From Alphaproteobacteria bacterium (GTDB lineage Bacteria; Pseudomonadota; Alphaproteobacteria; Rs-D84): a DNA stretch of 64,000 nt. The position numbers and the translations under genes were made by a program. This document shows positions 1-64,000 of this stretch, piece by piece. Positions within the stretch are counted from its first letter, which is position 1; every line of letters begins with the position of its first letter. The notes below the pieces were generated by a model that worked only from the letters and a program-made list of their open reading frames with translations, ran no database searches and was not told the origin of the DNA. Location: NCBI GenBank assembly GCA_009777955.1, contig WRKW01000002.1:69294-133293 (forward strand), given 5' to 3'.

Positions 1-492
1 ATTTGAAAATAGATTTCTAACTTTATCCAGATACCTGTTGAATACATCCAAACTGTCAATTGGATGCGCAATTTGGGTCAATGGCGATGGATCGCCGCCC
101 GCATCGTGCAGTTGGCGCATAATTTGCCCCAGCTGTGTCAAAATGGTCGCTTTGGTATCCGTGTCATAAGAGTCATGCAATCCTTGCGAATATGTAACAC
201 CTGGCAACAAAGTCATCGCCACAATATGTGTGCCATTTTTTGCCGTTCTGTGAAATAATATTTTTGGAATTTGGATGTCCAGCTTGCCCTCTAAAAAATT
301 CAATATCCGTATCTCTTTTTCATTTGTACCAACGACTGTATCGCTGATTGGTGTTGGGATTTTGAAGACAACTTCATTGTTTGCAAGACATACACTGGCA
401 TACCATCCCTTGCCCAATAAAGAGAACGTCCGAATTTCAAATTCGGGGAATGTTTCACAAACAATATTTCTCAATTCGCTTAATTCTGGCAT
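1..492 (-). CDS. Aminoglycoside phosphotransferase-family protein (3' part beyond window)
   Basis: The reading frame runs open from an ATG at 492 to the window edge, giving 164 codons, so the C-terminal part is missing. An AAGGA ribosome-binding site sits about 7 nt upstream of the ATG. The N-terminal half looks like the APH/choline-kinase fold: a glycine-containing loop (LLGKGWYAS, about residues 21-29), a VFKIP stretch with the ATP-binding lysine, then EKEIRILNFL, and a QLGQIMRQLHDAG helix that normally precedes the catalytic loop. The catalytic HGD and DFD motifs would lie outside the window. Family members phosphorylate small hydroxylated molecules; the substrate cannot be read here and antibiotic resistance should not be assumed. 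An overlapping ATG at 500 is in another frame and was rejected. Confidence 0.8.
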   Translation of the reverse strand, partial: MPELSELRNIVCETFPEFEIRTFSLLGKGWYASVCLANNEVVFKIPTPISDTVVGTNEKEIRILNFLEGKLDIQIPKILFHRTAKNGTHIVAMTLLPGVTYSQGLHDSYDTDTKATILTQLGQIMRQLHDAGGDPSPLTQIAHPIDSLDVFNRYLDKVRNLFSN

Positions 493-719
493 TTTTTCAT
501 CCTTTTGTTGTCGAATATATAAACAGCAATATCGTCGCATAAATGCGATTGCTATAAACACCCATTAAATTATTTATGGAAATTACAGATATTGAATAGT
601 CAAAGCCCGGCGCATAGGCGTTCAAAGTCTGTTTCGATCTGAATTGTATCGTAATATAATTAAAAGTCAAATTAAAACGATAGATTCTAATTGTGCAGGC
701 ACAAGAAATTTTGAAATAG

Positions 720-748
720 TTGCAATTTGTTTCCCTGTTCTATACAAT
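720..748 (+). promoter_or_regulatory. Sigma70-type promoter for the GNAT gene
   Basis: TTGCAA at 720-725 and TACAAT at 743-748 are separated by 17 nt. The spacer ends in CCTGTTCTA, which is also found just before the -10 box of the promoter at 2080-2108, so the two promoters share sequence beyond the hexamers. Confidence 0.65.
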
Positions 749-772
749 AACCTAAGACGATGAGTCAATAAT

Positions 773-1255
773 ATGGAAAATAATAGATTGTATTTAAAGA
801 CCCCTGATAAAGACGAACTTTGGTATCGTATAAAGTTATTGGGCGATGCGGACACGATGTCTTTTAATCCGGGCGGATGTTATCACATCACACAAGAACA
901 AGCCGCAGAATGGTATGATCTTTGGATTGGTGTTCCTGGGAAATTTTACGCATATATCACGTTATCGGACGATAATACCTTTGTTGGTGAAGTAAATGTC
1001 CATTTTGATGCCGATACCGGTCTGCATATGGTCGGGATTATCATAGAAGAATCCCAAAAAGGGAAAGGATACGCCGAAGAAGCGTTAAGATTGCTCGCAA
1101 AATATGCATTCAATGAAATGAAACTGGATAAAATCGCAGACAAGTTTCCTGCAACAAGAATAGCCGCAGAAAAAATTTTTACAAAAGTCGGATTCGTTAG
1201 ACAAGGCGATGATTTATTAGTTTTAAAAAAGGCCGATTTTGAGACTGCGATTTGA
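773..1255 (+). CDS. GNAT-family N-acetyltransferase
   Basis: A 160-residue protein of typical size for a single GNAT domain. The acetyl-CoA pyrophosphate-binding motif A is visible as QKGKGYA at residues 95-101, preceded by the strand GLHMVGIIIEES and followed by the helix AEEALRLLAKYAF. The C-terminal FTKVGFVRQGD segment matches the last GNAT strand-loop, as in RimJ/RimL-like enzymes. It should transfer an acetyl group from acetyl-CoA to an amine, but the acceptor (protein N-terminus, small amine or antibiotic) is not predictable. The ATG at 773 is chosen because the earlier ATG at 760 hits a stop after three codons. No strong Shine-Dalgarno sequence is seen. It appears to be a stand-alone gene with its own promoter. 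Confidence 0.85.
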   Translation: MENNRLYLKTPDKDELWYRIKLLGDADTMSFNPGGCYHITQEQAAEWYDLWIGVPGKFYAYITLSDDNTFVGEVNVHFDADTGLHMVGIIIEESQKGKGYAEEALRLLAKYAFNEMKLDKIADKFPATRIAAEKIFTKVGFVRQGDDLLVLKKADFETAI

Positions 1256-1343
1256 GAATGGCTTATCAGGCGCGCGCACGCAATTTTGTGGTAAATAACT
1301 ATGATTGGCGAATTATAACGAATAAGTTATTGGAGAAGATATA

Positions 1344-1994
1344 ATGAAAGTTTTATTTATAAGGCATGGCGAGAGCATGTCACAGGTAAAGCAAATACAA
1401 GCCGGCGCACCGGATTACCTGAATGGTTTGATACAGAATGGAATAGACCAGATAAAATCGGCCGCAAAAAGTATCAGCAATAAGATTAATGCGGTTTATG
1501 CGTCGCCCCATAGGCGTACTGTTATCACGGCCCGGACACTTGTTGATGCGCAGGGCGGAAATATTGACATTATAATGGAAGAAAGATTACGTGAAATAAA
1601 TTATGGCTTTCATGTTGAAGATACGAAAAAACATCCTGAAATGATAGAAGTTTCCATGCGACAAATAGCCGGGGATTACGAGATAAGATTTGGTCGCACC
1701 GGTGAAAATAAACGCGAAATTGTGACTCGTTTTTTCAGTTTTTTGATAGATGTTTTTAATTCTCATAAAGAGAACGATGTTATTTTAGCCATATCGCATG
1801 GGCGCGCGATTTCAATATTAAATTATGAACTTGAATATATATCCGGTATTCAGAAAGAGCGTGGCGGGGGCACAAAGAACGCCAGTATAAAGGAAATAAA
1901 TCTTACCCCCGATAACGTTAAGAAGATGATAGAACACATAAATAGTCTGAATTCTAAAGAAATTGAAAAACGGCGGGGAATTCAACCAACGTGA
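1344..1994 (+). CDS. Histidine phosphatase (phosphoglycerate mutase-like) family protein
   Basis: A 216-residue protein with the branch-1 histidine phosphatase signature. RHGE at residues 7-10 carries the phospho-accepting His8; SPHRRT at 54-59 corresponds to the SxLxRAxxT helix; SHG at 151-153 holds the second catalytic histidine. Such proteins are phosphatases or mutases acting on small phosphorylated metabolites; the substrate is not evident. GGAGAA about 8 nt before the ATG supports the start. The last roughly 12 codons are unusual: nucleotides 1956-1987 are identical to 32 bases inside the GT2 gene (3867-3898) but read in another frame. The native C-terminus may therefore have been replaced by recombination with a glycosyltransferase gene fragment. 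Confidence 0.85.
   Translation: MKVLFIRHGESMSQVKQIQAGAPDYLNGLIQNGIDQIKSAAKSISNKINAVYASPHRRTVITARTLVDAQGGNIDIIMEERLREINYGFHVEDTKKHPEMIEVSMRQIAGDYEIRFGRTGENKREIVTRFFSFLIDVFNSHKENDVILAISHGRAISILNYELEYISGIQKERGGGTKNASIKEINLTPDNVKKMIEHINSLNSKEIEKRRGIQPT
1956..1987 (+). repeat. 32-bp exact repeat, copy 1 (partner 3867-3898)
   Basis: This 32-bp stretch is identical to 3867-3898 inside the GT2 gene, and similarity continues with scattered mismatches for about 10 more bases. In the GT2 gene it encodes the conserved NGGEFNPRE region. Here it is read in a different frame and ends the histidine phosphatase gene, so this copy is probably the remnant. Confidence 0.8.
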
Positions 1995-2023
1995 AATGTG
2001 GGGCAGTGTCACGCGAATGGGTT

Positions 2024-2050
2024 CCCCCCGCAGCCTTGGCATAAGGGGGC
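2024..2050. repeat. Short hairpin element, copy 1 (core AGCCTTGGC)
   Basis: A run of C, the loop GCAGCCTTGGCATAA and GGGGG form a hairpin, followed by CGAATG. A second copy at 45133-45160 keeps the AGCCTTGGC core but has a different, compensating stem (CCACCC with GGGTGG). A conserved loop with covarying stems suggests a small dispersed repeat family rather than coincidence. Confidence 0.5.
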
Positions 2051-2079
2051 GAATGCATTACGTATATATATCCCAAAGC

Positions 2080-2108
2080 TTGTAATTTTTTTACCTGTTC
2101 TATATAAT
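2080..2108 (+). promoter_or_regulatory. Sigma70-type promoter for the eight-cysteine protein gene
   Basis: TTGTAA at 2080-2085 and TATAAT at 2103-2108 have 17-nt spacing. The CCTGTTCTA spacer end matches the promoter at 720-748. Confidence 0.7.
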
Positions 2109-2130
2109 ATCCTGAAACGGAGGCTCAAAA

Positions 2131-2529
2131 ATGAAAAAACTTCTCATTTTTTTTGTAATTTTATTTATAGCTAAGGGTGCATATTGTTATCTTATAAAAG
2201 ATAATGAGATGGTTTCGTCAGAAGAAAGATCAGAAATTGATAATTCAAAATATATTAAAGACGGATGGACATTGTGTGAAACTGCGGATGACTGCCGATA
2301 TGCATACAAACCCCAATGCTGTGGCTGTAACAATGGCGGAGACCCGCATATAGGCATTATAAATAGAAAATACATTGATGAATTCAGGGCACAGTTTGAT
2401 AAGGAAACATGCGTAGATGAAACTGGTCTGCCGTATTTATGTTTGATGTCGTTTAATTGCAGAGAAACCGCATTAGCATGTATTGACGGAAAGTGTGCCC
2501 AGTTAGATAAACAACCGGATGTTGAATAA
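2131..2529 (+). CDS. Secreted eight-cysteine-cluster protein
   Basis: A 132-residue protein with a clear N-terminal signal sequence (MKKLLIFFVILFIAKGAYC). The mature part is cysteine-rich with the order C-x5-DC, QCCGC, C-x8-C, C-x5-C and GKC, resembling the eight-cysteine-cluster domain seen in small exported proteobacterial proteins. The cysteines are probably disulfide-bonded outside the cytoplasm. It could be a lipoprotein if the cysteine at the end of the signal is lipidated, but a canonical lipobox (LxGC) is not clear. GGAGG lies about 9 nt before the ATG. Function is unknown. Confidence 0.75.
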   Translation: MKKLLIFFVILFIAKGAYCYLIKDNEMVSSEERSEIDNSKYIKDGWTLCETADDCRYAYKPQCCGCNNGGDPHIGIINRKYIDEFRAQFDKETCVDETGLPYLCLMSFNCRETALACIDGKCAQLDKQPDVE

Positions 2530-2567
2530 TGATGTTTCGTTTTGATGGGTCATATAAAACATTCCGT

Positions 2568-2596
2568 TTGCAATTTTTATTCATAGTATTTATGAT
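2568..2596 (+). promoter_or_regulatory. Promoter of PAP2 gene, leaderless configuration
   Basis: TTGCAA at 2568-2573, a 17-nt spacer and TATGAT at 2591-2596; the ATG follows after only 6 nt and no Shine-Dalgarno is present. Transcription would start at or next to the start codon. Confidence 0.6.
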
Positions 2597-2602
2597 CGTG
2601 TA

Positions 2603-3175
2603 ATGAAAAAACTCCACATCTATCTATTTGTTGTATTTGCATTAATTGTCGGCAATGTATTTGCTGCAAATGAATACCGTGGTCACCCTGTTAATGACCG
2701 TATAACACGTCTTGGCGATATTGCCCAATTCGTCCCTGTTTTATCTGCGCTTGCGTATAGTTCATTTATACAAGACTGGCGGGGCGTTCAGCAATTGGGT
2801 TTAGCAACCGGGTCAACCATGGCAACAACCTATACGTTAAAATACACAATCCGCGAAGAACGGCCTTATGAACCAGAAGATAGCAAGGGACATACTTTTC
2901 CATCCGGGCATACCGCGTTCGCTTTTGCCGGTGCCGGGTATTGGCAGATGCGATATGGATGGTATGTCGGCGCACCTATGTATGCGGTTGCGGCATTTAC
3001 AGGATACAGTCGTAATCATGCACGTATGCATAATTGGACAGATATAGTGGTGGCATCAAGTATTGGTATAGGATTTAATTATCTATTTACAACAAAGTAT
3101 GTTCCGGAAAATACACGTATATCAGTATCTCCGACAGATGGTGGTGCCATGTTGCAATTTAATACTATGTTTTAG
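2603..3175 (+). CDS. PAP2-family membrane-associated phosphatase
   Basis: A 190-residue protein with all three signature motifs of type 2 phosphatidic acid phosphatases: K-x6-RP at residues 80-88, PSGH at 100-103 and SR-x5-H-x3-D at 136-147. The phosphatase active site is therefore complete. An N-terminal hydrophobic segment (residues 4-21, ending VFA-AN) acts as signal peptide or anchor, placing the active site on the periplasmic side. PAP2 enzymes remove phosphate from lipid phosphates such as undecaprenyl diphosphate, phosphatidic acid or LPS lipid A; which one applies here is unknown. The start is supported by the promoter spaced 6 nt before the ATG. Confidence 0.88.
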   Translation: MKKLHIYLFVVFALIVGNVFAANEYRGHPVNDRITRLGDIAQFVPVLSALAYSSFIQDWRGVQQLGLATGSTMATTYTLKYTIREERPYEPEDSKGHTFPSGHTAFAFAGAGYWQMRYGWYVGAPMYAVAAFTGYSRNHARMHNWTDIVVASSIGIGFNYLFTTKYVPENTRISVSPTDGGAMLQFNTMF

Positions 3176-3292
3176 TTTCCTGAATTTATATGCTGGAAAG
3201 TGCGTCTTTTTTGTATAAAGATTTTTCATAGATAAATCATGCCTTTATGGGAAAATTTATCTATCTAATATGGGTATGCCCCAAAACCATAC

Positions 3293-3321
3293 TTGATATT
3301 TTTTATACTGTACGCTATAAT
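3293..3321 (+). promoter_or_regulatory. Promoter of GT2 gene, leaderless configuration
   Basis: TTGATA at 3293-3298, exactly 17 nt, then TATAAT at 3316-3321. The ATG of the GT2 gene begins 7 nt after the -10 box, leaving no room for a ribosome-binding site. Confidence 0.75.
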
Positions 3322-3327
3322 CTCGAC

Positions 3328-4413
3328 ATGCAAACTATATCTTTATGTATGATAGTAAAAGACGAAGAAAAGGCAATCGGAAGATGCCTTGACTGTGTAA
3401 AAGATATTGTGGACGAGATAGTCATAATCGATACCGGAAGCACCGATAAAACCGTTGAGATAGTATCGAAATATACAGATAAAGTTTACCATTTCGAATG
3501 GATTGATGACTTTGCGGCTGCCCGTAATTTTTCATTTTCAAAAGCCACGAAAGACTACGTAATGTGGTTGGATGCGGACGATTGTCTGACGGAAGAAAAT
3601 CGGAAAAAGCTGTTGGAATTAAAACGAACTTTGAACCCGGAAATTGATACGGTAATGTGCGTCTATGACATTGCTTTTGACGCAAACGGCAAACCCACAT
3701 TTTCATATAACCGCGAAAGAATAATGAAAAGATGCGAATCCGCCGTCTGGCACGGGGCGGTGCACGAGTGCATAAATCCGTTTGGAAAGGTTATTACTTC
3801 CGACTTTGCCGTTCATCACAGGAAAGAAAAGCCCGGTGAGCCCGGGCGAAATTTGAGAATATACGAAAAGAAATTGAAAAACGGCGGGGAATTCAACCCA
3901 CGCGAAAGGTACTATTATAGCCGGGAACTTTACGAACATAAAAGATATAAGGAAGCAATCAATAATTTTAAAATATTTTTAAAAGATGGAAAGGGATGGG
4001 TGGAAGATAATATCTGTGCATGTCATCTTATAGGAGAAAGTTTCAAGGCTCTTTCCGATCCAGATTCGGCATTACAGGCATTTTTTTACAGTTTTATTTA
4101 CGATGATCCACGGCCGGAAATTTGTTGCTCTATAGCCCAGCATTTCTTTGACAAGAATAATATGCGACAGGCGGCATACTGGTACAGGGTAGCATTGGAA
4201 AATTCTGTAATCACAAGCAAGAGAGAACTTCATGGGTTTGTGCTTCGGGATTGTCACGGCTATATTCCGGCAATACAGCTTTGTGTGTGCTATGACCGCA
4301 TGGGGGATTATGAAAACTCTGTTAAATACAACGAAATGGCGGGAAGCTTCAAACCAAATGACCGGACGTATCTATATAATAAAAAATATTTTGAAAAGAA
4401 AAATAATGGTTAA
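3328..4413 (+). CDS. Glycosyltransferase family 2 with TPR-like C-terminus
   Basis: The frame is open from 3247, but the ATG at 3328 is chosen because the protein then begins directly with the GT2 core (MQTISLCMIVKDEE) and lies 7 nt after a near-consensus -10 box. The 361-residue protein has an N-terminal GT-A domain: DTGSTDKT around residues 35-42 for nucleotide binding, and DADD at 82-85 as the metal-binding DxD motif. After about residue 190 come helical repeats (NGGEFNPRERYYYSREL, then segments resembling tetratricopeptide repeats), as in the GT2-TPR proteins that modify peptides or surface glycans. It probably acts in the cytosol on a nucleotide-sugar donor; the acceptor is unknown. Its nucleotides 3867-3898 are duplicated at the end of the phosphatase gene upstream. 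Confidence 0.88.
   Translation: MQTISLCMIVKDEEKAIGRCLDCVKDIVDEIVIIDTGSTDKTVEIVSKYTDKVYHFEWIDDFAAARNFSFSKATKDYVMWLDADDCLTEENRKKLLELKRTLNPEIDTVMCVYDIAFDANGKPTFSYNRERIMKRCESAVWHGAVHECINPFGKVITSDFAVHHRKEKPGEPGRNLRIYEKKLKNGGEFNPRERYYYSRELYEHKRYKEAINNFKIFLKDGKGWVEDNICACHLIGESFKALSDPDSALQAFFYSFIYDDPRPEICCSIAQHFFDKNNMRQAAYWYRVALENSVITSKRELHGFVLRDCHGYIPAIQLCVCYDRMGDYENSVKYNEMAGSFKPNDRTYLYNKKYFEKKNNG
3867..3898 (+). repeat. 32-bp exact repeat, copy 2 (within GT2 gene)
   Basis: This is the likely original of the repeat at 1956-1987, because here it encodes the conserved GT2-TPR motif NGGEFNPRE in frame. Confidence 0.8.
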
Positions 4414-4440
4414 TTTATAAGTAGCGTGATACTGGCTTTG

Positions 4441-5607
4441 TTATTTTAAGGATTGATATACATATTCAACTGGCGATGGATACTTGCCAGTCATCATTGA
4501 TTCTACAAAATTGGCAACTTCGGGTCTGGATGCCAGCATCTTTTCAATAATCGCTTTTTGATATTCTGGATATGCCCTGTTTGGTGTCAATGCCCTATGG
4601 CAAGCCGGGCATAACTTCACCAGATTATCCAGAACGTCAACCGAATCAGAATCATTTGCATAAGCAATTACGTGATTTATTTCAAAGTAATATCTGTCAT
4701 TGCGGGGCATTTTGAACGAACGGTCATCAATCTTGTAGATGTCGTTACAACCGACACATATATCATCAAACGTTTCACGTGCAAATGATACAATCTTTTG
4801 ATTTCGGATTGCAAATTTGTTTTCTGGATCTTGTGCTATAATTTGTTTGCTAAATTCCAGGTCTTGACGCAAGATATTGATTTCGGATTCTGTAAGCCCT
4901 CGACCCAAAATAGATTGTTTATAGAATACTAAACGGTCTTCAAAACTGGTAAAATTGCGAACTTCGCCAAGATTTACAATTTGTGTCTGTAAAATATCAG
5001 ATTTGTATTCATTGATATTTCCATATCTAGATATGACATTATCATAGAACCATTTCAGATTGATTCTGATTTGTGTGTTTCGCTGACGCTCACCCGCAAC
5101 AAATTGTGGTTGTAGCTCACGAAAATTCAGATTCAATCTATTTAACAAATCATCAGACGATAAGAGTAATTTGAAAAAATTATCCAAATATTGCTGTGTC
5201 GGATTTTTCCAATCCACGGCATATAAATTACGATTGAAATCTACGCTTCCACGGAATATAAACAATGCTAGTGCAATTTCTGTGTCCAACGGATAATCGG
5301 CGGACAACTTATTTAATTTCGGTAATATAGACTTATACACTGCATCAAGAAATTGATCCAGAGTCCAGTTTTTATCATTTTCAATTTGTGCCGAAATAAC
5401 AGATGTGCTTTTAAGTTCGAAACTTAACCCGTATTTTTCAGATAATCCTTTGGCCGTTTTGGCGTGGCTATCAGATGGTAATTCCAAAAATTTGGAAGTA
5501 CGATAATCGGACACGATTTCAAAATTTCCGTTGCTGTCTTCGGCAGTATTAAAAAATGCAGCCAACAAAGCATCAAGTGGCATTTGCAGTAACGCATCAA
5601 TTGTCAT
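4441..5607 (-). CDS. Type II restriction endonuclease with HNH nuclease domain
   Basis: A 388-residue protein. The last third contains an HNH zinc-finger nuclease: CVGC at residues 284-287, the EINHV motif with His312, then an asparagine (DNLV, 328) and CPAC-H (333-337). The N-terminal 280 residues show no recognisable motif and probably hold target recognition. It is the last gene of a three-gene operon with two methyltransferases of different chemistry; its start overlaps the end of the amino-methyltransferase gene by 11 nt. One m5C plus one amino methyltransferase with an HNH nuclease is the arrangement described for type IIS systems with asymmetric sites such as MnlI or Eco31I-like enzymes, but the recognition site cannot be read from sequence alone. 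Confidence 0.85.
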   Translation of the reverse strand: MTIDALLQMPLDALLAAFFNTAEDSNGNFEIVSDYRTSKFLELPSDSHAKTAKGLSEKYGLSFELKSTSVISAQIENDKNWTLDQFLDAVYKSILPKLNKLSADYPLDTEIALALFIFRGSVDFNRNLYAVDWKNPTQQYLDNFFKLLLSSDDLLNRLNLNFRELQPQFVAGERQRNTQIRINLKWFYDNVISRYGNINEYKSDILQTQIVNLGEVRNFTSFEDRLVFYKQSILGRGLTESEINILRQDLEFSKQIIAQDPENKFAIRNQKIVSFARETFDDICVGCNDIYKIDDRSFKMPRNDRYYFEINHVIAYANDSDSVDVLDNLVKLCPACHRALTPNRAYPEYQKAIIEKMLASRPEVANFVESMMTGKYPSPVEYVYQSLK

Positions 5608-6337
5608 TCAGAATCCTTTTGCGTGCCATATTGTGATAATTATCATCCAATTCAATACCAATAAAGTGGCGGTTTTGTCTTATACATGCAATCCCCGTAC
5701 TGCCACTGCCCATAAATGGGTCAAGCACAACATTTTCTTTGTTGGTAAATATTTTTACCAATTCTTCCATCAAGAATATCGGTTTTTGTGTTGGATGCCC
5801 AAGACGTTCTTTTCCTGCGGGCGACGGACATTTTATTTCTGGGCGTAAATATCCCGCATTAATATTATTGAAAGTCCATTTCTTTTTGCCTTTGACACAC
5901 CATATAGCCAATTCATAATCCGAAGCAAACCTGCAATCCATATTGCGGGGCATAGGGTTTGGCTTTATCCAGCGGATCAGATCTTTTACAGAATAGCCTT
6001 TTTTTTCCAAATATTGTGCAATGTTGCCAATATTTAGAAAACTGTTGAATATAATTATATTTCCGCCGTCTTTTAATAACTTATCGGCGACATCTAACCA
6101 AGAATATAAATCAAAACCTTTGTCCCATTCTCCAAAATCAACCCCCTGGCGTTTTGCTGTTTTCATTGTGGAAAAATTATTTTCCTTTGAAATATTATAT
6201 GGCGGGTCAGTAATAATTGCATCGACTTTGACACCATCTTTTATCAATGCATTCATTGCAACAATACAATCATCGTGTAATAACCGCACAGAATTACGCT
6301 GGGGCAAGTCTAATGAAAGGCGTTTCTTTCTATTCAT
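5597..6337 (-). CDS. Beta-class DNA amino-methyltransferase of the RM operon
   Basis: A 246-residue protein. The catalytic motif DPPY (residues 44-47) precedes the AdoMet-binding motif FMGSGST (208-214), the order that defines beta-class methyltransferases; HPTQKP at 181-186 is also typical. DPPY favours N6-adenine methylation, though N4-cytosine cannot be excluded. It would protect one strand of the operon's recognition site, the m5C enzyme the other. Its start overlaps the end of the m5C gene by 8 nt and its end overlaps the nuclease start, so the three genes are translationally coupled. Confidence 0.9.
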   Translation of the reverse strand: MNRKKRLSLDLPQRNSVRLLHDDCIVAMNALIKDGVKVDAIITDPPYNISKENNFSTMKTAKRQGVDFGEWDKGFDLYSWLDVADKLLKDGGNIIIFNSFLNIGNIAQYLEKKGYSVKDLIRWIKPNPMPRNMDCRFASDYELAIWCVKGKKKWTFNNINAGYLRPEIKCPSPAGKERLGHPTQKPIFLMEELVKIFTNKENVVLDPFMGSGSTGIACIRQNRHFIGIELDDNYHNMARKRILNDN

Positions 6338-7397
6338 CTTCTGCTTTTAATATTTCGGTTGCAATCGCATTTGCCAGCCTTGGTGGCACAGCATTTCCAA
6401 TTTGTTTAATAACAGATGATTTATTTCCGTGAAATATAAAATTATCCGGGAATGATTGAATTCGTGCTGCTTCTCGCGGTGTAATAGACCGATTCAAAAA
6501 CGGGTGATTATTCTGACCATTGGACGGGGTATCAAATCTTGTGACGATTGTTGGCGATACTTTATTCTTTTCAAGACGACACCAAGTTCCCCCGAATGTC
6601 GATTTGGTCAGATGTTCTTTTGGTAAGAATTCTTTGCCTTTTTCTGGCGGGATCATCGCCAACCGTTGTATCGCAACATCAGAATGCTTGGTCGCAATAT
6701 GATTGTAAAGATTTTTGCTATTCTTGCGCAATTCGGTTTGATACTTGGATTCTGGTTTGTTTTTATATTTTGATAAAAATTCGCCTTCTCCTGATTCAAT
6801 ATATGCCAGATCTGAAATTGCATCCCATACAGAAACGATTTTGTTTTTCATATTCATTTTTGGAACTTTTGCATTTCCTTTTTTTGATCCGATAAATATC
6901 GCACGACGACGCATTTGCGGCACACCAAAATATCGGGCATCCAAAATATCGTAATCTACTTTATATCCTTGTTTTTCCGCTTCGTTTAAAATCAGATTCA
7001 GAAAGTATCCATCGGCTGTTCCCATAATTGCCGCGACGTTTTCAATAACAAAATATTTCGGATTAAAAAACTTTGTATATTTAAAAAACTCTTTAAACAA
7101 ATAGTTGCGCCCGTCGTCCCTGCCACGGCACGGTCCACGTGTGGAAAAACCCTGACATGGCGGACCGCCGACAATAATATCAATTTTTGTATTAAATTCT
7201 TTTGCGATTTTTTTTGGATCTAATTTACAAATGTCACCTATAAATACTTTTGTGTTCGGGTTATTTTTAGCAAATGAATCTGCAATGACCGGATCTAATT
7301 CAATTGCACCCACAATATTAAACTGCCCAGTCTGTTCAAAGCCTAGACTAAGACCACCAACCCCGGCAAAGAGTTCAAGTAGATTTAATTTTTTCAT
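6330..7397 (-). CDS. DNA (cytosine-5) methyltransferase, first gene of the RM operon
   Basis: A 355-residue protein from the ATG at 7397, chosen because the protein then starts at the conserved LLELFAG motif and AGGAA lies about 10 nt upstream; the frame extends upstream without homology. The motifs are FAGVGGLSLG (10-19, AdoMet binding), GPPCQGFS (78-85, catalytic Cys81), ENV (119-121), a QMRRR motif, and a C-terminal motif X containing QIGNAVPP. It methylates C5 of cytosine in the host recognition site. The promoter just upstream (7417-7446) has an inverted repeat over its spacer and -10 box, which suggests regulated expression of the operon. Confidence 0.93.
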   Translation of the reverse strand: MKKLNLLELFAGVGGLSLGFEQTGQFNIVGAIELDPVIADSFAKNNPNTKVFIGDICKLDPKKIAKEFNTKIDIIVGGPPCQGFSTRGPCRGRDDGRNYLFKEFFKYTKFFNPKYFVIENVAAIMGTADGYFLNLILNEAEKQGYKVDYDILDARYFGVPQMRRRAIFIGSKKGNAKVPKMNMKNKIVSVWDAISDLAYIESGEGEFLSKYKNKPESKYQTELRKNSKNLYNHIATKHSDVAIQRLAMIPPEKGKEFLPKEHLTKSTFGGTWCRLEKNKVSPTIVTRFDTPSNGQNNHPFLNRSITPREAARIQSFPDNFIFHGNKSSVIKQIGNAVPPRLANAIATEILKAEDE

Positions 7398-7416
7398 GGG
7401 TTCATTTCCTGATTTG

Positions 7417-7446
7417 ATTATACATAAAATCATGTATATCGGGCAA
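7417..7446 (-). promoter_or_regulatory. RM-operon promoter with inverted-repeat operator
   Basis: On the minus strand, TTGCCC (7446-7441), an 18-nt spacer and TATAAT (7422-7417). An inverted repeat ATACAT-n6-ATGTAT at 7420-7437 covers the spacer and part of the -10 box, a position where a bound repressor would block polymerase. Further upstream, near 7480-7520, an imperfect direct repeat (AGATT followed by a CTATA-rich tract) is also seen. Confidence 0.6.
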
Positions 7447-7561
7447 GAGTAAAAGTTACAGCGAAATCCGTTCGTCAATGTAACGTATGTATAGCAATCT
7501 TGTGTAGTGTATATATAGAAATCTGCCGCCCAGATACGGCTATACTAGAATAATGTCTATT

Positions 7562-7589
7562 AAAAAATGCGGCGATTGCCGCATTTTTT
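7562..7589 (-). terminator. Intrinsic terminator (symmetrical)
   Basis: A 12-bp perfect inverted repeat AAAAAATGCGGC / GCCGCATTTTTT with a GATT loop. The stop codon of the EF-hand gene lies inside its edge. The symmetry would stop transcription from either side. Confidence 0.85.
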
Positions 7590-8031
7590 ACTCGATTGTG
7601 AATATTGGGTGCTTGCATTTTTTGCAATCACATTTTTTATTCTTTTTTGTGCCTTTGTCGGCAAACTGAGTTTTTTTCCATTCTTTCAATTCAGCCTTTG
7701 TAATACATCCATCGTTATTAACATCTGCCCCCAGGATTTTCTGGGCCAGCATCGGGCGTTTGATTTTAGAAGTATCAAGACAACCGTTTGTGAACGACCA
7801 TCTCATGTGATGTTTCCAGCCGTGCTTTTGGGATACGCAGAATTTGCCAGCGGCAAAGCCCAATGCGAATACCACTATAAGCCACAAAATTTTCTTCAAT
7901 CCGCGGCCTTTTGCTTTGCACGCACAACCTGTGTCATGGCTGCAAGCGGTAGCAACTGGGGTTGCTATTGTTTTCGGTGCTGTTTTTTTGACAGCGGTTT
8001 TTGTTTTTTTTACGATTTTTTTTGTCGGCAT
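7588..8031 (-). CDS. Membrane-anchored EF-hand protein
   Basis: A 147-residue protein with a Lys/Ala-rich N-terminus (residues 3-25), one transmembrane segment (about 46-62, KKILWLIVVFALGFAAG) and one EF-hand loop at 103-114 (D103, N105, D107, G108, T111, E114), so calcium binding at a single site is likely. The tail is Lys/Cys-rich (CDCKKCK, 134-140). Cysteines also flank the membrane segment (C30, C36, C38). A strong AAGGAAGGA ribosome-binding site precedes the ATG. No enzymatic domain is seen; it could sense or buffer Ca2+, and a Ca2+-type P-ATPase is encoded 8 kb away, but a link is only a guess. Confidence 0.75.
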   Translation of the reverse strand: MPTKKIVKKTKTAVKKTAPKTIATPVATACSHDTGCACKAKGRGLKKILWLIVVFALGFAAGKFCVSQKHGWKHHMRWSFTNGCLDTSKIKRPMLAQKILGADVNNDGCITKAELKEWKKTQFADKGTKKNKKCDCKKCKHPIFTIE

Positions 8032-8137
8032 GGTTCCTTCCTTTTGGTTTCGACGATGCGATTGTAGATTAAAAAAACAGAATACGCAAGCATAAAAATA
8101 TGCGTTTGATGAATCTTGATCCGATAACCGGTATTCT

Positions 8138-9397
8138 TTATTTGGTTTTTGAAAAGAAATCTTTTACCGATATGATGGCTTGTGGACTTATGACATACGG
8201 CGGGCAAGCCTTATTTCTTATAAGATTTCCATTGTCATCGCGCGTTCCGATATAAACATCGTTGGCAAGCGCGCATCCAAGCATTTTATCATCGTCTTCG
8301 ACAAATCGCGTACCGCTTCCCAGCTTTGCAAGATCATAGACTGTCGCACGGCCGTTTGCTTTACCAACCATTACCGATTTCGGAAAGGCGGCTTGTTCTT
8401 TTTTCGAAGCTGCAAGATATTTTACCATGACATTGAACGCTGTTTGTGAAAGTTCTGTTGCCAACAGAATTTCAACCACGGTGGGCGACACTCCGCGTGA
8501 TGCATAGCTTTGATCTTGCGTTCTGATTTCAATGCCCGAATTTCTTACATGGTGTGCGATATATTTTGTTGCTGATTCAAATTTGCCTATGTCCATGTTT
8601 GTGCCGGCACCTTCGGCCACAACCATGATGACATATCCTTTGGCCTTTGTTCTTTCTTGTGCTGTGGCGATAATTTCTTTTATATCCCATTTATATTCCG
8701 GCAGAATAATTATGTCTGCCCCGCCCCCCATTCCGGCATAAAGTGAAAAATGTCCGGTATCCCTTCCAAAGCCTTGCAATATTACGCCACGCCGGTGGGA
8801 ATTTGCATGGCTAAGGCATCCGCGGATATTTTGCGCAAAGTGGGTTATTCCCGACAAAAATCCGATGGATTCTTCCGAACCGGGATTGTCGTTATCGATT
8901 GTTTTGGAAATGCCTACAAGCAGGGGGGAACGTTTACAGGATTTCATCAAGTTATGAAGATTCTTCATAGATCCATTGCCGCCCGTTGCGAATAATCCAT
9001 GCAGATTCATCTTTTCGATACCATTCACGACATCTTGGTCGTATGACTTTAAAGATTGTTCATAGGGAATATTTTTTCCCCGGGTCAGATTTTCCAGATA
9101 TTTTATCAATGAAGATGTAGATTGAGTTCCCAAAAAAGTGCTGCGGGCATCAAATAAAAAATCGAATTTAGTAAGAATGCCCAAAGCACCGCTTTTGATG
9201 CCATTTCTATCAGAAAAAGCAATAACGTTTTTATTGCCATTTGCATATTCGGCAAATGACTGTTGCCCGTTTATCAAACCCATGGCGACAGCTTTTTCGC
9301 CGTATGTGGTGGCTATTTTTAATGCCAACTCTGTATTGACGGTGTTCAATCCCGCGCAATCCCCGCCCGAATTCAAATAACCTATTCTATATTTCAT
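8138..9397 (-). CDS. Phosphofructokinase-family protein, divergent
   Basis: A 419-residue member of the PFK fold. The first glycine motif is GGDCAGLN at residues 11-18 (usually GGDAPGMN), the phosphate-donor loop is GGNGSM at 139-144, and the catalytic motif KTIDND is at 165-170. QGFGRDTGHFSLYAG matches the fructose-6-phosphate-binding region. The lysine before TIDND is typical of PPi-dependent and some group III enzymes, whereas the glycine in GGNGS is typical of ATP-users, so the phosphoryl donor is uncertain. It would phosphorylate fructose 6-phosphate, or run the reaction reversibly with PPi, in the cytosol. It stands alone between HU and the EF-hand gene, all on the minus strand. Confidence 0.85.
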   Translation of the reverse strand: MKYRIGYLNSGGDCAGLNTVNTELALKIATTYGEKAVAMGLINGQQSFAEYANGNKNVIAFSDRNGIKSGALGILTKFDFLFDARSTFLGTQSTSSLIKYLENLTRGKNIPYEQSLKSYDQDVVNGIEKMNLHGLFATGGNGSMKNLHNLMKSCKRSPLLVGISKTIDNDNPGSEESIGFLSGITHFAQNIRGCLSHANSHRRGVILQGFGRDTGHFSLYAGMGGGADIIILPEYKWDIKEIIATAQERTKAKGYVIMVVAEGAGTNMDIGKFESATKYIAHHVRNSGIEIRTQDQSYASRGVSPTVVEILLATELSQTAFNVMVKYLAASKKEQAAFPKSVMVGKANGRATVYDLAKLGSGTRFVEDDDKMLGCALANDVYIGTRDDNGNLIRNKACPPYVISPQAIISVKDFFSKTK

Positions 9398-9519
9398 AAT
9401 GCCACCTTAAGTTCTTGTAGTGATTATAAATACATAGTTTGTTTTGTCAAATTTTTTACATCTAATTTGTAGATTATATAATTTGAAAAGAACAAAAGGT
9501 ATGAAACGCGCAGGTTTAT

Positions 9520-9548
9520 AAAAAATCCCGCTTGCGCGGGACTTTTTT
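9520..9548 (-). terminator. Intrinsic terminator after HU gene
   Basis: TCCCGC-TTGC-GCGGGA stem-loop (9526-9541) flanked by an A-run on the left and a T-run on the right; on the minus strand it ends in a U-tract, immediately after the HU stop codon. Confidence 0.85.
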
Positions 9549-9819
9549 AATTCAAAGCATCTTTCAGTGCTTTTCCGGCCTTGAATTTCGGCTGAACACT
9601 GGCGGCGATTTTGATCGGTGCGCCGGTTTGCGGATTGCGGCCTGTGGTGGCTTTGCGTTTTGCGGTTGCAAAGGTGCCGAATCCGACCAAGCGGACTTCG
9701 CCCTTCTTTTTCAAAACTTTGGTAACGGTGTTGATGAATGCGTCAAGCGTCGCACCCGCGACAGCTTTGGAGATATCAACTTCATTCGCGATTGCTTCAA
9801 TCAGTTCTGCTTTGTTCAT
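9547..9819 (-). CDS. hup: HU-family DNA-binding protein
   Basis: A 90-residue protein with the complete HU/IHF fold: [11 protein letters not shown] at the start, [21 protein letters not shown] for the DNA-binding arm (about residues 46-66), and a lysine-rich C-terminal helix. HU bends DNA and compacts the nucleoid as a homodimer or heterodimer. The arm sequence RNPQTG is closer to HU than to IHF. AGGAG lies about 6 nt upstream of the ATG. A perfect 15-bp palindrome (9873-9887) lies upstream of the gene. Confidence 0.96.
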
Positions 9820-9872
9820 GTGGTTCTCCTTTATATAAGGTTGAGTTTTTCAAACCCTTCTTCCGAATGGCT

Positions 9873-9887
9873 TGTACGAATCGTACA
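9873..9887. promoter_or_regulatory. 15-bp perfect palindrome upstream of HU
   Basis: TGTACGA-A-TCGTACA is a perfect inverted repeat in the gap between the membrane-protein gene and HU, about 55 nt before the HU start. It is not followed by a T-run, so it is more likely a protein-binding site than a terminator. Confidence 0.45.
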
Positions 9888-9904
9888 GATTTCGGCCTTT
9901 TAAG

Positions 9905-10420
9905 TCAAGAGCCTATTTTGGATCGGGGGATTACTGCCGATGACCTTACCGGTCGGCTTCCCGGAGTATCTGATTCGCACAATACAAATTTTTCATTTGA
10001 TCCCTTTATACCCACAATGCGGTAACTGTTCGGAGAATGTAAAAGAATTGTTATGGCAAGCGTTACCCAAAATAGTGCTTTTGCAAGGAAAAACGTGAGA
10101 TTATATGATTTTTTCTCGAACTTATCCTTTATCAGATTCTGATAAAAAGCCCAGGATGCAACCGCCAGAATAAACATGAACGAGAATAGAAAGATCATGT
10201 TAAGCTGTTTGCGGAAACGCGATAGCTCGCGTGCTATTTCGTCGAATGTTGGATCGGCGACCGGACAGACAAACAAAGCATTGGCAGCCACCGAATCGGG
10301 CAGATTATGGGACGCTGGTTTTATTCCGACAAATCCCCCCGGGGCGATATCAAATGTTGCCATGACGACAATAGTTATGGCGGCCAATGTGGAAATAAGC
10401 AAAACATGGATAGGCTTCAT
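9905..10420 (-). CDS. Inner-membrane protein of unknown function
   Basis: A 171-residue protein from the ATG at 10420. Three hydrophobic segments are visible: residues about 5-22 (signal or anchor), NMIFLFSFMFILAVASWAFY (about 74-93) and FFLAKALFWVTLAITILLHS (about 110-129). Between the first two is a polar stretch with CPVADPTFDEIARELSRFRKQ. The frame is open further upstream, but this start lies 7 nt after a TATAAT box, consistent with a leaderless transcript. I do not recognise the family. Upstream and divergent is alaS. Confidence 0.65.
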   Translation of the reverse strand: MKPIHVLLISTLAAITIVVMATFDIAPGGFVGIKPASHNLPDSVAANALFVCPVADPTFDEIARELSRFRKQLNMIFLFSFMFILAVASWAFYQNLIKDKFEKKSYNLTFFLAKALFWVTLAITILLHSPNSYRIVGIKGSNEKFVLCESDTPGSRPVRSSAVIPRSKIGS

Positions 10421-10427
10421 AATTAAT

Positions 10428-10457
10428 ATTATATCAGAAACGGCAATACAGGGGCAA
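10428..10457 (-). promoter_or_regulatory. Promoter of membrane-protein gene, leaderless configuration
   Basis: On the minus strand, TTGCCC (10457-10452), an 18-nt spacer and TATAAT (10433-10428), then 7 nt to the ATG at 10420. Confidence 0.6.
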
Positions 10458-10482
10458 ACAATAATTTTTCCCACATAACTCC

Positions 10483-10511
10483 TTGCAATTGAATCATGCC
10501 TTTTCTATAAT
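10483..10511 (+). promoter_or_regulatory. alaS promoter
   Basis: TTGCAA at 10483-10488, 17-nt spacer, TATAAT at 10506-10511. The alaS ATG follows 24 nt later, with an AAGGA ribosome-binding site between. Confidence 0.75.
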
Positions 10512-10535
10512 TCCTGCGCAAAAAAGGATTTAAAA

Positions 10536-12314
10536 ATGACGGCCAATGAACTAAGACAATTATTCATAAACTTTTTTATCGAACGTGGGCACAAACATAT
10601 CCCTTCTGCTTCGCTTATTCCGGAAAACGACCCATCGGTGCTTTTCACGACTGCGGGAATGCATCCATTGGTTCCATATTTGTTGGGGGAACGACATCCG
10701 TTGGGCAAACGGCTTGTCGATTGTCAGAAATGCCTTCGCACGGATGATATTGATGAAGTTGGTAATACAACTCATCTTACATTTTTTGAAATGCTGGGAA
10801 ATTGGTCGCTGGGTGATTATTTCAAGAAAGAATCCATCGGTTTCAGCCACGAATTTCTTACCAAATATTTAAAAATTCCCCAAGATAAAATATCTGTAAC
10901 CTGTTTTGCGGGGGACGATGATGCCCCGCGTGATGACGAAGCGGCAGATGCATGGCGAGAACTGGGGTATCCCGATGAACGTATATATTTTTATCCAAAG
11001 AAAGAAAACTGGTGGGGACCGGCGGGTCAAACCGGCCCATGTGGCCCGGATACGGAAATATTTTATGATACTGGTGCGGAAAAGTGCGGTCCGGATTGCC
11101 AACCATCTTGCAGCTGTGGAAAATATGTTGAAATCTGGAATAATGTATTCATGCAATACAGCAAGGATGATAAAGGGAAATTTACCCTGCTCTCGCAGAA
11201 AAATGTGGATACGGGATTGGGATTCGAACGCACTCTTTGCGTCATGAATAATGTGGCCAGCGTATTTGATACTGAATTGTTTGTTCCCATTATAAAAAAA
11301 ATCGAAGAATTGACCGGAACGAAGTATGCCGAACCGAATGTCCGCGCACACAGGATTATTGCAGATCATTTGCGTGCTGCTACTTTTGTGCTTGGCGATG
11401 ACAAGGGGGTTTCTCCATCCAATACCGACCAGGGATACATCTTGCGCCGTCTGATTCGCCGTGCATATCGATATCTGACGCAACTGGGTGCCCCCGATCG
11501 ATCTATGTCGGTGATTGCGCGAATTGTCATTGAAAATTATAAAGATATTTATCCAGAACTGGAACGCAATCAAGAATTTGTAATTAAACAACTGGATAGG
11601 GAAGAAGAATTGTTTGGCCGCACCCTGGAATCCGGTATGAAAATAGCGACCAAAGAACTGGATTTTGTGCAAAATGGCAAATTGGCTGCGGCAAAAGCAT
11701 TCAAACTTTACGACACATATGGTTTTCCACTGGAATTTACCCAGGAACTGGCGGCAGAACGCGGAATCACAATTGATATCGATGGATTTCATCGCCTGTA
11801 TGCAGAGCATCAAGAAAAATCTCGTGTCGGAGCCCAGCAAAAATTCAAAGGTGGGCTGGCCGACAATAGCGAAGAAACCACAAAATTGCACACTGCGGCA
11901 CATTTGTTACAGGCAGCCTTGCGGCGCGTTTTGGGCGACAGTGTATTCCAAAAGGGCAGCAATATAACAGCAGAACGTTTGCGGTTTGACTTTTCGTTCG
12001 ATCGACGCGTGGAACCCGATGAACTGGCCAAAGTTGAATGCATAGTGAATGATGCTATTGCTTTGGGTATACCTGTTGGGTGTGCCGAAATGTCTGTGCA
12101 AGATGCAAAAGCAGCCGGAGCCATCGGTATCTTTGACGACAAATATGGCGATAATGTAAAAGTTTATACTATCGGTGATTACTCAAAAGAAATTTGTGGC
12201 GGTCCGCATGCGGCTAATACTGCGGATCTGATCAGGTTCAAGATTAAAAAGGAAGAATCCATCGCGGCTGGTGTTCGCCGGATAAAGGCGGTAATTGGCG
12301 ATGCCGCCAAATAA
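10536..12314 (+). CDS. alaS: Alanyl-tRNA synthetase, short form lacking the C-Ala domain
   Basis: Charges tRNA-Ala with alanine. The 592-residue protein has the class II catalytic core (TTAGMHPLVPYL near residue 40, FFEMLGNWSLGDYF near 90), the tRNA-recognition region, and an editing domain with both zinc motifs intact (HTAAH near residue 451 and CGGPH near 552). It stops just after the editing domain, whereas the usual bacterial enzyme is about 875 residues and continues into a coiled-coil and C-Ala domain. The truncation looks natural: the stop is clean, the Nudix gene starts 9 nt later, and short-form AlaRS enzymes of about 590 residues exist. Without C-Ala the enzyme may be monomeric and bind the tRNA elbow weakly. 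A good promoter and AAGGA site precede the ATG. Confidence 0.95.
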   Translation: MTANELRQLFINFFIERGHKHIPSASLIPENDPSVLFTTAGMHPLVPYLLGERHPLGKRLVDCQKCLRTDDIDEVGNTTHLTFFEMLGNWSLGDYFKKESIGFSHEFLTKYLKIPQDKISVTCFAGDDDAPRDDEAADAWRELGYPDERIYFYPKKENWWGPAGQTGPCGPDTEIFYDTGAEKCGPDCQPSCSCGKYVEIWNNVFMQYSKDDKGKFTLLSQKNVDTGLGFERTLCVMNNVASVFDTELFVPIIKKIEELTGTKYAEPNVRAHRIIADHLRAATFVLGDDKGVSPSNTDQGYILRRLIRRAYRYLTQLGAPDRSMSVIARIVIENYKDIYPELERNQEFVIKQLDREEELFGRTLESGMKIATKELDFVQNGKLAAAKAFKLYDTYGFPLEFTQELAAERGITIDIDGFHRLYAEHQEKSRVGAQQKFKGGLADNSEETTKLHTAAHLLQAALRRVLGDSVFQKGSNITAERLRFDFSFDRRVEPDELAKVECIVNDAIALGIPVGCAEMSVQDAKAAGAIGIFDDKYGDNVKVYTIGDYSKEICGGPHAANTADLIRFKIKKEESIAAGVRRIKAVIGDAAK

Positions 12315-12323
12315 GGGAATAAA

Positions 12324-13010
12324 ATGACAGAAATGCTTGATGTTTATGATGCAAACCGTCGGTATATAGGCACTGCGGATCGCGATGTAGTGCATAATGC
12401 GGGTCTATGGCACAAGACGGTACATTGCTGGGTTTCGATTTCATCCGCGCCCGGAAAAAATTGGATGGTATTCCAGCGTCGTTCGCGTGATCTTGAAAGC
12501 AATGCTGGAAAGTTGTATACAACCGCCAGCGGACATGTATTGGCGGGGGAAAAATTATCGGATGCATATGCTCGCGAAATAAAACAGGAAATCGGATTGG
12601 ATATTACTGCGGCCATGGATTGTCGTGGAACACGGCTTTTATTTGAAACTGTTTGGGTTGCTGATATCAAAAAGAAAGATGGATCGATATTTGTTGACAG
12701 GGTATTTTGCAATGTTTTTTGTGCCCAGTTTGAGAACAAAAGTCGCATTCTGATAGATGACATGGATTTTTGGCGGCAATTTCACTTTGATGATGGAGAG
12801 GTCGAAAGCGTTGTCGCAGTCATGGCAAATGACTTTATAGACTTATGTGATGATTGTTCGGGCAATGTCAAAGGTCTTGAATGGAATGGCACCGCCCTGT
12901 CTGAAATTATTCTTGAACCCGGTGACTTCGTTGTAAACGAAGGAGAAACCATGTATGGAAAATACAAACGTATCGCGGATTTAATAAATCTCGGTGGGCT
13001 TACGAATTAA
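12324..13010 (+). CDS. Nudix hydrolase
   Basis: A 228-residue protein. The Nudix box begins at GHVLAGE (about residues 72-78) and ends REIKQEIGL (86-94); it fits G-x5-E-x7-RE-U-x-EE-x-G-U except that the first glutamate of the EE pair is glutamine. The N-terminal layout (VYDANRRYIGTADRDVVHNAGLWHKTVHCWV) resembles the isopentenyl-diphosphate isomerase-like Nudix group, which includes hydrolases of nucleoside or isoprenoid diphosphates. The substrate is unknown and the Q substitution may alter metal binding. It follows alaS by 9 nt and precedes nrnA by 3 nt, so the three are probably one transcript. Confidence 0.85.
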   Translation: MTEMLDVYDANRRYIGTADRDVVHNAGLWHKTVHCWVSISSAPGKNWMVFQRRSRDLESNAGKLYTTASGHVLAGEKLSDAYAREIKQEIGLDITAAMDCRGTRLLFETVWVADIKKKDGSIFVDRVFCNVFCAQFENKSRILIDDMDFWRQFHFDDGEVESVVAVMANDFIDLCDDCSGNVKGLEWNGTALSEIILEPGDFVVNEGETMYGKYKRIADLINLGGLTN

Positions 13011-13013
13011 AAT

Positions 13014-13973
13014 ATGATTGATTTGATAGAACTCTTAGCAGAAAAAATCAACGCGGCAGACAACATAGTCATAATCACGCACAACAATCCGGATCCGGAT
13101 GCGTTGGGTAGCTCACTTGCCCTTTCGGAATTGATTCGCGATAATTTTGGTAAAAACGCGCCACCTTGCTTTTACACTGGAACAATCCCGAATTTTATTA
13201 ACTGGCTGCCACACAGGTTTGATTGGGTTAAATTGTCGTCAGATGTGCCACCAGATTTTTCGCCAGATTTGGCGATTATGATGGATTCAAGCGGCGGTAA
13301 CACAGGTAATGAATCTATGGAGATATGGGAACGTTCGGCAGATACTGTCAAAATAGATCATCATAAAGATTCGCCCAGTATCGCTTTGCTGAATATTCAT
13401 AAAATTATAAATTCTACGGCGCAACTTGTTTTGGAAATAGCGCAAACGGCCGGTTGGAAAATCAGTGTGGATGTTGCAACCAATCTTTATGCGGGAATTT
13501 CTGGCGATACCGGTCGGTTCAAATGGGTCGATTCTGCGGATGTTTTCATTGCGGCGGCAGAATGCATGCGTCTGGGCGCGAATCCGCGCGCGATCGAAGA
13601 GAAATTGAAAATTTCCGATAGGGATAATATTATTCTTAACGCAGAAATTATCAAAAATTCAGAATTTTATTTTGATGGACAACTGGCTGTTTCAAGTATA
13701 TCAAAAGCGGATTATCCGAAACTGGATGGAAAAGGATCCGAAGCAATGGAATGGTTGCGCAGAATTGATACGGTGGAATATGTCATACTATTGAAAGAGC
13801 CGATTGAAAACTATATTCACGTATCTCTACGCAGCAATTGTATGCCTGTGAATATTATTGCACGGAAATTTGGCGGTGGTGGGCATATCAATGCTGCCGC
13901 GTTCAGGTTTGACGGCTCTCTGGAAGATGCAAAGACCGCAATTTTGAAGATTTTTGCTGAAATGTTGCAATAA
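13014..13973 (+). CDS. nrnA: DHH-family oligoribonuclease / pAp phosphatase (NrnA-like)
   Basis: A 319-residue DHH/DHHA1 phosphoesterase. Motif I is HNNPDPDALGS (residues 23-33, metal-binding His23, Asp27, Asp29), DHH is at 115-117, and the C-terminal DHHA1 domain has GGGGHINAAAF near residues 290-300. NrnA-type enzymes degrade very short RNAs to nucleotides and hydrolyse pAp; Mn2+-dependent cytosolic activity is expected. The ATG lies 3 nt after the Nudix stop codon, indicating tight coupling. Assignment to NrnA rather than another DHH subfamily rests on length and domain order. Confidence 0.88.
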   Translation: MIDLIELLAEKINAADNIVIITHNNPDPDALGSSLALSELIRDNFGKNAPPCFYTGTIPNFINWLPHRFDWVKLSSDVPPDFSPDLAIMMDSSGGNTGNESMEIWERSADTVKIDHHKDSPSIALLNIHKIINSTAQLVLEIAQTAGWKISVDVATNLYAGISGDTGRFKWVDSADVFIAAAECMRLGANPRAIEEKLKISDRDNIILNAEIIKNSEFYFDGQLAVSSISKADYPKLDGKGSEAMEWLRRIDTVEYVILLKEPIENYIHVSLRSNCMPVNIIARKFGGGGHINAAAFRFDGSLEDAKTAILKIFAEMLQ

Positions 13974-13983
13974 AAAATATATT

Positions 13984-14012
13984 TTGACATCTGGCAAAAT
14001 AACTGATAGAAT
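13984..14012 (+). promoter_or_regulatory. Strong promoter for rnj
   Basis: Consensus TTGACA at 13984-13989, 17-nt spacer, TAGAAT at 14007-14012. Confidence 0.75.
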
Positions 14013-14018
14013 CACATC

Positions 14019-14248
14019 CGAACCGCCAAGGGCGGAGATTCACTACAAATAAATTCCCCTTACCCTGAAATAAGATCTTTATTCGCAATGAATTTCCCGC
14101 CTTGTTGGTGGTTGTTTCTCTCCCCAGGAGAGATGGCAATTTTGCGAAGCAGATTGACAGTGCGGATTTTTCCGTAGTAATAAGGTTTTATTATATGTCG
14201 GCTTCGTTGATACCCTCCTGGGGGGGGGATTTCAAGGAAAGAATAAAA
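14019..14248 (+). promoter_or_regulatory. Long 5' leader of RNase J gene with a G9 tract
   Basis: The promoter at 13984-14012 would give an untranslated leader of about 230 nt, long for this compact window. It holds small hairpins (CCGCC-n-GGCGG near 14022-14037; CTCTCC-CCA-GGAGAG near 14120) and a run of nine G at 14220-14228, about 20 nt before the ATG and next to the AAGGAAAG ribosome-binding site. The frame is open through most of this leader, so an upstream start cannot be excluded. I recognise no known riboswitch. Confidence 0.4.
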
Positions 14249-16144
14249 ATGGTAAAAGTAAAAGAAAAGAAAAACAATGAACAAAATAAAATCGGAAACA
14301 TAGCTTTTCTTGTTGGCAAAGACGATTATGTTGACGATATAGACGATGGCAAAGATGCCGCAATCGCCGCGACAAAAAGTGTTACCGCAAGGCGAAAGAA
14401 AGCCACAGAAAAACCAGAGGTCAAAAATCAGCGATCGGCGGCTTGCTTTGACGATGCGATGTGCTTTTTCGCAATGGGTGGTCTGGAACATGTCGGTCAA
14501 AATATGTATGTATATAAATACAAAGGAAAGTATCTTATCGTCGATTGTGGAATGGGATTCTTGGATCAGGATGTCGGCGGCGATGATACTAAGTATTGTG
14601 ATACCACTTATCTTGAAAAACGTAAAAAAGATGTAGTCGGTATCATTTTGACCCATGGCCATGAAGATCATGTCGGCGCAATGAAATATGTCTGGCCAAA
14701 ATTCAATTGTCCCATTTATTGTACCAGGTTTGTTGCGAAATTCATAAAGCGCACCTTTGATGGACTTGGTATAGATTACAAGCCGTCTGACATAGTGACA
14801 TTTGACCATAATGGCGCATCGTTTGATGTCGAACCATTCAGCATAGAAACCTTTCACGCTTCACATTCGATACCCGAAGCGCAAATGATTGTCATCAAAA
14901 CACCGGCTGGAAAAATTCTGCATACCGGCGATTGGACTTTCAACGATGGGATTCCGATCGAAAATCCGACGGATTATGCGCGACTGCGTGAAATCGGGTC
15001 TGACCCTGCCCTTTTGGCCTGTGTCTGTGATTCAACCGAAATTACCCGCCAGATGATCCAAACCACAGAAGAAGAAGTACGTGAAACGCTTACGGAGATT
15101 ATGAAGAAAGCCCCGGGTCGTGTATTTGTTACCGGATACGCCCGCAGTATTGCGCGCATAAAGATGTTTTCAGAGGCCGCCAAAGCCGCCGGTCGCGTGC
15201 CCGCGATTAAAGAGCGCAGCAATCCGCGCCCCGTTCCATATGTGGGTTTACCCGAATTTCGCGAAATTGGCATAGAATGTGAATACCTGGACAAAGATGA
15301 TGTTCTTTTGCATAAAGACATAAAGGATTTGCCGGGTGAAAAACAAGCGATATTCCTGACCGGACACCAGGGTGAAAAATATGCGATGTTGACCCGTCTT
15401 TGCCGCGGTCATGTAAAAGAATTAAAGCTTTTGCCCACGGATACTGTTGTGTTCAGTGCCATAATCATTCCCGGTCGCGAAGCACAGGTTTCGTTTCTGT
15501 ATAACAAGCTGGCTAAAATGGGCATACGCACGCACACTATTTTCGATACGGAAAAACTGCATGCGAATGGTCACGCGGGTCGGCCGGAATACGAACGATT
15601 TTATGACATAGTACATCCCCAGGTTATAATTCCGATGCATGGTGAATATATCACGGAAATGCTGAATGCAAAAATGGCGATGGAACGGGGTGGCGCAAAA
15701 TACATGATGGTCGTACATAACGGCGATGTAGTGTCTTTGAAAAACGGTGAAGAGCCGGAAATTGTTGAAAAGTTCAAAACAGGTTTCATTGTTATGGAGG
15801 GCGAAACCGAGCGCACTGGAAATGACGATCCGGTTCTTAAAAATCGGAAAAAGTTATCGACTGAGGGTGCAGTATTTGTCACTCTGCCTGTGGACAAGCG
15901 TGGATACTTAAAGGATGCGCCAGAAGTATCCAGTGCCGGAGTATTTGAACATGACGAGAAAGGCCTTATAAGACGGCAAATCCAGATCGAGATAACGAAT
16001 ATTATAAAAGATTTGGGCAAAGGAGAGCGTAAATCGCAGCAAGCCCTGCATGAATCTGTTCAGGCGGCGGTAAAAAAAGTTATCCGTCCGTTGATGGGTG
16101 ATCGGAAATCTCCGGCTATACAGGTGCACTTTGTGATGAAGTAA
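14249..16144 (+). CDS. rnj: Ribonuclease J
   Basis: A 631-residue metallo-beta-lactamase/beta-CASP ribonuclease with endonuclease and 5'-3' exonuclease activity in mRNA decay and rRNA maturation. The zinc motif THGHEDHVG is at residues 135-143, followed by TGDWTFNDG, VCDST, the beta-CASP motif TGYARSIARI, TGHQGE and a terminal VIIPMHGEY. An N-terminal extension of about 70 residues (Lys- and Asp-rich, little predicted structure) precedes the catalytic domain; typical alphaproteobacterial RNase J is about 555 residues. The ATG at 14249 follows AAGGAAAG; an upstream in-frame start at 14102 was rejected for lack of homology and ribosome-binding site. Confidence 0.95.
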   Translation: MVKVKEKKNNEQNKIGNIAFLVGKDDYVDDIDDGKDAAIAATKSVTARRKKATEKPEVKNQRSAACFDDAMCFFAMGGLEHVGQNMYVYKYKGKYLIVDCGMGFLDQDVGGDDTKYCDTTYLEKRKKDVVGIILTHGHEDHVGAMKYVWPKFNCPIYCTRFVAKFIKRTFDGLGIDYKPSDIVTFDHNGASFDVEPFSIETFHASHSIPEAQMIVIKTPAGKILHTGDWTFNDGIPIENPTDYARLREIGSDPALLACVCDSTEITRQMIQTTEEEVRETLTEIMKKAPGRVFVTGYARSIARIKMFSEAAKAAGRVPAIKERSNPRPVPYVGLPEFREIGIECEYLDKDDVLLHKDIKDLPGEKQAIFLTGHQGEKYAMLTRLCRGHVKELKLLPTDTVVFSAIIIPGREAQVSFLYNKLAKMGIRTHTIFDTEKLHANGHAGRPEYERFYDIVHPQVIIPMHGEYITEMLNAKMAMERGGAKYMMVVHNGDVVSLKNGEEPEIVEKFKTGFIVMEGETERTGNDDPVLKNRKKLSTEGAVFVTLPVDKRGYLKDAPEVSSAGVFEHDEKGLIRRQIQIEITNIIKDLGKGERKSQQALHESVQAAVKKVIRPLMGDRKSPAIQVHFVMK

Positions 16145-16219
16145 TAACCGGTCAAAGCATTTAATTTACAGATTGATTTTTACAAAACCAGATCGGATAT
16201 TAAGGGTGTAATCAAAATT

Positions 16220-16251
16220 ATAGACCCTGCATAGTGATATACAGGGTCTAT
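16220..16251. terminator. Bidirectional terminator between rnj and the Ca2+ ATPase gene
   Basis: Inverted repeat ATAGACCCTG / CAGGGTCTAT with a 12-nt loop, lying between two convergent genes. U-rich stretches follow on the plus strand (TATTTCAT) and A/T-rich sequence on the other side. Confidence 0.75.
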
Positions 16252-16263
16252 ATTTCATACATT

Positions 16264-18897
16264 TTATATATTGCGGATGATAAACTTTCTGATTATGTCC
16301 ACGGGGATTATCAATGCCGCCAACCCAAGTACAAAAAGCCACTCGTTAAGTGTTAAACCATAACTGCGCAGGATTGCACCACCGAAATATGTCATAAATA
16401 CTTGCACCGCCACGATCAAACATATTATCCATAAAAACCATTTATTCCGTAAGATATTATCAAATATGTTCATCTGGTCGGTTCTGGCATTAAACGCATT
16501 GAATACAGAAATAAACACAAAAAATGCAAAATATCCGGTCAGCAAGTATATATTGTTTTCGTCCGGTCGGAATATCGCCTTTGGAATATCAGACATCAAA
16601 AAGAACAAACTGAGTCCGAATGTCAATAACGCCCCCGTCAATATAGCACCCCACATATACCCATTTACAATATTTTCATCACGCTTCTTTGGCTTTTCTC
16701 TCATAAAGCGGCGCAATGCGGGCTCGCCACCAAAAGCAAGGGCGGCAAATGTATCCATTACCAAATTTATCCAAAGTATCTGCGTTATTGTCAGCGGACT
16801 TCCCAAACCAAGCAAGGGTGCGACAAATGAAATCAGAACAGCTGCCACATTTATAGTCAGTTGAAAGATTATGAATTTACGGATGCTATTGAATATCGTG
16901 CGCCCGTATAACAGTGCCTTGTCTATGGAGCTGAAATTGTCGTCCAATATAATGATGTCGCCGGCTTCTTTTGCGACTTCGGTTCCGCTTCCCATTGCGA
17001 ATCCGACATCGGCCACCTTTAACGCCGGTGAATCATTTACGCCGTCGCCCGTCATACCAACCACCAGATTCAAGTCTTGCGCAATGCGCACAAGACGGCT
17101 TTTATCGCTTGGCAATGCCCTTGCGATAACCCTGATATTTTTAAGTTTCTTTTTAAGGTCTTTGTCGGATACTTTTGCAAGTTCGTCCGAAGTCAAAACT
17201 ATATCGGATTCTGTGCGCAATATTCCTGCCTCGGTTGCTATTGCCACCGCAGTATCAGGCCGATCACCGGTTATCATTACCACTTGAACGCCCGCACTTT
17301 GTACTTCACGGATGGCGGATATTGCTTCGGGGCGCGTGTCGTCCTTAATACCTATAATTCCAACAAGAACCCATTCGCCATCCGGAATTTTATCGTCGTT
17401 AATGTCATTTTTATTTGTCGCAAGCGCAATAACGCGCATGGCGCGAGAAGTCATTTCAGAAATCTTGGATTCAACAACTGACAGGTTCGACAATGGTTTA
17501 ATGTGCCCGTTTTCATCGTAATAGTGTTTGCATTTTTCAATAATTTTTTCTGGCGCACCTTTGATAATTGTAAATTTATAATCCCCGTCTATTTGACTAG
17601 CCGATAATTTCTTTGCACTACAAAATGGAATAGAACGAATAACTTTTGCTTTTATATTGTCGGTTCTGGAAAGCGCAAACTGCGTAACGGCACGTTCTGT
17701 GCCGTTCCCGCCAATTATTTTCTTTCCATTAACAATGGTTTCTGTATTGTGGCGAATCACAGTTGATACAATCTCTCCCAACCTGTCTTCAACTTTATCT
17801 AATGTTCTGTATTCTGTGCCATTCCCAGAAATAAAAGCGACCGCTTCCAGTTCGCCCTTGGTAATTGTTCCCGTTTTATCGCTGAATAAGATATTAAGAC
17901 TTCCAGCGGTTTCTATCCCTGCTATTTTTCTTACCAGAACATTATCGGCCAGCATTTTGCGCATATTTAATGCAGAAACTATGGCGATCATAAGCGGCAA
18001 GCCTTCGGGAACCGCCATAACGATTATTATTACCGCCAACATAACAGCGTGCAGAATATCATTTATAAGCAGCATCCAGTTAGAGCAATATTCAACAATC
18101 AAAGCGAAATCAAAACCATTTTGAACGACAATTCGCTGAAAAAGCAATGCCAAAGCAATCCCTATACCACCAATATATCCGAATTTGCTGATGCCTTTTG
18201 CAAGATTGCTCAACTTTGTTTTCAATGGGGAATCACGCCCGTCATCCAATTGTAATTCTTTCGCGATCTGTCCGTAAACGGATTTGTCGCCGACCGTCAT
18301 AACTTTCATTACGGCATTTCCGAAATACACAACGGAACCGCGAAATACTTTATATTCATCAAGAAGATTCGGGGCAGAATCTTGCGCGCTATAATCACTT
18401 GGTGCGGCTATTTTGCGTGCTTCTTTGGTTTCCCCGTTAAGGGCGGCCTGGTCAACCTGTAATTCGCCATCCAAAATAATCCCGTCCGCCGGGATTTTAT
18501 CGCCCGACATAAGTATAATGCAATCGCCGACAACCAGATCGTCAATCGGCATTTCTATTACTTTATTGTCGCGATAAACCTTGCATACAATCTTGGATGC
18601 TTCTTCTTGCAATTTTCTGAAAGCGTTTTCGTTCTTGTGTTCGGAAAAGGTGGAAACAAGCGTTGCCAGTAAAATGGCAATGGCAATGCCAACGGGTTCA
18701 TACCATTCCGTTTGCCCAAGAAGCGCAAAAATCACATTGATTGCCAATGCAACGATTAAAATCGTAATCAAAGGATTGCGAAGATTTTCCCAGAATTTGT
18801 CCCAGAATCCTTTTGATTTTAATTCGGTCAGTCGGTTGTTGCCATATTGGGATTTTGATTTGTTTGCCTGCAAACTGCTTAGACCATAATTCTTCAT
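16264..18897 (-). CDS. Calcium-type P-type ATPase (P2B/PMCA-like)
   Basis: An 877-residue cation-transporting P-type ATPase. The phosphorylation motif DKTGT has its aspartate at residue 340; TGDGVND lies in the P domain; PEGLP in TM4 and NLVMDTFAALAFGGEPA in the C-terminal membrane part are hallmarks of Ca2+ pumps of the SERCA/PMCA type. The N-terminus has the actuator domain (LNGE for TGE). About ten hydrophobic segments are visible. It should export Ca2+ across the inner membrane. The start ATG at 18897 gives a normal-length N-terminus (MKNYGLSSLQANKSKSQYG). It faces rnj convergently. Confidence 0.92.
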   Translation of the reverse strand: MKNYGLSSLQANKSKSQYGNNRLTELKSKGFWDKFWENLRNPLITILIVALAINVIFALLGQTEWYEPVGIAIAILLATLVSTFSEHKNENAFRKLQEEASKIVCKVYRDNKVIEMPIDDLVVGDCIILMSGDKIPADGIILDGELQVDQAALNGETKEARKIAAPSDYSAQDSAPNLLDEYKVFRGSVVYFGNAVMKVMTVGDKSVYGQIAKELQLDDGRDSPLKTKLSNLAKGISKFGYIGGIGIALALLFQRIVVQNGFDFALIVEYCSNWMLLINDILHAVMLAVIIIVMAVPEGLPLMIAIVSALNMRKMLADNVLVRKIAGIETAGSLNILFSDKTGTITKGELEAVAFISGNGTEYRTLDKVEDRLGEIVSTVIRHNTETIVNGKKIIGGNGTERAVTQFALSRTDNIKAKVIRSIPFCSAKKLSASQIDGDYKFTIIKGAPEKIIEKCKHYYDENGHIKPLSNLSVVESKISEMTSRAMRVIALATNKNDINDDKIPDGEWVLVGIIGIKDDTRPEAISAIREVQSAGVQVVMITGDRPDTAVAIATEAGILRTESDIVLTSDELAKVSDKDLKKKLKNIRVIARALPSDKSRLVRIAQDLNLVVGMTGDGVNDSPALKVADVGFAMGSGTEVAKEAGDIIILDDNFSSIDKALLYGRTIFNSIRKFIIFQLTINVAAVLISFVAPLLGLGSPLTITQILWINLVMDTFAALAFGGEPALRRFMREKPKKRDENIVNGYMWGAILTGALLTFGLSLFFLMSDIPKAIFRPDENNIYLLTGYFAFFVFISVFNAFNARTDQMNIFDNILRNKWFLWIICLIVAVQVFMTYFGGAILRSYGLTLNEWLFVLGLAALIIPVDIIRKFIIRNI

Positions 18898-19112
18898 TGG
18901 AGTGCCTTTATTATTTCCGATTTAATAATCGTCATTTGCCATTGTTGATATATTCGTGGCCTGTATCACAAATTTTTCTGCTGCGCTTTAATGTGAATAT
19001 TATATCAAATTTTGTGTGTAACTTCAACTTTGTAGCATTTTTTGTTGTGTATTAAATATGGGGATGCCCCCGGATCCGTGTGTGAAAATATAAAACAAAA
19101 TAAAATCAAATG

Positions 19113-19140
19113 TTGATTTTTGCCAAAATCTGGTTATAAT
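19113..19140 (+). promoter_or_regulatory. Promoter of tRNA-Arg
   Basis: TTGATT at 19113-19118 and TATAAT at 19135-19140 with 16-nt spacing; the tRNA begins 15 nt downstream. Confidence 0.7.
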
Positions 19141-19154
19141 GCCAATCGTATAAT

Positions 19155-19230
19155 GCACCCGTAGTTCAATGGATAGAATGCCACCCTCCGAAGGTGGAGG
19201 TTGCACGTTCGAGTCGTGCCGGGTGCGCCA
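19155..19230 (+). tRNA. tRNA-Arg (anticodon CCG)
   Basis: A 76-nt cloverleaf. Acceptor stem GCACCCG (19155-19161) pairs with CGGGTGC (19220-19226); the anticodon stem CCACC/GGTGG encloses loop CTCCGAA with anticodon CCG; the T-arm contains GTTCGAGTC; discriminator G and an encoded CCA end the gene at 19230. It reads CGG codons. Confidence 0.97.
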
Positions 19231-19272
19231 AAATCCGAACGTTTGTGCTATTGTGAAACTGAACTTGATGTC

Positions 19273-19434
19273 ATGAAAGATTATTTTTCAAGATTTCATA
19301 TAAATTTGAATGAACCAAACATGATGTTATTTGCGCTTTTGTGCACAAACTTTGCGTATTTTGATGCCGCACAGAAGACAGCGATTGTAATAGCCCTTAT
19401 GATCATGTACAGGAAAAAAAGCCAGCAGAGATAA
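19273..19434 (+). CDS. Small ORF, possible single-pass membrane peptide
   Basis: A 53-codon frame between tRNA-Arg and prfB. The peptide has a hydrophobic middle (MMLFALLCTNFAYF and TAIVIALMIMY) and a basic C-terminus (RKKSQQR), compatible with a small membrane protein. No clear ribosome-binding site is seen and I know no homologue, so it may be a chance frame. It covers most of the otherwise empty gap 19231-19463. Confidence 0.3.
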   Translation: MKDYFSRFHINLNEPNMMLFALLCTNFAYFDAAQKTAIVIALMIMYRKKSQQR

Positions 19435-19463
19435 GATAAACTTGCTGTTATGGACTACATAAC

Positions 19464-20532
19464 TTATTCACTTAACATCGCCAGCATAAAATCATCCAGA
19501 TCCCCGTCCAGTACGGCTTCGCTATCGGTTTTTTCAACCCCTGTACGAACATCTTTTACCAGCTGGTATGGGTATAGCACATAATTTCGTATCTGGCTGC
19601 CCCATTCTATTTTCTTTTGAATTGCTTTTGCGGCATCTTGTTCCGCCGCCCTTTTTTGCATTTCCAGCTCGTAAAGTTTTGAACGCAGCATTTTCATCGC
19701 CATATCTTTATTTTGAAGCTGGCTGCGCTCGTTCTGGCAGGTAACAACTGTGTTTGTTGGCAGATGGGTTATCCGCACCGCGCTATCGGTCTTGTTCACG
19801 TGTTGGCCGCCCGCCCCCGATGCACGGAATGTATCAATTCGCAGGTCTTTGTCACTGATTTCGATTTCAACGTTATCGTCTATATCTGGCCATACATCTA
19901 CGCTGGCAAAGCTGGTCTGGCGTTTTCCATTTGCATTAAAGGGACTTATGCGTACCAGCCGATGCACGCCGATTTCGTTACGCAACCATCCATATGCCCT
20001 TTCGCCCGAAATTCGGAAAGTTATGCTTTTAAGTCCGGCTGTATCGCCGGGGTGTTCTTCGATTATTTCCACTGAAAATTCATGGCGTTCGGCCCAGCGT
20101 TGGTACATTCGTGCCAACATGGATGCCCAATCTTGGGCTTCGGTACCACCGGCACCGGATTGGATAAATAGAAATGCCCCGGCATTATCTGCTGGCTGAT
20201 TAAATAAGGTTATAAATTTGGCATCATGCGCCTGTCGGGAAAGCTTTGATATTGCGGCAATGATTTCCGGATCTTCGGGTGCAATGGTTGCAAGCTCTGC
20301 CAAATTATTATATTCAAGCTCCAGCGACATGAAATCGTTGATGGTTTTTTCAATATTTGATTTTTTCTGAAAAATTTCGCGTGCCCGATCTGGATTATCC
20401 CAAATGTCTGCGGCGGCGGCCAATTGCGACACAGCTGCAAGTTCAGAGTTCAGCTTTGAAAAGTCAAAGAAACCCCCTGACGGCCGAAAGGTCGTCCGCG
20501 ATTTGCTGTAAAATTTCGCGCAAGTCTGTCAT
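19464..20532 (-). CDS. prfB: Peptide chain release factor 2, made by programmed +1 frameshift
   Basis: RF2 terminates translation at UGA and UAA. Translation starts at the ATG at 20532 and runs 22 codons to an in-frame TGA (20466-20464); after a +1 shift at CTT-T it continues in the frame ending at 19464, giving about 355 residues. SPF (about 196-198) is the stop-codon-reading tripeptide and GGQ (about 241-243) the peptidyl-hydrolysis motif. The shift site is followed by DFSKLNSELAA, joining smoothly to the conserved RF2 N-terminal domain. Frameshifting autoregulates RF2: low RF2 pauses ribosomes at UGA and favours the shift. A promoter (TTGACT, 17 nt, TACAAT; 20570-20542) ends 9 nt before the ATG. 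Confidence 0.95.
20463..20478 (-). promoter_or_regulatory. RF2 programmed frameshift site
   Basis: Minus-strand AGGGGG (20478-20473) acts as an internal Shine-Dalgarno sequence, 3 nt before CTT-TGA-C (20469-20463). This matches the E. coli prfB site, which differs only in TAT for TTT before CTT. Confidence 0.93.
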
Positions 20533-20657
20533 AGTGTTCAAATTGTATCAAATCCTGTGTCAAAAGTCAAATTCTGCTATTGAAACCCGATAATGTAAAT
20601 ACACTTGCGGCATGGTGGTCATTTATGATAAAATGCAGAAACGAGAGAGGTCTTTTT

Positions 20658-21845
20658 ATGAAAAAGCTTTTTGCCGCATTTGTTGTCTGTGCCATGTGTC
20701 TTGCATTTTATGTGCCGTCGGGCGCGGATGGCAGCAGTCGTGGAAACGCCGGTTTGGCGAATGCTTACAGACAGAATCAACGCAATACTTATTACGTAGT
20801 TAATACCCCCGATGTTGACAGCGCGTGCCGTGCCCGAATTTTTCAGTGCCTTTCCGATTATTGCGGTGATGTGACTGTAATTCCGGGTCAGCGTGGCAGT
20901 CGTTGTACCAGTGCAAGCGAGGGCGAGCTGTATAACTATGCCCTGCTTTGTTTGCAACGGGATCATTCGGAACTTATGCCGGCATATTCGACCAGTTTTG
21001 CAACCGGCGGCAAAGGCATGAACAGTGCTGCCCGTCTTTGCCCATCCTATGTCCAGCAAGAGCTTATGTCATACCTATCCATGGCGAATATGGCGGAACA
21101 ACTGACCAAACAACGATCTGATACTTGCGTCCACCGCCGCCGCGAATTAGAAGCCGCCATGTCATGTCATCAGATTGCATTATCGAATGGTAATGAAACT
21201 GCAAACAGGCTGAACAGTACATTAACCGATTTCTGTGGGGCTGGTGTGCCGGGCGGATCATCGGAAATGGTTACCAGATATTCAAACGCGGGTAATGTTG
21301 GCGCGAATATTTGGGGTTGGGCCGAAAAAATAGTATCGCTGGATCTGTCTAAAAAGGGTGCCGAATGGCAATCGGCGGTCGACTCTGTTTTGGCCGGTTA
21401 TGTAAACCGAATGAATTTGGCGTGCGGTGAAAATATGCAGTTACAGACAGTCGCACGTGAAAAAGACACTGGGCCGACAAACTTGCAGATTGCGGCGGTG
21501 ATGGCGGTTGGCGCGGCGTTTCCTGTGGATGAATCCTATAAGGATATAGAAGATCCGTACCAAGCAAACCGTTCGCTTTGGCATGAAGTTCGGTCTATGA
21601 CCAATATCTATGACTATGCGTCGGCAAGACAGGTTATCAATGCTGGGTTAAGCAGTGCGCCGACAATACAGAACGCATTTCTGACATCTGCGACAATGGG
21701 TGCGATGCAAAGCGCGTATGCGATTGGGGTAAAGGTATTTTTGTTGCGTGATGCTGCGCGTTGCTATATAGTTCCGGTTCAGCCACTGGATGCCTATGAA
21801 AATAGCGTACTTGCCCAACAGCTTTCCGAATGCAGGTTTAATTGA
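20658..21845 (+). CDS. Secreted cysteine-rich protein of unknown function
   Basis: A 395-residue protein from the ATG at 20658, preceded by GAGAGAGG. Residues 1-23 form a signal peptide (MKKLFAAFVVCAMCLAFYVPSG-A). The first third of the mature part is cysteine-rich (CRARIFQCLSDYC, SRCTSAS, LLCLQRD, LCPSYV), with further cysteines at CVHRRRELEAAMSC, FCGAG and near the C-terminus, so a disulfide-stabilised periplasmic or surface fold is likely. The rest is mostly helical and Ala/Asn-rich. I do not recognise a domain. It is divergent from prfB. Confidence 0.75.
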   Translation: MKKLFAAFVVCAMCLAFYVPSGADGSSRGNAGLANAYRQNQRNTYYVVNTPDVDSACRARIFQCLSDYCGDVTVIPGQRGSRCTSASEGELYNYALLCLQRDHSELMPAYSTSFATGGKGMNSAARLCPSYVQQELMSYLSMANMAEQLTKQRSDTCVHRRRELEAAMSCHQIALSNGNETANRLNSTLTDFCGAGVPGGSSEMVTRYSNAGNVGANIWGWAEKIVSLDLSKKGAEWQSAVDSVLAGYVNRMNLACGENMQLQTVAREKDTGPTNLQIAAVMAVGAAFPVDESYKDIEDPYQANRSLWHEVRSMTNIYDYASARQVINAGLSSAPTIQNAFLTSATMGAMQSAYAIGVKVFLLRDAARCYIVPVQPLDAYENSVLAQQLSECRFN

Positions 21846-21872
21846 TTCAGGTCTGGAAATTCTATCGACTGG

Positions 21873-23273
21873 CTATTGCCTATTAATCTCTGGCAATGCC
21901 GACAAAATCTTTCCGGTTTCTGATGCGGTCACATCAATCCCTATATTTTGTAATTTAGCCAAAAAGTTCGGGTATCCGCGAAATGCATTTCCAGGATTCT
22001 CGATGCGGCTTTGCCCATTTGCAATCGCCGCGCATTCTATGATTCCAAATGTTCCGCGCAGATCTGAACCGACAGTATTTGTCGGCTTTATTTCGGATGG
22101 CAGTATAAAGATTTTAAGCTGACCCTTGGTAAGCCCGCCGGGTGTCGCGATAAATTCTGAATCACAATCGATACCGAATTGACGCATCTGGGGCAACTGT
22201 TGGTCACGCCATGAATTATTAAGATCTGTGACAATCGATCTGCCTTTTGCCCCCGCAAGCAATGGCACAAATACCTGTTGCAGATCGGTTTCTTTTCCGG
22301 GGTACGGACTTGTATGAAGTACCCGTCCTTCAAAATCCGGCCTGTTGGAAAAGTCGAAATATATGCTGTTATCTTCAATCTGGATATTTTTTTTGCCATC
22401 ACCCATCTCGTAAAGGAAATTAAGCCAGGGTCGGCAAGTAGTTGGGTCTATATTTTCCAGTCGCAGTTTTCCACGTGTTCCAAATGCCAAACACGCGTAT
22501 GATCCGGCTTCCAGCCTGTCTGGCATGATTTCAAAAGTTCCGCCCCGCAAAAGCCCTTTGTGCCCGTACGAATGCAAAGCCGTAGAGCCCATGCCGCGCA
22601 ACTTTGCACCCATATTGTTCAGTAATTGCAACAAAGCGGGTATTTCCGGTTCCAGTGTCGCGTTATACATCAAGTTAAGGTATTCCAGAATGGAAACCGT
22701 AAGCATCCAGTGAAATGTAGAACCATGCGATGTATGAACTGTTGAATATATATTGCCATTGCTTATGGTACTATCGGTTGGCAGAAAAAAATCAACCGCA
22801 CTTCCTGAATCTTCTATTTTTGCATCCAGAACGGTTTTAAGCAGGTTTACATGATAATCTATCCCGCGTGCATCCGCATTGCCACAGCCACCGGGAATTT
22901 CCACATGCAGGGAATCAAATTCACGGGTATGCCGGAATCTTGCCAAAAGCGGCCCCCAAAGATAATAGCTGGCGCGGAACTTTCCGGCTTCTGCCGATAA
23001 TCTGTTTGAAGTTATGGTTTTTGCCTGCATGCACAGAATACCTGTGGCCGGATCATATTCCACACGGACACCCAGGTTTATAAGAACCTTTCCCATATCC
23101 AAAACATCGGAAATGTGTGGCACGTTTGTAAGGGTCAGGACTTCATCGGTCAAAAGGCATGCCGCCATAGCCCCCAATATCTCGTTTTTTGCGCCGCTTA
23201 CCTTTATTGTTCCATCAATCGGTCGTCCGCCATTGATTTCAATAAAATCGGGAATGAATAATTCGTTTGACAT
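21873..23273 (-). CDS. murA: UDP-N-acetylglucosamine 1-carboxyvinyltransferase
   Basis: Catalyses the first committed step of peptidoglycan synthesis, transfer of enolpyruvate from PEP to UDP-GlcNAc. The 466-residue protein has the EPSP-synthase-like repeats; VSGAKNE (25-31) holds the conserved Lys/Asn pair, FRASYY (99-104) the substrate arginine, and PGGC at 127-130 the loop cysteine that fosfomycin attacks. The loop sequence after that cysteine (GNADARGIDYH) differs from the usual AIGARPVDxH, and the protein is about 45 residues longer than E. coli MurA, so it is a divergent form. Being next to murE supports MurA over AroA. Divergent from murE with about 110 nt between. Confidence 0.88.
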   Translation of the reverse strand: MSNELFIPDFIEINGGRPIDGTIKVSGAKNEILGAMAACLLTDEVLTLTNVPHISDVLDMGKVLINLGVRVEYDPATGILCMQAKTITSNRLSAEAGKFRASYYLWGPLLARFRHTREFDSLHVEIPGGCGNADARGIDYHVNLLKTVLDAKIEDSGSAVDFFLPTDSTISNGNIYSTVHTSHGSTFHWMLTVSILEYLNLMYNATLEPEIPALLQLLNNMGAKLRGMGSTALHSYGHKGLLRGGTFEIMPDRLEAGSYACLAFGTRGKLRLENIDPTTCRPWLNFLYEMGDGKKNIQIEDNSIYFDFSNRPDFEGRVLHTSPYPGKETDLQQVFVPLLAGAKGRSIVTDLNNSWRDQQLPQMRQFGIDCDSEFIATPGGLTKGQLKIFILPSEIKPTNTVGSDLRGTFGIIECAAIANGQSRIENPGNAFRGYPNFLAKLQNIGIDVTASETGKILSALPEINRQ

Positions 23274-23383
23274 TTTTTGCCCTATTGTTTTTTACAGACG
23301 ATCTGTTTTAAGAATTTTGAAAATAGTTTTTGAATTTATTTTTTGCATGTTGTAAGCTTCTGAAAGACTTATGGAGCATTCTA

Positions 23384-24766
23384 ATGAAAAAATATACAAA
23401 CGCAACAGATAATTCGAATCATATCATGCCGGGTGGGTTGTTTATATCAATGCCTGCGGCAAAAGCCCAAGAATACTTGGATGATGCGGTGGCTCGTGGT
23501 GCCATTGCTGTTATGATTCCGATGGATTCTGCCCTGGTTGTTCCGGCGAATGTGCATGTTATAAAATCTGGAAACATATCTTTGGATGCGGCGCGGGTTG
23601 CTGCGGAATATTATCCGGAAATTCCAAAGCATATATGCGCGGTAACCGGTACAAAAGGAAAAACCAGCACGGTTGCATTTGTTCGGCAGATTATGCAGAT
23701 GTTGGGGAAATCATCGGCTACCATCGGAACCCTGGGCTTGGTCAGTGATAAATGGAACAGCAACGGGCTTAATACCACGCCACGATCTTTTCAATTGCGT
23801 CAATGGCTGTCGCGGCTGGCCGCCGATGAAATTGAATATCTTGCGATGGAAGCATCCAGTATTGGATTGGAAGAACAAAGGATGGAATTTATTGCTTTTG
23901 ATTCTGTTGGGTTTTCTAATCTGGCGCCGGAACATTTGGGTTATCATGGCGATATGGAAAATTATTTCAAATCGAAAAAAAGATTATTCACTGATTTCGA
24001 ATACGGTGTGGCTGTGCTTAATGCCGATGATGAATATGCCATGCGGATTCCATCGCATGGAAAAGTTATAACTTTTGGTCGAACCGGCGCAGACATGAAA
24101 ATAAAAGAGATGGTCGCAACTGCTGGCGGTCAGCGCATAGGGCTGGACTATTTTGGCCAATCCATGACATTGACCACAACATTAATCGGGGAATTCCAGG
24201 TTTACAACGTTTTGATGGCAATCGGCCTTGTAATAGGAATGGGGTTCGCGCCGTCCGAAATTCCCGTTGAACGGATATTTGCCGAATTGCGCGCCCCGCG
24301 TGGTCGGGCGGAATATGTGGGTCGGGCGCAAAGCGGTGGGTGTGTTTATGTCGATTATGCGCATACGGCAGAATCATTGGAAAGCATTCTGATTGCCATG
24401 CGCGCGCAAACCGCCGGTAAACTGCATCTGGTATTTGGCTGTGGTGGCGGACGCGATATTCAAAAACGATCCCGGATGGGATTGGCCGCGGACAAGCATG
24501 CGGATGAAATCATAGTTACCGATGATAATCCGCGTTTTGACGACCCGGCTGAAATACGCAGTCACATAATTGTTGCTTGTCCGCGCGCGATTGAAATCGG
24601 CGATCGTGAAACAGCGATAAAAACCGCCATAGAAAAATTATCAAACAAAGATGTATTGATTATCGCGGGAAAAGGACACGAAACTGAACAAATAGTCGGA
24701 AATTCCAAAACACATTTTGACGATGCGGAAATCGCCAGGAAATATCTGGCTGAAAAACAGCGATAA
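23384..24766 (+). CDS. murE: UDP-N-acetylmuramyl-tripeptide synthetase
   Basis: ATP-dependent Mur ligase that adds the third amino acid to UDP-MurNAc-L-Ala-D-Glu in the cytosol. The 460-residue protein has the P-loop GTKGKTS at residues 89-95, DYAHT in the central domain and DNPR at 381-384; DNPR indicates meso-diaminopimelate as substrate, as expected for a Gram-negative. The N-terminal UDP-binding domain is somewhat shorter than in E. coli. The ATG at 23384 is chosen for the GGAG upstream; the open frame further upstream overlaps the divergent promoter region. Confidence 0.92.
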   Translation: MKKYTNATDNSNHIMPGGLFISMPAAKAQEYLDDAVARGAIAVMIPMDSALVVPANVHVIKSGNISLDAARVAAEYYPEIPKHICAVTGTKGKTSTVAFVRQIMQMLGKSSATIGTLGLVSDKWNSNGLNTTPRSFQLRQWLSRLAADEIEYLAMEASSIGLEEQRMEFIAFDSVGFSNLAPEHLGYHGDMENYFKSKKRLFTDFEYGVAVLNADDEYAMRIPSHGKVITFGRTGADMKIKEMVATAGGQRIGLDYFGQSMTLTTTLIGEFQVYNVLMAIGLVIGMGFAPSEIPVERIFAELRAPRGRAEYVGRAQSGGCVYVDYAHTAESLESILIAMRAQTAGKLHLVFGCGGGRDIQKRSRMGLAADKHADEIIVTDDNPRFDDPAEIRSHIIVACPRAIEIGDRETAIKTAIEKLSNKDVLIIAGKGHETEQIVGNSKTHFDDAEIARKYLAEKQR

Positions 24767-24783
24767 TTTAAGATTTTTACTGA

Positions 24784-25648
24784 CTATCGCTTTCGCATGC
24801 TAACTGATTCCGCGAATGCCTGGAAAATTTTTGCATCGGGATTATTTTTGTCGCCCAAAACAGCCATTTTTTCTGCATGCCATTGGGTTCCTATAACAAA
24901 TTTATTCCATTTGTCTTTTTCTTTGGGCTCTATGGCTTCTATTATGCCGTCGCTTGATTTTGCGGATATTTTAAGACCGGCGCAGAAATCTGGGCACAGC
25001 ATGCTGTTGTGAAAAGAATTTGAATCATATTTTTTGGCACCGGTTATTTTGAAAAGGTCGCTGTCTTTTTCTATATCCACCGTGTGCATGGTATTGTGCG
25101 AATAATGCGCAATTGTTGTTTCGGGTGCGGCACACTTGATATGCGCCATTTTGGCACCAAGATGGCCGGCGATAACCTGCATCCCCGCGCAAAGACCCAG
25201 TGTCGGCAATCTGTGCAAGACCGCATATTGTAAAGCAAGCTTGTTCGCATCAAAGCGTGTAAAATCCGGTGCACCGGACCAATTCGGATTTTGATATGCC
25301 AAAAGCTGTGCGGGAAAATGATAAGAACCGCCGGGCAGCACAATGCCCACAGGTTTCCATCGCCGCAACTGTTCGGCGGTTTTTTCATAAGATATAAAAA
25401 CCGGATACAGATCATAATTCAGCATGGATTCCACAACCCATCGGGTAAGGCCATAGTCTGCCTCTGCCCTGTCAGGATGCTTGTCACGACCCAAAAGCAC
25501 GGCGATTAAGGGTCGCTTGTTTTGATTTTCGCACAGGCGTATCATGGGGATTTTGCCAATTGAATATGTATGGTTTATACGTTCTGCGATCGTATAATAA
25601 TTGTAAAAATCAAACCCGGGATATTGTATTGTTTCCAGAACTATGGTT

Positions 25649-25662
<14 letters not shown>
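24784..25662 (-). CDS. Class I glutamine amidotransferase-like peptidase C26
   Basis: A 292-residue protein related to gamma-glutamyl hydrolases such as PuuD. The nucleophile elbow is LGLCAGMQ with Cys158, and the catalytic His/Glu pair is in WHAEK (His262, Glu264). VLPGGSYHFP (about 109-117) is the family oxyanion-loop region. It cleaves gamma-glutamyl amide bonds, for example gamma-glutamyl-GABA or related glutamyl compounds; the true substrate is unknown. Its start overlaps murD by 14 nt, so a cell-wall or D-glutamate link is possible. It is the last gene of the obgE-murD operon. Confidence 0.85.
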
Positions 25663-27798
<2,136 letters not shown>

Positions 27799-27899
27799 CT
27801 ATCGTAAATTTACAAAAATGCAAGAAATAGAAGTTCGAACGATTGGTGCCCAACGACCATATTACTTTTGACAAAAATGGGTCATGACCCGACAAAATA

Positions 27900-27934
27900 G
27901 TTACATTTTTGTAATTATTAATGTATAATGTAAC
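27900..27934 (+). promoter_or_regulatory. Promoter of DUF285 gene 1 with symmetrical operator
   Basis: TTACAT at 27901-27906 and TATAAT at 27924-27929 are 17 nt apart. An 8-bp perfect inverted repeat, GTTACATT (27900-27907) and AATGTAAC (27927-27934), covers exactly the -35 and -10 regions. AGGAGAG follows before the ATG. The same arrangement is at 52791-52825 for gene 2. Confidence 0.75.
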
Positions 27935-27949
27935 AATAGGAGAGTCCCG

Positions 27950-29488
27950 ATGGTTATATTTAACAAAATTATACAAAATATTGTTTGTGCTGTAACTTTA
28001 TTGTTTGTTACAACAAACGCATACTGTGCTTTCAAAACTCTGCGTACTGGTTCAGGAATATCAGCGATATTGTATTCCACCAAGAATCCCGCAAATGAAA
28101 AGAACCTGCATGTACAGGTTCCGGGGGATACTAATATCTATTACGGCGGACTTACCACCACACCGATAGAAGACACTATACGTATGAGCATAGACGGCAC
28201 AGTGTATTATTTGAAATTGGATGAAATAACTCCCACCTTTTTCATAAGTCTTACCGATATAACTGCGGGCGAAACCTTTGAAATACAGCTTTCACCACAA
28301 GGTAGATTTGTAATAGATTGCGGTAATGGTGATGTACAAACAATAAACAGAACCAATACTACAAATACTACATATTCATGTACCTATACATCCGGTGGTA
28401 ATTATACTGTTGGTATCGGTGGATTGGCTACATCGTATAGTATCAATGCAACAACAGCGGCGATATCGTTTTATAGCTCAGCCCATGCATCCCCACATCC
28501 AAATCGCGCCAAAATGACGGGTATAAGTGGTGATTTGGGACGGATATTTCCAATGTTGAATACTACAACTAGTGGCAGTCCGCGGTTTTATGAAACATTC
28601 CGACTGACAGCTATTACATCGATACCGCCGGAACTGTTTGCAAGTGTACGGGGTGCACCGACAAGCGATATGTTCAGGGGTACATTTTCTGGTTGCAGCA
28701 GCTTGACAGGTTCTATACCGGAGGAGTTGTTTTCTGGAATAACCGGCGCACCGGCAAGCAATATGTTCAGGAATACATTTGCTAATTGCCGCGGCTTGAC
28801 TTCTATACCGGAAGGGTTATTTTCCGGTATAACCGGCGCCCCGGCAAACGATATGTTCAGTTATACATTTTGGGGTTGCAGCGGCTTGACTGGTTCTATA
28901 CCAGCGGGGTTGTTTGGCAATTTAACTGGCGCACCGGCAAACAATATGTTCCGTGAAACATTTTATGGTTGCAGCGGCTTGACTTCAATACCGGTAGGGT
29001 TGTTTGGTAATTTAACCGGCACCCCGGCAAGCAGTATGTTCAGGTATACATTTTATGGTTGCAGCGGCTTGAGAGATTCTATACCGGAAGGGTTGTTTGG
29101 CAATTTAACCGGCGTACCGGCAAGCGAAATGTTCCAAGGTACATTTTCTGGTTGCAGCGGCTTGACTGGTTCTATACCCGCGGGGTTGTTTGGCAATTTA
29201 ACCGGCGCACCGGCAAGCTATATGTTCTCTAGTACATTTCAAGGTTGCAGCGGCTTGACTTCGATACCCGATGGATTGTTTGACGGTATAACCGGTGCCG
29301 AACAAAGCGATATGTTCAGGGGTACATTTTCTGGTTGTACCGGACTTCGGGGTCAATCTGCAAAATCCGACGGGCAATACCTGTATGAAAAATGGCCAGA
29401 TGTAAGTGTGCAGGCCACTGGTTGCTATGGCGGTGGCACATGGCAGAATCTGGATGACGCAGCGTCTATACCATCGACGTGGAGATAG
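27950..29488 (+). CDS. BspA-like DUF285 surface protein, copy 1
   Basis: A 512-residue exported protein with signal sequence at residues 1-25 (ending TTNAYCA). An N-terminal domain of about 190 residues contains a threonine/asparagine-rich beta segment and ends with a DLGRIFPMLN motif. About eight repeats of 27-30 residues follow, each with the DUF285 pattern IPxGLF-GxxTGAPA-MF-TF-GCSGL, and a conserved tail (YLYEKWPD, ASIPSTWR). DUF285/BspA leucine-rich repeats are found in surface adhesins of gut organisms and mycoplasmas. The sister gene at 51246-52775 is nearly identical at both ends but has a different repeat order, which suggests recombination. AGGAG precedes the ATG. No membrane anchor or autotransporter domain is visible. 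Confidence 0.85.
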   Translation: MVIFNKIIQNIVCAVTLLFVTTNAYCAFKTLRTGSGISAILYSTKNPANEKNLHVQVPGDTNIYYGGLTTTPIEDTIRMSIDGTVYYLKLDEITPTFFISLTDITAGETFEIQLSPQGRFVIDCGNGDVQTINRTNTTNTTYSCTYTSGGNYTVGIGGLATSYSINATTAAISFYSSAHASPHPNRAKMTGISGDLGRIFPMLNTTTSGSPRFYETFRLTAITSIPPELFASVRGAPTSDMFRGTFSGCSSLTGSIPEELFSGITGAPASNMFRNTFANCRGLTSIPEGLFSGITGAPANDMFSYTFWGCSGLTGSIPAGLFGNLTGAPANNMFRETFYGCSGLTSIPVGLFGNLTGTPASSMFRYTFYGCSGLRDSIPEGLFGNLTGVPASEMFQGTFSGCSGLTGSIPAGLFGNLTGAPASYMFSSTFQGCSGLTSIPDGLFDGITGAEQSDMFRGTFSGCTGLRGQSAKSDGQYLYEKWPDVSVQATGCYGGGTWQNLDDAASIPSTWR

Positions 29489-29492
29489 AGCG

Positions 29493-29601
29493 GTCATTGC
29501 GAAAGAGCAAAGCGATTGAAGCAATCTTTTCAGATATGGGAATTCTTATACTTCCCCCGATGGTAAAGATTGCTTCGCGGCCAAAGGCCACTCGCAATGA
29601 C
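29493..29601. repeat. Palindromic repeat element (GTCATTGCGA type), copy 1
   Basis: A 109-bp element bounded by GTCATTGCGA and TCGCAATGAC, with inner arms GAAGCAATCTTT and AAAGATTGCTTC. It resembles the dispersed palindromic repeats found in many bacterial genomes. An equally long copy is at 51133-51241 in the other arm of the long inverted repeat. It lies just after the DUF285 gene and might act as a terminator. Confidence 0.7.
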
Positions 29602-29744
29602 ATTTTTTTGATAGCGATTACTTTGTCCGCCCCGCGGCACGACCCGCAATGACACTGGGGCTGTGGTTTTTTGGAATTATTGAAATTTTCTATGTCCAGT
29701 ATATATAGCGTGCCATCCTATAAACCATAAACACCTTAATCTTC

Positions 29745-30929
29745 TTAGATACTATCCAACATTTCTATTAAACAATTACCAATATGATAGCCCAGATTAA
29801 CAGGTACCGCATTGCCTATTTGTTTATATTGGCTGGATTGGCTGCCTGTAAAATTCCAGTCATCGGGAAATGTTTGTATACGTGCATATTCACGGATGTT
29901 AAGCGGCCTTGTTTCTTCGGGGTGGCAACGTTCTGTTTGCTTTTGCGCGGGTGCACAGGTAAGTGTCAGGCTTGGTTCATCCCACGATAAACGCCGCGCC
30001 ATACCTGTTTTTCCGCCACTAAGGTAAAAACTTGCGCCCATATATTCTTTTTGTAATTCAAGTGGCAAATCACGCCAATAACCACCCCCTGGAATGCGTT
30101 TCAAAATATCATATTTTTTCTGTGGATATTTTTGCCCGTCGGATTTGGGACAATCTTTTAATGCTTCACGCAAAGATATCGTATAATCTTTTTCTTTTGG
30201 AAATATAAAAGGAATATTTAAATCTTTTCGAATTGCAATAATGATAAGGCGTTCTCGCTTTTGCGGCACATCTAAATACTGTGAACGCAAAACTTCATAT
30301 TTAACATTATACCCCAGTTCTTCTAAGACAGAAACCATTGTCTGTAATGTGCGCCCGTTATCGTGATTCAGTAATCCACGAACATTTTCACCAACAGCAA
30401 TTTTTGGGTTTGTTTCTTTTATACAACGTGCAAATTCGAAAAACAATGTGCCGCGAATTTCTTCAAAGCCCATACGCTTGCCCGCATAACTAAATGCTTG
30501 GCACGGAAAGCCCGCCTGTACAATATCTGCCATGTCACGATACGGCGTAAAATCAACTTTACATACATCATCTGGAACAATATTTGCGCCGGGGAAATTA
30601 TTCGTTAATGTTGTCACGCAGTCTTTATCAAATTCGTTTAATAAAATGTGATTTAATCCTGCGTTTTCAAAACCAAGCGATGTTCCGCCACCACCGGCAA
30701 ATAATTCTATGACTGTATATTTTGATTTTTTCTTATTTTTAAGAATTTTATAATTATTAACTGCGCCGCCATGTAATTTTTGTTGCAGACGTTTAATTTC
30801 TTCTATATCAAAAACACGATAGTTTTGTGTGTCGCGAGTGGATTTTATTAAACCCTTTTTATCCCACCTGCGTATTGTATCTGCTGAAATTCCAAGACGT
30901 TCGCCCGCGAATTGTGCCGTTAATGCCAT
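29745..30929 (-). CDS. DNA (cytosine-5) methyltransferase with N-terminal MerR-like HTH
   Basis: A 394-residue fusion. Residues 1-50 are a MerR-type helix-turn-helix (GERLGISADTIRRWDKKGLI, then NYRVFDIEEIKRL). From 72 on is an m5C methyltransferase: FAGGGGTSLGF (77-87), GFPCQAFSYAGKR with catalytic Cys143, ENVRG, PQKRERL, and a C-terminal QIGNAVP. It protects the site cut by the nuclease encoded directly upstream. The HTH probably lets the enzyme repress its own promoter: a 27-bp near-perfect palindrome overlaps the -35 box. AAAGGAAAGGG precedes the ATG. Confidence 0.92.
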   Translation of the reverse strand: MALTAQFAGERLGISADTIRRWDKKGLIKSTRDTQNYRVFDIEEIKRLQQKLHGGAVNNYKILKNKKKSKYTVIELFAGGGGTSLGFENAGLNHILLNEFDKDCVTTLTNNFPGANIVPDDVCKVDFTPYRDMADIVQAGFPCQAFSYAGKRMGFEEIRGTLFFEFARCIKETNPKIAVGENVRGLLNHDNGRTLQTMVSVLEELGYNVKYEVLRSQYLDVPQKRERLIIIAIRKDLNIPFIFPKEKDYTISLREALKDCPKSDGQKYPQKKYDILKRIPGGGYWRDLPLELQKEYMGASFYLSGGKTGMARRLSWDEPSLTLTCAPAQKQTERCHPEETRPLNIREYARIQTFPDDWNFTGSQSSQYKQIGNAVPVNLGYHIGNCLIEMLDSI

Positions 30930-30952
30930 AATATTCCCTTTCCTTTGGGATT

Positions 30953-30989
30953 ATTATAGCTTATAACCATTGCATAATGCAAAGGTTAT
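30953..30989 (-). promoter_or_regulatory. Methyltransferase promoter with 27-bp palindromic operator
   Basis: On the minus strand, TTGCAT (30982-30977), an 18-nt spacer and TATAAT (30958-30953). A near-perfect 27-bp palindrome at 30963-30989 (arms ATAACC-A-TTGCAT and ATGCAA-A-GGTTAT around a central A, one mismatched pair) covers the -35 box and the nuclease stop codon. It is a likely binding site for the MerR-like domain of the methyltransferase. Confidence 0.7.
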
Positions 30990-31669
30990 TTTATGGCTTT
31001 TGTAAATAATTCAATAAACCAGGGGTCTTTTGAAATTTTATCCGCCTTTGTCCCAGTTATATCGGCCAGGACTTTTGGTAAATACGCATACAAATCGGCA
31101 AGCGCGGTCGAACTGTCGGTTGCAATTTCATAAAAGGTTGCACCATCAACTTCACGAATCTTTTCATTTACTGCCGGACGCACGCCTTTCTCATTATCGC
31201 TTGGTGTAAACGGACTGTTAATACGTCCTTTGGCCAAGATTGAAACAAAGTAAGCGGTTGAACCACGATGGCCATAATTAAGCGCACGCGAAAGTTTATC
31301 GTGCACACCAATTTTGTCACTACCCTTTACAGTATTATATTTGTTTTTAACCTCGGCGATAATACCCTTTTCACGATTTACCAGATCAACCACGCCACCA
31401 ACGCCCAAATCTTCCCAGCCTTTTATTTTCCCCAGGACACTTTGATGAAAACGTCCAATTTGATTTTGTAATGTTTTTTGTTTCTGGCGGATATTTTCGT
31501 TTTTGAACCAGTCGTCAAAACTCATATCATTTATTGCAATGTCAAACACTGCGGAAAATGGGTCAACGATATTTTTGAAATCCACTTCGTCTTTGGTTTT
31601 TGCTTTTGTATGCAAAATAATACTTTCGCAAATTTCACGCAAATCTTTATCCGATATCCAGCTGAGCAT
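30986..31669 (-). CDS. Eco47II/Sau96I-type restriction endonuclease
   Basis: A 227-residue protein from the ATG at 31669, which has AAAGGA 6-9 nt upstream; an in-frame TTG 15 nt earlier was rejected. The sequence fits the RE_Eco47II family: VDPFSAVFD, RQKQKTLQNQIGRFHQSVLG, and the catalytic segment WEDLGVGGVVDLVN followed by IIAEVKNKYNTVKG, in which D and E-x-K form the PD-(D/E)xK active site. Family members cut GGNCC; this specificity is inferred from family only. It is transcribed ahead of its methyltransferase with a 56-nt gap that contains the methyltransferase's own promoter. Confidence 0.85.
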   Translation of the reverse strand: MLSWISDKDLREICESIILHTKAKTKDEVDFKNIVDPFSAVFDIAINDMSFDDWFKNENIRQKQKTLQNQIGRFHQSVLGKIKGWEDLGVGGVVDLVNREKGIIAEVKNKYNTVKGSDKIGVHDKLSRALNYGHRGSTAYFVSILAKGRINSPFTPSDNEKGVRPAVNEKIREVDGATFYEIATDSSTALADLYAYLPKVLADITGTKADKISKDPWFIELFTKAIK

Positions 31670-31754
31670 ACTTTTTCCTTTCAATACAAATATATACTAT
31701 AAAATTGCTTTAAATTTTACAACATAAAAATAGTTCTGTACGGCACCGGAACTA

Positions 31755-32441
31755 TTAAAAATACCTATGTAAAGTTTGTCCGTTTTTGGAAAGCCATTGC
31801 TTTGCACGTTCAACGCCCGGGCCATAAAGCTGACCCAGCAATCCCCAGAATTTGGGCGAATGGTCCATGTGTTTCCGATGTGCCAATTCATGCATTATGA
31901 CATATTTCATTATATCTGGCGGTGCAAATGCCAGTCGATACGATAATGATATGGTGCCGGTCGATGAACAGCTTCCCCAACGGCTGGTCGTATCGCGTAC
32001 GACAATGCGCGATGGACGTAATGCCTGTGGCACGGGTTTTAATATTTCTTTTACCCGGATCAGAAACATTTCTTTTATCTTGTCGCGCAGTCGGCGTTCA
32101 AAAAATTCCGGCGATCCGCCAACCGCAATATATTTCTGTTCGGCATTGATGTCGCCGGCAGAATGAAGTATCAAATATTCTTCACCGAAAATATTAATCG
32201 TGTCGCCGTCGCGTAACTTTACCTTTTGCGGGGCGCGGGCGAATATGCGTTCCAGCCATCTGCGTTTTTCTTCAATAAATACGCGTGCGCGTGACACGGG
32301 TGTCAATCGTGGAATCGAAACATGAAGTTCGCGTACCGGCGCAATTTTCGGACGCAAAATTATATTGCGCGCACCGGATTTGGCGGTATAAACGATTGGT
32401 ATTCGTTCCCCGTCGGTCATAATGAAATGGTCGGTTGTCAT
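31755..32441 (-). CDS. YgjP-like M48-type metallopeptidase (DUF45)
   Basis: A 228-residue protein with the zinc-protease motif HELAH at residues 184-188 and a third ligand His194 (HRKHMDHSP), preceded by SRWGSCSSTGTISLSYRL, characteristic of the YgjP/DUF45 family. These are putative cytosolic metalloproteases of unclear substrate and often accompany core metabolic genes. The ATG at 32441 overlaps the tkt stop codon (ATGA), so it is translationally coupled to transketolase. The open frame further upstream lies inside tkt and was rejected. Confidence 0.88.
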   Translation of the reverse strand: MTTDHFIMTDGERIPIVYTAKSGARNIILRPKIAPVRELHVSIPRLTPVSRARVFIEEKRRWLERIFARAPQKVKLRDGDTINIFGEEYLILHSAGDINAEQKYIAVGGSPEFFERRLRDKIKEMFLIRVKEILKPVPQALRPSRIVVRDTTSRWGSCSSTGTISLSYRLAFAPPDIMKYVIMHELAHRKHMDHSPKFWGLLGQLYGPGVERAKQWLSKNGQTLHRYF

Positions 32442-34342
32442 TTCAGATTTTTTATAATTTCTTTTGCAATTGTTACGGCATCGAATCCGAAATGATTGTA
32501 TATCTCTGCGCCCTTGCCGCCTGTGCCGAATGTATCCATTCCGAAAACACCAACAGCAAATTCGTGCCATGCATACATGGCACCTGCTTCGATAACGATC
32601 GCATGCCCGGGCAATATTGTGCTTTTGTATTCTTCTGATTGCAAGCGGAATCTTTCAACACAGGGCATACTTACAACCTGGGCGGAAACATTGTATCCCG
32701 CAAGAATCTTCCATACTTTCATTGCCAGCGGGATTTCGGAACCGGTGGCGATAATCGTGATTTCTGGCTTCCATGACTCTTGCAGAATATACGCACCCTT
32801 TTCAATATTCTTTGGATCGGCACTGCTGGTGACAACGGGAAAATCCTGGCGCGACAGGATTATTGCCGACGGGCCGTCTTTACGACAAAGTGCAAGTTCG
32901 GTGCAAATCGCAACTTCTGTTGCATTTGCCGGCCGCATGACATGCAGATTTGGAATCAAACGTAAAGATGCCAGCTGTTCGACTGGTTGGTGGGTTTTGC
33001 CGTCTTCGCCCAGCGCGATTGAATCGTGTGTGAATATATATGTAACGGGCAGACCCATAATGGCCGACATACGGATTGCGGGTCGCATATAATCGCTGAA
33101 TACCAAAAAAGTCGAACCATAGGGACGCAATCCCGACAAAGCCAAACCATTCATGACCGCGGCCATGGCGTGTTCGCGAACCCCGTAATGAATATAATTT
33201 CCGATCATATTTTGGGCGGTGATGTCAATCGCGATATCTGGCCGGGCACAAGTGCTTTCTGCCAAATCCGCGCTTCCGCCAATAATTTGTTTTGGCATCT
33301 GCCCCATCGCTATCTTTATCGCGCGACCGAATATTTTACGTGTCGATTCTGATTCGGATGAAGGCGCAAGGTTTTCCAGTATTTTCGGCACCTGCCCATC
33401 TGTTTCTGTCGCCGGATTTGTATTCTCTGGCACTGTCGGGGTTTTCTTTTTTATATTGCGAAGTTTGACCCACAGACTGTCGGCTATGGGTGATATTGTA
33501 AACGAATCACCACCCCGGCGCAGACGTTGAAGCAGTGTCGTGGCATCATCCGGTGCCAGTGGCGTGCCGTGAACTTTTGCGGAACCTGCATGTTCTGACA
33601 TGTATCCGATAGTGGTTTTACAAGAGATAAATGTTGGTTTGTTCATACGTTTCGCAATATGTAATGCACGGTTTATCTGACGCGGTTTCAGACCATTTAC
33701 TTCTATGGTGGCCCATCCAGCAGACAAAAATCGTGCCGGCATATCGTCCGCCATTACAACCGATCCATCTATTGAAATTCTGTTATTATCCCAAAGCAAA
33801 ACCAGATTGTTTAATTTATAAAACCCCGCCAGGGAAATGGCTTCTTGCGAAACCCCTTCCATCAGGTCGCCGTCACTGCACAGGCAATATACCCGTGTCG
33901 GTGCGGACTTTATCTTTGCGGCGAATGCCATACCGACCGCATTTGCGACACCCTGTCCCAATGATCCGGTAGAAGCTTCTATGCCGGGCAAAGCATTATA
34001 TTCTGGATGACCCTGGGTTGGTATGCCAAATTGTCGGAATCTGCGAAGGTCTTTTATGGATATGTCATATCCGGCCAGGCAAAGCGTTGCATACAACATC
34101 GCACTGGCATGTCCTGCGGAAAGCACGAATTTATCGCGTTCCGCCCAATCTGGCATATTGGGATTAAAGCGCAAATGATTTACGAACAGGGTTGTGACTA
34201 TATCGGCCATGCCAAGCGGTGCGCCCGGGTGGCCGCTTTGCGCCGCTTGAATCTGGTCGATAGATAATGCGCGTACCGCATTCGCCATTGTGCGGATTTC
34301 CCGTGCGGTAAAGTTATCTTTTGATTTTTGCCAGAAAAACAT
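32438..34342 (-). CDS. tkt: Transketolase
   Basis: Thiamine-diphosphate enzyme of the pentose phosphate pathway, moving two-carbon units between sugar phosphates. The 634-residue protein has QSGHPGAPLGMAD near the start, LSAGHASAMLYA, the ThDP motif SDGDLMEG ending with NNRIS, the central YGVREHAM and DSIALGEDGKTHQPVEQ in the pyrimidine-binding domain. The ATG at 34342 has GGGGGAG 6 nt upstream; the longer frame to 34492 was rejected because it enters the divergent rnhA promoter region and adds no homology. The C-terminal part is slightly shorter than in E. coli (663). Coupled to the YgjP-like gene. Confidence 0.95.
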   Translation of the reverse strand: MFFWQKSKDNFTAREIRTMANAVRALSIDQIQAAQSGHPGAPLGMADIVTTLFVNHLRFNPNMPDWAERDKFVLSAGHASAMLYATLCLAGYDISIKDLRRFRQFGIPTQGHPEYNALPGIEASTGSLGQGVANAVGMAFAAKIKSAPTRVYCLCSDGDLMEGVSQEAISLAGFYKLNNLVLLWDNNRISIDGSVVMADDMPARFLSAGWATIEVNGLKPRQINRALHIAKRMNKPTFISCKTTIGYMSEHAGSAKVHGTPLAPDDATTLLQRLRRGGDSFTISPIADSLWVKLRNIKKKTPTVPENTNPATETDGQVPKILENLAPSSESESTRKIFGRAIKIAMGQMPKQIIGGSADLAESTCARPDIAIDITAQNMIGNYIHYGVREHAMAAVMNGLALSGLRPYGSTFLVFSDYMRPAIRMSAIMGLPVTYIFTHDSIALGEDGKTHQPVEQLASLRLIPNLHVMRPANATEVAICTELALCRKDGPSAIILSRQDFPVVTSSADPKNIEKGAYILQESWKPEITIIATGSEIPLAMKVWKILAGYNVSAQVVSMPCVERFRLQSEEYKSTILPGHAIVIEAGAMYAWHEFAVGVFGMDTFGTGGKGAEIYNHFGFDAVTIAKEIIKNLK

Positions 34343-34396
34343 TATACTCCCCCTGTATTTATGGTATATTATAGTATTAAATAAAAAGGCCGTGCA

Positions 34397-34822
34397 ATGA
34401 TAAAAATATGGACTGATGGCAGTTGTCTTGGCAATCCGGGATCGGGCGGTTGGGCTTTTGTCGTTATGGATGGAACAAAAGTTACCGAACAATCGGGGGG
34501 GGAGCCCTACACTACAAACAACCGTATGGAACTTATGGCGGTATTGCGCGCATTATCTGCAATCCAGAACTATGAAGTCGAAATACATACCGACAGCCAG
34601 TATGTAAAAAACGGAATGCAGATATGGTTGAAAAATTGGAAGAAAAACAACTGGCGCACCGCGGATAAAAAGCCTGTCAAGAATCAAGACCTGTGGCAGG
34701 CATTGGATGAACGTGCATCAAAATTTAAAATCAATTGGGTATGGGTTCGCGGTCATAGCGGGGAGCCTATGAATGAACGTGTGGATGAACTGGCGCGCAT
34801 GGCTGCGACAAAGGCAAAATAA
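34397..34822 (+). CDS. rnhA: Ribonuclease HI
   Basis: Cleaves RNA in RNA-DNA hybrids. The 141-residue protein has all catalytic acids: TDGSCLGNPG (Asp at about 6), MELMAV (Glu), TDSQYV (Asp) and VDELAR (Asp), plus the HSGEPMNE loop containing the conserved His. Its ribosome-binding site is weak (AAGG about 8 nt upstream). The stop overlaps the murB start by one nucleotide (TAATG), so both are co-translated. A run of eight G (34495-34502) lies in the coding sequence, a potential slippage site. Divergent from tkt. Confidence 0.96.
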   Translation: MIKIWTDGSCLGNPGSGGWAFVVMDGTKVTEQSGGEPYTTNNRMELMAVLRALSAIQNYEVEIHTDSQYVKNGMQIWLKNWKKNNWRTADKKPVKNQDLWQALDERASKFKINWVWVRGHSGEPMNERVDELARMAATKAK

Positions 34823-35673
34823 TGTTTGAAAAAAATGTCGAATTGGCTACATATACATGCTTTGGCACGGGTGGATTGGCGGATTTATTTGTTGCACCGA
34901 AAGATATTGATGAACTGGCCACAATATTGCGCTCCAAACCGCTTGATATGCCGATAACAATCCTGGGTGGATGCAGCAATATTCTTGTCAGCGATGATGG
35001 AATCCGCGGGCTTGTAATCTTGACCACCGGATTGAAAAAAACACCGCAATTACTTAAAAATAAAATCAAATGCATTGCGGGATTTGGTTCGATTGCCATT
35101 TCCAATTTTGCAGCTGACAATGGTCTTTCGGGTCTGGAATTTCTTTCTGGGATTCCGGGTACAATTGGTGGTGCAGTATATGGTAACGCGGGCGCATATG
35201 GCCGTGCCATGTCCGATGTGGTTGAATCCATTGAAATTATGGACTATAATGGAAATATAATTGTTATTCCGTCGGCTGGATTGGGGTTTGCATATCGTAC
35301 CGCAAAGATTCCGGAAAACTCTGTAATAATTTCTGTTACTTTAAACCTGGCTTTTGGCGATGTTACAGATATAAAAAACAAGATGCAAGAATATCGGGAA
35401 CATCGTTTCCAAAGACAACCAGCGGGTGTTCGTACCTGTGGGTCATTATTCAAAAATCCCCCGAATGATTTCGCAGCAAGATTGATAGAATCCGCCGGAT
35501 GGAAAGGCCGCGAAGTTAACGGTGCGGCAATTTCGGATAAGCATGCTAATTTTCTGGTTAATTTGGGCGGTGCCACTGCACGCGATTTATTGGAATTGGG
35601 CAATGCGGTTCATGATGATGTTTTGGCAAAATTTGGTATAGATCTGGAATGGGAAATTAAGAAAATTGGTTAG
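34822..35673 (+). CDS. murB: UDP-N-acetylenolpyruvoylglucosamine reductase
   Basis: FAD enzyme that reduces the enolpyruvyl group to make UDP-MurNAc, the step after MurA. The 283-residue protein is a type II MurB-like length. The FAD-binding segments GGCSNILVSD (about 52-61) and GIPGTIGGAVYGNAGAYG (about 112-129) are clear, and RTCGSLFKNP near 210 supplies the catalytic serine. It shares a TAATG junction with rnhA and ends 15 nt before the convergent rlmE stop. Confidence 0.95.
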   Translation: MFEKNVELATYTCFGTGGLADLFVAPKDIDELATILRSKPLDMPITILGGCSNILVSDDGIRGLVILTTGLKKTPQLLKNKIKCIAGFGSIAISNFAADNGLSGLEFLSGIPGTIGGAVYGNAGAYGRAMSDVVESIEIMDYNGNIIVIPSAGLGFAYRTAKIPENSVIISVTLNLAFGDVTDIKNKMQEYREHRFQRQPAGVRTCGSLFKNPPNDFAARLIESAGWKGREVNGAAISDKHANFLVNLGGATARDLLELGNAVHDDVLAKFGIDLEWEIKKIG

Positions 35674-35688
35674 AAAAAGCTTTATGGA

Positions 35689-36342
35689 TTATTCCTTTTT
35701 GAATCCTAATCCTATTATGAACATTTCTACGGAATCTTTGCGGCTGGCGGCGGGTTTTATATGCGCGACTTTTTCAAAATGCTTTTTAATATCGGAAAGC
35801 AGTTCGTTTGTTGTTCCACCCGTGAATGATTTTGCAACAAAAACACCGCCGGGTTTTAATATTGTTCGCGCAAAATCCCATGCGTATTCCAGTAATGTCA
35901 TCTGCCGTAAATGGTCGGTTTTTTGATGCCCGGTGGTATTGGGGGCCATGTCGGATAAAACTGCGTCGACATTAATGTCGCCAATTTTTTCATTCAGCCA
36001 TTCCAATGCTTCGTCTGTCGTGAAATCTCCTTGGTAAAAATCTACCCTATCGATTGATTTCATGGGCAAAAGATCCATGGCGATTACTTGTGTTTTTGGA
36101 AATTCCCGTGAAATATATTGGGACCAGCTTCCCGGTGCCGCGCCCAGGTCTATGACAACCTGTCCATTGCGCAGAAATCGGAATTTATCATTTATTTCGG
36201 CCAACTTGTATACAGCCCGTGCGGGGTATCCTTCTTTCCGTGCGCGTTCAACATATGGATCGTGCGCCTGGCGTGTCAGCCATGCAACCGATGATTTTGA
36301 TTTTGCAATTTTTTTATTTTCTATTTTCATCTTGTCGTGCAT
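35689..36342 (-). CDS. rlmE: 23S rRNA (uridine-2'-O-)-methyltransferase RlmE
   Basis: FtsJ/RrmJ-family enzyme that methylates U2552 of 23S rRNA during 50S maturation. The 217-residue protein shows VIDLGAAPGSWSQYI (AdoMet binding), SDMAPNTTGH (catalytic Asp) and a late VAKSFTGG segment with the catalytic lysine, consistent with the K-D-K-E tetrad. The start overlaps the preceding 76-codon gene by 16 nt. Convergent with murB. Confidence 0.95.
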   Translation of the reverse strand: MHDKMKIENKKIAKSKSSVAWLTRQAHDPYVERARKEGYPARAVYKLAEINDKFRFLRNGQVVIDLGAAPGSWSQYISREFPKTQVIAMDLLPMKSIDRVDFYQGDFTTDEALEWLNEKIGDINVDAVLSDMAPNTTGHQKTDHLRQMTLLEYAWDFARTILKPGGVFVAKSFTGGTTNELLSDIKKHFEKVAHIKPAASRKDSVEMFIIGLGFKKE

Positions 36343-36557
36343 TTTTCAGTCTTTTTTACAAAAGTCCTGAATTCTTGTAATGCGGATGATTCGGTATTAA
36401 TCTCTATCCGGTCGAACAGTTTATAAGCCCCTGCCCTGTTTGTGCCGTCCGTGCTTTTATATGTGCTTAGAAAGTACAAATTTTTGGTTTGGCTTAATTC
36501 GGTCAGGCACATCTTGTCGCATTTGTCGCATATATGTCCTTTTACAAAAGCTGGCAT
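36327..36557 (-). CDS. Small protein with a CxxC motif, upstream of rlmE
   Basis: A 76-residue protein preceded by AAAGGA about 9 nt before the ATG. Its N-terminus carries HICDKCDKMC (residues 8-17), suggesting a small zinc-binding knuckle; the rest is polar with a charged C-terminal helix. It overlaps rlmE by 16 nt and probably shares its transcript. I do not recognise the family; coding status rests on ribosome-binding site, overlap and the Cys motif. Confidence 0.55.
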   Translation of the reverse strand: MPAFVKGHICDKCDKMCLTELSQTKNLYFLSTYKSTDGTNRAGAYKLFDRIEINTESSALQEFRTFVKKTEKCTTR

Positions 36558-36615
36558 TTTATAAATCCTTTTACGTTACCTCTCTCGCTCTAAATCTATA
36601 TTTCATAACTTTGAC

Positions 36616-37959
36616 TTATTGGTTCCCATCGGGTGCATTTTTCATCATTTCCATTAACTTATCTGGGCTGCCAAATGATGATAATTGTTTCATCTGTGCG
36701 CGCATTTTATCAAAGTTTTTAAGCAATTGTTCGACATCCCGGATTGTTGTGCCGGAACCGGTTGCAATTCGTTGTTTGCGCGATGCAAGTATTATTTCGG
36801 GTCGTGCCCTTTCTGACTTTGTCATGGATTGCAGTATGGCAAGTTGTTTGTTTATCGCACTATCAGTTGCGCGGTCTTTCAATGCCCCGGCCATTTGTGA
36901 CATTCCGGGTATAAGTTTCAATAGGCCGCCGATAGAACCCATTTTTTTAATCTGTTTGATTTGACTCATCATGTCATTAAGGTTGAATTCTCCCGAAAAC
37001 ATCTTATTCATCATGTTTTCGGCATCACGTTCACTGATGTGTTCCTGTGCCTTTTCGACCAGCGACACAACGTCACCCATGCCAAGAATCTGACTTGCGA
37101 TGCGTTCTGGATGAAATATTTCCAAATCGGAAATTTTTTCACCCGTGCCTATCCATAAAACTGGCGCGCCAGTTTCCATTTTCATTGATAAAACCGCGCC
37201 GCCGCGTGCATCGCCATCTGCACGGGTCATGACCAGCCCTGTAATTCCAAGAACGTTGTTGAATTCCCGCGCTATGTTAAGTGATTCTTGACCCGCCATG
37301 GCATCCACGGTCAAAAGAATATCGGTTGGTGTCAAAACTTTTTTCAGTTCACATAATTCATCCATTAAAGTTTTGTCGATTTGCAACCGACCGGCGGTGT
37401 CGATAATTGTTATTGTCGGTTGTTGATTGCTGATTGCTGATTTTATTCGTTTCGCAATCTGTTCGACTGTTTCATTTTGTATTATCGAAAGCGAAGGGAC
37501 ATCTGCCTGTTTTGCAAGCATTTCCAGCTGTTCCCGTGCGGATGGACGGTAAATGTCGGTTGATGCCAGCAATACGGTTTTGCCCTGTTTTTTATAATAT
37601 GTGGCCAGTTTTCCCGCGGTAGTGGTTTTGCCGGTGCCTTGCAACCCGACAAGCATGATAATTGCTGATTGTTGATTTTGGATTGATGAATTGTCGCCCG
37701 ACAGGATAGAAACCAGTTCGTCATAAACAATTTTCGCAATCATCTCGGCCGGTCTGGTGCCCGTTATGATTTTCTGACCGATGGATTTTTCTTTTATGTC
37801 TGCAATTATTTTTTTTACGACGGATAATGCCACGTCTGCTTCTAATAAAGCCACGCGGATTTCAGCCAAAGCGTCATCCAACATCGTATCCGTCAAATGC
37901 GTTCGTCCGGCAAGTTTTGCAAAAGTTGTAGAAAGTCTGCGTGTCAAAGCGTCAAACAT
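36616..37959 (-). CDS. ffh: Signal recognition particle protein Ffh (SRP54)
   Basis: GTPase that binds 4.5S RNA and signal peptides and delivers ribosomes to FtsY. The 447-residue protein has the N helical bundle, G domain with GLQGTGKTT (105-113), DTAGR and TRADGD, and a methionine-rich M domain ending in PGMSQM and a GSGTTIRDVEQLL RNA-binding helix (the usual serine before GSG is retained in ATGSG). Alone on its transcript. The 4.5S RNA gene is not in this window. Confidence 0.97.
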   Translation of the reverse strand: MFDALTRRLSTTFAKLAGRTHLTDTMLDDALAEIRVALLEADVALSVVKKIIADIKEKSIGQKIITGTRPAEMIAKIVYDELVSILSGDNSSIQNQQSAIIMLVGLQGTGKTTTAGKLATYYKKQGKTVLLASTDIYRPSAREQLEMLAKQADVPSLSIIQNETVEQIAKRIKSAISNQQPTITIIDTAGRLQIDKTLMDELCELKKVLTPTDILLTVDAMAGQESLNIAREFNNVLGITGLVMTRADGDARGGAVLSMKMETGAPVLWIGTGEKISDLEIFHPERIASQILGMGDVVSLVEKAQEHISERDAENMMNKMFSGEFNLNDMMSQIKQIKKMGSIGGLLKLIPGMSQMAGALKDRATDSAINKQLAILQSMTKSERARPEIILASRKQRIATGSGTTIRDVEQLLKNFDKMRAQMKQLSSFGSPDKLMEMMKNAPDGNQ

Positions 37960-38061
37960 AATAATTCCTTTGCCGCCATTTTAATACTTGAAATATTTAA
38001 TTGCAAGTGTCTTGAAAAGGTTGTATGATCGAAAATATAGATTGATATAAAGGAGAGAAAA

Positions 38062-38805
38062 ATGAAAAGAAAACTGACCACTTTGTTGTTGATTCTGCTT
38101 GTCGCGGTGCCGATTGCTTGGATCGCGCGCGGACATTTGCCGGCTCAGACTGCAAAGTTACGATGCTTTAACTATCTTGTTTCCGCAAAAATATACGAAA
38201 AAAAGGCAGAGCTGTCTATATCAAGAATCCAGGGTGGTGTCAGAACCAGTGATAATTTTGATAGGGCTATGGCTTCATTTGATGGCACGAAAGTCATAGC
38301 GCAAAGGGCTCCGAATGACTTGGAACATCAATTCTTGTATTCCGTAAAATCCGAATCCGATTCTTTTGATTTCGGAATCTGGTATGACAGTAAGTTCAAG
38401 GCGGCAAACGATTATTATATAGTAATAGATGGCAACAGCTATGGTTGCCAGGTATTGGTTCCGCTTCGGTCAAAGAAAGGTCCTGGAAATTCTGCCGGGG
38501 TCAGCCGTGCGGACAGAAAAAAGATCGAACGCTGTATAGACTATATCCAGGAAAATGTAAGGGTCGCTGTTTGGGATGACGGTCGTGTAATATCTGGAAT
38601 GGAATTATTTGATAACGAAGGCAAATGGCAAAGAATTGATCAATGCACTGCTTTGGAATTATCGCGAAATTGGGATTTCAGGGCTATGAAGTCATATACG
38701 AACGACGATTATGACATAAAGTCTTATGAAATCGATGCCTGCGAGGTTGTACAGCGCATAAAAGATTTGTTGGATCGTTTAAGCGAATTCAAAGCAAAGT
38801 ATTAA
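38062..38805 (+). CDS. Predicted periplasmic protein of unknown function
   Basis: A 247-residue protein with an N-terminal membrane anchor or uncleaved signal (residues 5-22, LTTLLLILLVAVPIAWIA). The rest is soluble with three cysteines near the C-terminal half (C157, C203, C236 region) and repeated Asp/Tyr-rich strands. AGGAGAG about 8 nt upstream supports the ATG. No domain recognised. It is followed by an intrinsic terminator at 38847-38875. Confidence 0.7.
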   Translation: MKRKLTTLLLILLVAVPIAWIARGHLPAQTAKLRCFNYLVSAKIYEKKAELSISRIQGGVRTSDNFDRAMASFDGTKVIAQRAPNDLEHQFLYSVKSESDSFDFGIWYDSKFKAANDYYIVIDGNSYGCQVLVPLRSKKGPGNSAGVSRADRKKIERCIDYIQENVRVAVWDDGRVISGMELFDNEGKWQRIDQCTALELSRNWDFRAMKSYTNDDYDIKSYEIDACEVVQRIKDLLDRLSEFKAKY

Positions 38806-38846
38806 GCGTCCACTTGTAAAATCAATGATTTCGTAGATAGATTTTT

Positions 38847-38875
38847 GACGGCAACTTCGTTGCCGTCATTTTTGT
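38847..38875 (+). terminator. Intrinsic terminator
   Basis: Stem GACGGCAAC / GTTGCCGTC with loop TTC followed by ATTTTTGTTGTTT. A very similar stem without a T-run occurs near 51047-51068, suggesting a shared mobile hairpin. Confidence 0.85.
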
Positions 38876-38938
38876 TGTTTGTCGCGCCATGGCGACAGCA
38901 AAAGCGGGTGTTCCTTGTAATAATATATTTACAAGCAC

Positions 38939-38966
38939 TTGACATAAAGTTATTTAGTGGTATTGT
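38939..38966 (+). promoter_or_regulatory. Promoter, leaderless configuration
   Basis: Consensus TTGACA at 38939-38944, 16-nt spacer and TATTGT at 38961-38966; the ATG at 38974 follows after 7 nt without a Shine-Dalgarno. Confidence 0.65.
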
Positions 38967-38973
38967 ATTACAA

Positions 38974-39780
38974 ATGTCCGACAATACTATACAATTTTAC
39001 GGTGGAACCTATTATCTATCCGCCAGTCCGGAATTTATACACCATGGCATAAATATTCTTTCCGATAAGCGAATGACCCCCTGGCACGTCGATCCACGGA
39101 CTTTTAAAGCCAAAACATGGTTCATATTCGATAATAATATTGTGCATTACAGAGAAAATGGCCAAAAATTCTATGCGCGCATTTCAGAAAATTGTAACAT
39201 ATCATATCCATATCAACATTGTTTTGCGCAAAAATATGGTTATAAAATCAAGACCTGTGATGATAGATGGTATTTTGAAACAAATCCTGAAAATACCATA
39301 TCCCCCGATACTATCTTGTCTTGCGATGATGCATTTGTGGATATAATAATTGGCCATCCTGATGAAAAAGAAAAACATCCGAAGAAATACGTTATTTTGA
39401 AAAAGAAAGTTTATAAAAAACTGTGTGATATAATTGATCCGGAAATCCAGATACCACATAAAACGATAGTTTGTGCCTTTAAAAGCAATTTTGACCAGAT
39501 TGAAAATCAAAAGCCAGTTTTAAATACCATAACGAAATTTGCCTATATGATGAATTTTGGCCGAAAACCGGGCAATGGTTTTTATAACTGTGATAAATGT
39601 CTGTCAAATCCGGTTTGCGTATATAAAGATCATATGAAAAAATTCTGCATAGATTACGAAGAAAACAAAAAAGCGGAAAATCTTAAAAAATATATTTCTG
39701 TGCACGGGCACGCGCCGTTATTTCCGGAACTTTTGCAAACAGAATGTTTTGTCGAGCAAAAGAAAAAGCGTTCTCGCTAG
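38974..39780 (+). CDS. Hypothetical protein with cysteine cluster
   Basis: A 268-residue protein without signal sequence, starting at the ATG that follows the promoter by 7 nt. The C-terminal quarter holds [22 protein letters not shown], a four-cysteine cluster that could bind a metal. The middle is rich in His, Lys and Tyr. The longer open frame upstream of 38974 runs back through the terminator and was rejected. I do not recognise the family. Convergent with uvrA. Confidence 0.65.
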
Positions 39781-39795
39781 AATAGTGCATAACTA

Positions 39796-42645
39796 TTACT
39801 TGGACGTTAAATATTTTTTCAAATATTTCCCAGTTGGGCTGGCTGAATTTTTCGCTACCTGTTCCGGGGTGCCGGTTGCAACGATTTCGCCGCCTGCATC
39901 GCCACCGCCCGGCCCCAGATCGATAATCCAATCTGCGGTCTTTATTACTTCCAGATTATGTTCAATCACTATTACAGTATTGCCCTGCTCTGCCAATTCA
40001 TGCAGAACCGACAACAGCATTTTTATATCATCAAAATGAAGTCCAGTGGTCGGTTCATCCAATATGTACAATGTACGTCCGGTGCTGCGTGCGGCCAATT
40101 CCTTGGACAGCTTTATGCGTTGCGCTTCACCACCCGATAATTCCAAAGACGATTGACCCAGTTTTATATAATCCAGTCCCACACGCTTTAACAGTTCTAA
40201 TTTATTCTTTATCAGCGGGACATTGATAAAAAATCTGTATGCTTCGTCCACGGTCATATTCAAAACATCGGCAATAGACCTGTCCTTGTATTTTACTTTC
40301 AGTGTTTCTTCGTTGTATCGTGCGCCTTTGCACTGGTCGCATTCGACATAAATATCTGGCAGAAAATTCATTTCTATTTTTATACTGCCGTCGCCCTGGC
40401 AAACTTCGCACCGCCCGCCTTTTACATTAAAGGAAAATCGTCCGGCGGCATATCCGCGTGCTTTTGATTCTGGTAATGCGGCATAAAAATCGCGTATATG
40501 GGTAAACAGTCCTGTATAGGTAGCGGGGTTGCTGCGCGGGGTTCGTCCAATCGGCGATTGATCTATATCAACCACTTTATCGATATTTTCAATACCGGTA
40601 ATTTTGTCGTGCGCACCGACTTCCAATTTTGATCCGTGCAATGAACGCATTGCCGCAGGAAACAAAGTGCCCAGCAACAATGTTGACTTACCCGAACCGG
40701 AAACACCCGTAAGTGCGACAAGTTTTCCAAGCGGAACTTCAAGACATACGTTTTTAAGGTTATTGTGCCGCGCGCCACAAATAGTGATTTTTTCGCCGTT
40801 GCCAGTCCGTCGGTTTTCAGGAACTTCGATTTTTTTCACACCGGACAAATATTGTCCCGTAAGGGATTCTTTATTTGCCGCGACCTGTTCTGGTGTGCCG
40901 TGTGCGACTATGTTTCCGCCGTGGATCCCCGCATTTCGTCCTATGTCGATAAGATAATCTGCATTACGCATCGCATCTTCGTCATGTTCCACGACTATGA
41001 CGGTATTGTCTTTATCACGCAGTGTTTTCAAAGTATCCAGTAATTTATCATTATCGCTTTGGTGCAGGCCTATGCTGGGTTCGTCCAATACATACAATAC
41101 GCCGGTCAAACCCGAACCGATTTGCGATGCAAGACGGATGCGTTGTGCTTCGCCGCCTGATAATGTTCCGGCGTTGCGCGACAGGGTCAGATAGCCCAAT
41201 CCCACATTTTGTAAAAATTCAAGACGTGATGTGATTTCACGCAATATGACACGGCCAATATCATTCTGTTTTTGGGTCAAATGTTTTGGCAAATCTTTGA
41301 ACCAGGCAAGCGCGTTTGTCACAGACATTTCAGCCACATCCATTATGTCAAAATCATTTATTTTTACACATAGTGCCTGGACGTTAAGTCGTTTTCCATG
41401 ACACAGCGGACATGGTGTCTGCGCCTGGTATTTGCCCAGCCAGTCTTTTATCATATTGGATTCTGATTCCCGCCAGCGGCGTTCCAGGTTCGGAATCACC
41501 CCTTCAAAAGGCTTGTCATATTCCCACCCGTTCCAATTGATGTGCACGGAAACATCGCCCGTTCCATACAAAATCAAATTTTGTTGTTCCGGGGTCAGTA
41601 CCCCCCATGGCTTTGACATCGGAATTTTAAATTGCTTTGCGACACCTTCCAGTACATGTTCGTATTGGGTAAGCATTCCGCCACGCGACCAGGGTGCGAT
41701 TGCGCCCTGGCGCAGCGACAAAGATGGGTCTGGAATTACCAAATCCGGTGACATATTGATTTGCATGCCCAGCCCGTCGCAACCGTTACACGCGCCCAGC
41801 GGGGCGTTAAAGCTGAACAATCTGGGTTCTATTTTCGGTACTGTGAATCCCGAAACAGGACAAGCGAATTCGGTTGAATAAAGAATATCCTCGTTATTAT
41901 CAAGCCGTCGCACCAAGACGCTGCCCGGTACCAGGCGAAGCGATGATTCAAATGAAGCGGACAGGCGGGTAACAAATTCTTCGTATTCTAAGGATATTCT
42001 TTTTTTGGGGGAAACGGGCAGTGTCAATCTGTCCACAATCACAAATATATTATGTTTTTTATTTTTATCCAATGTCGGCGGGCTGTCAAGATTTACCAAT
42101 TCCCCATCTATAATTGCACGCTGATATCCCTGTTTTACCAGAAAGGCCATCTCTTTCCGATATTCCCCCTTTCGCTCTCTGACCAATGGTGCCATTACAT
42201 AAATTTTGGTAGAAGCGGGCAACTTCATCGACCATTCCACCATTTCTGGAATAGTTTGCGAAGCGATTGGTTTTCCGGTAACCGGGGAGTGGGGTACGCC
42301 GACACGCGCCCAAAGTAATCTGAAATAATCATAAATTTCGGTAACCGTTCCGACGGTTGACCGCGGATTTTTGCTGGTGGTTTTTTGTTCTATGGAAATC
42401 GCCGGGGACAGACCTTCTATTAAATCGACATCGGGTTTACGCTGCATGTCAAGAAATTGTCGCGCATAGGCCGAAAGGCTTTCTACGTACCGCCGCTGGC
42501 CTTCGGCATAGATTGTATTAAAAGCAAGTGAAGATTTCCCAGAACCGGAAACGCCGGTAATTACCACCAGTTGATTTTTTGGTATGTCCAGATCTATATT
42601 TTTTAAATTATTTTCGCGCGCCCCGCGGATTTTTATAGTATTCAT
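39796..42645 (-). CDS. uvrA: Excinuclease ABC subunit A
   Basis: DNA-damage-recognising ATPase of nucleotide excision repair. The 949-residue protein has two ABC modules: Walker [11 protein letters not shown] near residue 31 and [11 protein letters not shown] in the second half, each with its LSGGEAQRI signature. Zinc fingers CPLCHGKRL and CEVCQGDG with CDQCKGARY are present, as is the linker [10 protein letters not shown]. Length and order match E. coli UvrA (940). The start is the ATG at 42645 with no clear Shine-Dalgarno. Expected partners UvrB and UvrC are not in the window. Confidence 0.98.
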
Positions 42646-42676
42646 GGTTTTGGCTGTATATGGAAAAAACTATGTG

Positions 42677-42714
42677 AAAAAAAACGGGAACAAAAGAAAG
42701 TGTATTGTTCCCGT
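42677..42714 (-). terminator. Intrinsic terminator of the rodZ transcript
   Basis: Stem ACGGGAACAA / TTGTTCCCGT (42684-42693 and 42705-42714) followed on the minus strand by eight U. Confidence 0.85.
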
Positions 42715-42718
42715 TTTT

Positions 42719-43600
42719 CTATTCTGCTTCGGGTGCCACGGGTTCTGGCATCAAAGCAGCTGGTGTCAAAACAATTCCGGTGCGGCGGACATGATCAGGA
42801 CCAATTTTTGGCGCAAGCTTTCCATTCACGTAAACATCCAACCCGCCGGCATTTCCGATGGTTGCCTTTACATTACTTGTCGGGGCATAATACACATCGC
42901 CGGGGGTCAGCACTCTGCTGAATAAAGTTTCCCCGCGGCTATCTTCGATTTTCAGCCATGTTTCAGAAATGGCTTGCAATACTACGGTTGCACTGGCACG
43001 ATTTTCATTTCCAAATGTTTCGCGTACTGGGACGCTGTATGTGGGCGTTGGTTTTGGCGCGGGCGCTTCCTGGGCTGTTACGGTTTGTACGGCGTGAACG
43101 GTGGCAGACGGATGTCTTTCGTGGCTACCAATCTTGTCATACAATATTGCTAATGCTACAATTACAACTGTTGCTGTGGCGATAAATCCCAAAAACCATT
43201 TACGATTACGGACGGCAAAAGATTCAGAACGTTCGCCTATTACCATGTTAAAGGGTGCTTCGACCTGTGCGGTGCCGTCCGTAATGATACCTTTTTCTGC
43301 GGATTCTTCATCATCTTCCAGCAATCCCATTTCCAGCTTTATCTTTTGTATTATGATTTTCGGATCCAGCTCCAGCTCTATGGCATAATTTCGTGCAAAT
43401 CCCAGTATATAGACCAGCTCTGGAATTTTGTTATATTCCCCGTTTTCCAGGGCCTCTAAAAATTCTTCGCGTATACATAGTTGTCGGGCTATGGTCGACA
43501 GTTCGCGCCGCCGCCGACCGCCTGCACGGGCGGATTTCAACATCTCAGAGGCGCGTTTTCCATCATGGATTTGGTCGCGAAAGTCGTTATCTTTTGACAT
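42719..43600 (-). CDS. rodZ: RodZ-like cytoskeletal protein
   Basis: A 293-residue protein with the RodZ layout: an N-terminal helix-turn-helix (residues about 17-90, LKSARAGGRRRRELSTIARQLCI), one transmembrane helix (about 136-154), a proline-rich periplasmic linker (APAPKPTPTYSVP) and a C-terminal DUF4115 beta domain (LQAISETWLKIEDSRGETLFS, then GLDVYVNGK). RodZ links MreB to the elongasome and controls cell shape. The HTH keeps the start of the fold but begins with an unusual RRRR, and DNA binding is not implied. Next to dus. Confidence 0.9.
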   Translation of the reverse strand: MSKDNDFRDQIHDGKRASEMLKSARAGGRRRRELSTIARQLCIREEFLEALENGEYNKIPELVYILGFARNYAIELELDPKIIIQKIKLEMGLLEDDEESAEKGIITDGTAQVEAPFNMVIGERSESFAVRNRKWFLGFIATATVVIVALAILYDKIGSHERHPSATVHAVQTVTAQEAPAPKPTPTYSVPVRETFGNENRASATVVLQAISETWLKIEDSRGETLFSRVLTPGDVYYAPTSNVKATIGNAGGLDVYVNGKLAPKIGPDHVRRTGIVLTPAALMPEPVAPEAE

Positions 43601-43646
43601 ATATAAATTCCTTTTTTGCTTTCGGCTGTAATCTTAAAGCTTAAAA

Positions 43647-44624
43647 TCAAATGGCGCAACAGAAAAATTTCCGAACAGCGTGCTCTAATTCATTTGCAAT
43701 GGTAATCTGATTTATTTTGGTGCGGAAATTTGCACCGCCCGGCATGCCCGCGGAATACCATGCCGCATGCTTTCTAAATAGTGGTACGCCTGCGCGTGCA
43801 CCGTAATATTCCAACGTCAAATGCAGATGTTCCAGAACCAGTGAAAAATCGGGGGGCGGATTCGGGGAATTATTCACCAATGTCCCAAGCAACCATGGAT
43901 TTCCCAATAATGCCCGGCCTATCATGACCCCATCCGCAAAAAGTTCTTTGACCGTTGCCATATCTGCCGTGTTTTTTATATCTCCATTGAAAATAATTGG
44001 AATATTAACCGCACTCTGCAATTTGCATTCCATGCATTTCTGCCAATCTGCTGTACCTGTGTATCCTTGGGCTCTTGTTCTGCCGTGAATGGTTGCGAAT
44101 TTGGCACCAGAATTTGCGGCAATACGAACCAGGTTTGCAGAATCAAGACTGTTTCCATCCCAGCCTAAGCGGGTTTTTATACTGACCGGAATTTTGACAG
44201 CTTTTACGACTTGTTCTATTATGCGTGCCGCCAATACGTGATCCCGCATCAAGAACGCACCTGCCCCCGCCCTGGTTGCGACTTTCGGTACTGGACATCC
44301 CATATTTATATCGATCCAGCTGGCACCGTTTTGTTCAAGTATTTTTGCGGCATCTGCCATGATTTTTGGATCTGCGCCGAATATCTGCGCACCGACCAGA
44401 CCTTCGTCCGCATAATTGTCAAAGTTGCGCTTGTTACCGGTATTCGGTGCGGGGTTTCGGTTATGTATCAACGAGTGACAAGAAATCATCTCGGTCAAAA
44501 GTGGGGCATCCGGTGCGCATTTTCGTAATATACGTCGGAATGGCCGATCTGTAATTCCGGCCAGCGGCGCGGCAAATATTGGCGTATTGATGGTAAGTCC
44601 ACAAAGATTGATTGGCTGGAACAT
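43647..44624 (-). CDS. dus: tRNA-dihydrouridine synthase
   Basis: FMN enzyme that reduces uridines in the tRNA D-loop. The 325-residue protein from the ATG at 44624 begins with PIFAAPLAGITDRPFRR, the conserved FMN-binding start, and has NMGCPVPKVATRAGAGAF with the catalytic cysteine, KTRLGWDG, ATIHGRTRAQGYTG and the phosphate-binding FNGDI and GRALLGNPW. It looks DusB-like. The ATG lies 7 nt after a TATTAT -10 box and the promoter overlaps that of ftsB, so the mRNA is probably leaderless. The longer frame to 44873 runs into ftsB and was rejected. Confidence 0.94.
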   Translation of the reverse strand: MFQPINLCGLTINTPIFAAPLAGITDRPFRRILRKCAPDAPLLTEMISCHSLIHNRNPAPNTGNKRNFDNYADEGLVGAQIFGADPKIMADAAKILEQNGASWIDINMGCPVPKVATRAGAGAFLMRDHVLAARIIEQVVKAVKIPVSIKTRLGWDGNSLDSANLVRIAANSGAKFATIHGRTRAQGYTGTADWQKCMECKLQSAVNIPIIFNGDIKNTADMATVKELFADGVMIGRALLGNPWLLGTLVNNSPNPPPDFSLVLEHLHLTLEYYGARAGVPLFRKHAAWYSAGMPGGANFRTKINQITIANELEHAVRKFFCCAI

Positions 44625-44660
44625 TTGTGGTATAATACCCCGTATGAAAGAAAAAATCAA
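44608..44660. promoter_or_regulatory. Overlapping divergent promoters of dus and ftsB
   Basis: Plus strand: TTGATT (44608-44613), 17 nt, TATAAT (44631-44636), 7 nt to the ftsB ATG. Minus strand: TTGATT (44660-44655), 17 nt, TATTAT (44637-44632), 7 nt to the dus ATG. The shared centre GGTATAATACC is a palindrome, so both -10 boxes occupy the same bases and only one polymerase can bind at a time. Confidence 0.75.
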
Positions 44661-44967
44661 AAATTTATTGTCTTTTACGGGGTCTGCGTGGCGCGGTGGT
44701 CTGCGCGGTAAAATCGGCTTGCTTTTGGCATTGTTCGCCATATTGGTCTTTTGCCGGATGTTTATCGGTAACCGGACTATCCAGGGATTTGCAATCGACA
44801 ACTGGCGACTTGCGCAAGAACAGAAACAATTGGCGGCAGAGCAAGAAAAGCTTACAGATATTGGAAAGCGCATACAGTTGATACAACGCCATTCGCCGGA
44901 TTATATAGAAGAATTATCGCAAAAACATCTTAATTTGGGCGATCCATCTATAAGAATCCTTAAATAA
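44644..44967 (+). CDS. ftsB: Septum formation initiator, FtsB/DivIC family
   Basis: A 107-residue bitopic protein: a short basic cytosolic tail (MKEKIKNLLSFTG), a transmembrane helix at about 23-41 (GKIGLLLALFAILVFCRM), then a heptad-rich coiled coil (about 52-82, WRLAQEQKQLAAEQEKLTDI) and a short C-terminus with HSPDYIEELSQKHLNLGDP. This is the FtsB pattern; FtsB joins FtsL and FtsQ in the divisome. The ATG begins 7 nt after TATAAT. The gene is followed by tRNA-Pro. Confidence 0.88.
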   Translation: MKEKIKNLLSFTGSAWRGGLRGKIGLLLALFAILVFCRMFIGNRTIQGFAIDNWRLAQEQKQLAAEQEKLTDIGKRIQLIQRHSPDYIEELSQKHLNLGDPSIRILK

Positions 44968-45008
44968 ATTTGCATTTTATGTGTATTGTTGTTATAATCT
45001 GCCGTATT

Positions 45009-45085
45009 CGGGGCGTAGCTCAGCCTGGTAGAGTGCTTGCTTTGGGAGCAAGATGTCGTCGGTTCAACTCCGGCCGCCCCGACCA
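45009..45085 (+). tRNA. tRNA-Pro (anticodon TGG)
   Basis: A 77-nt cloverleaf: acceptor CGGGGCG (45009-45015) pairs with CGCCCCG (45075-45081); anticodon stem CTTGC/GCAAG encloses TTTGGGA with anticodon TGG; T-arm GGTTCAACTCC; discriminator A and encoded CCA end at 45085. Confidence 0.97.
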
Positions 45086-45132
45086 CCGATTTTCGTTAAT
45101 TTTTGCAACGCAAAAATTTAAGAAAATCGAGT

Positions 45133-45160
45133 GCCACCCGTAGCCTTGGCGTAGGGTGGC
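45133..45160. repeat. Short hairpin element, copy 2 (core AGCCTTGGC)
   Basis: GCCACCC and GGGTGGC enclose a loop with AGCCTTGGC, followed by GAAATG. The stem differs from copy 1 (2024-2050) by compensating changes. It lies in the tRNA-Pro downstream region. Confidence 0.5.
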
Positions 45161-45218
45161 GAAATGAATTTGGGTATGGCAAAGTTCGCAAAAGAATACC
45201 TGCCCGACCAGATTAAAC

Positions 45219-45244
45219 AGACTGCGTGAAAAGCAGTCTTTTTT
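45219..45244 (+). terminator. Intrinsic terminator downstream of tRNA-Pro
   Basis: AGACTGC-GTGAAAA-GCAGTCT stem-loop (45219-45239) followed by a run of T (45240-45244). Confidence 0.85.
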
Positions 45245-45269
45245 CATACCCACCCTGCATTACATCGAA

Positions 45270-45317
45270 TTCGAAACTGAATTTTGCGAAAACGATTGTT
45301 TTTAAATCAGTTTCGAA
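45270..45317. promoter_or_regulatory. 11-bp inverted repeat upstream of the YunG-UDG gene
   Basis: TTCGAAACTGA (45270-45280) and TCAGTTTCGAA (45307-45317) are perfect inverted repeats 26 nt apart, ending 15 nt before the ATG at 45333. A TATACA box lies at 45322-45327. This could be an operator or an RNA hairpin; it does not match the alphaproteobacterial LexA box GTTC-n7-GTTC. Confidence 0.45.
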
Positions 45318-45332
45318 CTAGTATACAAAACA

Positions 45333-46232
45333 ATGAAAATATCCATACCATTTCTTGAATATGCCTGCAAGGGTTCTTGGGGCAAGGATACCAGTTATCA
45401 GTCAGTTGGTGATGCGAAAAATCCGAAAGGGCAATGCGCCATAACATCAATGATTGTTCAGGATTATTTTGATGGTGAAATCAGAAAAATCAAAGTGGGC
45501 GAAGAATCGCATTATTTTAATCTTATAAATGAAGCAATCATAGATTTCACTGCCGGTCAATTCCCAATGCCTTTGGATTATTCAAATCACATTTCGGCGG
45601 ATAGAATAAATTTCAAAGAGGAGACTATCAAAAGATACGGTATCTTGAAACAACGAACAGATAAATTCATAAATGATATGGATTTATTGAGCAAACGAAT
45701 TTCCAATTGCACTATATGCCAATGTTGCGGGTCATGTTCTCCGACTTTTACACATTTTGGTTACGATAACAGAATTTTGCTTTTGGGGGAAGCACCTGCA
45801 AAAAATGGATGGCGTATCAGTGGACGCGCCTGGTATGAACCGTCTGGAAAAATTACGGCCACGGGTAAGATATTAAAAAAACTTTTATCAGAAATCGACC
45901 TGACTTTGGAAGACCTGCCTTTTACAGAAGCTATAAAATGCACACCAGAGAGCCCAAAATATTTGAAGTTTTGCGGTATAAATTGTCAGCCGTTTTTAAT
46001 AGAACAATTAAAGATTATGAAGCCGCAAATTATTGTGCCGCTGGGTGTCAGAGCGACAGAACTTTTGTTGCCGCCGTTCAAAAAATTTTCCGATATCGCA
46101 GGTCAAGTGCATAAAACGGAATTTGGACTTGTAATTCCTATATATCATCCTTCGCCAATATCGCCCTTGGGATACAAAGGTAATCTTCATATAATGCAAA
46201 TAATTAAACAGACGCTAACAAATTTTCCCTGA
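45333..46232 (+). CDS. YunG-like domain fused to uracil-DNA glycosylase-like domain
   Basis: A 299-residue protein with two parts. Residues about 5-80 resemble YunG-family proteins (SWGKDTSYQS, then GQCAITSMIVQDYFDGEI with Cys35, SHYFNLI with His60, IDFTAGQFP). Residues about 120-299 resemble Fe-S-type uracil-DNA glycosylases of families 4/5: a cysteine cluster (C126, C129, C131, C132, C135), GEAP at 152-155, KC at 202-203, FCGINCQPFLIEQL, and the catalytic loop HPSP at 272-275. An Fe-S cluster is plausible from C126/C129 with C203/C218. The enzyme would remove uracil from DNA; the YunG part has no established function. The convergent neighbour may also be a DNA glycosylase relative. Confidence 0.75.
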   Translation: MKISIPFLEYACKGSWGKDTSYQSVGDAKNPKGQCAITSMIVQDYFDGEIRKIKVGEESHYFNLINEAIIDFTAGQFPMPLDYSNHISADRINFKEETIKRYGILKQRTDKFINDMDLLSKRISNCTICQCCGSCSPTFTHFGYDNRILLLGEAPAKNGWRISGRAWYEPSGKITATGKILKKLLSEIDLTLEDLPFTEAIKCTPESPKYLKFCGINCQPFLIEQLKIMKPQIIVPLGVRATELLLPPFKKFSDIAGQVHKTEFGLVIPIYHPSPISPLGYKGNLHIMQIIKQTLTNFP

Positions 46233-46341
46233 AAGCATTGATCTTCCTTGCCAATATTGCAAAGTCAGAGAAATTGTTTGCTCGAAACTTGGCTGTTATC
46301 TCTAACCATAATAAACAAACGCGTTTAAAAGGCGCGGTTTT

Positions 46342-47097
46342 TCAGTCACGCTGCGAATTTTGCGGGATTTGAATCTTAAAACCACCGCGACTCCATAACC
46401 ACAGCGAAGTATGGACATCTATTGGTAAAATACCAGTATTTTTCAGCAAATCGTGCCATTTGTTCGCTACATAATCACGAATATCTGCACGAGTGATTTC
46501 AGACTGATCTATAAGCCTAAGTTCAATACTGGATTGGATAACATGAGTATCGGGCGCAATTGTTATATGCTCGCGACCTGTCAATTTCATATCTGTATAT
46601 TGTGTAATGACATACAACCAATAGTTTAATATTTTTGGACCGGACAGGTATGGAAAATCTTTTTTATTTTTCTGTATATAATTTTTTATTTCTGCAATAT
46701 CATAATTATGGGCAGTAAAAAAGTCTTTGATGTTTTGTTTATGAAATGTTGAACATATGGTTTTCCAAATTTCTATATGTTTGTTCGGTTGTAATGCCAC
46801 TTTGTATTTCAGTAATGCCCGGCGCAGATTCTCATCGTTAGATTCTAAAACAAGTTTTGGATTGAATACGAACGCGGTATCTGTATCTTGAAAAGTTTTG
46901 TTCGCATTCTCCCAAAGTTTATATGAATCGCGTTGATAATTCAGTGCCATAGGAAGAGTGAAATATAACAGATTTTGCTCGGAATTACGAGATAGCACAG
47001 GGTTTTCATCTTCCGGCATTTTTTCGCCACCCAGATGCCCCCGCTTGTGCAATTCAAGCAGATTTCTAACTTGCAAGAGAATTGTGGTTTTGTTCAT
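46342..47097 (-). CDS. Hypothetical protein, possible HhH-type DNA glycosylase relative
   Basis: A 251-residue cytosolic protein with no signal sequence. The segment FPYLSGPKILNYWLYVITQY followed by ITIAPDTHV is reminiscent of the helix-hairpin-helix region and catalytic lysine/aspartate of AGOG/OGG-type DNA glycosylases, but the match is loose and judged by eye. The neighbour pointing towards it encodes a uracil-DNA glycosylase-like protein, which weakly supports a DNA-repair role. The N-terminus (HLGGEKMPED, NLLYFTLPMALNYQRDS) is distinctive. I cannot assign it firmly. Confidence 0.6.
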   Translation of the reverse strand: MNKTTILLQVRNLLELHKRGHLGGEKMPEDENPVLSRNSEQNLLYFTLPMALNYQRDSYKLWENANKTFQDTDTAFVFNPKLVLESNDENLRRALLKYKVALQPNKHIEIWKTICSTFHKQNIKDFFTAHNYDIAEIKNYIQKNKKDFPYLSGPKILNYWLYVITQYTDMKLTGREHITIAPDTHVIQSSIELRLIDQSEITRADIRDYVANKWHDLLKNTGILPIDVHTSLWLWSRGGFKIQIPQNSQRD

Positions 47098-47102
47098 AGT
47101 AA

Positions 47103-47283
47103 GATTATATCAGCAATAGTATGCAAAATCCATCCGTAACTTTTCTTTAAAGGTATTGATTTTTCTACCAAAATTGCAAAGCCGGTGCTCGGGACTATTC
47201 CAGAGCCGTTCGGGTTAAATTCTGTCCACGGATTAATTGACATGTACAACGCCCACGCGGGATCCGGTGCCGGGATAGTGAAA
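47103..47283 (-). other. Region downstream of autotransporter with an unassigned open frame
   Basis: The frame shifted relative to the autotransporter stays open from about 47305 down to 47103, with a protein-like composition (DFTIPAPDPAWALY, INPWTEFNPNGSG) but no start codon after its upstream stop. It may be the remnant of a lost gene. Near 47148-47190 it also holds an imperfect copy of a sequence at 46229-46265. Confidence 0.25.
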
Positions 47284-50200
47284 TCACATGCCTTGCCACT
47301 GTCCCCATTGATTTTGATTTATAACTGGTTGAGAAGGCATTTGTCCATATTGATTTATTGCCCTTGCAGTATTTTGATGTGCTGGCTGCATTTGCCACTG
47401 GTTTTGGGTAACGTGATTTTGATGATGTTGTACCAAATTATTATTGTATACTGGTTGTTGATTTCTGGAACCGCCCGTTTCAAATCGGTATTTAAATGAT
47501 AATATGCCACCAAATCCCCGACGAATTCCTGTATAATATTCTCCCCCCAATGATAATGACAGGCTGTTTGTTTCTATCCTGATACCCGCTTCGCCTATTC
47601 CTGTCGTACCCGACAACATCGGGGCATCTATTTCGTGACCAAAGATGGTCGCTTTTGCTTCGCCGCCAAATTCATGATCCAGGCTTGCGCCGATATATGG
47701 GCGAAGTTCTTCATTTCCTATGACTATTCGTGCACCTGCCCTTGCCCGTTGCGACAGAACATTATCGAATTTTATTTTTTCACCGGTCGAAATTTGCGCT
47801 TCATTGGCCGTTTGCATCGCTGCAAGGTATTTTATGGATATGTCCAGATCGGATCCATTTTCCATTTTGCTGACATACCCAAGTCCTATGTGCCCACCGT
47901 AATACATGGTTGATGCGTCGAATGATGCGATTTGTCCGGCGGAAAGTCCCGCAAAATCACTGCTTTCATAATTATTATTGACTATTCCGGCGCGGGCAGA
48001 GCCGTCCATATATATACCCCCGTCCAGCCTAATATGGAACAATGCACCACCGCCGTAATAATTTGTGTCGCCCCTGGCCGATACATTATTCGCATTGGAA
48101 AAATCATTAAAAGAATTATAGGTTCCATTGCCGTATTCGGCAAAACCGCCAATTGTAAATCTGCCCATACCGGCGGCCAATCCGGCCATTGCGGATAAGC
48201 TTTTTACATCTATATGCGATCCGGTTTCATAACGGGATTTACCGGCAGATGCCGCGCCAAACGAACCAAATCTTTTACCGCCGCCGCGTTGTGTCGTATG
48301 GACGGATTGTACAGCATTTGTGATTCCGGCCGTGGCAGAAAGGCTTCCGGCTTGATTTAAAGTGGCAACGGTTGCAAGGTTACCTTCGCTGAACGATTTT
48401 GTTTGCGGGTTCAGGCGGCCGGCCGGATCATCTGGGATATTAATATCATTGCCTGTGTCATTGTTTATGTTGGTAATCGTGGCAGTCAATTTATCATTTT
48501 CTTGTGTCAGTTCGTAATCATAAATTAAACTGACACCATGCATAATCATTCCCGTGCTAGAACCAGTGTATAAACTATCGGTTAATGTTCCCGCAGCGAT
48601 AAGATGTATTTTATCCCCGAAATTAAGAATGGGCTTTGCCCCGCTTAAACCTATATGGATTGCGGAATTTGTTATATTTGCATTTCCACTGACAGATAAC
48701 AGGGTATTGTTATTACTTGCGGTGGCGGGTATGAACAAATTCAATGCTGCACCATTAAAATCCATATCACCCGTTATGCTGTTCGACCCGTGGATATTAT
48801 ATACATTTGCCGTAATTATGGAATTCCCCATGACTATATTGCTGTTATTCCGAAGGGTCAGTTCTGCAAGTCGAAGATTTTGCGGGGTATTATAGTCCAA
48901 AATCAAATTACCACCATCAAATGAAAGAACCGTCGGGGATGTGTATGTATTATTAAAATCGGTATCCCATGCCGGTAAAAATAATCCATGATTATATCCA
49001 TTAATATCCGTTATAGAATCATGATTGTCATACTTAACCGACCCCAGTCGCAAAGTCGAATTTAATATACTTACATTCCCCGCATTTATGATCGAATTAT
49101 TGAATTTGACTTCCCCTGTTCCATCGCCCGTCAAGATAATATTAAAATGATTTGGATATTGGATTGCATTAAAAGGAGTACCCGCCGCGCCCAATATATT
49201 ATCATCAAAAACAAAACTTCCGTTATTTATGGTTTTAAATGTCAGGCTTTTGTTTGTGGTGTTTGTACGCACAAAAATGGCATTGTGAATTATCCCGCGA
49301 CTGTCGTCGGTATAATTTCCGCTGAATGAAAAATTGTCATGATCGGCCGTAAAAGTCAAATTTGTTGTTGTGTAGATTGCACCACCAAGAGATAAATCTG
49401 CGGTTGAATGTACATGATTCCCTATAAAATTGCCAGTTATATTCTCGATACGTCCATAATTATTAATAGCACCACCCCCGTTAATATAATCACCCCGGTT
49501 CATAAAGTTTTCGACAAAGTTTCCCGTTATATTCCCAATTGATCCCCAATTGTTAATAGCTGTTTGATTTCCAATGAAATTTCCGACTATATTATCTATA
49601 AGGGCATTTTCTCTGGAATTGCTAATGGAAATTTCATGATTGCCAATAAAGTTTCCTTTTATATTTTTAATTTCTCCAGAGTTATCAATCGCATAATAAT
49701 TTCCTATAAAATCCCCGATAATATTTCTAATATTTCCACGAGTATTGTAAATTCCGCTATTATTTCCGATGAAATCCCCCGTCAAATTATCAATAGTTCC
49801 GTAATAATTGTAAATAGCTATGCTATTGCCTATGAAATCGCCATTTATAAACCCAATAATAGCATTCTCATTATGAATAGCCAGTCCATTGTCTATAAAA
49901 TTACCATTTATACTTCCAATAGCAGCAATGTTATAGTTATAAATAGTTGCACTACCATTACTAATTGTTGCCACGAAATCGCCTGTAATACTTTCGATTG
50001 ATCCAAAATTACAAATCACCCCGCAACTATAATTAATTGCGGTGTTATTCACGAAATCACCGATTATATTACCGATGGAACCGGTATTAAAAATCGCGCT
50101 GCCATGTTCTCCATCATTTGGTAAGTTGCGAAAGTATCCTGTCAAATTACCACCATTCTGATTTGCCGTTATTCTATCCAGATCGACCCCATTGCCCCCG

Positions 50201-50442
50201 GTTGCGTCCAATGTATATTCATAATATACAGGCGTTAAAACACCCGCCACAAATTCATAACTTGTAATCACATTTGTTCCGGGGGCGGCAACCGAAGTGA
50301 ACGATAATGAATATCCGCTATTTATTAGGGATGATCCTGTACCATATAATTTATCCAATGTCGGAACATAATTTTCAAAATCAAATGCGTGGGCACCAGA
50401 TACAAAGCATAACGAAAAAAAAGCCACGAATAATTTTCTCAT
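47284..50442 (-). CDS. Autotransporter (type V secretion) with QN-rich C-terminal tail
   Basis: A 1052-residue surface protein starting at ATG 50442 with AAGGA 6 nt upstream. Signal peptide 1-19 (ending GAHA). The passenger has many about 21-residue repeats with the motif I-x-G-D/N-FIGN followed by IYN or AINN, a beta-helix pattern, then a region like polymorphic autotransporters. A beta-barrel domain covers about residues 740-990 (GGFAEYGNGTYNSF, SISLGGEYYTGIRRGFGG, SFKYRF at its end). Unusually, about 60 residues rich in Gln, Asn and His follow the final barrel strand, whereas autotransporters normally end with an aromatic residue there for BAM recognition. It probably displays a host-contact protein. 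Confidence 0.88.
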   Translation of the reverse strand: MRKLFVAFFSLCFVSGAHAFDFENYVPTLDKLYGTGSSLINSGYSLSFTSVAAPGTNVITSYEFVAGVLTPVYYEYTLDATGGNGVDLDRITANQNGGNLTGYFRNLPNDGEHGSAIFNTGSIGNIIGDFVNNTAINYSCGVICNFGSIESITGDFVATISNGSATIYNYNIAAIGSINGNFIDNGLAIHNENAIIGFINGDFIGNSIAIYNYYGTIDNLTGDFIGNNSGIYNTRGNIRNIIGDFIGNYYAIDNSGEIKNIKGNFIGNHEISISNSRENALIDNIVGNFIGNQTAINNWGSIGNITGNFVENFMNRGDYINGGGAINNYGRIENITGNFIGNHVHSTADLSLGGAIYTTTNLTFTADHDNFSFSGNYTDDSRGIIHNAIFVRTNTTNKSLTFKTINNGSFVFDDNILGAAGTPFNAIQYPNHFNIILTGDGTGEVKFNNSIINAGNVSILNSTLRLGSVKYDNHDSITDINGYNHGLFLPAWDTDFNNTYTSPTVLSFDGGNLILDYNTPQNLRLAELTLRNNSNIVMGNSIITANVYNIHGSNSITGDMDFNGAALNLFIPATASNNNTLLSVSGNANITNSAIHIGLSGAKPILNFGDKIHLIAAGTLTDSLYTGSSTGMIMHGVSLIYDYELTQENDKLTATITNINNDTGNDINIPDDPAGRLNPQTKSFSEGNLATVATLNQAGSLSATAGITNAVQSVHTTQRGGGKRFGSFGAASAGKSRYETGSHIDVKSLSAMAGLAAGMGRFTIGGFAEYGNGTYNSFNDFSNANNVSARGDTNYYGGGALFHIRLDGGIYMDGSARAGIVNNNYESSDFAGLSAGQIASFDASTMYYGGHIGLGYVSKMENGSDLDISIKYLAAMQTANEAQISTGEKIKFDNVLSQRARAGARIVIGNEELRPYIGASLDHEFGGEAKATIFGHEIDAPMLSGTTGIGEAGIRIETNSLSLSLGGEYYTGIRRGFGGILSFKYRFETGGSRNQQPVYNNNLVQHHQNHVTQNQWQMQPAHQNTARAINQYGQMPSQPVINQNQWGQWQGM

Positions 50443-50461
50443 TTTCAATCCTTAGTTTTTA

Positions 50462-50737
50462 TTATTGTATTTTTTCAATTTTTATATCGACGGCGTTTTC
50501 GTCATCGCTGATTTTATAAATTCCATTTTCAATCGTGTTGAAATAGCGTGTGATTTTATTTATCCGCTCTATTTTCTCTGGTTCTGACAGGTAATCAAAA
50601 TCATCCGCAATTTCGTCGGATATTTTTACTATGATCGTAGATTTACGCTTTATATGAAACAGATGATCCATTCCATCAACAATCCCCCGATATTCAAAAA
50701 AATTTTGTTCTAATAATTCGATTAATGTTTTTTTCAT
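50462..50737 (-). CDS. Small hypothetical protein
   Basis: A 91-residue acidic cytosolic protein starting at the ATG at 50737, which has GAGAGAGA 4-11 nt upstream. Composition is rich in Glu, Asp, Ile and Lys (FHIKRKSTIIVKISDEIADDFDYL, EKIERINKITRYF). No known domain recognised. The longer open frame to 50836 would pass through the structured-RNA terminator and was rejected. It lies directly downstream of that RNA and upstream of the autotransporter gene, so it may be controlled by readthrough. Confidence 0.6.
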   Translation of the reverse strand: MKKTLIELLEQNFFEYRGIVDGMDHLFHIKRKSTIIVKISDEIADDFDYLSEPEKIERINKITRYFNTIENGIYKISDDENAVDIKIEKIQ

Positions 50738-50755
50738 ATTCTCTCTCTTTAAATT

Positions 50756-50982
50756 GCAAAAATAACCACCAATCGGGATTGGTGGTCGGGAGAGTTCATA
50801 AATCAGTCTACGATTGATTCCGCTGTCTTCGGGCAAGCCCTATTTTATAACAAGCGGCTCCCCGACCATTAGAATCAGGGATATAACGGTGCGGAAGGCA
50901 CCATCACATCAGATAACGATGCGAATCCGCACCGCGTAGACTGGGCTTATGAAAGCCCCGACCCCGGTGTCTCCACCGGGTC
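50756..50982 (-). ncRNA. Structured RNA candidate, about 227 nt, with terminator
   Basis: On the minus strand the transcript would start at 50982 (promoter TTTACT 51018-51013, 18 nt, TACAAT 50994-50989). Elements in order: a 5'-terminal hairpin (50982-50960, GACCCGGTG with CACCGGGGTC); GGGCTT-TCAT-AAGCCC; a long-range stem (50951-50935 with 50812-50797, core CAGTCTACG/CGTAGACTG); inside it GGTGCGGA/TCCGCACC (50933-50926 with 50895-50888); AGCGG/CCGCT (50857-50853 with 50824-50820). A terminator follows (50786-50765 plus U-tract). GGTCGGGGAG (50867-50858) can also pair with CTCCCGACC (50792-50784), which overlaps the terminator. No match to tmRNA, RNase P, 6S, SRP RNA or a riboswitch I know. 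Confidence 0.65.
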
Positions 50983-51132
50983 GTTTATATTGTATTGTAT
51001 CTGATGCCAACAAGTAAAGTAAAAAATCCCGCCCGAAGCGGAAATGACGGCAACTTTGTTGCCGTTAAATCATATCTGGTGTTATTGCGGGTCACACCGC
51101 GGGGCGGACGAAGTAATCGCTATCAAAAAAAT

Positions 51133-51241
51133 GTCATTGCGAGTGACCTTTGACCGCGAAGCAATCTTTATCATCAAGGGAAGTATAAGAATTCCCATAT
51201 CTGAAAAGATTGCTTCAATCGCTTTGCTCTTTCGCAATGAC
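51133..51241. repeat. Palindromic repeat element (GTCATTGCGA type), copy 2
   Basis: Same length (109 bp) and boundaries as 29493-29601, in opposite orientation. Confidence 0.7.
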
Positions 51242-51245
51242 CGCT

Positions 51246-52775
51246 TTATCTCCACGTTGATGGTATAGACGCTGCGTCATCCAGATTTTGCCATGCGTTT
51301 CCGCCATAGCAACCATCACCTGCATCTGGCCATTTTTCATACAGGTACTGCCCATCGGATTTTGCAGATGAACCACGAAGTCCGGTATTACCAAAGAATG
51401 TTCGATTGAACATCATGCTTGCCGGGGTGCCGGTTAAATTACCAAACAACCCTTCCGGTATAGAACCTGTTAAACCGCTACAATCATAGAATGTTCGATT
51501 GAACATAGCGCCTGCCGGTGCGCCGGTTAAATTACCAAACAACCCCGCGGGTATAGAACCACTCAAGCCGCTGCAACCATTAAATGTATCCTGGAACATA
51601 CCGGATGCCGGGGCACCAGTTATTCCAGAAAACAACCCTTCCGGTATCGAGATCAAGCCGCTGCAATTTTGAAATGTACCACTGAACATACTGCTTGCCG
51701 GGGCACCGGTTATACCGGAAAACAACCCTTCCGGTATCGAGATCAAGCCGCTGCAACCATTAAATGTATTACCGAACATAGCGGTTGCCGGTGCGCCGGT
51801 TAAATTACCAAACAACCCCGCGGGTATAGAACCACTCAAGCCGCTGCAATTTTGAAATGTACCACTGAACATACTGCTTGCCGGGGCACCAGTTATTCCA
51901 GAAAACAACCCTGCCGGTATCGAAGTCAAGCCGCTACAATTATAAAATGTTTGATAGAACATATTGGTTGCCGGTGCGCCGGTTATTCCAGAAAACAACC
52001 CTGCCGGTATTGAAGTCAAGCCGCTACAATTATAAAATGTTTGATAGAACATACCGTTTGTCGGGGCACCCTGTACGCTGGCAAACAATTCCGGTGGCAT
52101 CGATGTAATTGCGGTATTCCTGAATGTTTGATAAAACCGCGGACTACCACTAGTTGTAGCATTCAATATCGGAAATATTTGTCCCAAATCACCACTGATA
52201 CCGGTCATCTTGGCACGATTTGGATGTGTGGCCGCATGGGCTGAGCTATAAAACGATATCGCTGTTGAGATGGTGGCACTATACGATATAGCCAATCCAC
52301 CGATACCAACAGTGTAATTACCACCGGATATATATGTACATGAATATGTTGTATTTGTTGTATCAGTTCTGTTTATTGTTTGCACATTACCATTACCACA
52401 ATCAATTGTAAAATTACCCTGTGCAGAAAGCTGTATTTCAAAGGTTTCGCCCGCAGTTATATCGGTAAGACTCACAAAGAATGAAGGCTCCACCGGTTCT
52501 GATAGTTTCAAATAATATACTGTATCGTCTATGCTCATACGTATAGTGTCTTCTATCGGTATGGTGGTAAGTCCACCGTAATAGATATTACTATCCCCCG
52601 GAACCTGTACATGAAGATTCTTTTCATTCGCAGGATTCTTGGTGGAATACAATATCGCCGATATTCCTGAACCCGTGCGTAATGTCTTGAATGAAGTGCT
52701 GTATGCGTTTGTTGTAACAAACAATAAAGTTACAGCACAAACAATATTTTGTATAATTTTGTTAAATATAACCAT
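51246..52775 (-). CDS. BspA-like DUF285 surface protein, copy 2
   Basis: A 509-residue paralogue of the protein at 27950-29488. Signal peptide (ending TTNAYS) and the first roughly 190 residues are nearly identical; the about eight DUF285 repeats (IPAGLFSGITGAPA-MF-TF-NCSGL) differ in order and content; the tail YLYEKWPD to ASIPSTWR is conserved again. Several repeats are exact internal duplicates (for example the two successive NCSGLTSIPAGLFSGITGAP units), a sign of recent repeat expansion. It is probably a surface adhesin or antigen. Its promoter (TTACAT 52824-52819, TATAAT 52801-52796) has the same 8-bp inverted repeat as copy 1. Confidence 0.85.
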   Translation of the reverse strand: MVIFNKIIQNIVCAVTLLFVTTNAYSTSFKTLRTGSGISAILYSTKNPANEKNLHVQVPGDSNIYYGGLTTIPIEDTIRMSIDDTVYYLKLSEPVEPSFFVSLTDITAGETFEIQLSAQGNFTIDCGNGNVQTINRTDTTNTTYSCTYISGGNYTVGIGGLAISYSATISTAISFYSSAHAATHPNRAKMTGISGDLGQIFPILNATTSGSPRFYQTFRNTAITSMPPELFASVQGAPTNGMFYQTFYNCSGLTSIPAGLFSGITGAPATNMFYQTFYNCSGLTSIPAGLFSGITGAPASSMFSGTFQNCSGLSGSIPAGLFGNLTGAPATAMFGNTFNGCSGLISIPEGLFSGITGAPASSMFSGTFQNCSGLISIPEGLFSGITGAPASGMFQDTFNGCSGLSGSIPAGLFGNLTGAPAGAMFNRTFYDCSGLTGSIPEGLFGNLTGTPASMMFNRTFFGNTGLRGSSAKSDGQYLYEKWPDAGDGCYGGNAWQNLDDAASIPSTWR

Positions 52776-52790
52776 CGGGACTCTCCTATT

Positions 52791-52825
52791 GTTACATTAT
52801 ACATTAATAATTACAAAAATGTAAC
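52791..52825 (-). promoter_or_regulatory. Promoter of DUF285 gene 2 with symmetrical operator
   Basis: On the minus strand, TTACAT (52824-52819), 17 nt, TATAAT (52801-52796), overlaid by GTTACATT/AATGTAAC. It lacks the 21-bp insertion with GGGTCATGACCC found upstream of copy 1. Confidence 0.75.
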
Positions 52826-52968
52826 TACTTTGTCAAAAATAATATGGCCAACTTTTTCTTGAAAGTCTTTAACTTCCTTGATAACATAGCGGAACAGCAA
52901 AGTTACTGATCGCTAGCTATAAACTATCGGACTCTTTTCTGGGGGTCTGTTGAAATAAAGATAAATAT

Positions 52969-53922
52969 ATGGATAAAAATATACTAATTACTGGTGGCGC
53001 GGGTTTTATCGGTTCGCATACCGCAGAGGCTCTTCTTGAACGGGGCGAAAAAGTCATTGTTTTGGACAATTTTAATGATTTTTATGATCCAAAAGTCAAA
53101 GAAAATAATGTTGCACCGCATCTTGAAGATCCGAATTACAAACTTATCCGTGCCGATATACGCGATAACGAATCTCTTGCAAAAACCTTTACCAATAACA
53201 AAATAGACGCGGTAATCCACATCGCCGCGCTGGCCGGTGTGCGCCCATCCATAGATCGGCCAAAGGATTACATAGAAACCAACATTATCGGCACGCTTAA
53301 CATAATTGAACAAATGCGCATCCATAATGTGAAAAAACTTATCTTTGCCAGTTCAAGCAGTGTTTATGGAAATTGTAAAGCAGACAAGTTTTCGGAAAAT
53401 TTGGACGTTTCAGAACCGATCAGCCCCTATGCCATGACCAAAAAGTCGTGTGAAGAGCTTATAACCGTATATCACAAACTTTATAATATCAATGCTGTAT
53501 GTCTTCGTTTTTTTACGGTTTATGGTCCACGGCAAAGACCGGATTTGGCCATAAATAAATTTGCGGGTTTGATAGAATCTGGCCAGCCAATTCCCGTCTT
53601 TGGCGACGGTTCAAACAGGCGGGATTATACATTTGTTGCCGATATTGTGTGCGGAATTTTGGCCGCGCTTGATTACAATAAAACTGGATTTGAAATAATA
53701 AATCTTGGCGGGGGTGACCCGGTATCGCTTGAACGCATGATAAACGTTTTGGAATCCACACTGGGCAAAAAAGCAGTGATAGATAGAAAGCCCATGCAAC
53801 CCGGCGATGTAGACAAGACTGTTTGTGATTGGGAAAAAGCGAACAGACTTCTTGGTTATGCCCCAAAAGTCAATTTCGAAAGTGGAATAACAGAATTTGT
53901 TAAATGGCTAAGAAGTCGATAA
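52969..53922 (+). CDS. NAD-dependent nucleotide-sugar epimerase (UDP-glucuronate 4-epimerase-like)
   Basis: A 317-residue extended short-chain dehydrogenase. GGAGFIGS (residues 8-15) binds NAD; SSSSVYG and YAMTK (catalytic Tyr/Lys) form the active site; FFTVYGPRQRPDLAI is typical of UDP-glucuronate/galacturonate epimerases, and LDNFNDFYDPKVKENN near residue 30 supports that group. It would make a uronic-acid precursor for surface polysaccharide. The neighbouring GT92 gene fits such a pathway. The start follows an A-rich region without strong Shine-Dalgarno. Confidence 0.9.
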   Translation: MDKNILITGGAGFIGSHTAEALLERGEKVIVLDNFNDFYDPKVKENNVAPHLEDPNYKLIRADIRDNESLAKTFTNNKIDAVIHIAALAGVRPSIDRPKDYIETNIIGTLNIIEQMRIHNVKKLIFASSSSVYGNCKADKFSENLDVSEPISPYAMTKKSCEELITVYHKLYNINAVCLRFFTVYGPRQRPDLAINKFAGLIESGQPIPVFGDGSNRRDYTFVADIVCGILAALDYNKTGFEIINLGGGDPVSLERMINVLESTLGKKAVIDRKPMQPGDVDKTVCDWEKANRLLGYAPKVNFESGITEFVKWLRSR

Positions 53923-53973
53923 ATTTGCAAGTATTTCTGTTTTTTGGAAAAATGACGATAGAGAAAAGAATAA

Positions 53974-54927
53974 ATGAAAAAATCTACGATAGTAAAAACA
54001 TTTAAATTTATGGTGCCAATTATGCGTTTATGCTATCGCGTGCGCGCTGTATGTAAATTTGGCATCGGTAATTATTTTCGTGTGTGCTTTGCGAAATCCG
54101 AAAACAAAGGACGCAGACATTTTCTTTCGGTTCTGGTATGCGCAAAGGACGAAGCAACCTATCTGACAGAATGGTTGGAATATCATCTGATGCTGGGTGT
54201 GGAAAAATTCTATTTCTATGACAATGAATCTACGGACAATACGCGTGAAGTTTTGGCACCATATATCGCCCGTGGCACTGTCGAATACATATTTTGGCGT
54301 GGCCGCAAACAACAGATGGCGATGTATGCCGACGCGCTTCGTCGCTTTTCCGACCGTACAGAATGGTTGGCCATAATCGATATAGATGAATTTATAAATC
54401 CGATAACGTTTGATGATATCCCGTCGTTTTTGAACAAAGTCCCGCGCGGTGCAACACAGATATATCTTGCATGGGATAATTTTGGATCGTCCGGACATAA
54501 AAAACGACCCGACGGTCTTGTTATAGAAAACTATAAATACTATAATAATGCACCACGTGGCAAATCATTGGTCAATCCACGCGCAGTTGTGGGGCTTTCG
54601 AACCCGCATATGCTTGAAGTAATTGGGGATACCGTCGACGAAAACTTTCGGCCATTTCGGTTTTGGGATTGGGTTGGAAAAATTGCGATTTGGCCCGGTC
54701 GAGAATTTCCAAGATCAAAGATTAAAATCAACCATTATCAATTGAAATCTTTGGAAGAATTCCTTGCAAAGCAAGTACGCGGGCGCGCAAATGGGAAAGA
54801 GGGGGATGTTGCAAAATACTCCGCCACAGCCTTTGCGGCCAAAGATACCGGTCATCACCTGGACAAATCTATACTGCGCTTTGTGCCGGCATTAAAGCAA
54901 CAAATAAATTCCAACGGCCAGCTTTAA
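53974..54927 (+). CDS. Glycosyltransferase family 92-like protein
   Basis: A 317-residue protein. The motifs LVCAKDEATYLTEWLEYHLMLGVEKFYFYDNESTDNT (about residues 49-86, in two parts) and IDIDEFINP (about 134-142, metal-binding DxD-like) are those of the DUF23/GT92 family. Residues 1-35 may be membrane-associated and basic. It would transfer a sugar, possibly a galactose, to a surface glycan or lipid acceptor; donor and acceptor are unknown. Its stop codon overlaps that of the convergent fhs gene within TTAA at 54924-54927. Confidence 0.88.
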   Translation: MKKSTIVKTFKFMVPIMRLCYRVRAVCKFGIGNYFRVCFAKSENKGRRHFLSVLVCAKDEATYLTEWLEYHLMLGVEKFYFYDNESTDNTREVLAPYIARGTVEYIFWRGRKQQMAMYADALRRFSDRTEWLAIIDIDEFINPITFDDIPSFLNKVPRGATQIYLAWDNFGSSGHKKRPDGLVIENYKYYNNAPRGKSLVNPRAVVGLSNPHMLEVIGDTVDENFRPFRFWDWVGKIAIWPGREFPRSKIKINHYQLKSLEEFLAKQVRGRANGKEGDVAKYSATAFAAKDTGHHLDKSILRFVPALKQQINSNGQL

Positions 54928-56528
54928 AACAATCCTTTAATCTCGCCGTATTCGTCCAATCCTATGTTTTCGGCAGCCGGATGTTCGGGCAAGCCCGGCA
55001 TACGCATAATCGTACCCGCGGTAACCACCACCATTCCGGCACCCGCATACAAAAAGGCATCAACCAATGGAAACATATATTCTTTTGGTGCGCCCAATAA
55101 TTTTGGGTCATGTGAAAATGATGCCGGTGTCTTTGCTATACATACCGGCAGATGTCCAAAACCGTTTTGTTCAAACCGCAAAAGCTTATCTATAACCACA
55201 TCGGACGCAGATACATCATCCGCCCCATAAATTTTTTGTGCGATTGTCCGTGCTTTTACCAACAACGGAACTTCATCTGGGTATAATAAATTTATCTGTG
55301 ACGAAATATTGCATGCGTTTATTACTGCACGGCCAAGTGCTTCTACGCCTTTACCACCATCTTCCCAACCACGGTATACTTCCATCGGTACGTCCATTGA
55401 CTTTGTAAATTCCGACAATTGATTCAATTCTTCTTCCGTTGTTTCGCTTGCGCGATTCAATGCGATTACAACTGGTGCCCCGTAATGTTTCATATTTTCA
55501 ATATGTGCACGCAGATTATCGAAACCCCCATGATGTTTTATCGCGCGCATGGTCGCGACTATGACTATTGCTGATGGTGACAGATTGGCCTTGCGACATT
55601 TTATATCAAAGAATTTTTCTGCGCCCAAATCTGCCCCAAAACCGGCCTCGGTCACGACATAATCCGCCAATCCCAATGCGGCCTGGGTTGCTATAATAGA
55701 ATTGCAACCATGTGCAATATTTGCAAATGGCCCACCATGAACCAGTGCCGGGGTTCCTTCTAATGTCTGAACCAGGTTTGGTAACATCGCATCTTTTAAC
55801 AGTACAGCCATGGCTCCGTCGGCTTTTAAATCCCGTGCATGGATAAATTCGCCCTGTCCGTTTTCACCAATTATTATATCACCGCACATTTTTTGCAATT
55901 CGAATATATCGCGCGCCAGGCATAATGCCGCCATCAGTTCTGTCGCCACTGTAATTATAAATCCATCATCGCGCACCGGACCATTTATTTTCCCATGCCC
56001 AATTGTAATATTACGCAAAACTCGGTCGTTAAGGTCAAGACACCGCGTAGTGTAAACTTTTTGTATATCCAACTTGTTTCCCCAATGCAGATGATTGTCT
56101 ATCATCGCGCACAAAAGATTGTTCGCCGCGGTCAGTGCATGAATGTCGCCGTTAAAATGCAAATTTATGTCGGCCATGGGCGCGATTTGCGACCAACCAC
56201 CGCCAGCCGCACCGCCTTTTAAACCAAAACATGGTCCCAGTGACGGTTCCCGCAAAGCCAGTGCGACACGAACACCCAGCCGTGCCATTCCATCTGCAAG
56301 ACCGATGGATACCGTGGTTTTCCCCTCGCCCATTGGTGTCGGATTTATGGCGGTAACCAAAATCAATTTTCCGCGATTTGCATTGCGTGCGACGGTAATT
56401 TTGGAAGCAGAGATTTTTGCCTTGAAATTGCCAAATGGAATAATATCATGCGCTTTGATTCCCAACTTGTCTGCGATTTCGGTTATAGGTTTTAATTTTA
56501 CTGAATTTGCAATTTCAATATCTGTCAT
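54924..56528 (-). CDS. fhs: Formate--tetrahydrofolate ligase
   Basis: Makes 10-formyl-THF from formate, THF and ATP, feeding purine and formyl-methionine synthesis. The 534-residue protein has the P-loop-like PTPMGEGKTT near residue 66, FGLKGGAAGGGWSQ and NIAHGCNSI segments. It is slightly shorter than the typical 556 residues. The ATG at 56528 has AGGAGA 5 nt upstream; a longer frame to 56555 was rejected. Overlaps the GT92 stop codon by 4 nt at the 3' end. Confidence 0.96.
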   Translation of the reverse strand: MTDIEIANSVKLKPITEIADKLGIKAHDIIPFGNFKAKISASKITVARNANRGKLILVTAINPTPMGEGKTTVSIGLADGMARLGVRVALALREPSLGPCFGLKGGAAGGGWSQIAPMADINLHFNGDIHALTAANNLLCAMIDNHLHWGNKLDIQKVYTTRCLDLNDRVLRNITIGHGKINGPVRDDGFIITVATELMAALCLARDIFELQKMCGDIIIGENGQGEFIHARDLKADGAMAVLLKDAMLPNLVQTLEGTPALVHGGPFANIAHGCNSIIATQAALGLADYVVTEAGFGADLGAEKFFDIKCRKANLSPSAIVIVATMRAIKHHGGFDNLRAHIENMKHYGAPVVIALNRASETTEEELNQLSEFTKSMDVPMEVYRGWEDGGKGVEALGRAVINACNISSQINLLYPDEVPLLVKARTIAQKIYGADDVSASDVVIDKLLRFEQNGFGHLPVCIAKTPASFSHDPKLLGAPKEYMFPLVDAFLYAGAGMVVVTAGTIMRMPGLPEHPAAENIGLDEYGEIKGLF

Positions 56529-56572
56529 CGTATCTCCTTGAAGTTTATTGTTCAAAGAGTAAATATTTTATC

Positions 56573-56601
56573 TTGAAAGTCAAGAAGCTTGACTATATAA
56601 T
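56573..56601 (+). promoter_or_regulatory. Promoter of lrgAB-like operon with operator in the spacer
   Basis: TTGAAA (56573-56578), 17 nt, TATAAT (56596-56601). The spacer is almost filled by the inverted repeat GTCAAG-AAG-CTTGAC (56579-56593), positioned to sit between -35 and -10. Confidence 0.65.
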
Positions 56602-56623
56602 CCCACCAAGAACAAAAGAATAT

Positions 56624-56989
56624 ATGAAATATTTGTTACAGTTTTTACTATTGATGATATTCGTGCTTGCTGGTGAAGCGGTATACGCTATTGTTCCATT
56701 GCCGATTCCGGCCAGTATCTGGGGACTTGTTCTGCTTTTGTCCGCACTTTGGATCGGTGTTGTAAAGTTGCCGCAAATTGAAAATGTCGCTAATTTTTTC
56801 TTGGTCATAATTCCTGTACTTTTTGTTGTTCCGGCTGTCGGGGTTATTGAAATATTCGAAAGCATTGCACATGTATGGCCTATGATGCTGGCGGTGATAA
56901 TAATAACTTATCTGGCCGCTATGGCATCCACCGGATGGATTGCTGAATGGATGATACGGATTAAAGACAAAAAGAGTTGCAAGAAATGA
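56624..56989 (+). CDS. CidA/LrgA-family membrane protein
   Basis: A 121-residue protein with four hydrophobic segments (residues 3-20, 26-44, 56-76, 83-103) and the family motif PLPIPASIWGLVLL. CidA/LrgA proteins are holin-like and influence murein hydrolase activity, cell death or small-metabolite export. The ATG at 56624 is chosen since it begins directly at the first helix and follows the promoter by 22 nt. The stop overlaps the start of the next gene (ATGA). Confidence 0.88.
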   Translation: MKYLLQFLLLMIFVLAGEAVYAIVPLPIPASIWGLVLLLSALWIGVVKLPQIENVANFFLVIIPVLFVVPAVGVIEIFESIAHVWPMMLAVIIITYLAAMASTGWIAEWMIRIKDKKSCKK

Positions 56990-57681
56990 TAGAATTTTTT
57001 GCTTCTTCAATATATTTCGGACTGGTATTATCTGTTGGTATTTATGCCTTGGCCGTATTTATAAACAATAAATGGGATTTGTCGATAACTACGCCTTTAT
57101 TACTGACAACTATTGGCGTTATAGGCTTTTTACTTATTTTTGATATTCCTTATGCCAGCTATCAGGCAGGTGCCAAATATCTTAACTATTTTTTGGTTCC
57201 GGCAACAGTGTGCTTTGCGGTACCTATGTACAAACAGATACAAACCCTGGGTAAATATAAATGGGTCATTCTTACATCTGTAATTTTGGGTTGCGCGGCC
57301 AGCGTTGCAACAGTTGCCTTGCTTTGTTGGATATTTGGTCTGGGCGAAGTTATCAGAAATTCTCTTGCGGCAGTATCGGTCACAACCGCAATAGCGATTG
57401 GAATTACCAAAGAGCTGGGCGGTATAGTTGCCATCACTGTTTTTGCGGTAATTTTGACGGGGATACTGGGTAATGCCATAGGCCGCCAAGCCTGTGAATT
57501 ATTGGGGTTGAAAAATCCAATTGCAAAGGGGCTTGCGATTGGTAATTCCAGTCATGCGATGGGAACTGCGAAAGCGTTGCAGATGGGATCCAAGGAAGGT
57601 GCCGCCAGCAGCCTGGCCATAGTTATATCCGGCCTTGCCACAGCGGCCATTGCACCATTGATTTTATGGCTATTTTTTTAA
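56986..57681 (+). CDS. LrgB/CidB-family membrane protein
   Basis: A 231-residue integral membrane protein with about six to seven hydrophobic segments. NSSHAMGTAKALQMGSKEGAASSLA (about 190-215) and VSVTTAIAIGITKELGGI (about 132-149) are characteristic of the LrgB family. It acts with the upstream CidA/LrgA protein as a membrane pair affecting autolysis or metabolite export. It begins in an ATGA overlap. Confidence 0.93.
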   Translation: MIEFFASSIYFGLVLSVGIYALAVFINNKWDLSITTPLLLTTIGVIGFLLIFDIPYASYQAGAKYLNYFLVPATVCFAVPMYKQIQTLGKYKWVILTSVILGCAASVATVALLCWIFGLGEVIRNSLAAVSVTTAIAIGITKELGGIVAITVFAVILTGILGNAIGRQACELLGLKNPIAKGLAIGNSSHAMGTAKALQMGSKEGAASSLAIVISGLATAAIAPLILWLFF

Positions 57682-57742
57682 ATGAATAGTGAATAATTAA
57701 TGCATCGTGCGCACAGCGCAGAGTATATTCTATATTTTCCCC

Positions 57743-57771
57743 TTGCAAAAAAATTCTTTTAATACTATAAT
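57743..57771 (+). promoter_or_regulatory. Promoter of MarR-RND operon
   Basis: TTGCAA (57743-57748), 17 nt, TATAAT (57766-57771). The palindrome GTTAT-AATTA-ATAAC follows at 57773-57787, at about the transcription start, where an autorepressor such as the MarR protein could bind. Confidence 0.7.
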
Positions 57772-57772
57772 C

Positions 57773-57787
57773 GTTATAATTAATAAC
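57773..57787. promoter_or_regulatory. Candidate MarR operator
   Basis: 15-bp perfect palindrome GTTATAATTAATAAC between the -10 box and the MarR start codon, of the size and AT-rich type bound by MarR dimers. Confidence 0.5.
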
Positions 57788-57804
57788 AATTAAGGATTAT
57801 AATC

Positions 57805-58251
57805 ATGCAGAAAAAAGAATTCTTAACTCTTATAGAAAACCACCTTCGAATTGTGGACTGGCTCAGCACCAGAACCCGCGATGATTTGGAATTTATGGGA
57901 TATTCAAAGCTGTATTTACGGACATTGGTGCGGCTGCATCTGTACGGTAAAACCATGCTGAAAGAATTCGCTAAACGTAACGATATGCCATCTTCTAACC
58001 TTTGTATGATGTTGAAACATTTGGAAAAAGACGGATTGGTATTGCGGCAAATCGATGATTCTGATCGCCGAAACACTTGGTATTCGCTTACACCCGCAGG
58101 TATAAATCTGACCCGAACTGTGATTGATGAATTCCATCGTCGTATTATAGAATTATTCTCTGGACTTAACAAAGCTGACGAAACCCGGTTGATCATAGCT
58201 TTGCGAACAGTGAACGAATTAATGAATAAAATTAAAAATCCCCATAATTAA
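57805..58251 (+). CDS. MarR-family transcriptional regulator
   Basis: A 148-residue winged-helix protein. The HTH spans about residues 49-75 (MLKEFAKRNDMPSSNLCMMLKHLEKDGLV) and the wing contains DRRNTWYSLTPAGINL; N- and C-terminal helices mediate dimerisation. It probably senses a small toxic compound and represses the downstream TolC, adaptor and RND genes, with the palindrome at 57773-57787 as its likely site. AAGGA about 10 nt upstream of the ATG. Confidence 0.92.
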   Translation: MQKKEFLTLIENHLRIVDWLSTRTRDDLEFMGYSKLYLRTLVRLHLYGKTMLKEFAKRNDMPSSNLCMMLKHLEKDGLVLRQIDDSDRRNTWYSLTPAGINLTRTVIDEFHRRIIELFSGLNKADETRLIIALRTVNELMNKIKNPHN

Positions 58252-58263
58252 AGAGTGATAGAT

Positions 58264-59589
58264 ATGAAAAAATTCCTGGTATACTTACTGGCACTTGGGT
58301 TTTGCGTATCAGCAAACGCCATGGATTTGTCTTTAAATGACACGGTAACACTGATTAAAACCGAATCCCACGATTTGAAAAAAGCAAACGCCAATATAAG
58401 AAAGGCCAAAGCCGGACTGGATGCCGTCAATTCAAATCGTTGGTTTAAACTTGATGCGACCGCAACACAGACGAGGATTATAAACGTAGAAGATCCCGGA
58501 AAGCCGATGGGGTTTGCCCTGCCCGCCGATATTGTTGGTCTGGCCCAGGCCAATGGTGTGCCGCCGGGCATGATTCCCGGATTCATCGAATTCCCAAGTA
58601 ATATCGGTATGGCTGGATTGTCATTATCCCAACCCATATATACTTTTGGCAAAATCGGGCATGCAGCGGATGCGGCGCGTAATGCGATAAGAATGGCTGA
58701 ATCTGGACACGACATCACAAGACGCGAAGTGGCGGCGGCAGCGGCGCAAATTTATTGGACGGCAAAAATGACCGATGAAATGGTAAAAATCGCGGAAAAA
58801 AATTTAAAATCTTCGACCGATGCGAAAAGACAATTGGAACGGGCTGGTCGTGCCAACAGACCCAACCTTATAAAGATACAGGCAGATATAGCCGCAAAAG
58901 AAATAGCTTTATCCGATGCACAATTTAATCGCGATTCTGCCCACCGGTTATTAAAAGTTCTGGCGGGTATAGAAGCAGAGGCAAATCTTGTCCTGACCGA
59001 TGAATTTCCTGAAACATTTCTTATTCTTGATGCCCCGACCGTACTTGGATCGAATCCTGAATGGGATTTGCTGGATTTAAATGCACGTATGTATGAATCG
59101 CAATCAAAGGCACGGCGTGCGGCGCGATATCCGGTTTTGGCGGCCACTGGTTCTTACAATTACATCATGATGCATAATGATTATAAAGTATGGAACGGGG
59201 AATCAAATCAAAGCGCAGTTGTCGGATTGGCATTATCGGTACCGATATGGGATGGATTATCGGCACGGGCGAACGCTACGATGGATGCAATGTCGGCGGA
59301 ACAGGCACGTCAAGATCTGGACAAATCCAAAAAGATGAAATCCAATGAATATCGTGATGCGGTTTTAAGACATGAACATCTAAGAGCCAACTTATCAAAA
59401 CTGAAAGAGGCGCGCGATTTGGCCGGAAGAACCGCACAAATTTCTGCCGATAGGTTTGCCGCGGGTCAAACAAGTGCCGTAGAGCTTGCCGATGTCCAGG
59501 CGGCATTGGCTCAGATGGATCTTGCACTATTGAATGCAAAGTTCAATATTCTTATGGCGGAAGAAAACGTAAAAAAACTAAATAAGTGA
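58264..59589 (+). CDS. TolC-family outer membrane channel
   Basis: A 441-residue protein with signal peptide (1-20, ending VSANA). Long coiled-coil helices rich in Ala, Lys and Asp (for example DAVLRHEHLRANLSKLKEARDLA) and a repeated tip motif (LSQPIYTFGKIG; VPIWDGLSARA) fit the outer membrane factor fold: two homologous halves forming a trimeric channel. It provides the outer-membrane exit for the RND pump encoded 0.6 kb downstream. The ATG at 58264 is preferred over GTG at 58255. Confidence 0.93.
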   Translation: MKKFLVYLLALGFCVSANAMDLSLNDTVTLIKTESHDLKKANANIRKAKAGLDAVNSNRWFKLDATATQTRIINVEDPGKPMGFALPADIVGLAQANGVPPGMIPGFIEFPSNIGMAGLSLSQPIYTFGKIGHAADAARNAIRMAESGHDITRREVAAAAAQIYWTAKMTDEMVKIAEKNLKSSTDAKRQLERAGRANRPNLIKIQADIAAKEIALSDAQFNRDSAHRLLKVLAGIEAEANLVLTDEFPETFLILDAPTVLGSNPEWDLLDLNARMYESQSKARRAARYPVLAATGSYNYIMMHNDYKVWNGESNQSAVVGLALSVPIWDGLSARANATMDAMSAEQARQDLDKSKKMKSNEYRDAVLRHEHLRANLSKLKEARDLAGRTAQISADRFAAGQTSAVELADVQAALAQMDLALLNAKFNILMAEENVKKLNK

Positions 59590-59594
59590 CAATC

Positions 59595-60149
59595 ATGAAA
59601 AATAAAATAACAACTTTCATTATAATCATCACCATTGGCCTGGTTGTCGGAAACCGCATAAGAGAAATACGTGATGAAAATGCCCGCGAAATATTTAATA
59701 TTTCTCGTTTTAATGCCAATCATGGGGTACCTGTTGAAACAATGACTGTCGAAACACAAATGGGAACACTTTATGAACCTGTTGCAATCCGACATGGAAA
59801 TATATATGTATCGGCAAATCGCATCAACAGATTCAAACCCGGCCAGAAATTGTCCAGCGGTGGCACAGTTGTATCAGTTTCCAGAAATATTGATCTTAAT
59901 ACAGGTCTTTTTATCATAAAGACATCCGCAGCATCCGGTAATGACTTTATAGAAATAAAACAAGATGGCATATTTATCCCGTTGTCGGCCATAACTGATT
60001 CCAGTGTAATGGTATCCCAGGAAGGAATTGCAACCAGAAAATCGGTTTCGATTATCATGGCCGATGCACGGCGTGCAATTGTAAAAGGTCTGTCGGACGG
60101 CGAAATTGTCATCCTGACAAAGGTGGAACAAGGAACAAGAATAAGATAA
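59595..60149 (+). CDS. Minimal RND periplasmic adaptor (membrane fusion protein-like)
   Basis: A 184-residue protein with an N-terminal membrane anchor (residues 5-20) and beta-rich segments. It ends with the membrane-proximal domain typical of RND adaptors (FIPLSAI, then VMVSQEGIATRKSVSI, IVKGLSDGEIVIL). Usual adaptors are about 350-400 residues with a lipoyl pair and an alpha-helical hairpin; here the hairpin and most of the lipoyl domain are missing. The frame is intact and sits between TolC and RND genes, so it is probably a genuine short adaptor, not a fragment. The first ATG (59595) is used; a GTG at 59586 overlaps the TolC stop. Confidence 0.7.
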   Translation: MKNKITTFIIIITIGLVVGNRIREIRDENAREIFNISRFNANHGVPVETMTVETQMGTLYEPVAIRHGNIYVSANRINRFKPGQKLSSGGTVVSVSRNIDLNTGLFIIKTSAASGNDFIEIKQDGIFIPLSAITDSSVMVSQEGIATRKSVSIIMADARRAIVKGLSDGEIVILTKVEQGTRIR

Positions 60150-60162
60150 AAGGTTTTCCGTC

Positions 60163-63100
60163 ATGCTGAATTTTTTCATAAAACGTCCCGTAACTACCAT
60201 AATGTTCGTGCTGCTTTGGGTTGCGCTTGGCATAGTTGCTTTTCCAAAGATGAACATTGAATCGCGCCCCGCTATTGATTTGCCTATGATAACGGCCACT
60301 TTCGTTTATCCCGGCGCATCACCGGTCGATATTGAATCCCAAGTTGTGCAACGTGCCGAAGATGCAATGTCGGAAATAGCAGGATTGAAAAAAATCACAT
60401 CTAATGTATTTGAAAGCGGCGCATTCGTTATGGCCGAATTTAATGTGGGGGTGAACGTCAACGACAAAGCCGCAGAAATAAAGGCTAAAATTGATGCCCT
60501 GGCCAATGATTTTCCAGATGATCTAAGAAAGCCGGTGGTGGAAAAGATGAATCCGCTGCAAGAATCCGTGCTGGACATAGTAATATCGGGTGCAGACCAG
60601 CGGGAAATGGATCGCTTTGTCAAAGATGTGTTCAGCCAACAGATAACCGCCCTGCCCGGTGTGGCATCTGTATCTGCATTTGGCGGACAGGAACGCGCAA
60701 TCAGGATAGAAATGAATCCTGAATTGATGGCTGCCCGTGGGGCCAATATCCTGGACATAGTCGCCGCATTGGGCATGAATAACGTTAATATACCCGGTGG
60801 CAAGATAGAATCAGGTATCAGATCCAATGTAGTACGGTTTTCCGGCGAATTTCACAGCATCAATGATATTGCTGAACTTCGCATATCTACCGTCGAAGGG
60901 GAAAATTTCAAACTTTCGGAAATTGCGACTATTACCGATGCGGTGCGTGAAATCGAAAGTGGCGCACGATATGACGGCAATGATGTCGTGATAGTTTCGG
61001 TTGTAAAGGCTTCTGATGGAAATGCCATAAAAATAGCACGGGATATACGAAATAACTTTCCGCGATTTGAAATTTTGATGGATGATTATTTTAAAAACCA
61101 CGAAACACAACCAACGATGCAGATTGTTTCTGATTCATCTATTGCAGTATCAAAAGAAACGAAAAGTACCCTTTATGGTATCCTGTTGGGGGTATTTCTG
61201 ACAATATTAACTCTGTTGATATTTACCCGAAACTGGCGCACCACGGTAATTGCATCCATAGTTATTCCCGCATCTTTGATTTCTGGATTTTTCTTTATGG
61301 ACAATTCTGGCTTTACAATAAATTCGATGAGCCTTCTGGCCATGGCCACAGCCCTGGGTACCCTTATAATTAATGCCATTGTCCTTATCGAAGCTGCTTT
61401 GGGCTTTTTGTGTGCCGGGGAATCACCGGATGAAGCAGCAGTAAAAGGAACCAAAAAAGCTGTTGTTCCGGTTCTGGCGGCGGCGGGAACAAATGTAGTG
61501 GTATTTCTGCCGCTGGCTTTTATGGGCGGTATCGCGGGTCAGTTTATGAGCCAATTTGGAATGACAGTTGTTTATTTAACAATGCTTTCTCTTCTATTCT
61601 CATTCACCCTGACACCGATGATGATTGCGAAAATTCTGCGTAAAACTCCTGTAAAAGAAACAAAACAAGCCAAATGCGAAATAGTATCGAAAAAGAACTG
61701 CAAGGCACCGGATTATCGAAAGCCTTTACCAGAATTATCTTGGTTTCGTAAATATTTCGACTATCAGATCGCACATCCCTGGCGTGTTGTGGGGATGGGT
61801 TTTGTCGTATTGATATTATCCGCGTTCCCAATGCGTTGGGTTGGTAATGAATTTTCGCCGAACACGGATATTGATGAAATATCCATATCTGCGCGCGGTT
61901 CTGTCGGCACTACATATTCACGTTCAGAAGAAATTGCTGCTTTGATTGAATCACGGCTGAAAGAATTCCCGGAAGTGAAATCAACATCGGTAAAAATTGG
62001 CGAACGTGGCACGCAAAATATCGGTATCCGGGTCGGGCTGGTTCCACGTTCTGAACGCAGAATGTCTGATAAAATCCTGGTTCAGAAAATACTGCCAAAG
62101 CTTTCGGACATTCCCGGGGTAGAAATACAAATAACAGCCGGTATCCGCATGCCGGGCAGCGGCGGGGATCTGGTATTGAATGTAATTGGTCTGGACGATA
62201 CGCAACGTTCAGAATATGCCGTGCAAATAATTGATATATTGAATAAGATACCGGAAATACAATCCGCAACTTTGGCAGCCGGTGAACCGGGCATAGAACT
62301 TATGTTCGTACCGGATTCATCAAAGATGAAGTATTGGGGGGTACAAAACCAGACTGCGGCTGTTGCATTGCGTACCGCCCTGTATGGAAATGACTCTTTT
62401 CATTACAAAGAATACGGTAATGAATTCCCTATAATAATTGAAATTGGACGGGATTATAAAACACGATCTATGTTTGAATCCGTATTCGTCCCCACCCCAA
62501 AAGGACTGGTGGCGTTATCTGAATTGGGAACCGTCGAATATGGTCTTGCATCGACAGATATAAAGCGCGTGGACAAACAGCGTATTACCGAAATAAATAT
62601 AGACATTGGTAAATCTACAATCGGGCCGGTACAGACAAAAATCGAAACTGAGTTAAAACAACTGGATTTTGCGCCGGGCTATGGTGCCGTATTTGGCGGA
62701 ATGTCTGAAATTCAAAGTGAAACGACGGGTGAAATTTCCGCGGCATTTCTGCTTGCGATAATTCTTACCTATATGCTTCTTGCGGCTATTTTGAATTCTC
62801 TGCTTCACCCATTTACGGTTGCAACATCGATATTATTTTCGTTCGCCGGGGTGTTTATCATGCTGTTCCTTACAGGGGCCAGTATAAACATAGCAGCGAT
62901 GCTTTCGATTGTCATGCTTGTTGGGCTGACCGTTAATAACAATATTCTGGTGTTGGAACCGACCATAGTAAGAATATCAAAGGGTGAATCAATGGCCAAA
63001 GCCCTGTGGGATGAATTTGTCGATAAGAAAAGGATGTTAATGATGACAACGATTGCGGTTGTCGCGGGCATGGTGCCACAGCTATGGTCTGCGGACGGCG

Positions 63101-63237
63101 CAAAAATGTCGATGGGTGCGGTAATTATCGGCGGTATGGTCGCATCATTATTCTGGACATTTGCCATGACCCCCGCAATATTCACAGCTATGGAAAACCT
63201 GCGTATGAAATACACCAACCCACCCCGTCGCCCATAG
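60163..63237 (+). CDS. RND-family efflux transporter lacking the classical proton-relay residues
   Basis: A 1024-residue inner-membrane exporter with the RND layout: TM1 (residues 11-28), a large porter domain, TM2-6, a second porter domain and TM8-12. It starts with FFIKRPVTTIMF. The TM4 motif that normally holds two aspartates (GLVVDDAIVVVE) reads GTLIINAIVLIE, and the TM10 position that normally holds lysine reads VGLTVNNNILVLE, so the D-D-K proton-relay triad is absent. Such variants exist in some RND subfamilies. Substrate unknown; co-transcribed with the MarR regulator, TolC and adaptor genes. Export across both membranes is expected. Confidence 0.93.
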   Translation: MLNFFIKRPVTTIMFVLLWVALGIVAFPKMNIESRPAIDLPMITATFVYPGASPVDIESQVVQRAEDAMSEIAGLKKITSNVFESGAFVMAEFNVGVNVNDKAAEIKAKIDALANDFPDDLRKPVVEKMNPLQESVLDIVISGADQREMDRFVKDVFSQQITALPGVASVSAFGGQERAIRIEMNPELMAARGANILDIVAALGMNNVNIPGGKIESGIRSNVVRFSGEFHSINDIAELRISTVEGENFKLSEIATITDAVREIESGARYDGNDVVIVSVVKASDGNAIKIARDIRNNFPRFEILMDDYFKNHETQPTMQIVSDSSIAVSKETKSTLYGILLGVFLTILTLLIFTRNWRTTVIASIVIPASLISGFFFMDNSGFTINSMSLLAMATALGTLIINAIVLIEAALGFLCAGESPDEAAVKGTKKAVVPVLAAAGTNVVVFLPLAFMGGIAGQFMSQFGMTVVYLTMLSLLFSFTLTPMMIAKILRKTPVKETKQAKCEIVSKKNCKAPDYRKPLPELSWFRKYFDYQIAHPWRVVGMGFVVLILSAFPMRWVGNEFSPNTDIDEISISARGSVGTTYSRSEEIAALIESRLKEFPEVKSTSVKIGERGTQNIGIRVGLVPRSERRMSDKILVQKILPKLSDIPGVEIQITAGIRMPGSGGDLVLNVIGLDDTQRSEYAVQIIDILNKIPEIQSATLAAGEPGIELMFVPDSSKMKYWGVQNQTAAVALRTALYGNDSFHYKEYGNEFPIIIEIGRDYKTRSMFESVFVPTPKGLVALSELGTVEYGLASTDIKRVDKQRITEINIDIGKSTIGPVQTKIETELKQLDFAPGYGAVFGGMSEIQSETTGEISAAFLLAIILTYMLLAAILNSLLHPFTVATSILFSFAGVFIMLFLTGASINIAAMLSIVMLVGLTVNNNILVLEPTIVRISKGESMAKALWDEFVDKKRMLMMTTIAVVAGMVPQLWSADGAKMSMGAVIIGGMVASLFWTFAMTPAIFTAMENLRMKYTNPPRRP

Positions 63238-63290
63238 CATGAATTGGGGTGTGTCTTCTCGGAAGGCGGAAATTCCTTGTATAAAAAGCT

Positions 63291-63313
63291 ATTCACGGGC
63301 AAAACCCGTGAAT
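63291..63313 (+). terminator. Hairpin after RND gene
   Basis: ATTCACGGG-CAAAA-CCCGTGAAT stem-loop between the RND gene and dnaE. The following sequence (ATTGCATTTCC) is only moderately T-rich, so termination may be partial. Confidence 0.55.
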
Positions 63314-63353
63314 ATTGCATTTCCTAATAAACATATAATTACCATTATTTCGG

Positions 63354-63382
63354 TTGCGGGTGATTGGTAAAATTGCTATGCT
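63354..63382 (+). promoter_or_regulatory. dnaE promoter, leaderless configuration
   Basis: TTGCGG (63354-63359), 17 nt, TATGCT (63377-63382), then 6 nt to the ATG at 63389. Confidence 0.55.
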
Positions 63383-63388
63383 CTGGGT

Positions 63389-64000
63389 ATGAATCCGCAA
63401 TTCGTACATCTTCGAGTGCATACCAAATACTCTATCGGAGAGGGAACGCTATACATTGACGCAAATTCAAAAAAAGACCCAAATCGCGTCACTCTTTTGA
63501 AATTGTGTAAAAAATACGGAATGCCAGCCGCCGCCGTAACAGATACCAATCTGATGAGTGGTACTGCCGAATTTTCTGATTCTGCCGCAAATGCGGGTAT
63601 ACAACCCATCATAGGCATTACAGCTACTTTGAACCATCATGCTGGCGCGGATCCAAAAATTCTGCGCACTGATCAATTGTCACAAATAGTTCTGTTGGCT
63701 CAAAACTCTATCGGGTGGGGTAATCTGTGCCGATTGAATTCCAAGATGTATATGCGGCGTGATAATTCACATCTTGGCCCCCATATAACCTGGGATGAGC
63801 TGAATATGCATGCCGGGGGCATCATCTGCCTGTCCGGCGCACATACCGGACCGATCGGGCTTGCAATCCTTAACTCCCAAGATAATCTGGCGCGCGATTT
63901 TGCAGAAAAATTACACGGTATTTTTGGCGACAGATTTTATATGGAAATCCAGCGTCATGGATTGGAAGCGCAATTAAAAACGGAATCTGCATTTCTGGAA
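63389..64000 (+). CDS. dnaE: DNA polymerase III alpha subunit, 5' part
   Basis: The frame is open for 204 codons to the window edge, so only the start of the roughly 1100-residue replicative polymerase is present. It begins with FVHLRVHTKYSIGEG, the conserved PHP-domain start, followed by AAAVTDTNLMSGTAEF, PIIGITATL, QLSQIVLLAQN and LSGAHTGPIG. The PHP motif normally reads VHSEYSLLDG; here TKYSIGEG. The ATG lies 6 nt after a -10-like TATGCT, with no ribosome-binding site. Confidence 0.92.
   Translation, partial: MNPQFVHLRVHTKYSIGEGTLYIDANSKKDPNRVTLLKLCKKYGMPAAAVTDTNLMSGTAEFSDSAANAGIQPIIGITATLNHHAGADPKILRTDQLSQIVLLAQNSIGWGNLCRLNSKMYMRRDNSHLGPHITWDELNMHAGGIICLSGAHTGPIGLAILNSQDNLARDFAEKLHGIFGDRFYMEIQRHGLEAQLKTESAFLE

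Follow-up and report, generated by a model that had tools for sequence, protein, structure and literature searches.

The window analysed here is a stretch of 64,000 nucleotides from an alphaproteobacterial contig, in which a structured RNA leader of 227 nt occupies positions 50982 to 50756 of the minus strand. The leader lies upstream of a gene for a 91-residue protein (50462..50737, minus strand), an open reading frame with no Pfam family above the cut-off, which is followed by a gene for an autotransporter with an N-terminal signal sequence (47284..50442, minus strand; PF03797, E 2.7e-9), probably the second gene of the operon. This gene order agrees with an earlier note made from the sequence alone; the ATG of the small gene, at 50737, stands about 26 nt past the terminator stem. 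Upstream of the leader, a 509-residue neighbour (51246-52775, minus strand) is made up of repeated CSGLTSIPAGLF-like units and has an N-terminal signal-like sequence; it has no significant match in Pfam, and no copy of the RNA precedes its gene. A promoter-like region, TTTACT and TACAAT separated by 18 nt (50984..51023, minus strand), matches the consensus at 9 of 12 positions. The promoter claimed earlier is present as a site, but the site alone is at chance level (5 found against 3.4 expected in shuffled sequences); across the copies of the element, however, a TATAAT-like hexamer is enriched 5' of the first hairpin (72 of 87 copies, compared with 18 in a control window).

The minimum-energy fold of the 227-nt RNA (-106.4 kcal/mol, z -7.4) is equalled by none of 200 shuffled sequences and includes the 5' hairpin, the long-range stem and the terminator, all of which had been recognised previously. 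Reading 5' to 3' along the minus strand, the hairpin H1 (GACCCGGUG-GAGA-CACCGGGGUC; 50960..50982), defined from the fold and from the reading of copies, carries a GAGA (GNRA) tetraloop, which is GGGA in most other copies. It is followed by the hairpin P5 (GGGGC-TTTCATAA-GCCC; 50943..50959), the loop of which is the 5' strand of a predicted pairing P6, by the 5' strand of a second predicted pairing P4 (AGTCTACG; 50935..50942), and by H2 (50887..50934), a hairpin region in the fold that varies among copies. The core is closed by the helix P1, with its 5' strand GGTCGGGGAG at 50858..50867 and its 3' strand CTCTCCCGACC at 50784..50794, and contains P2 (50820..50857) with the internal loop TATAAAATA/GAA and the cap P2b (GGGCTTGCCC), the hairpin P3 (TCA...TGA; 50803..50817), the loop of which (50805-50812) is the 3' strand of P4, and a linker (TTTATGAA; 50795..50802) that is complementary to the P5 loop and is the 3' strand of P6. 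The intrinsic terminator (GACCACCAAT CCCG ATTGGTGGTT with a U-run; 50757..50787) is supported by its stem energy, the fold and a family-wide overlap with P1; the stem alone amounts to -12.6 kcal/mol, in keeping with the strong terminator of the earlier note. Segment A (TCCCTGATT; 50873..50881) may pair with the P1 5' strand over a 9-bp run with G-U pairs as an anti-core hairpin; this hairpin (segment A:B) was rejected as a conserved element, being enriched in position but overall only moderately above chance.

Comparison of positions 50700-51050 with Rfam gave no match at gathering and none at E<=1. A covariance model of the core, R1, made without RF02221 sequences from outside this order, matches the window at 50781-50870 (89.9 bits), with no second copy found within the window, and matches 106 of the 113 genomes of the same bacterial family, in addition to a second family of the order and 12 of the 142 genomes of a class-wide sample. 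DNA searches yielded three copies in this genome and hits in 31 of the 60 related genomes, while four genomes searched singly with laxer filters gave about 30, 40, 50 and 60 matches, figures that are possibly rounded or lower bounds; a gut alphaproteobacterial genome of one million bases may thus hold as many as about 60 copies of the element. The records found by pattern are named 'Alphaproteobacteria' or 'Rickettsiales' or are Candidatus Enterousia assemblies, many of them from animal guts, and one named Gastranaerophilales is probably a binning error. Copies like that of the window were not found in IMG/VR, plasmid or phage collections.

Covariation among homologues had been proposed earlier as a check on the structure, and the core stems do covary. 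In 97 distinct aligned copies, an alignment that was fitted to R1 and is therefore biased towards the model, 94.4% of the core pair cells are standard, 19 of the 24 core pairs change on both sides and 224 cells show double changes, values reached in none of 500 shuffles; core pairing falls to 39-45% once the partner column is shifted by one. A MAFFT alignment predating R1 leads to the same verdict. The covarying helices are P1 (helix 1), P2 and P2b (helices 2 and 3) and P3 (helix 4). The second pairing proposed in the earlier note, GGTCGGGGAG with CTC(T)CCCGACC, is P1, the closing helix of a conserved core.

In the 5' domain, a perfect complement of at least 8 nt to the P3/linker segment is present in 85 of 108 copies against 5.7 expected, and the P4 5' strands of these 85 copies comprise 79 distinct strings; complementarity amounts to 79% with a copy's own 5' region and 7% with that of another copy. 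A P5 hairpin whose loop complements the linker occurs in 99 of the 108 copies, compared with 31% when the linker of another copy is used, and the P5 stems covary (GGGC/GCCC, GGAC/GTCC, GGGA/TCCC, GTGC/GCAC). Docking was scored by counts of exact complements, whole-duplex energies being too noisy. These counts demonstrate, as predicted pairings, the docking of the 5' domain on the core through P4 and P6, in the window family and in the RF02221 loci described below alike. The long-range stem claimed earlier, although present in the minimum-energy fold, is better read as these two pairings.

An intrinsic terminator is found in 98 of 109 full-length family copies, against 16 in shuffled sequences, and in 86 of the 109 it overlaps the 3' strand of P1 by exactly 4 nt. 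In the window copy, GACC both ends the P1 3' strand and opens the terminator stem; because these four bases are common to both, P1 and the complete terminator exclude each other, and the disruption of the terminator suggested in the earlier note is borne out in this form. Without the shared bases the terminator stem weakens to -3.7 kcal/mol, from -12.6 with them. In the relative L026 they have changed in concert with both partners (TGT in P1, ACA shared, TGT in the terminator), and in L087 their changes are compatible. The overlap recurs in other alphaproteobacterial families, and the terminator is missing in about half of the copies in the other family of the order. In 83 of 103 copies a start codon lies 30-60 nt further 3'. 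When nested pairs only are counted, leaving the docking pseudoknots out, the state holding the terminator is favoured over the P1 state by a median of 11 kcal/mol (88 copies), so that docking, a ligand or a protein would have to assist the ON state. The element was thus found to couple a conserved aptamer-like fold to an expression platform, as in a ligand-responsive attenuator.

The element had been called unassigned, which is correct in that the window copy has no Rfam match, but its core is, by homology traced through its relatives, a distant relative of RF02221 (sRNA-Xcc1). The window copy does not reach the RF02221 gathering threshold of 53 bits and gives no match at E<=1; in the family, the RF02221 model scores 58 bits at best (L026) and matches 34 of 60 related genomes at E<=0.001, and in the reciprocal search R1 recovers RF02221 loci at the same coordinates, with a best E of 4.6e-12. 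The consensus secondary structure of RF02221 is shared, including P1, P2 with its AUAnAAuA/GAA internal loop and capped helix, and P3. A docking 5' domain and a location before a start codon are also common to both. RF02221 occurs above the cut-off in 39 genomes of a 398-genome phylum sample; its loci adjoin start codons, lying just upstream, and carry the 5' domain complement in 44 of 68 cases (2.5 expected) and P5/P6 in 59 of 69, although the docking 5' domain falls outside the 87-position Rfam model. In contrast to the window family, an overlapping terminator is found in 16 of 69 RF02221 loci, compared with 9 in shuffled sequences, and the genes downstream are often antirepressor or SymE genes rather than envelope genes, the encoded proteins including Bro-N, P22 antirepressor, KilA-N, Rha and SymE. 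In the annotated records of phages Aaphi23 and Rac-SA53 the core ends about 40 nt before ant, and in two E. coli prophage regions it precedes KilA-N or antirepressor genes. These observations are evidence for RF02221 itself being a cis leader, of which no description was found for sRNA-Xcc1 in the literature searched, a search of incomplete coverage.

In Xanthomonas, sRNA-Xcc1 was detected by Northern blot and RACE as a discrete RNA of 88 nt (PMC2996969) and, according to papers citing Chen et al. 2011, has been described as a trans-acting small RNA. A survey locates it in integron cassettes of Xanthomonas, where it lies upstream of symE (PMC12444791), and Xylella homologues are expressed, five of seven being clustered (PMC12189769). 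The detection of the 88-nt RNA, the expression in Xylella and the terminator standing before the start codon would suit an independent, trans-acting small RNA with its 3' end at its own terminator, next to a gene with its own or constitutive read-through expression. The earlier note had left such an RNA and a riboswitch-like attenuator side by side; the former is judged unlikely, as nearly all copies lie at a short fixed distance from the start codons of unrelated genes, a plain small RNA would not need the fixed 4-nt overlap between terminator and core helix, and the docking strands differ in nearly every copy and therefore offer no common trans-pairing sequence. The attenuator fits the covarying core, the fixed terminator overlap and the leader position before start codons; the nested-only energies, the copies that lack a terminator and the discrete 88-nt RNA described for RF02221 speak against it. 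The element is probably a 5' leader that acts in cis and uses transcription attenuation to control read-through into the envelope operon behind it. Sequence comparison establishes that the core covaries, that the 5' domain pairs with it, that the overlap is fixed, that the copies stand before genes and that they form a multi-copy family.

The C4 antisense RNA of phages P1 and P7 (RF01695; also c4-2, RF02944) is a leader upstream of a phage antirepressor, with loops complementary to the downstream RBS region. Many RF02221 loci resemble it in having a loop complement to the downstream RBS region. A strand complementary to the P3 loop/linker recurs in these loci, typically over the SD-start region and often repeating the 5' domain strand (at least 8 nt in 19 of 68 loci against 2.4 expected; for example GGAGACACAAGCCATG in L202), as would be anticipated if P3 loop and linker paired with the ribosome-binding region in cis or, once processed, in trans. 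For the element studied here such a C4-like antisense leader is improbable: downstream complements of at least 8 nt are near chance in the window family (11 of 108 copies against 5.2), the window copy has none of at least 7 nt, and no RF01695 or RF02944 match was obtained at family or RF02221 elements. In the window family the terminator seems to have replaced the RBS-region complement. The only c4-2-like match, below threshold (L194:2890-2958), occurs in the same locus as an RF02221 element preceding a phage antirepressor, away from that element.

The three copies in this genome precede unrelated genes, encoding the 91-residue protein and autotransporter, an exported beta-barrel-like protein, and a DNA cytosine methylase, respectively. 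The third (L005; G000:C5:30500-34000) lies before the methylase gene and adjoins a seeming replication protein and a seeming small toxin-like gene, possibly in a mobile element. Across the family, Pfam analysis of 91 downstream proteins revealed glycosyltransferases, outer-membrane beta-barrels, PMP repeats, surface antigen, methylase and thymidylate synthases, and signal-peptide-like proteins, as judged by a crude purpose-made predictor, make up 67 of 103 downstream proteins against 51 of 129 ORFs taken from the same loci as controls (Fisher p 1.3e-4). The regulon is therefore enriched for, and not restricted to, envelope and exported products. The order of promoter, structured RNA, terminator and gene is identical to that of a type III toxin-antitoxin system (RNA, terminator, toxin gene), and SymE is found downstream of some RF02221 loci; the diversity of downstream genes, which do not belong to one toxin family, makes an RNA antitoxin highly improbable.

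Under the favoured attenuation by a cis-acting leader, transcription would start just 5' of H1, and the 5' domain (H1, P5) would dock through P4, in which the 8 nt directly 3' of P5 pair with the loop of P3, and through P6, in which the P5 loop pairs with the linker. The sRNA-Xcc1-like core, closed by P1, would then block the terminator when folded. We infer that a stabilised P1 turns the gene ON by blocking the terminator and that the unassisted leader terminates (OFF). The leading guess is that a metabolite or protein at the conserved internal loop (U/C)AUAnAAYA / GAA stabilises P1; c-di-GMP was considered and is unlikely as the signal, GGDEF being absent from this genome. In transcriptional ON riboswitches of the adenine pbuE type, the helix that closes the aptamer overlaps directly with the 5' arm of the terminator. 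The window leader is similar in that P1 overlaps the terminator 5' arm, but differs in its larger, pseudoknotted 5' domain and in having no purine-riboswitch match in Rfam. More tentatively, the element may represent an orphan riboswitch class, in which an Xcc1-type aptamer (about 200 nt with the docked 5' domain, with phages among its carriers) senses one small molecule or cofactor and, having multiplied to tens of copies per genome in gut alphaproteobacteria, controls a surface-protein regulon through the directly overlapping terminator; RF02221 as a whole would then be such a sensor and not a trans-acting sRNA.

What is new here is a terminator-bearing variant of the known RNA family RF02221, together with evidence for a cis-leader role of that family. 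Known in Xanthomonas as an sRNA that acts in trans, this family appears in genomes across Pseudomonadota as a cis leader of greater length, and in reduced-genome gut alphaproteobacteria it is repeated up to tens of times before genes for envelope and surface proteins. If the switch proves real, one shared signal would govern an entire regulon of surface proteins in gut bacteria that are mostly uncultured.

Some variation in the core was also observed. Several cores in other alphaproteobacterial families (L285-L293) carry an AUGUYCAA internal loop instead of AUAnAAYA, the other architecture being kept. One genome (G013; L114-L125) contains dozens of instances of a short core subtype of 73-76 nt, most of them lacking a terminator that overlaps the core (a terminator-like site in 4 of 19, against 2 in shuffled sequences); these short cores are often trailed by similar sequence and precede paralogous small proteins.
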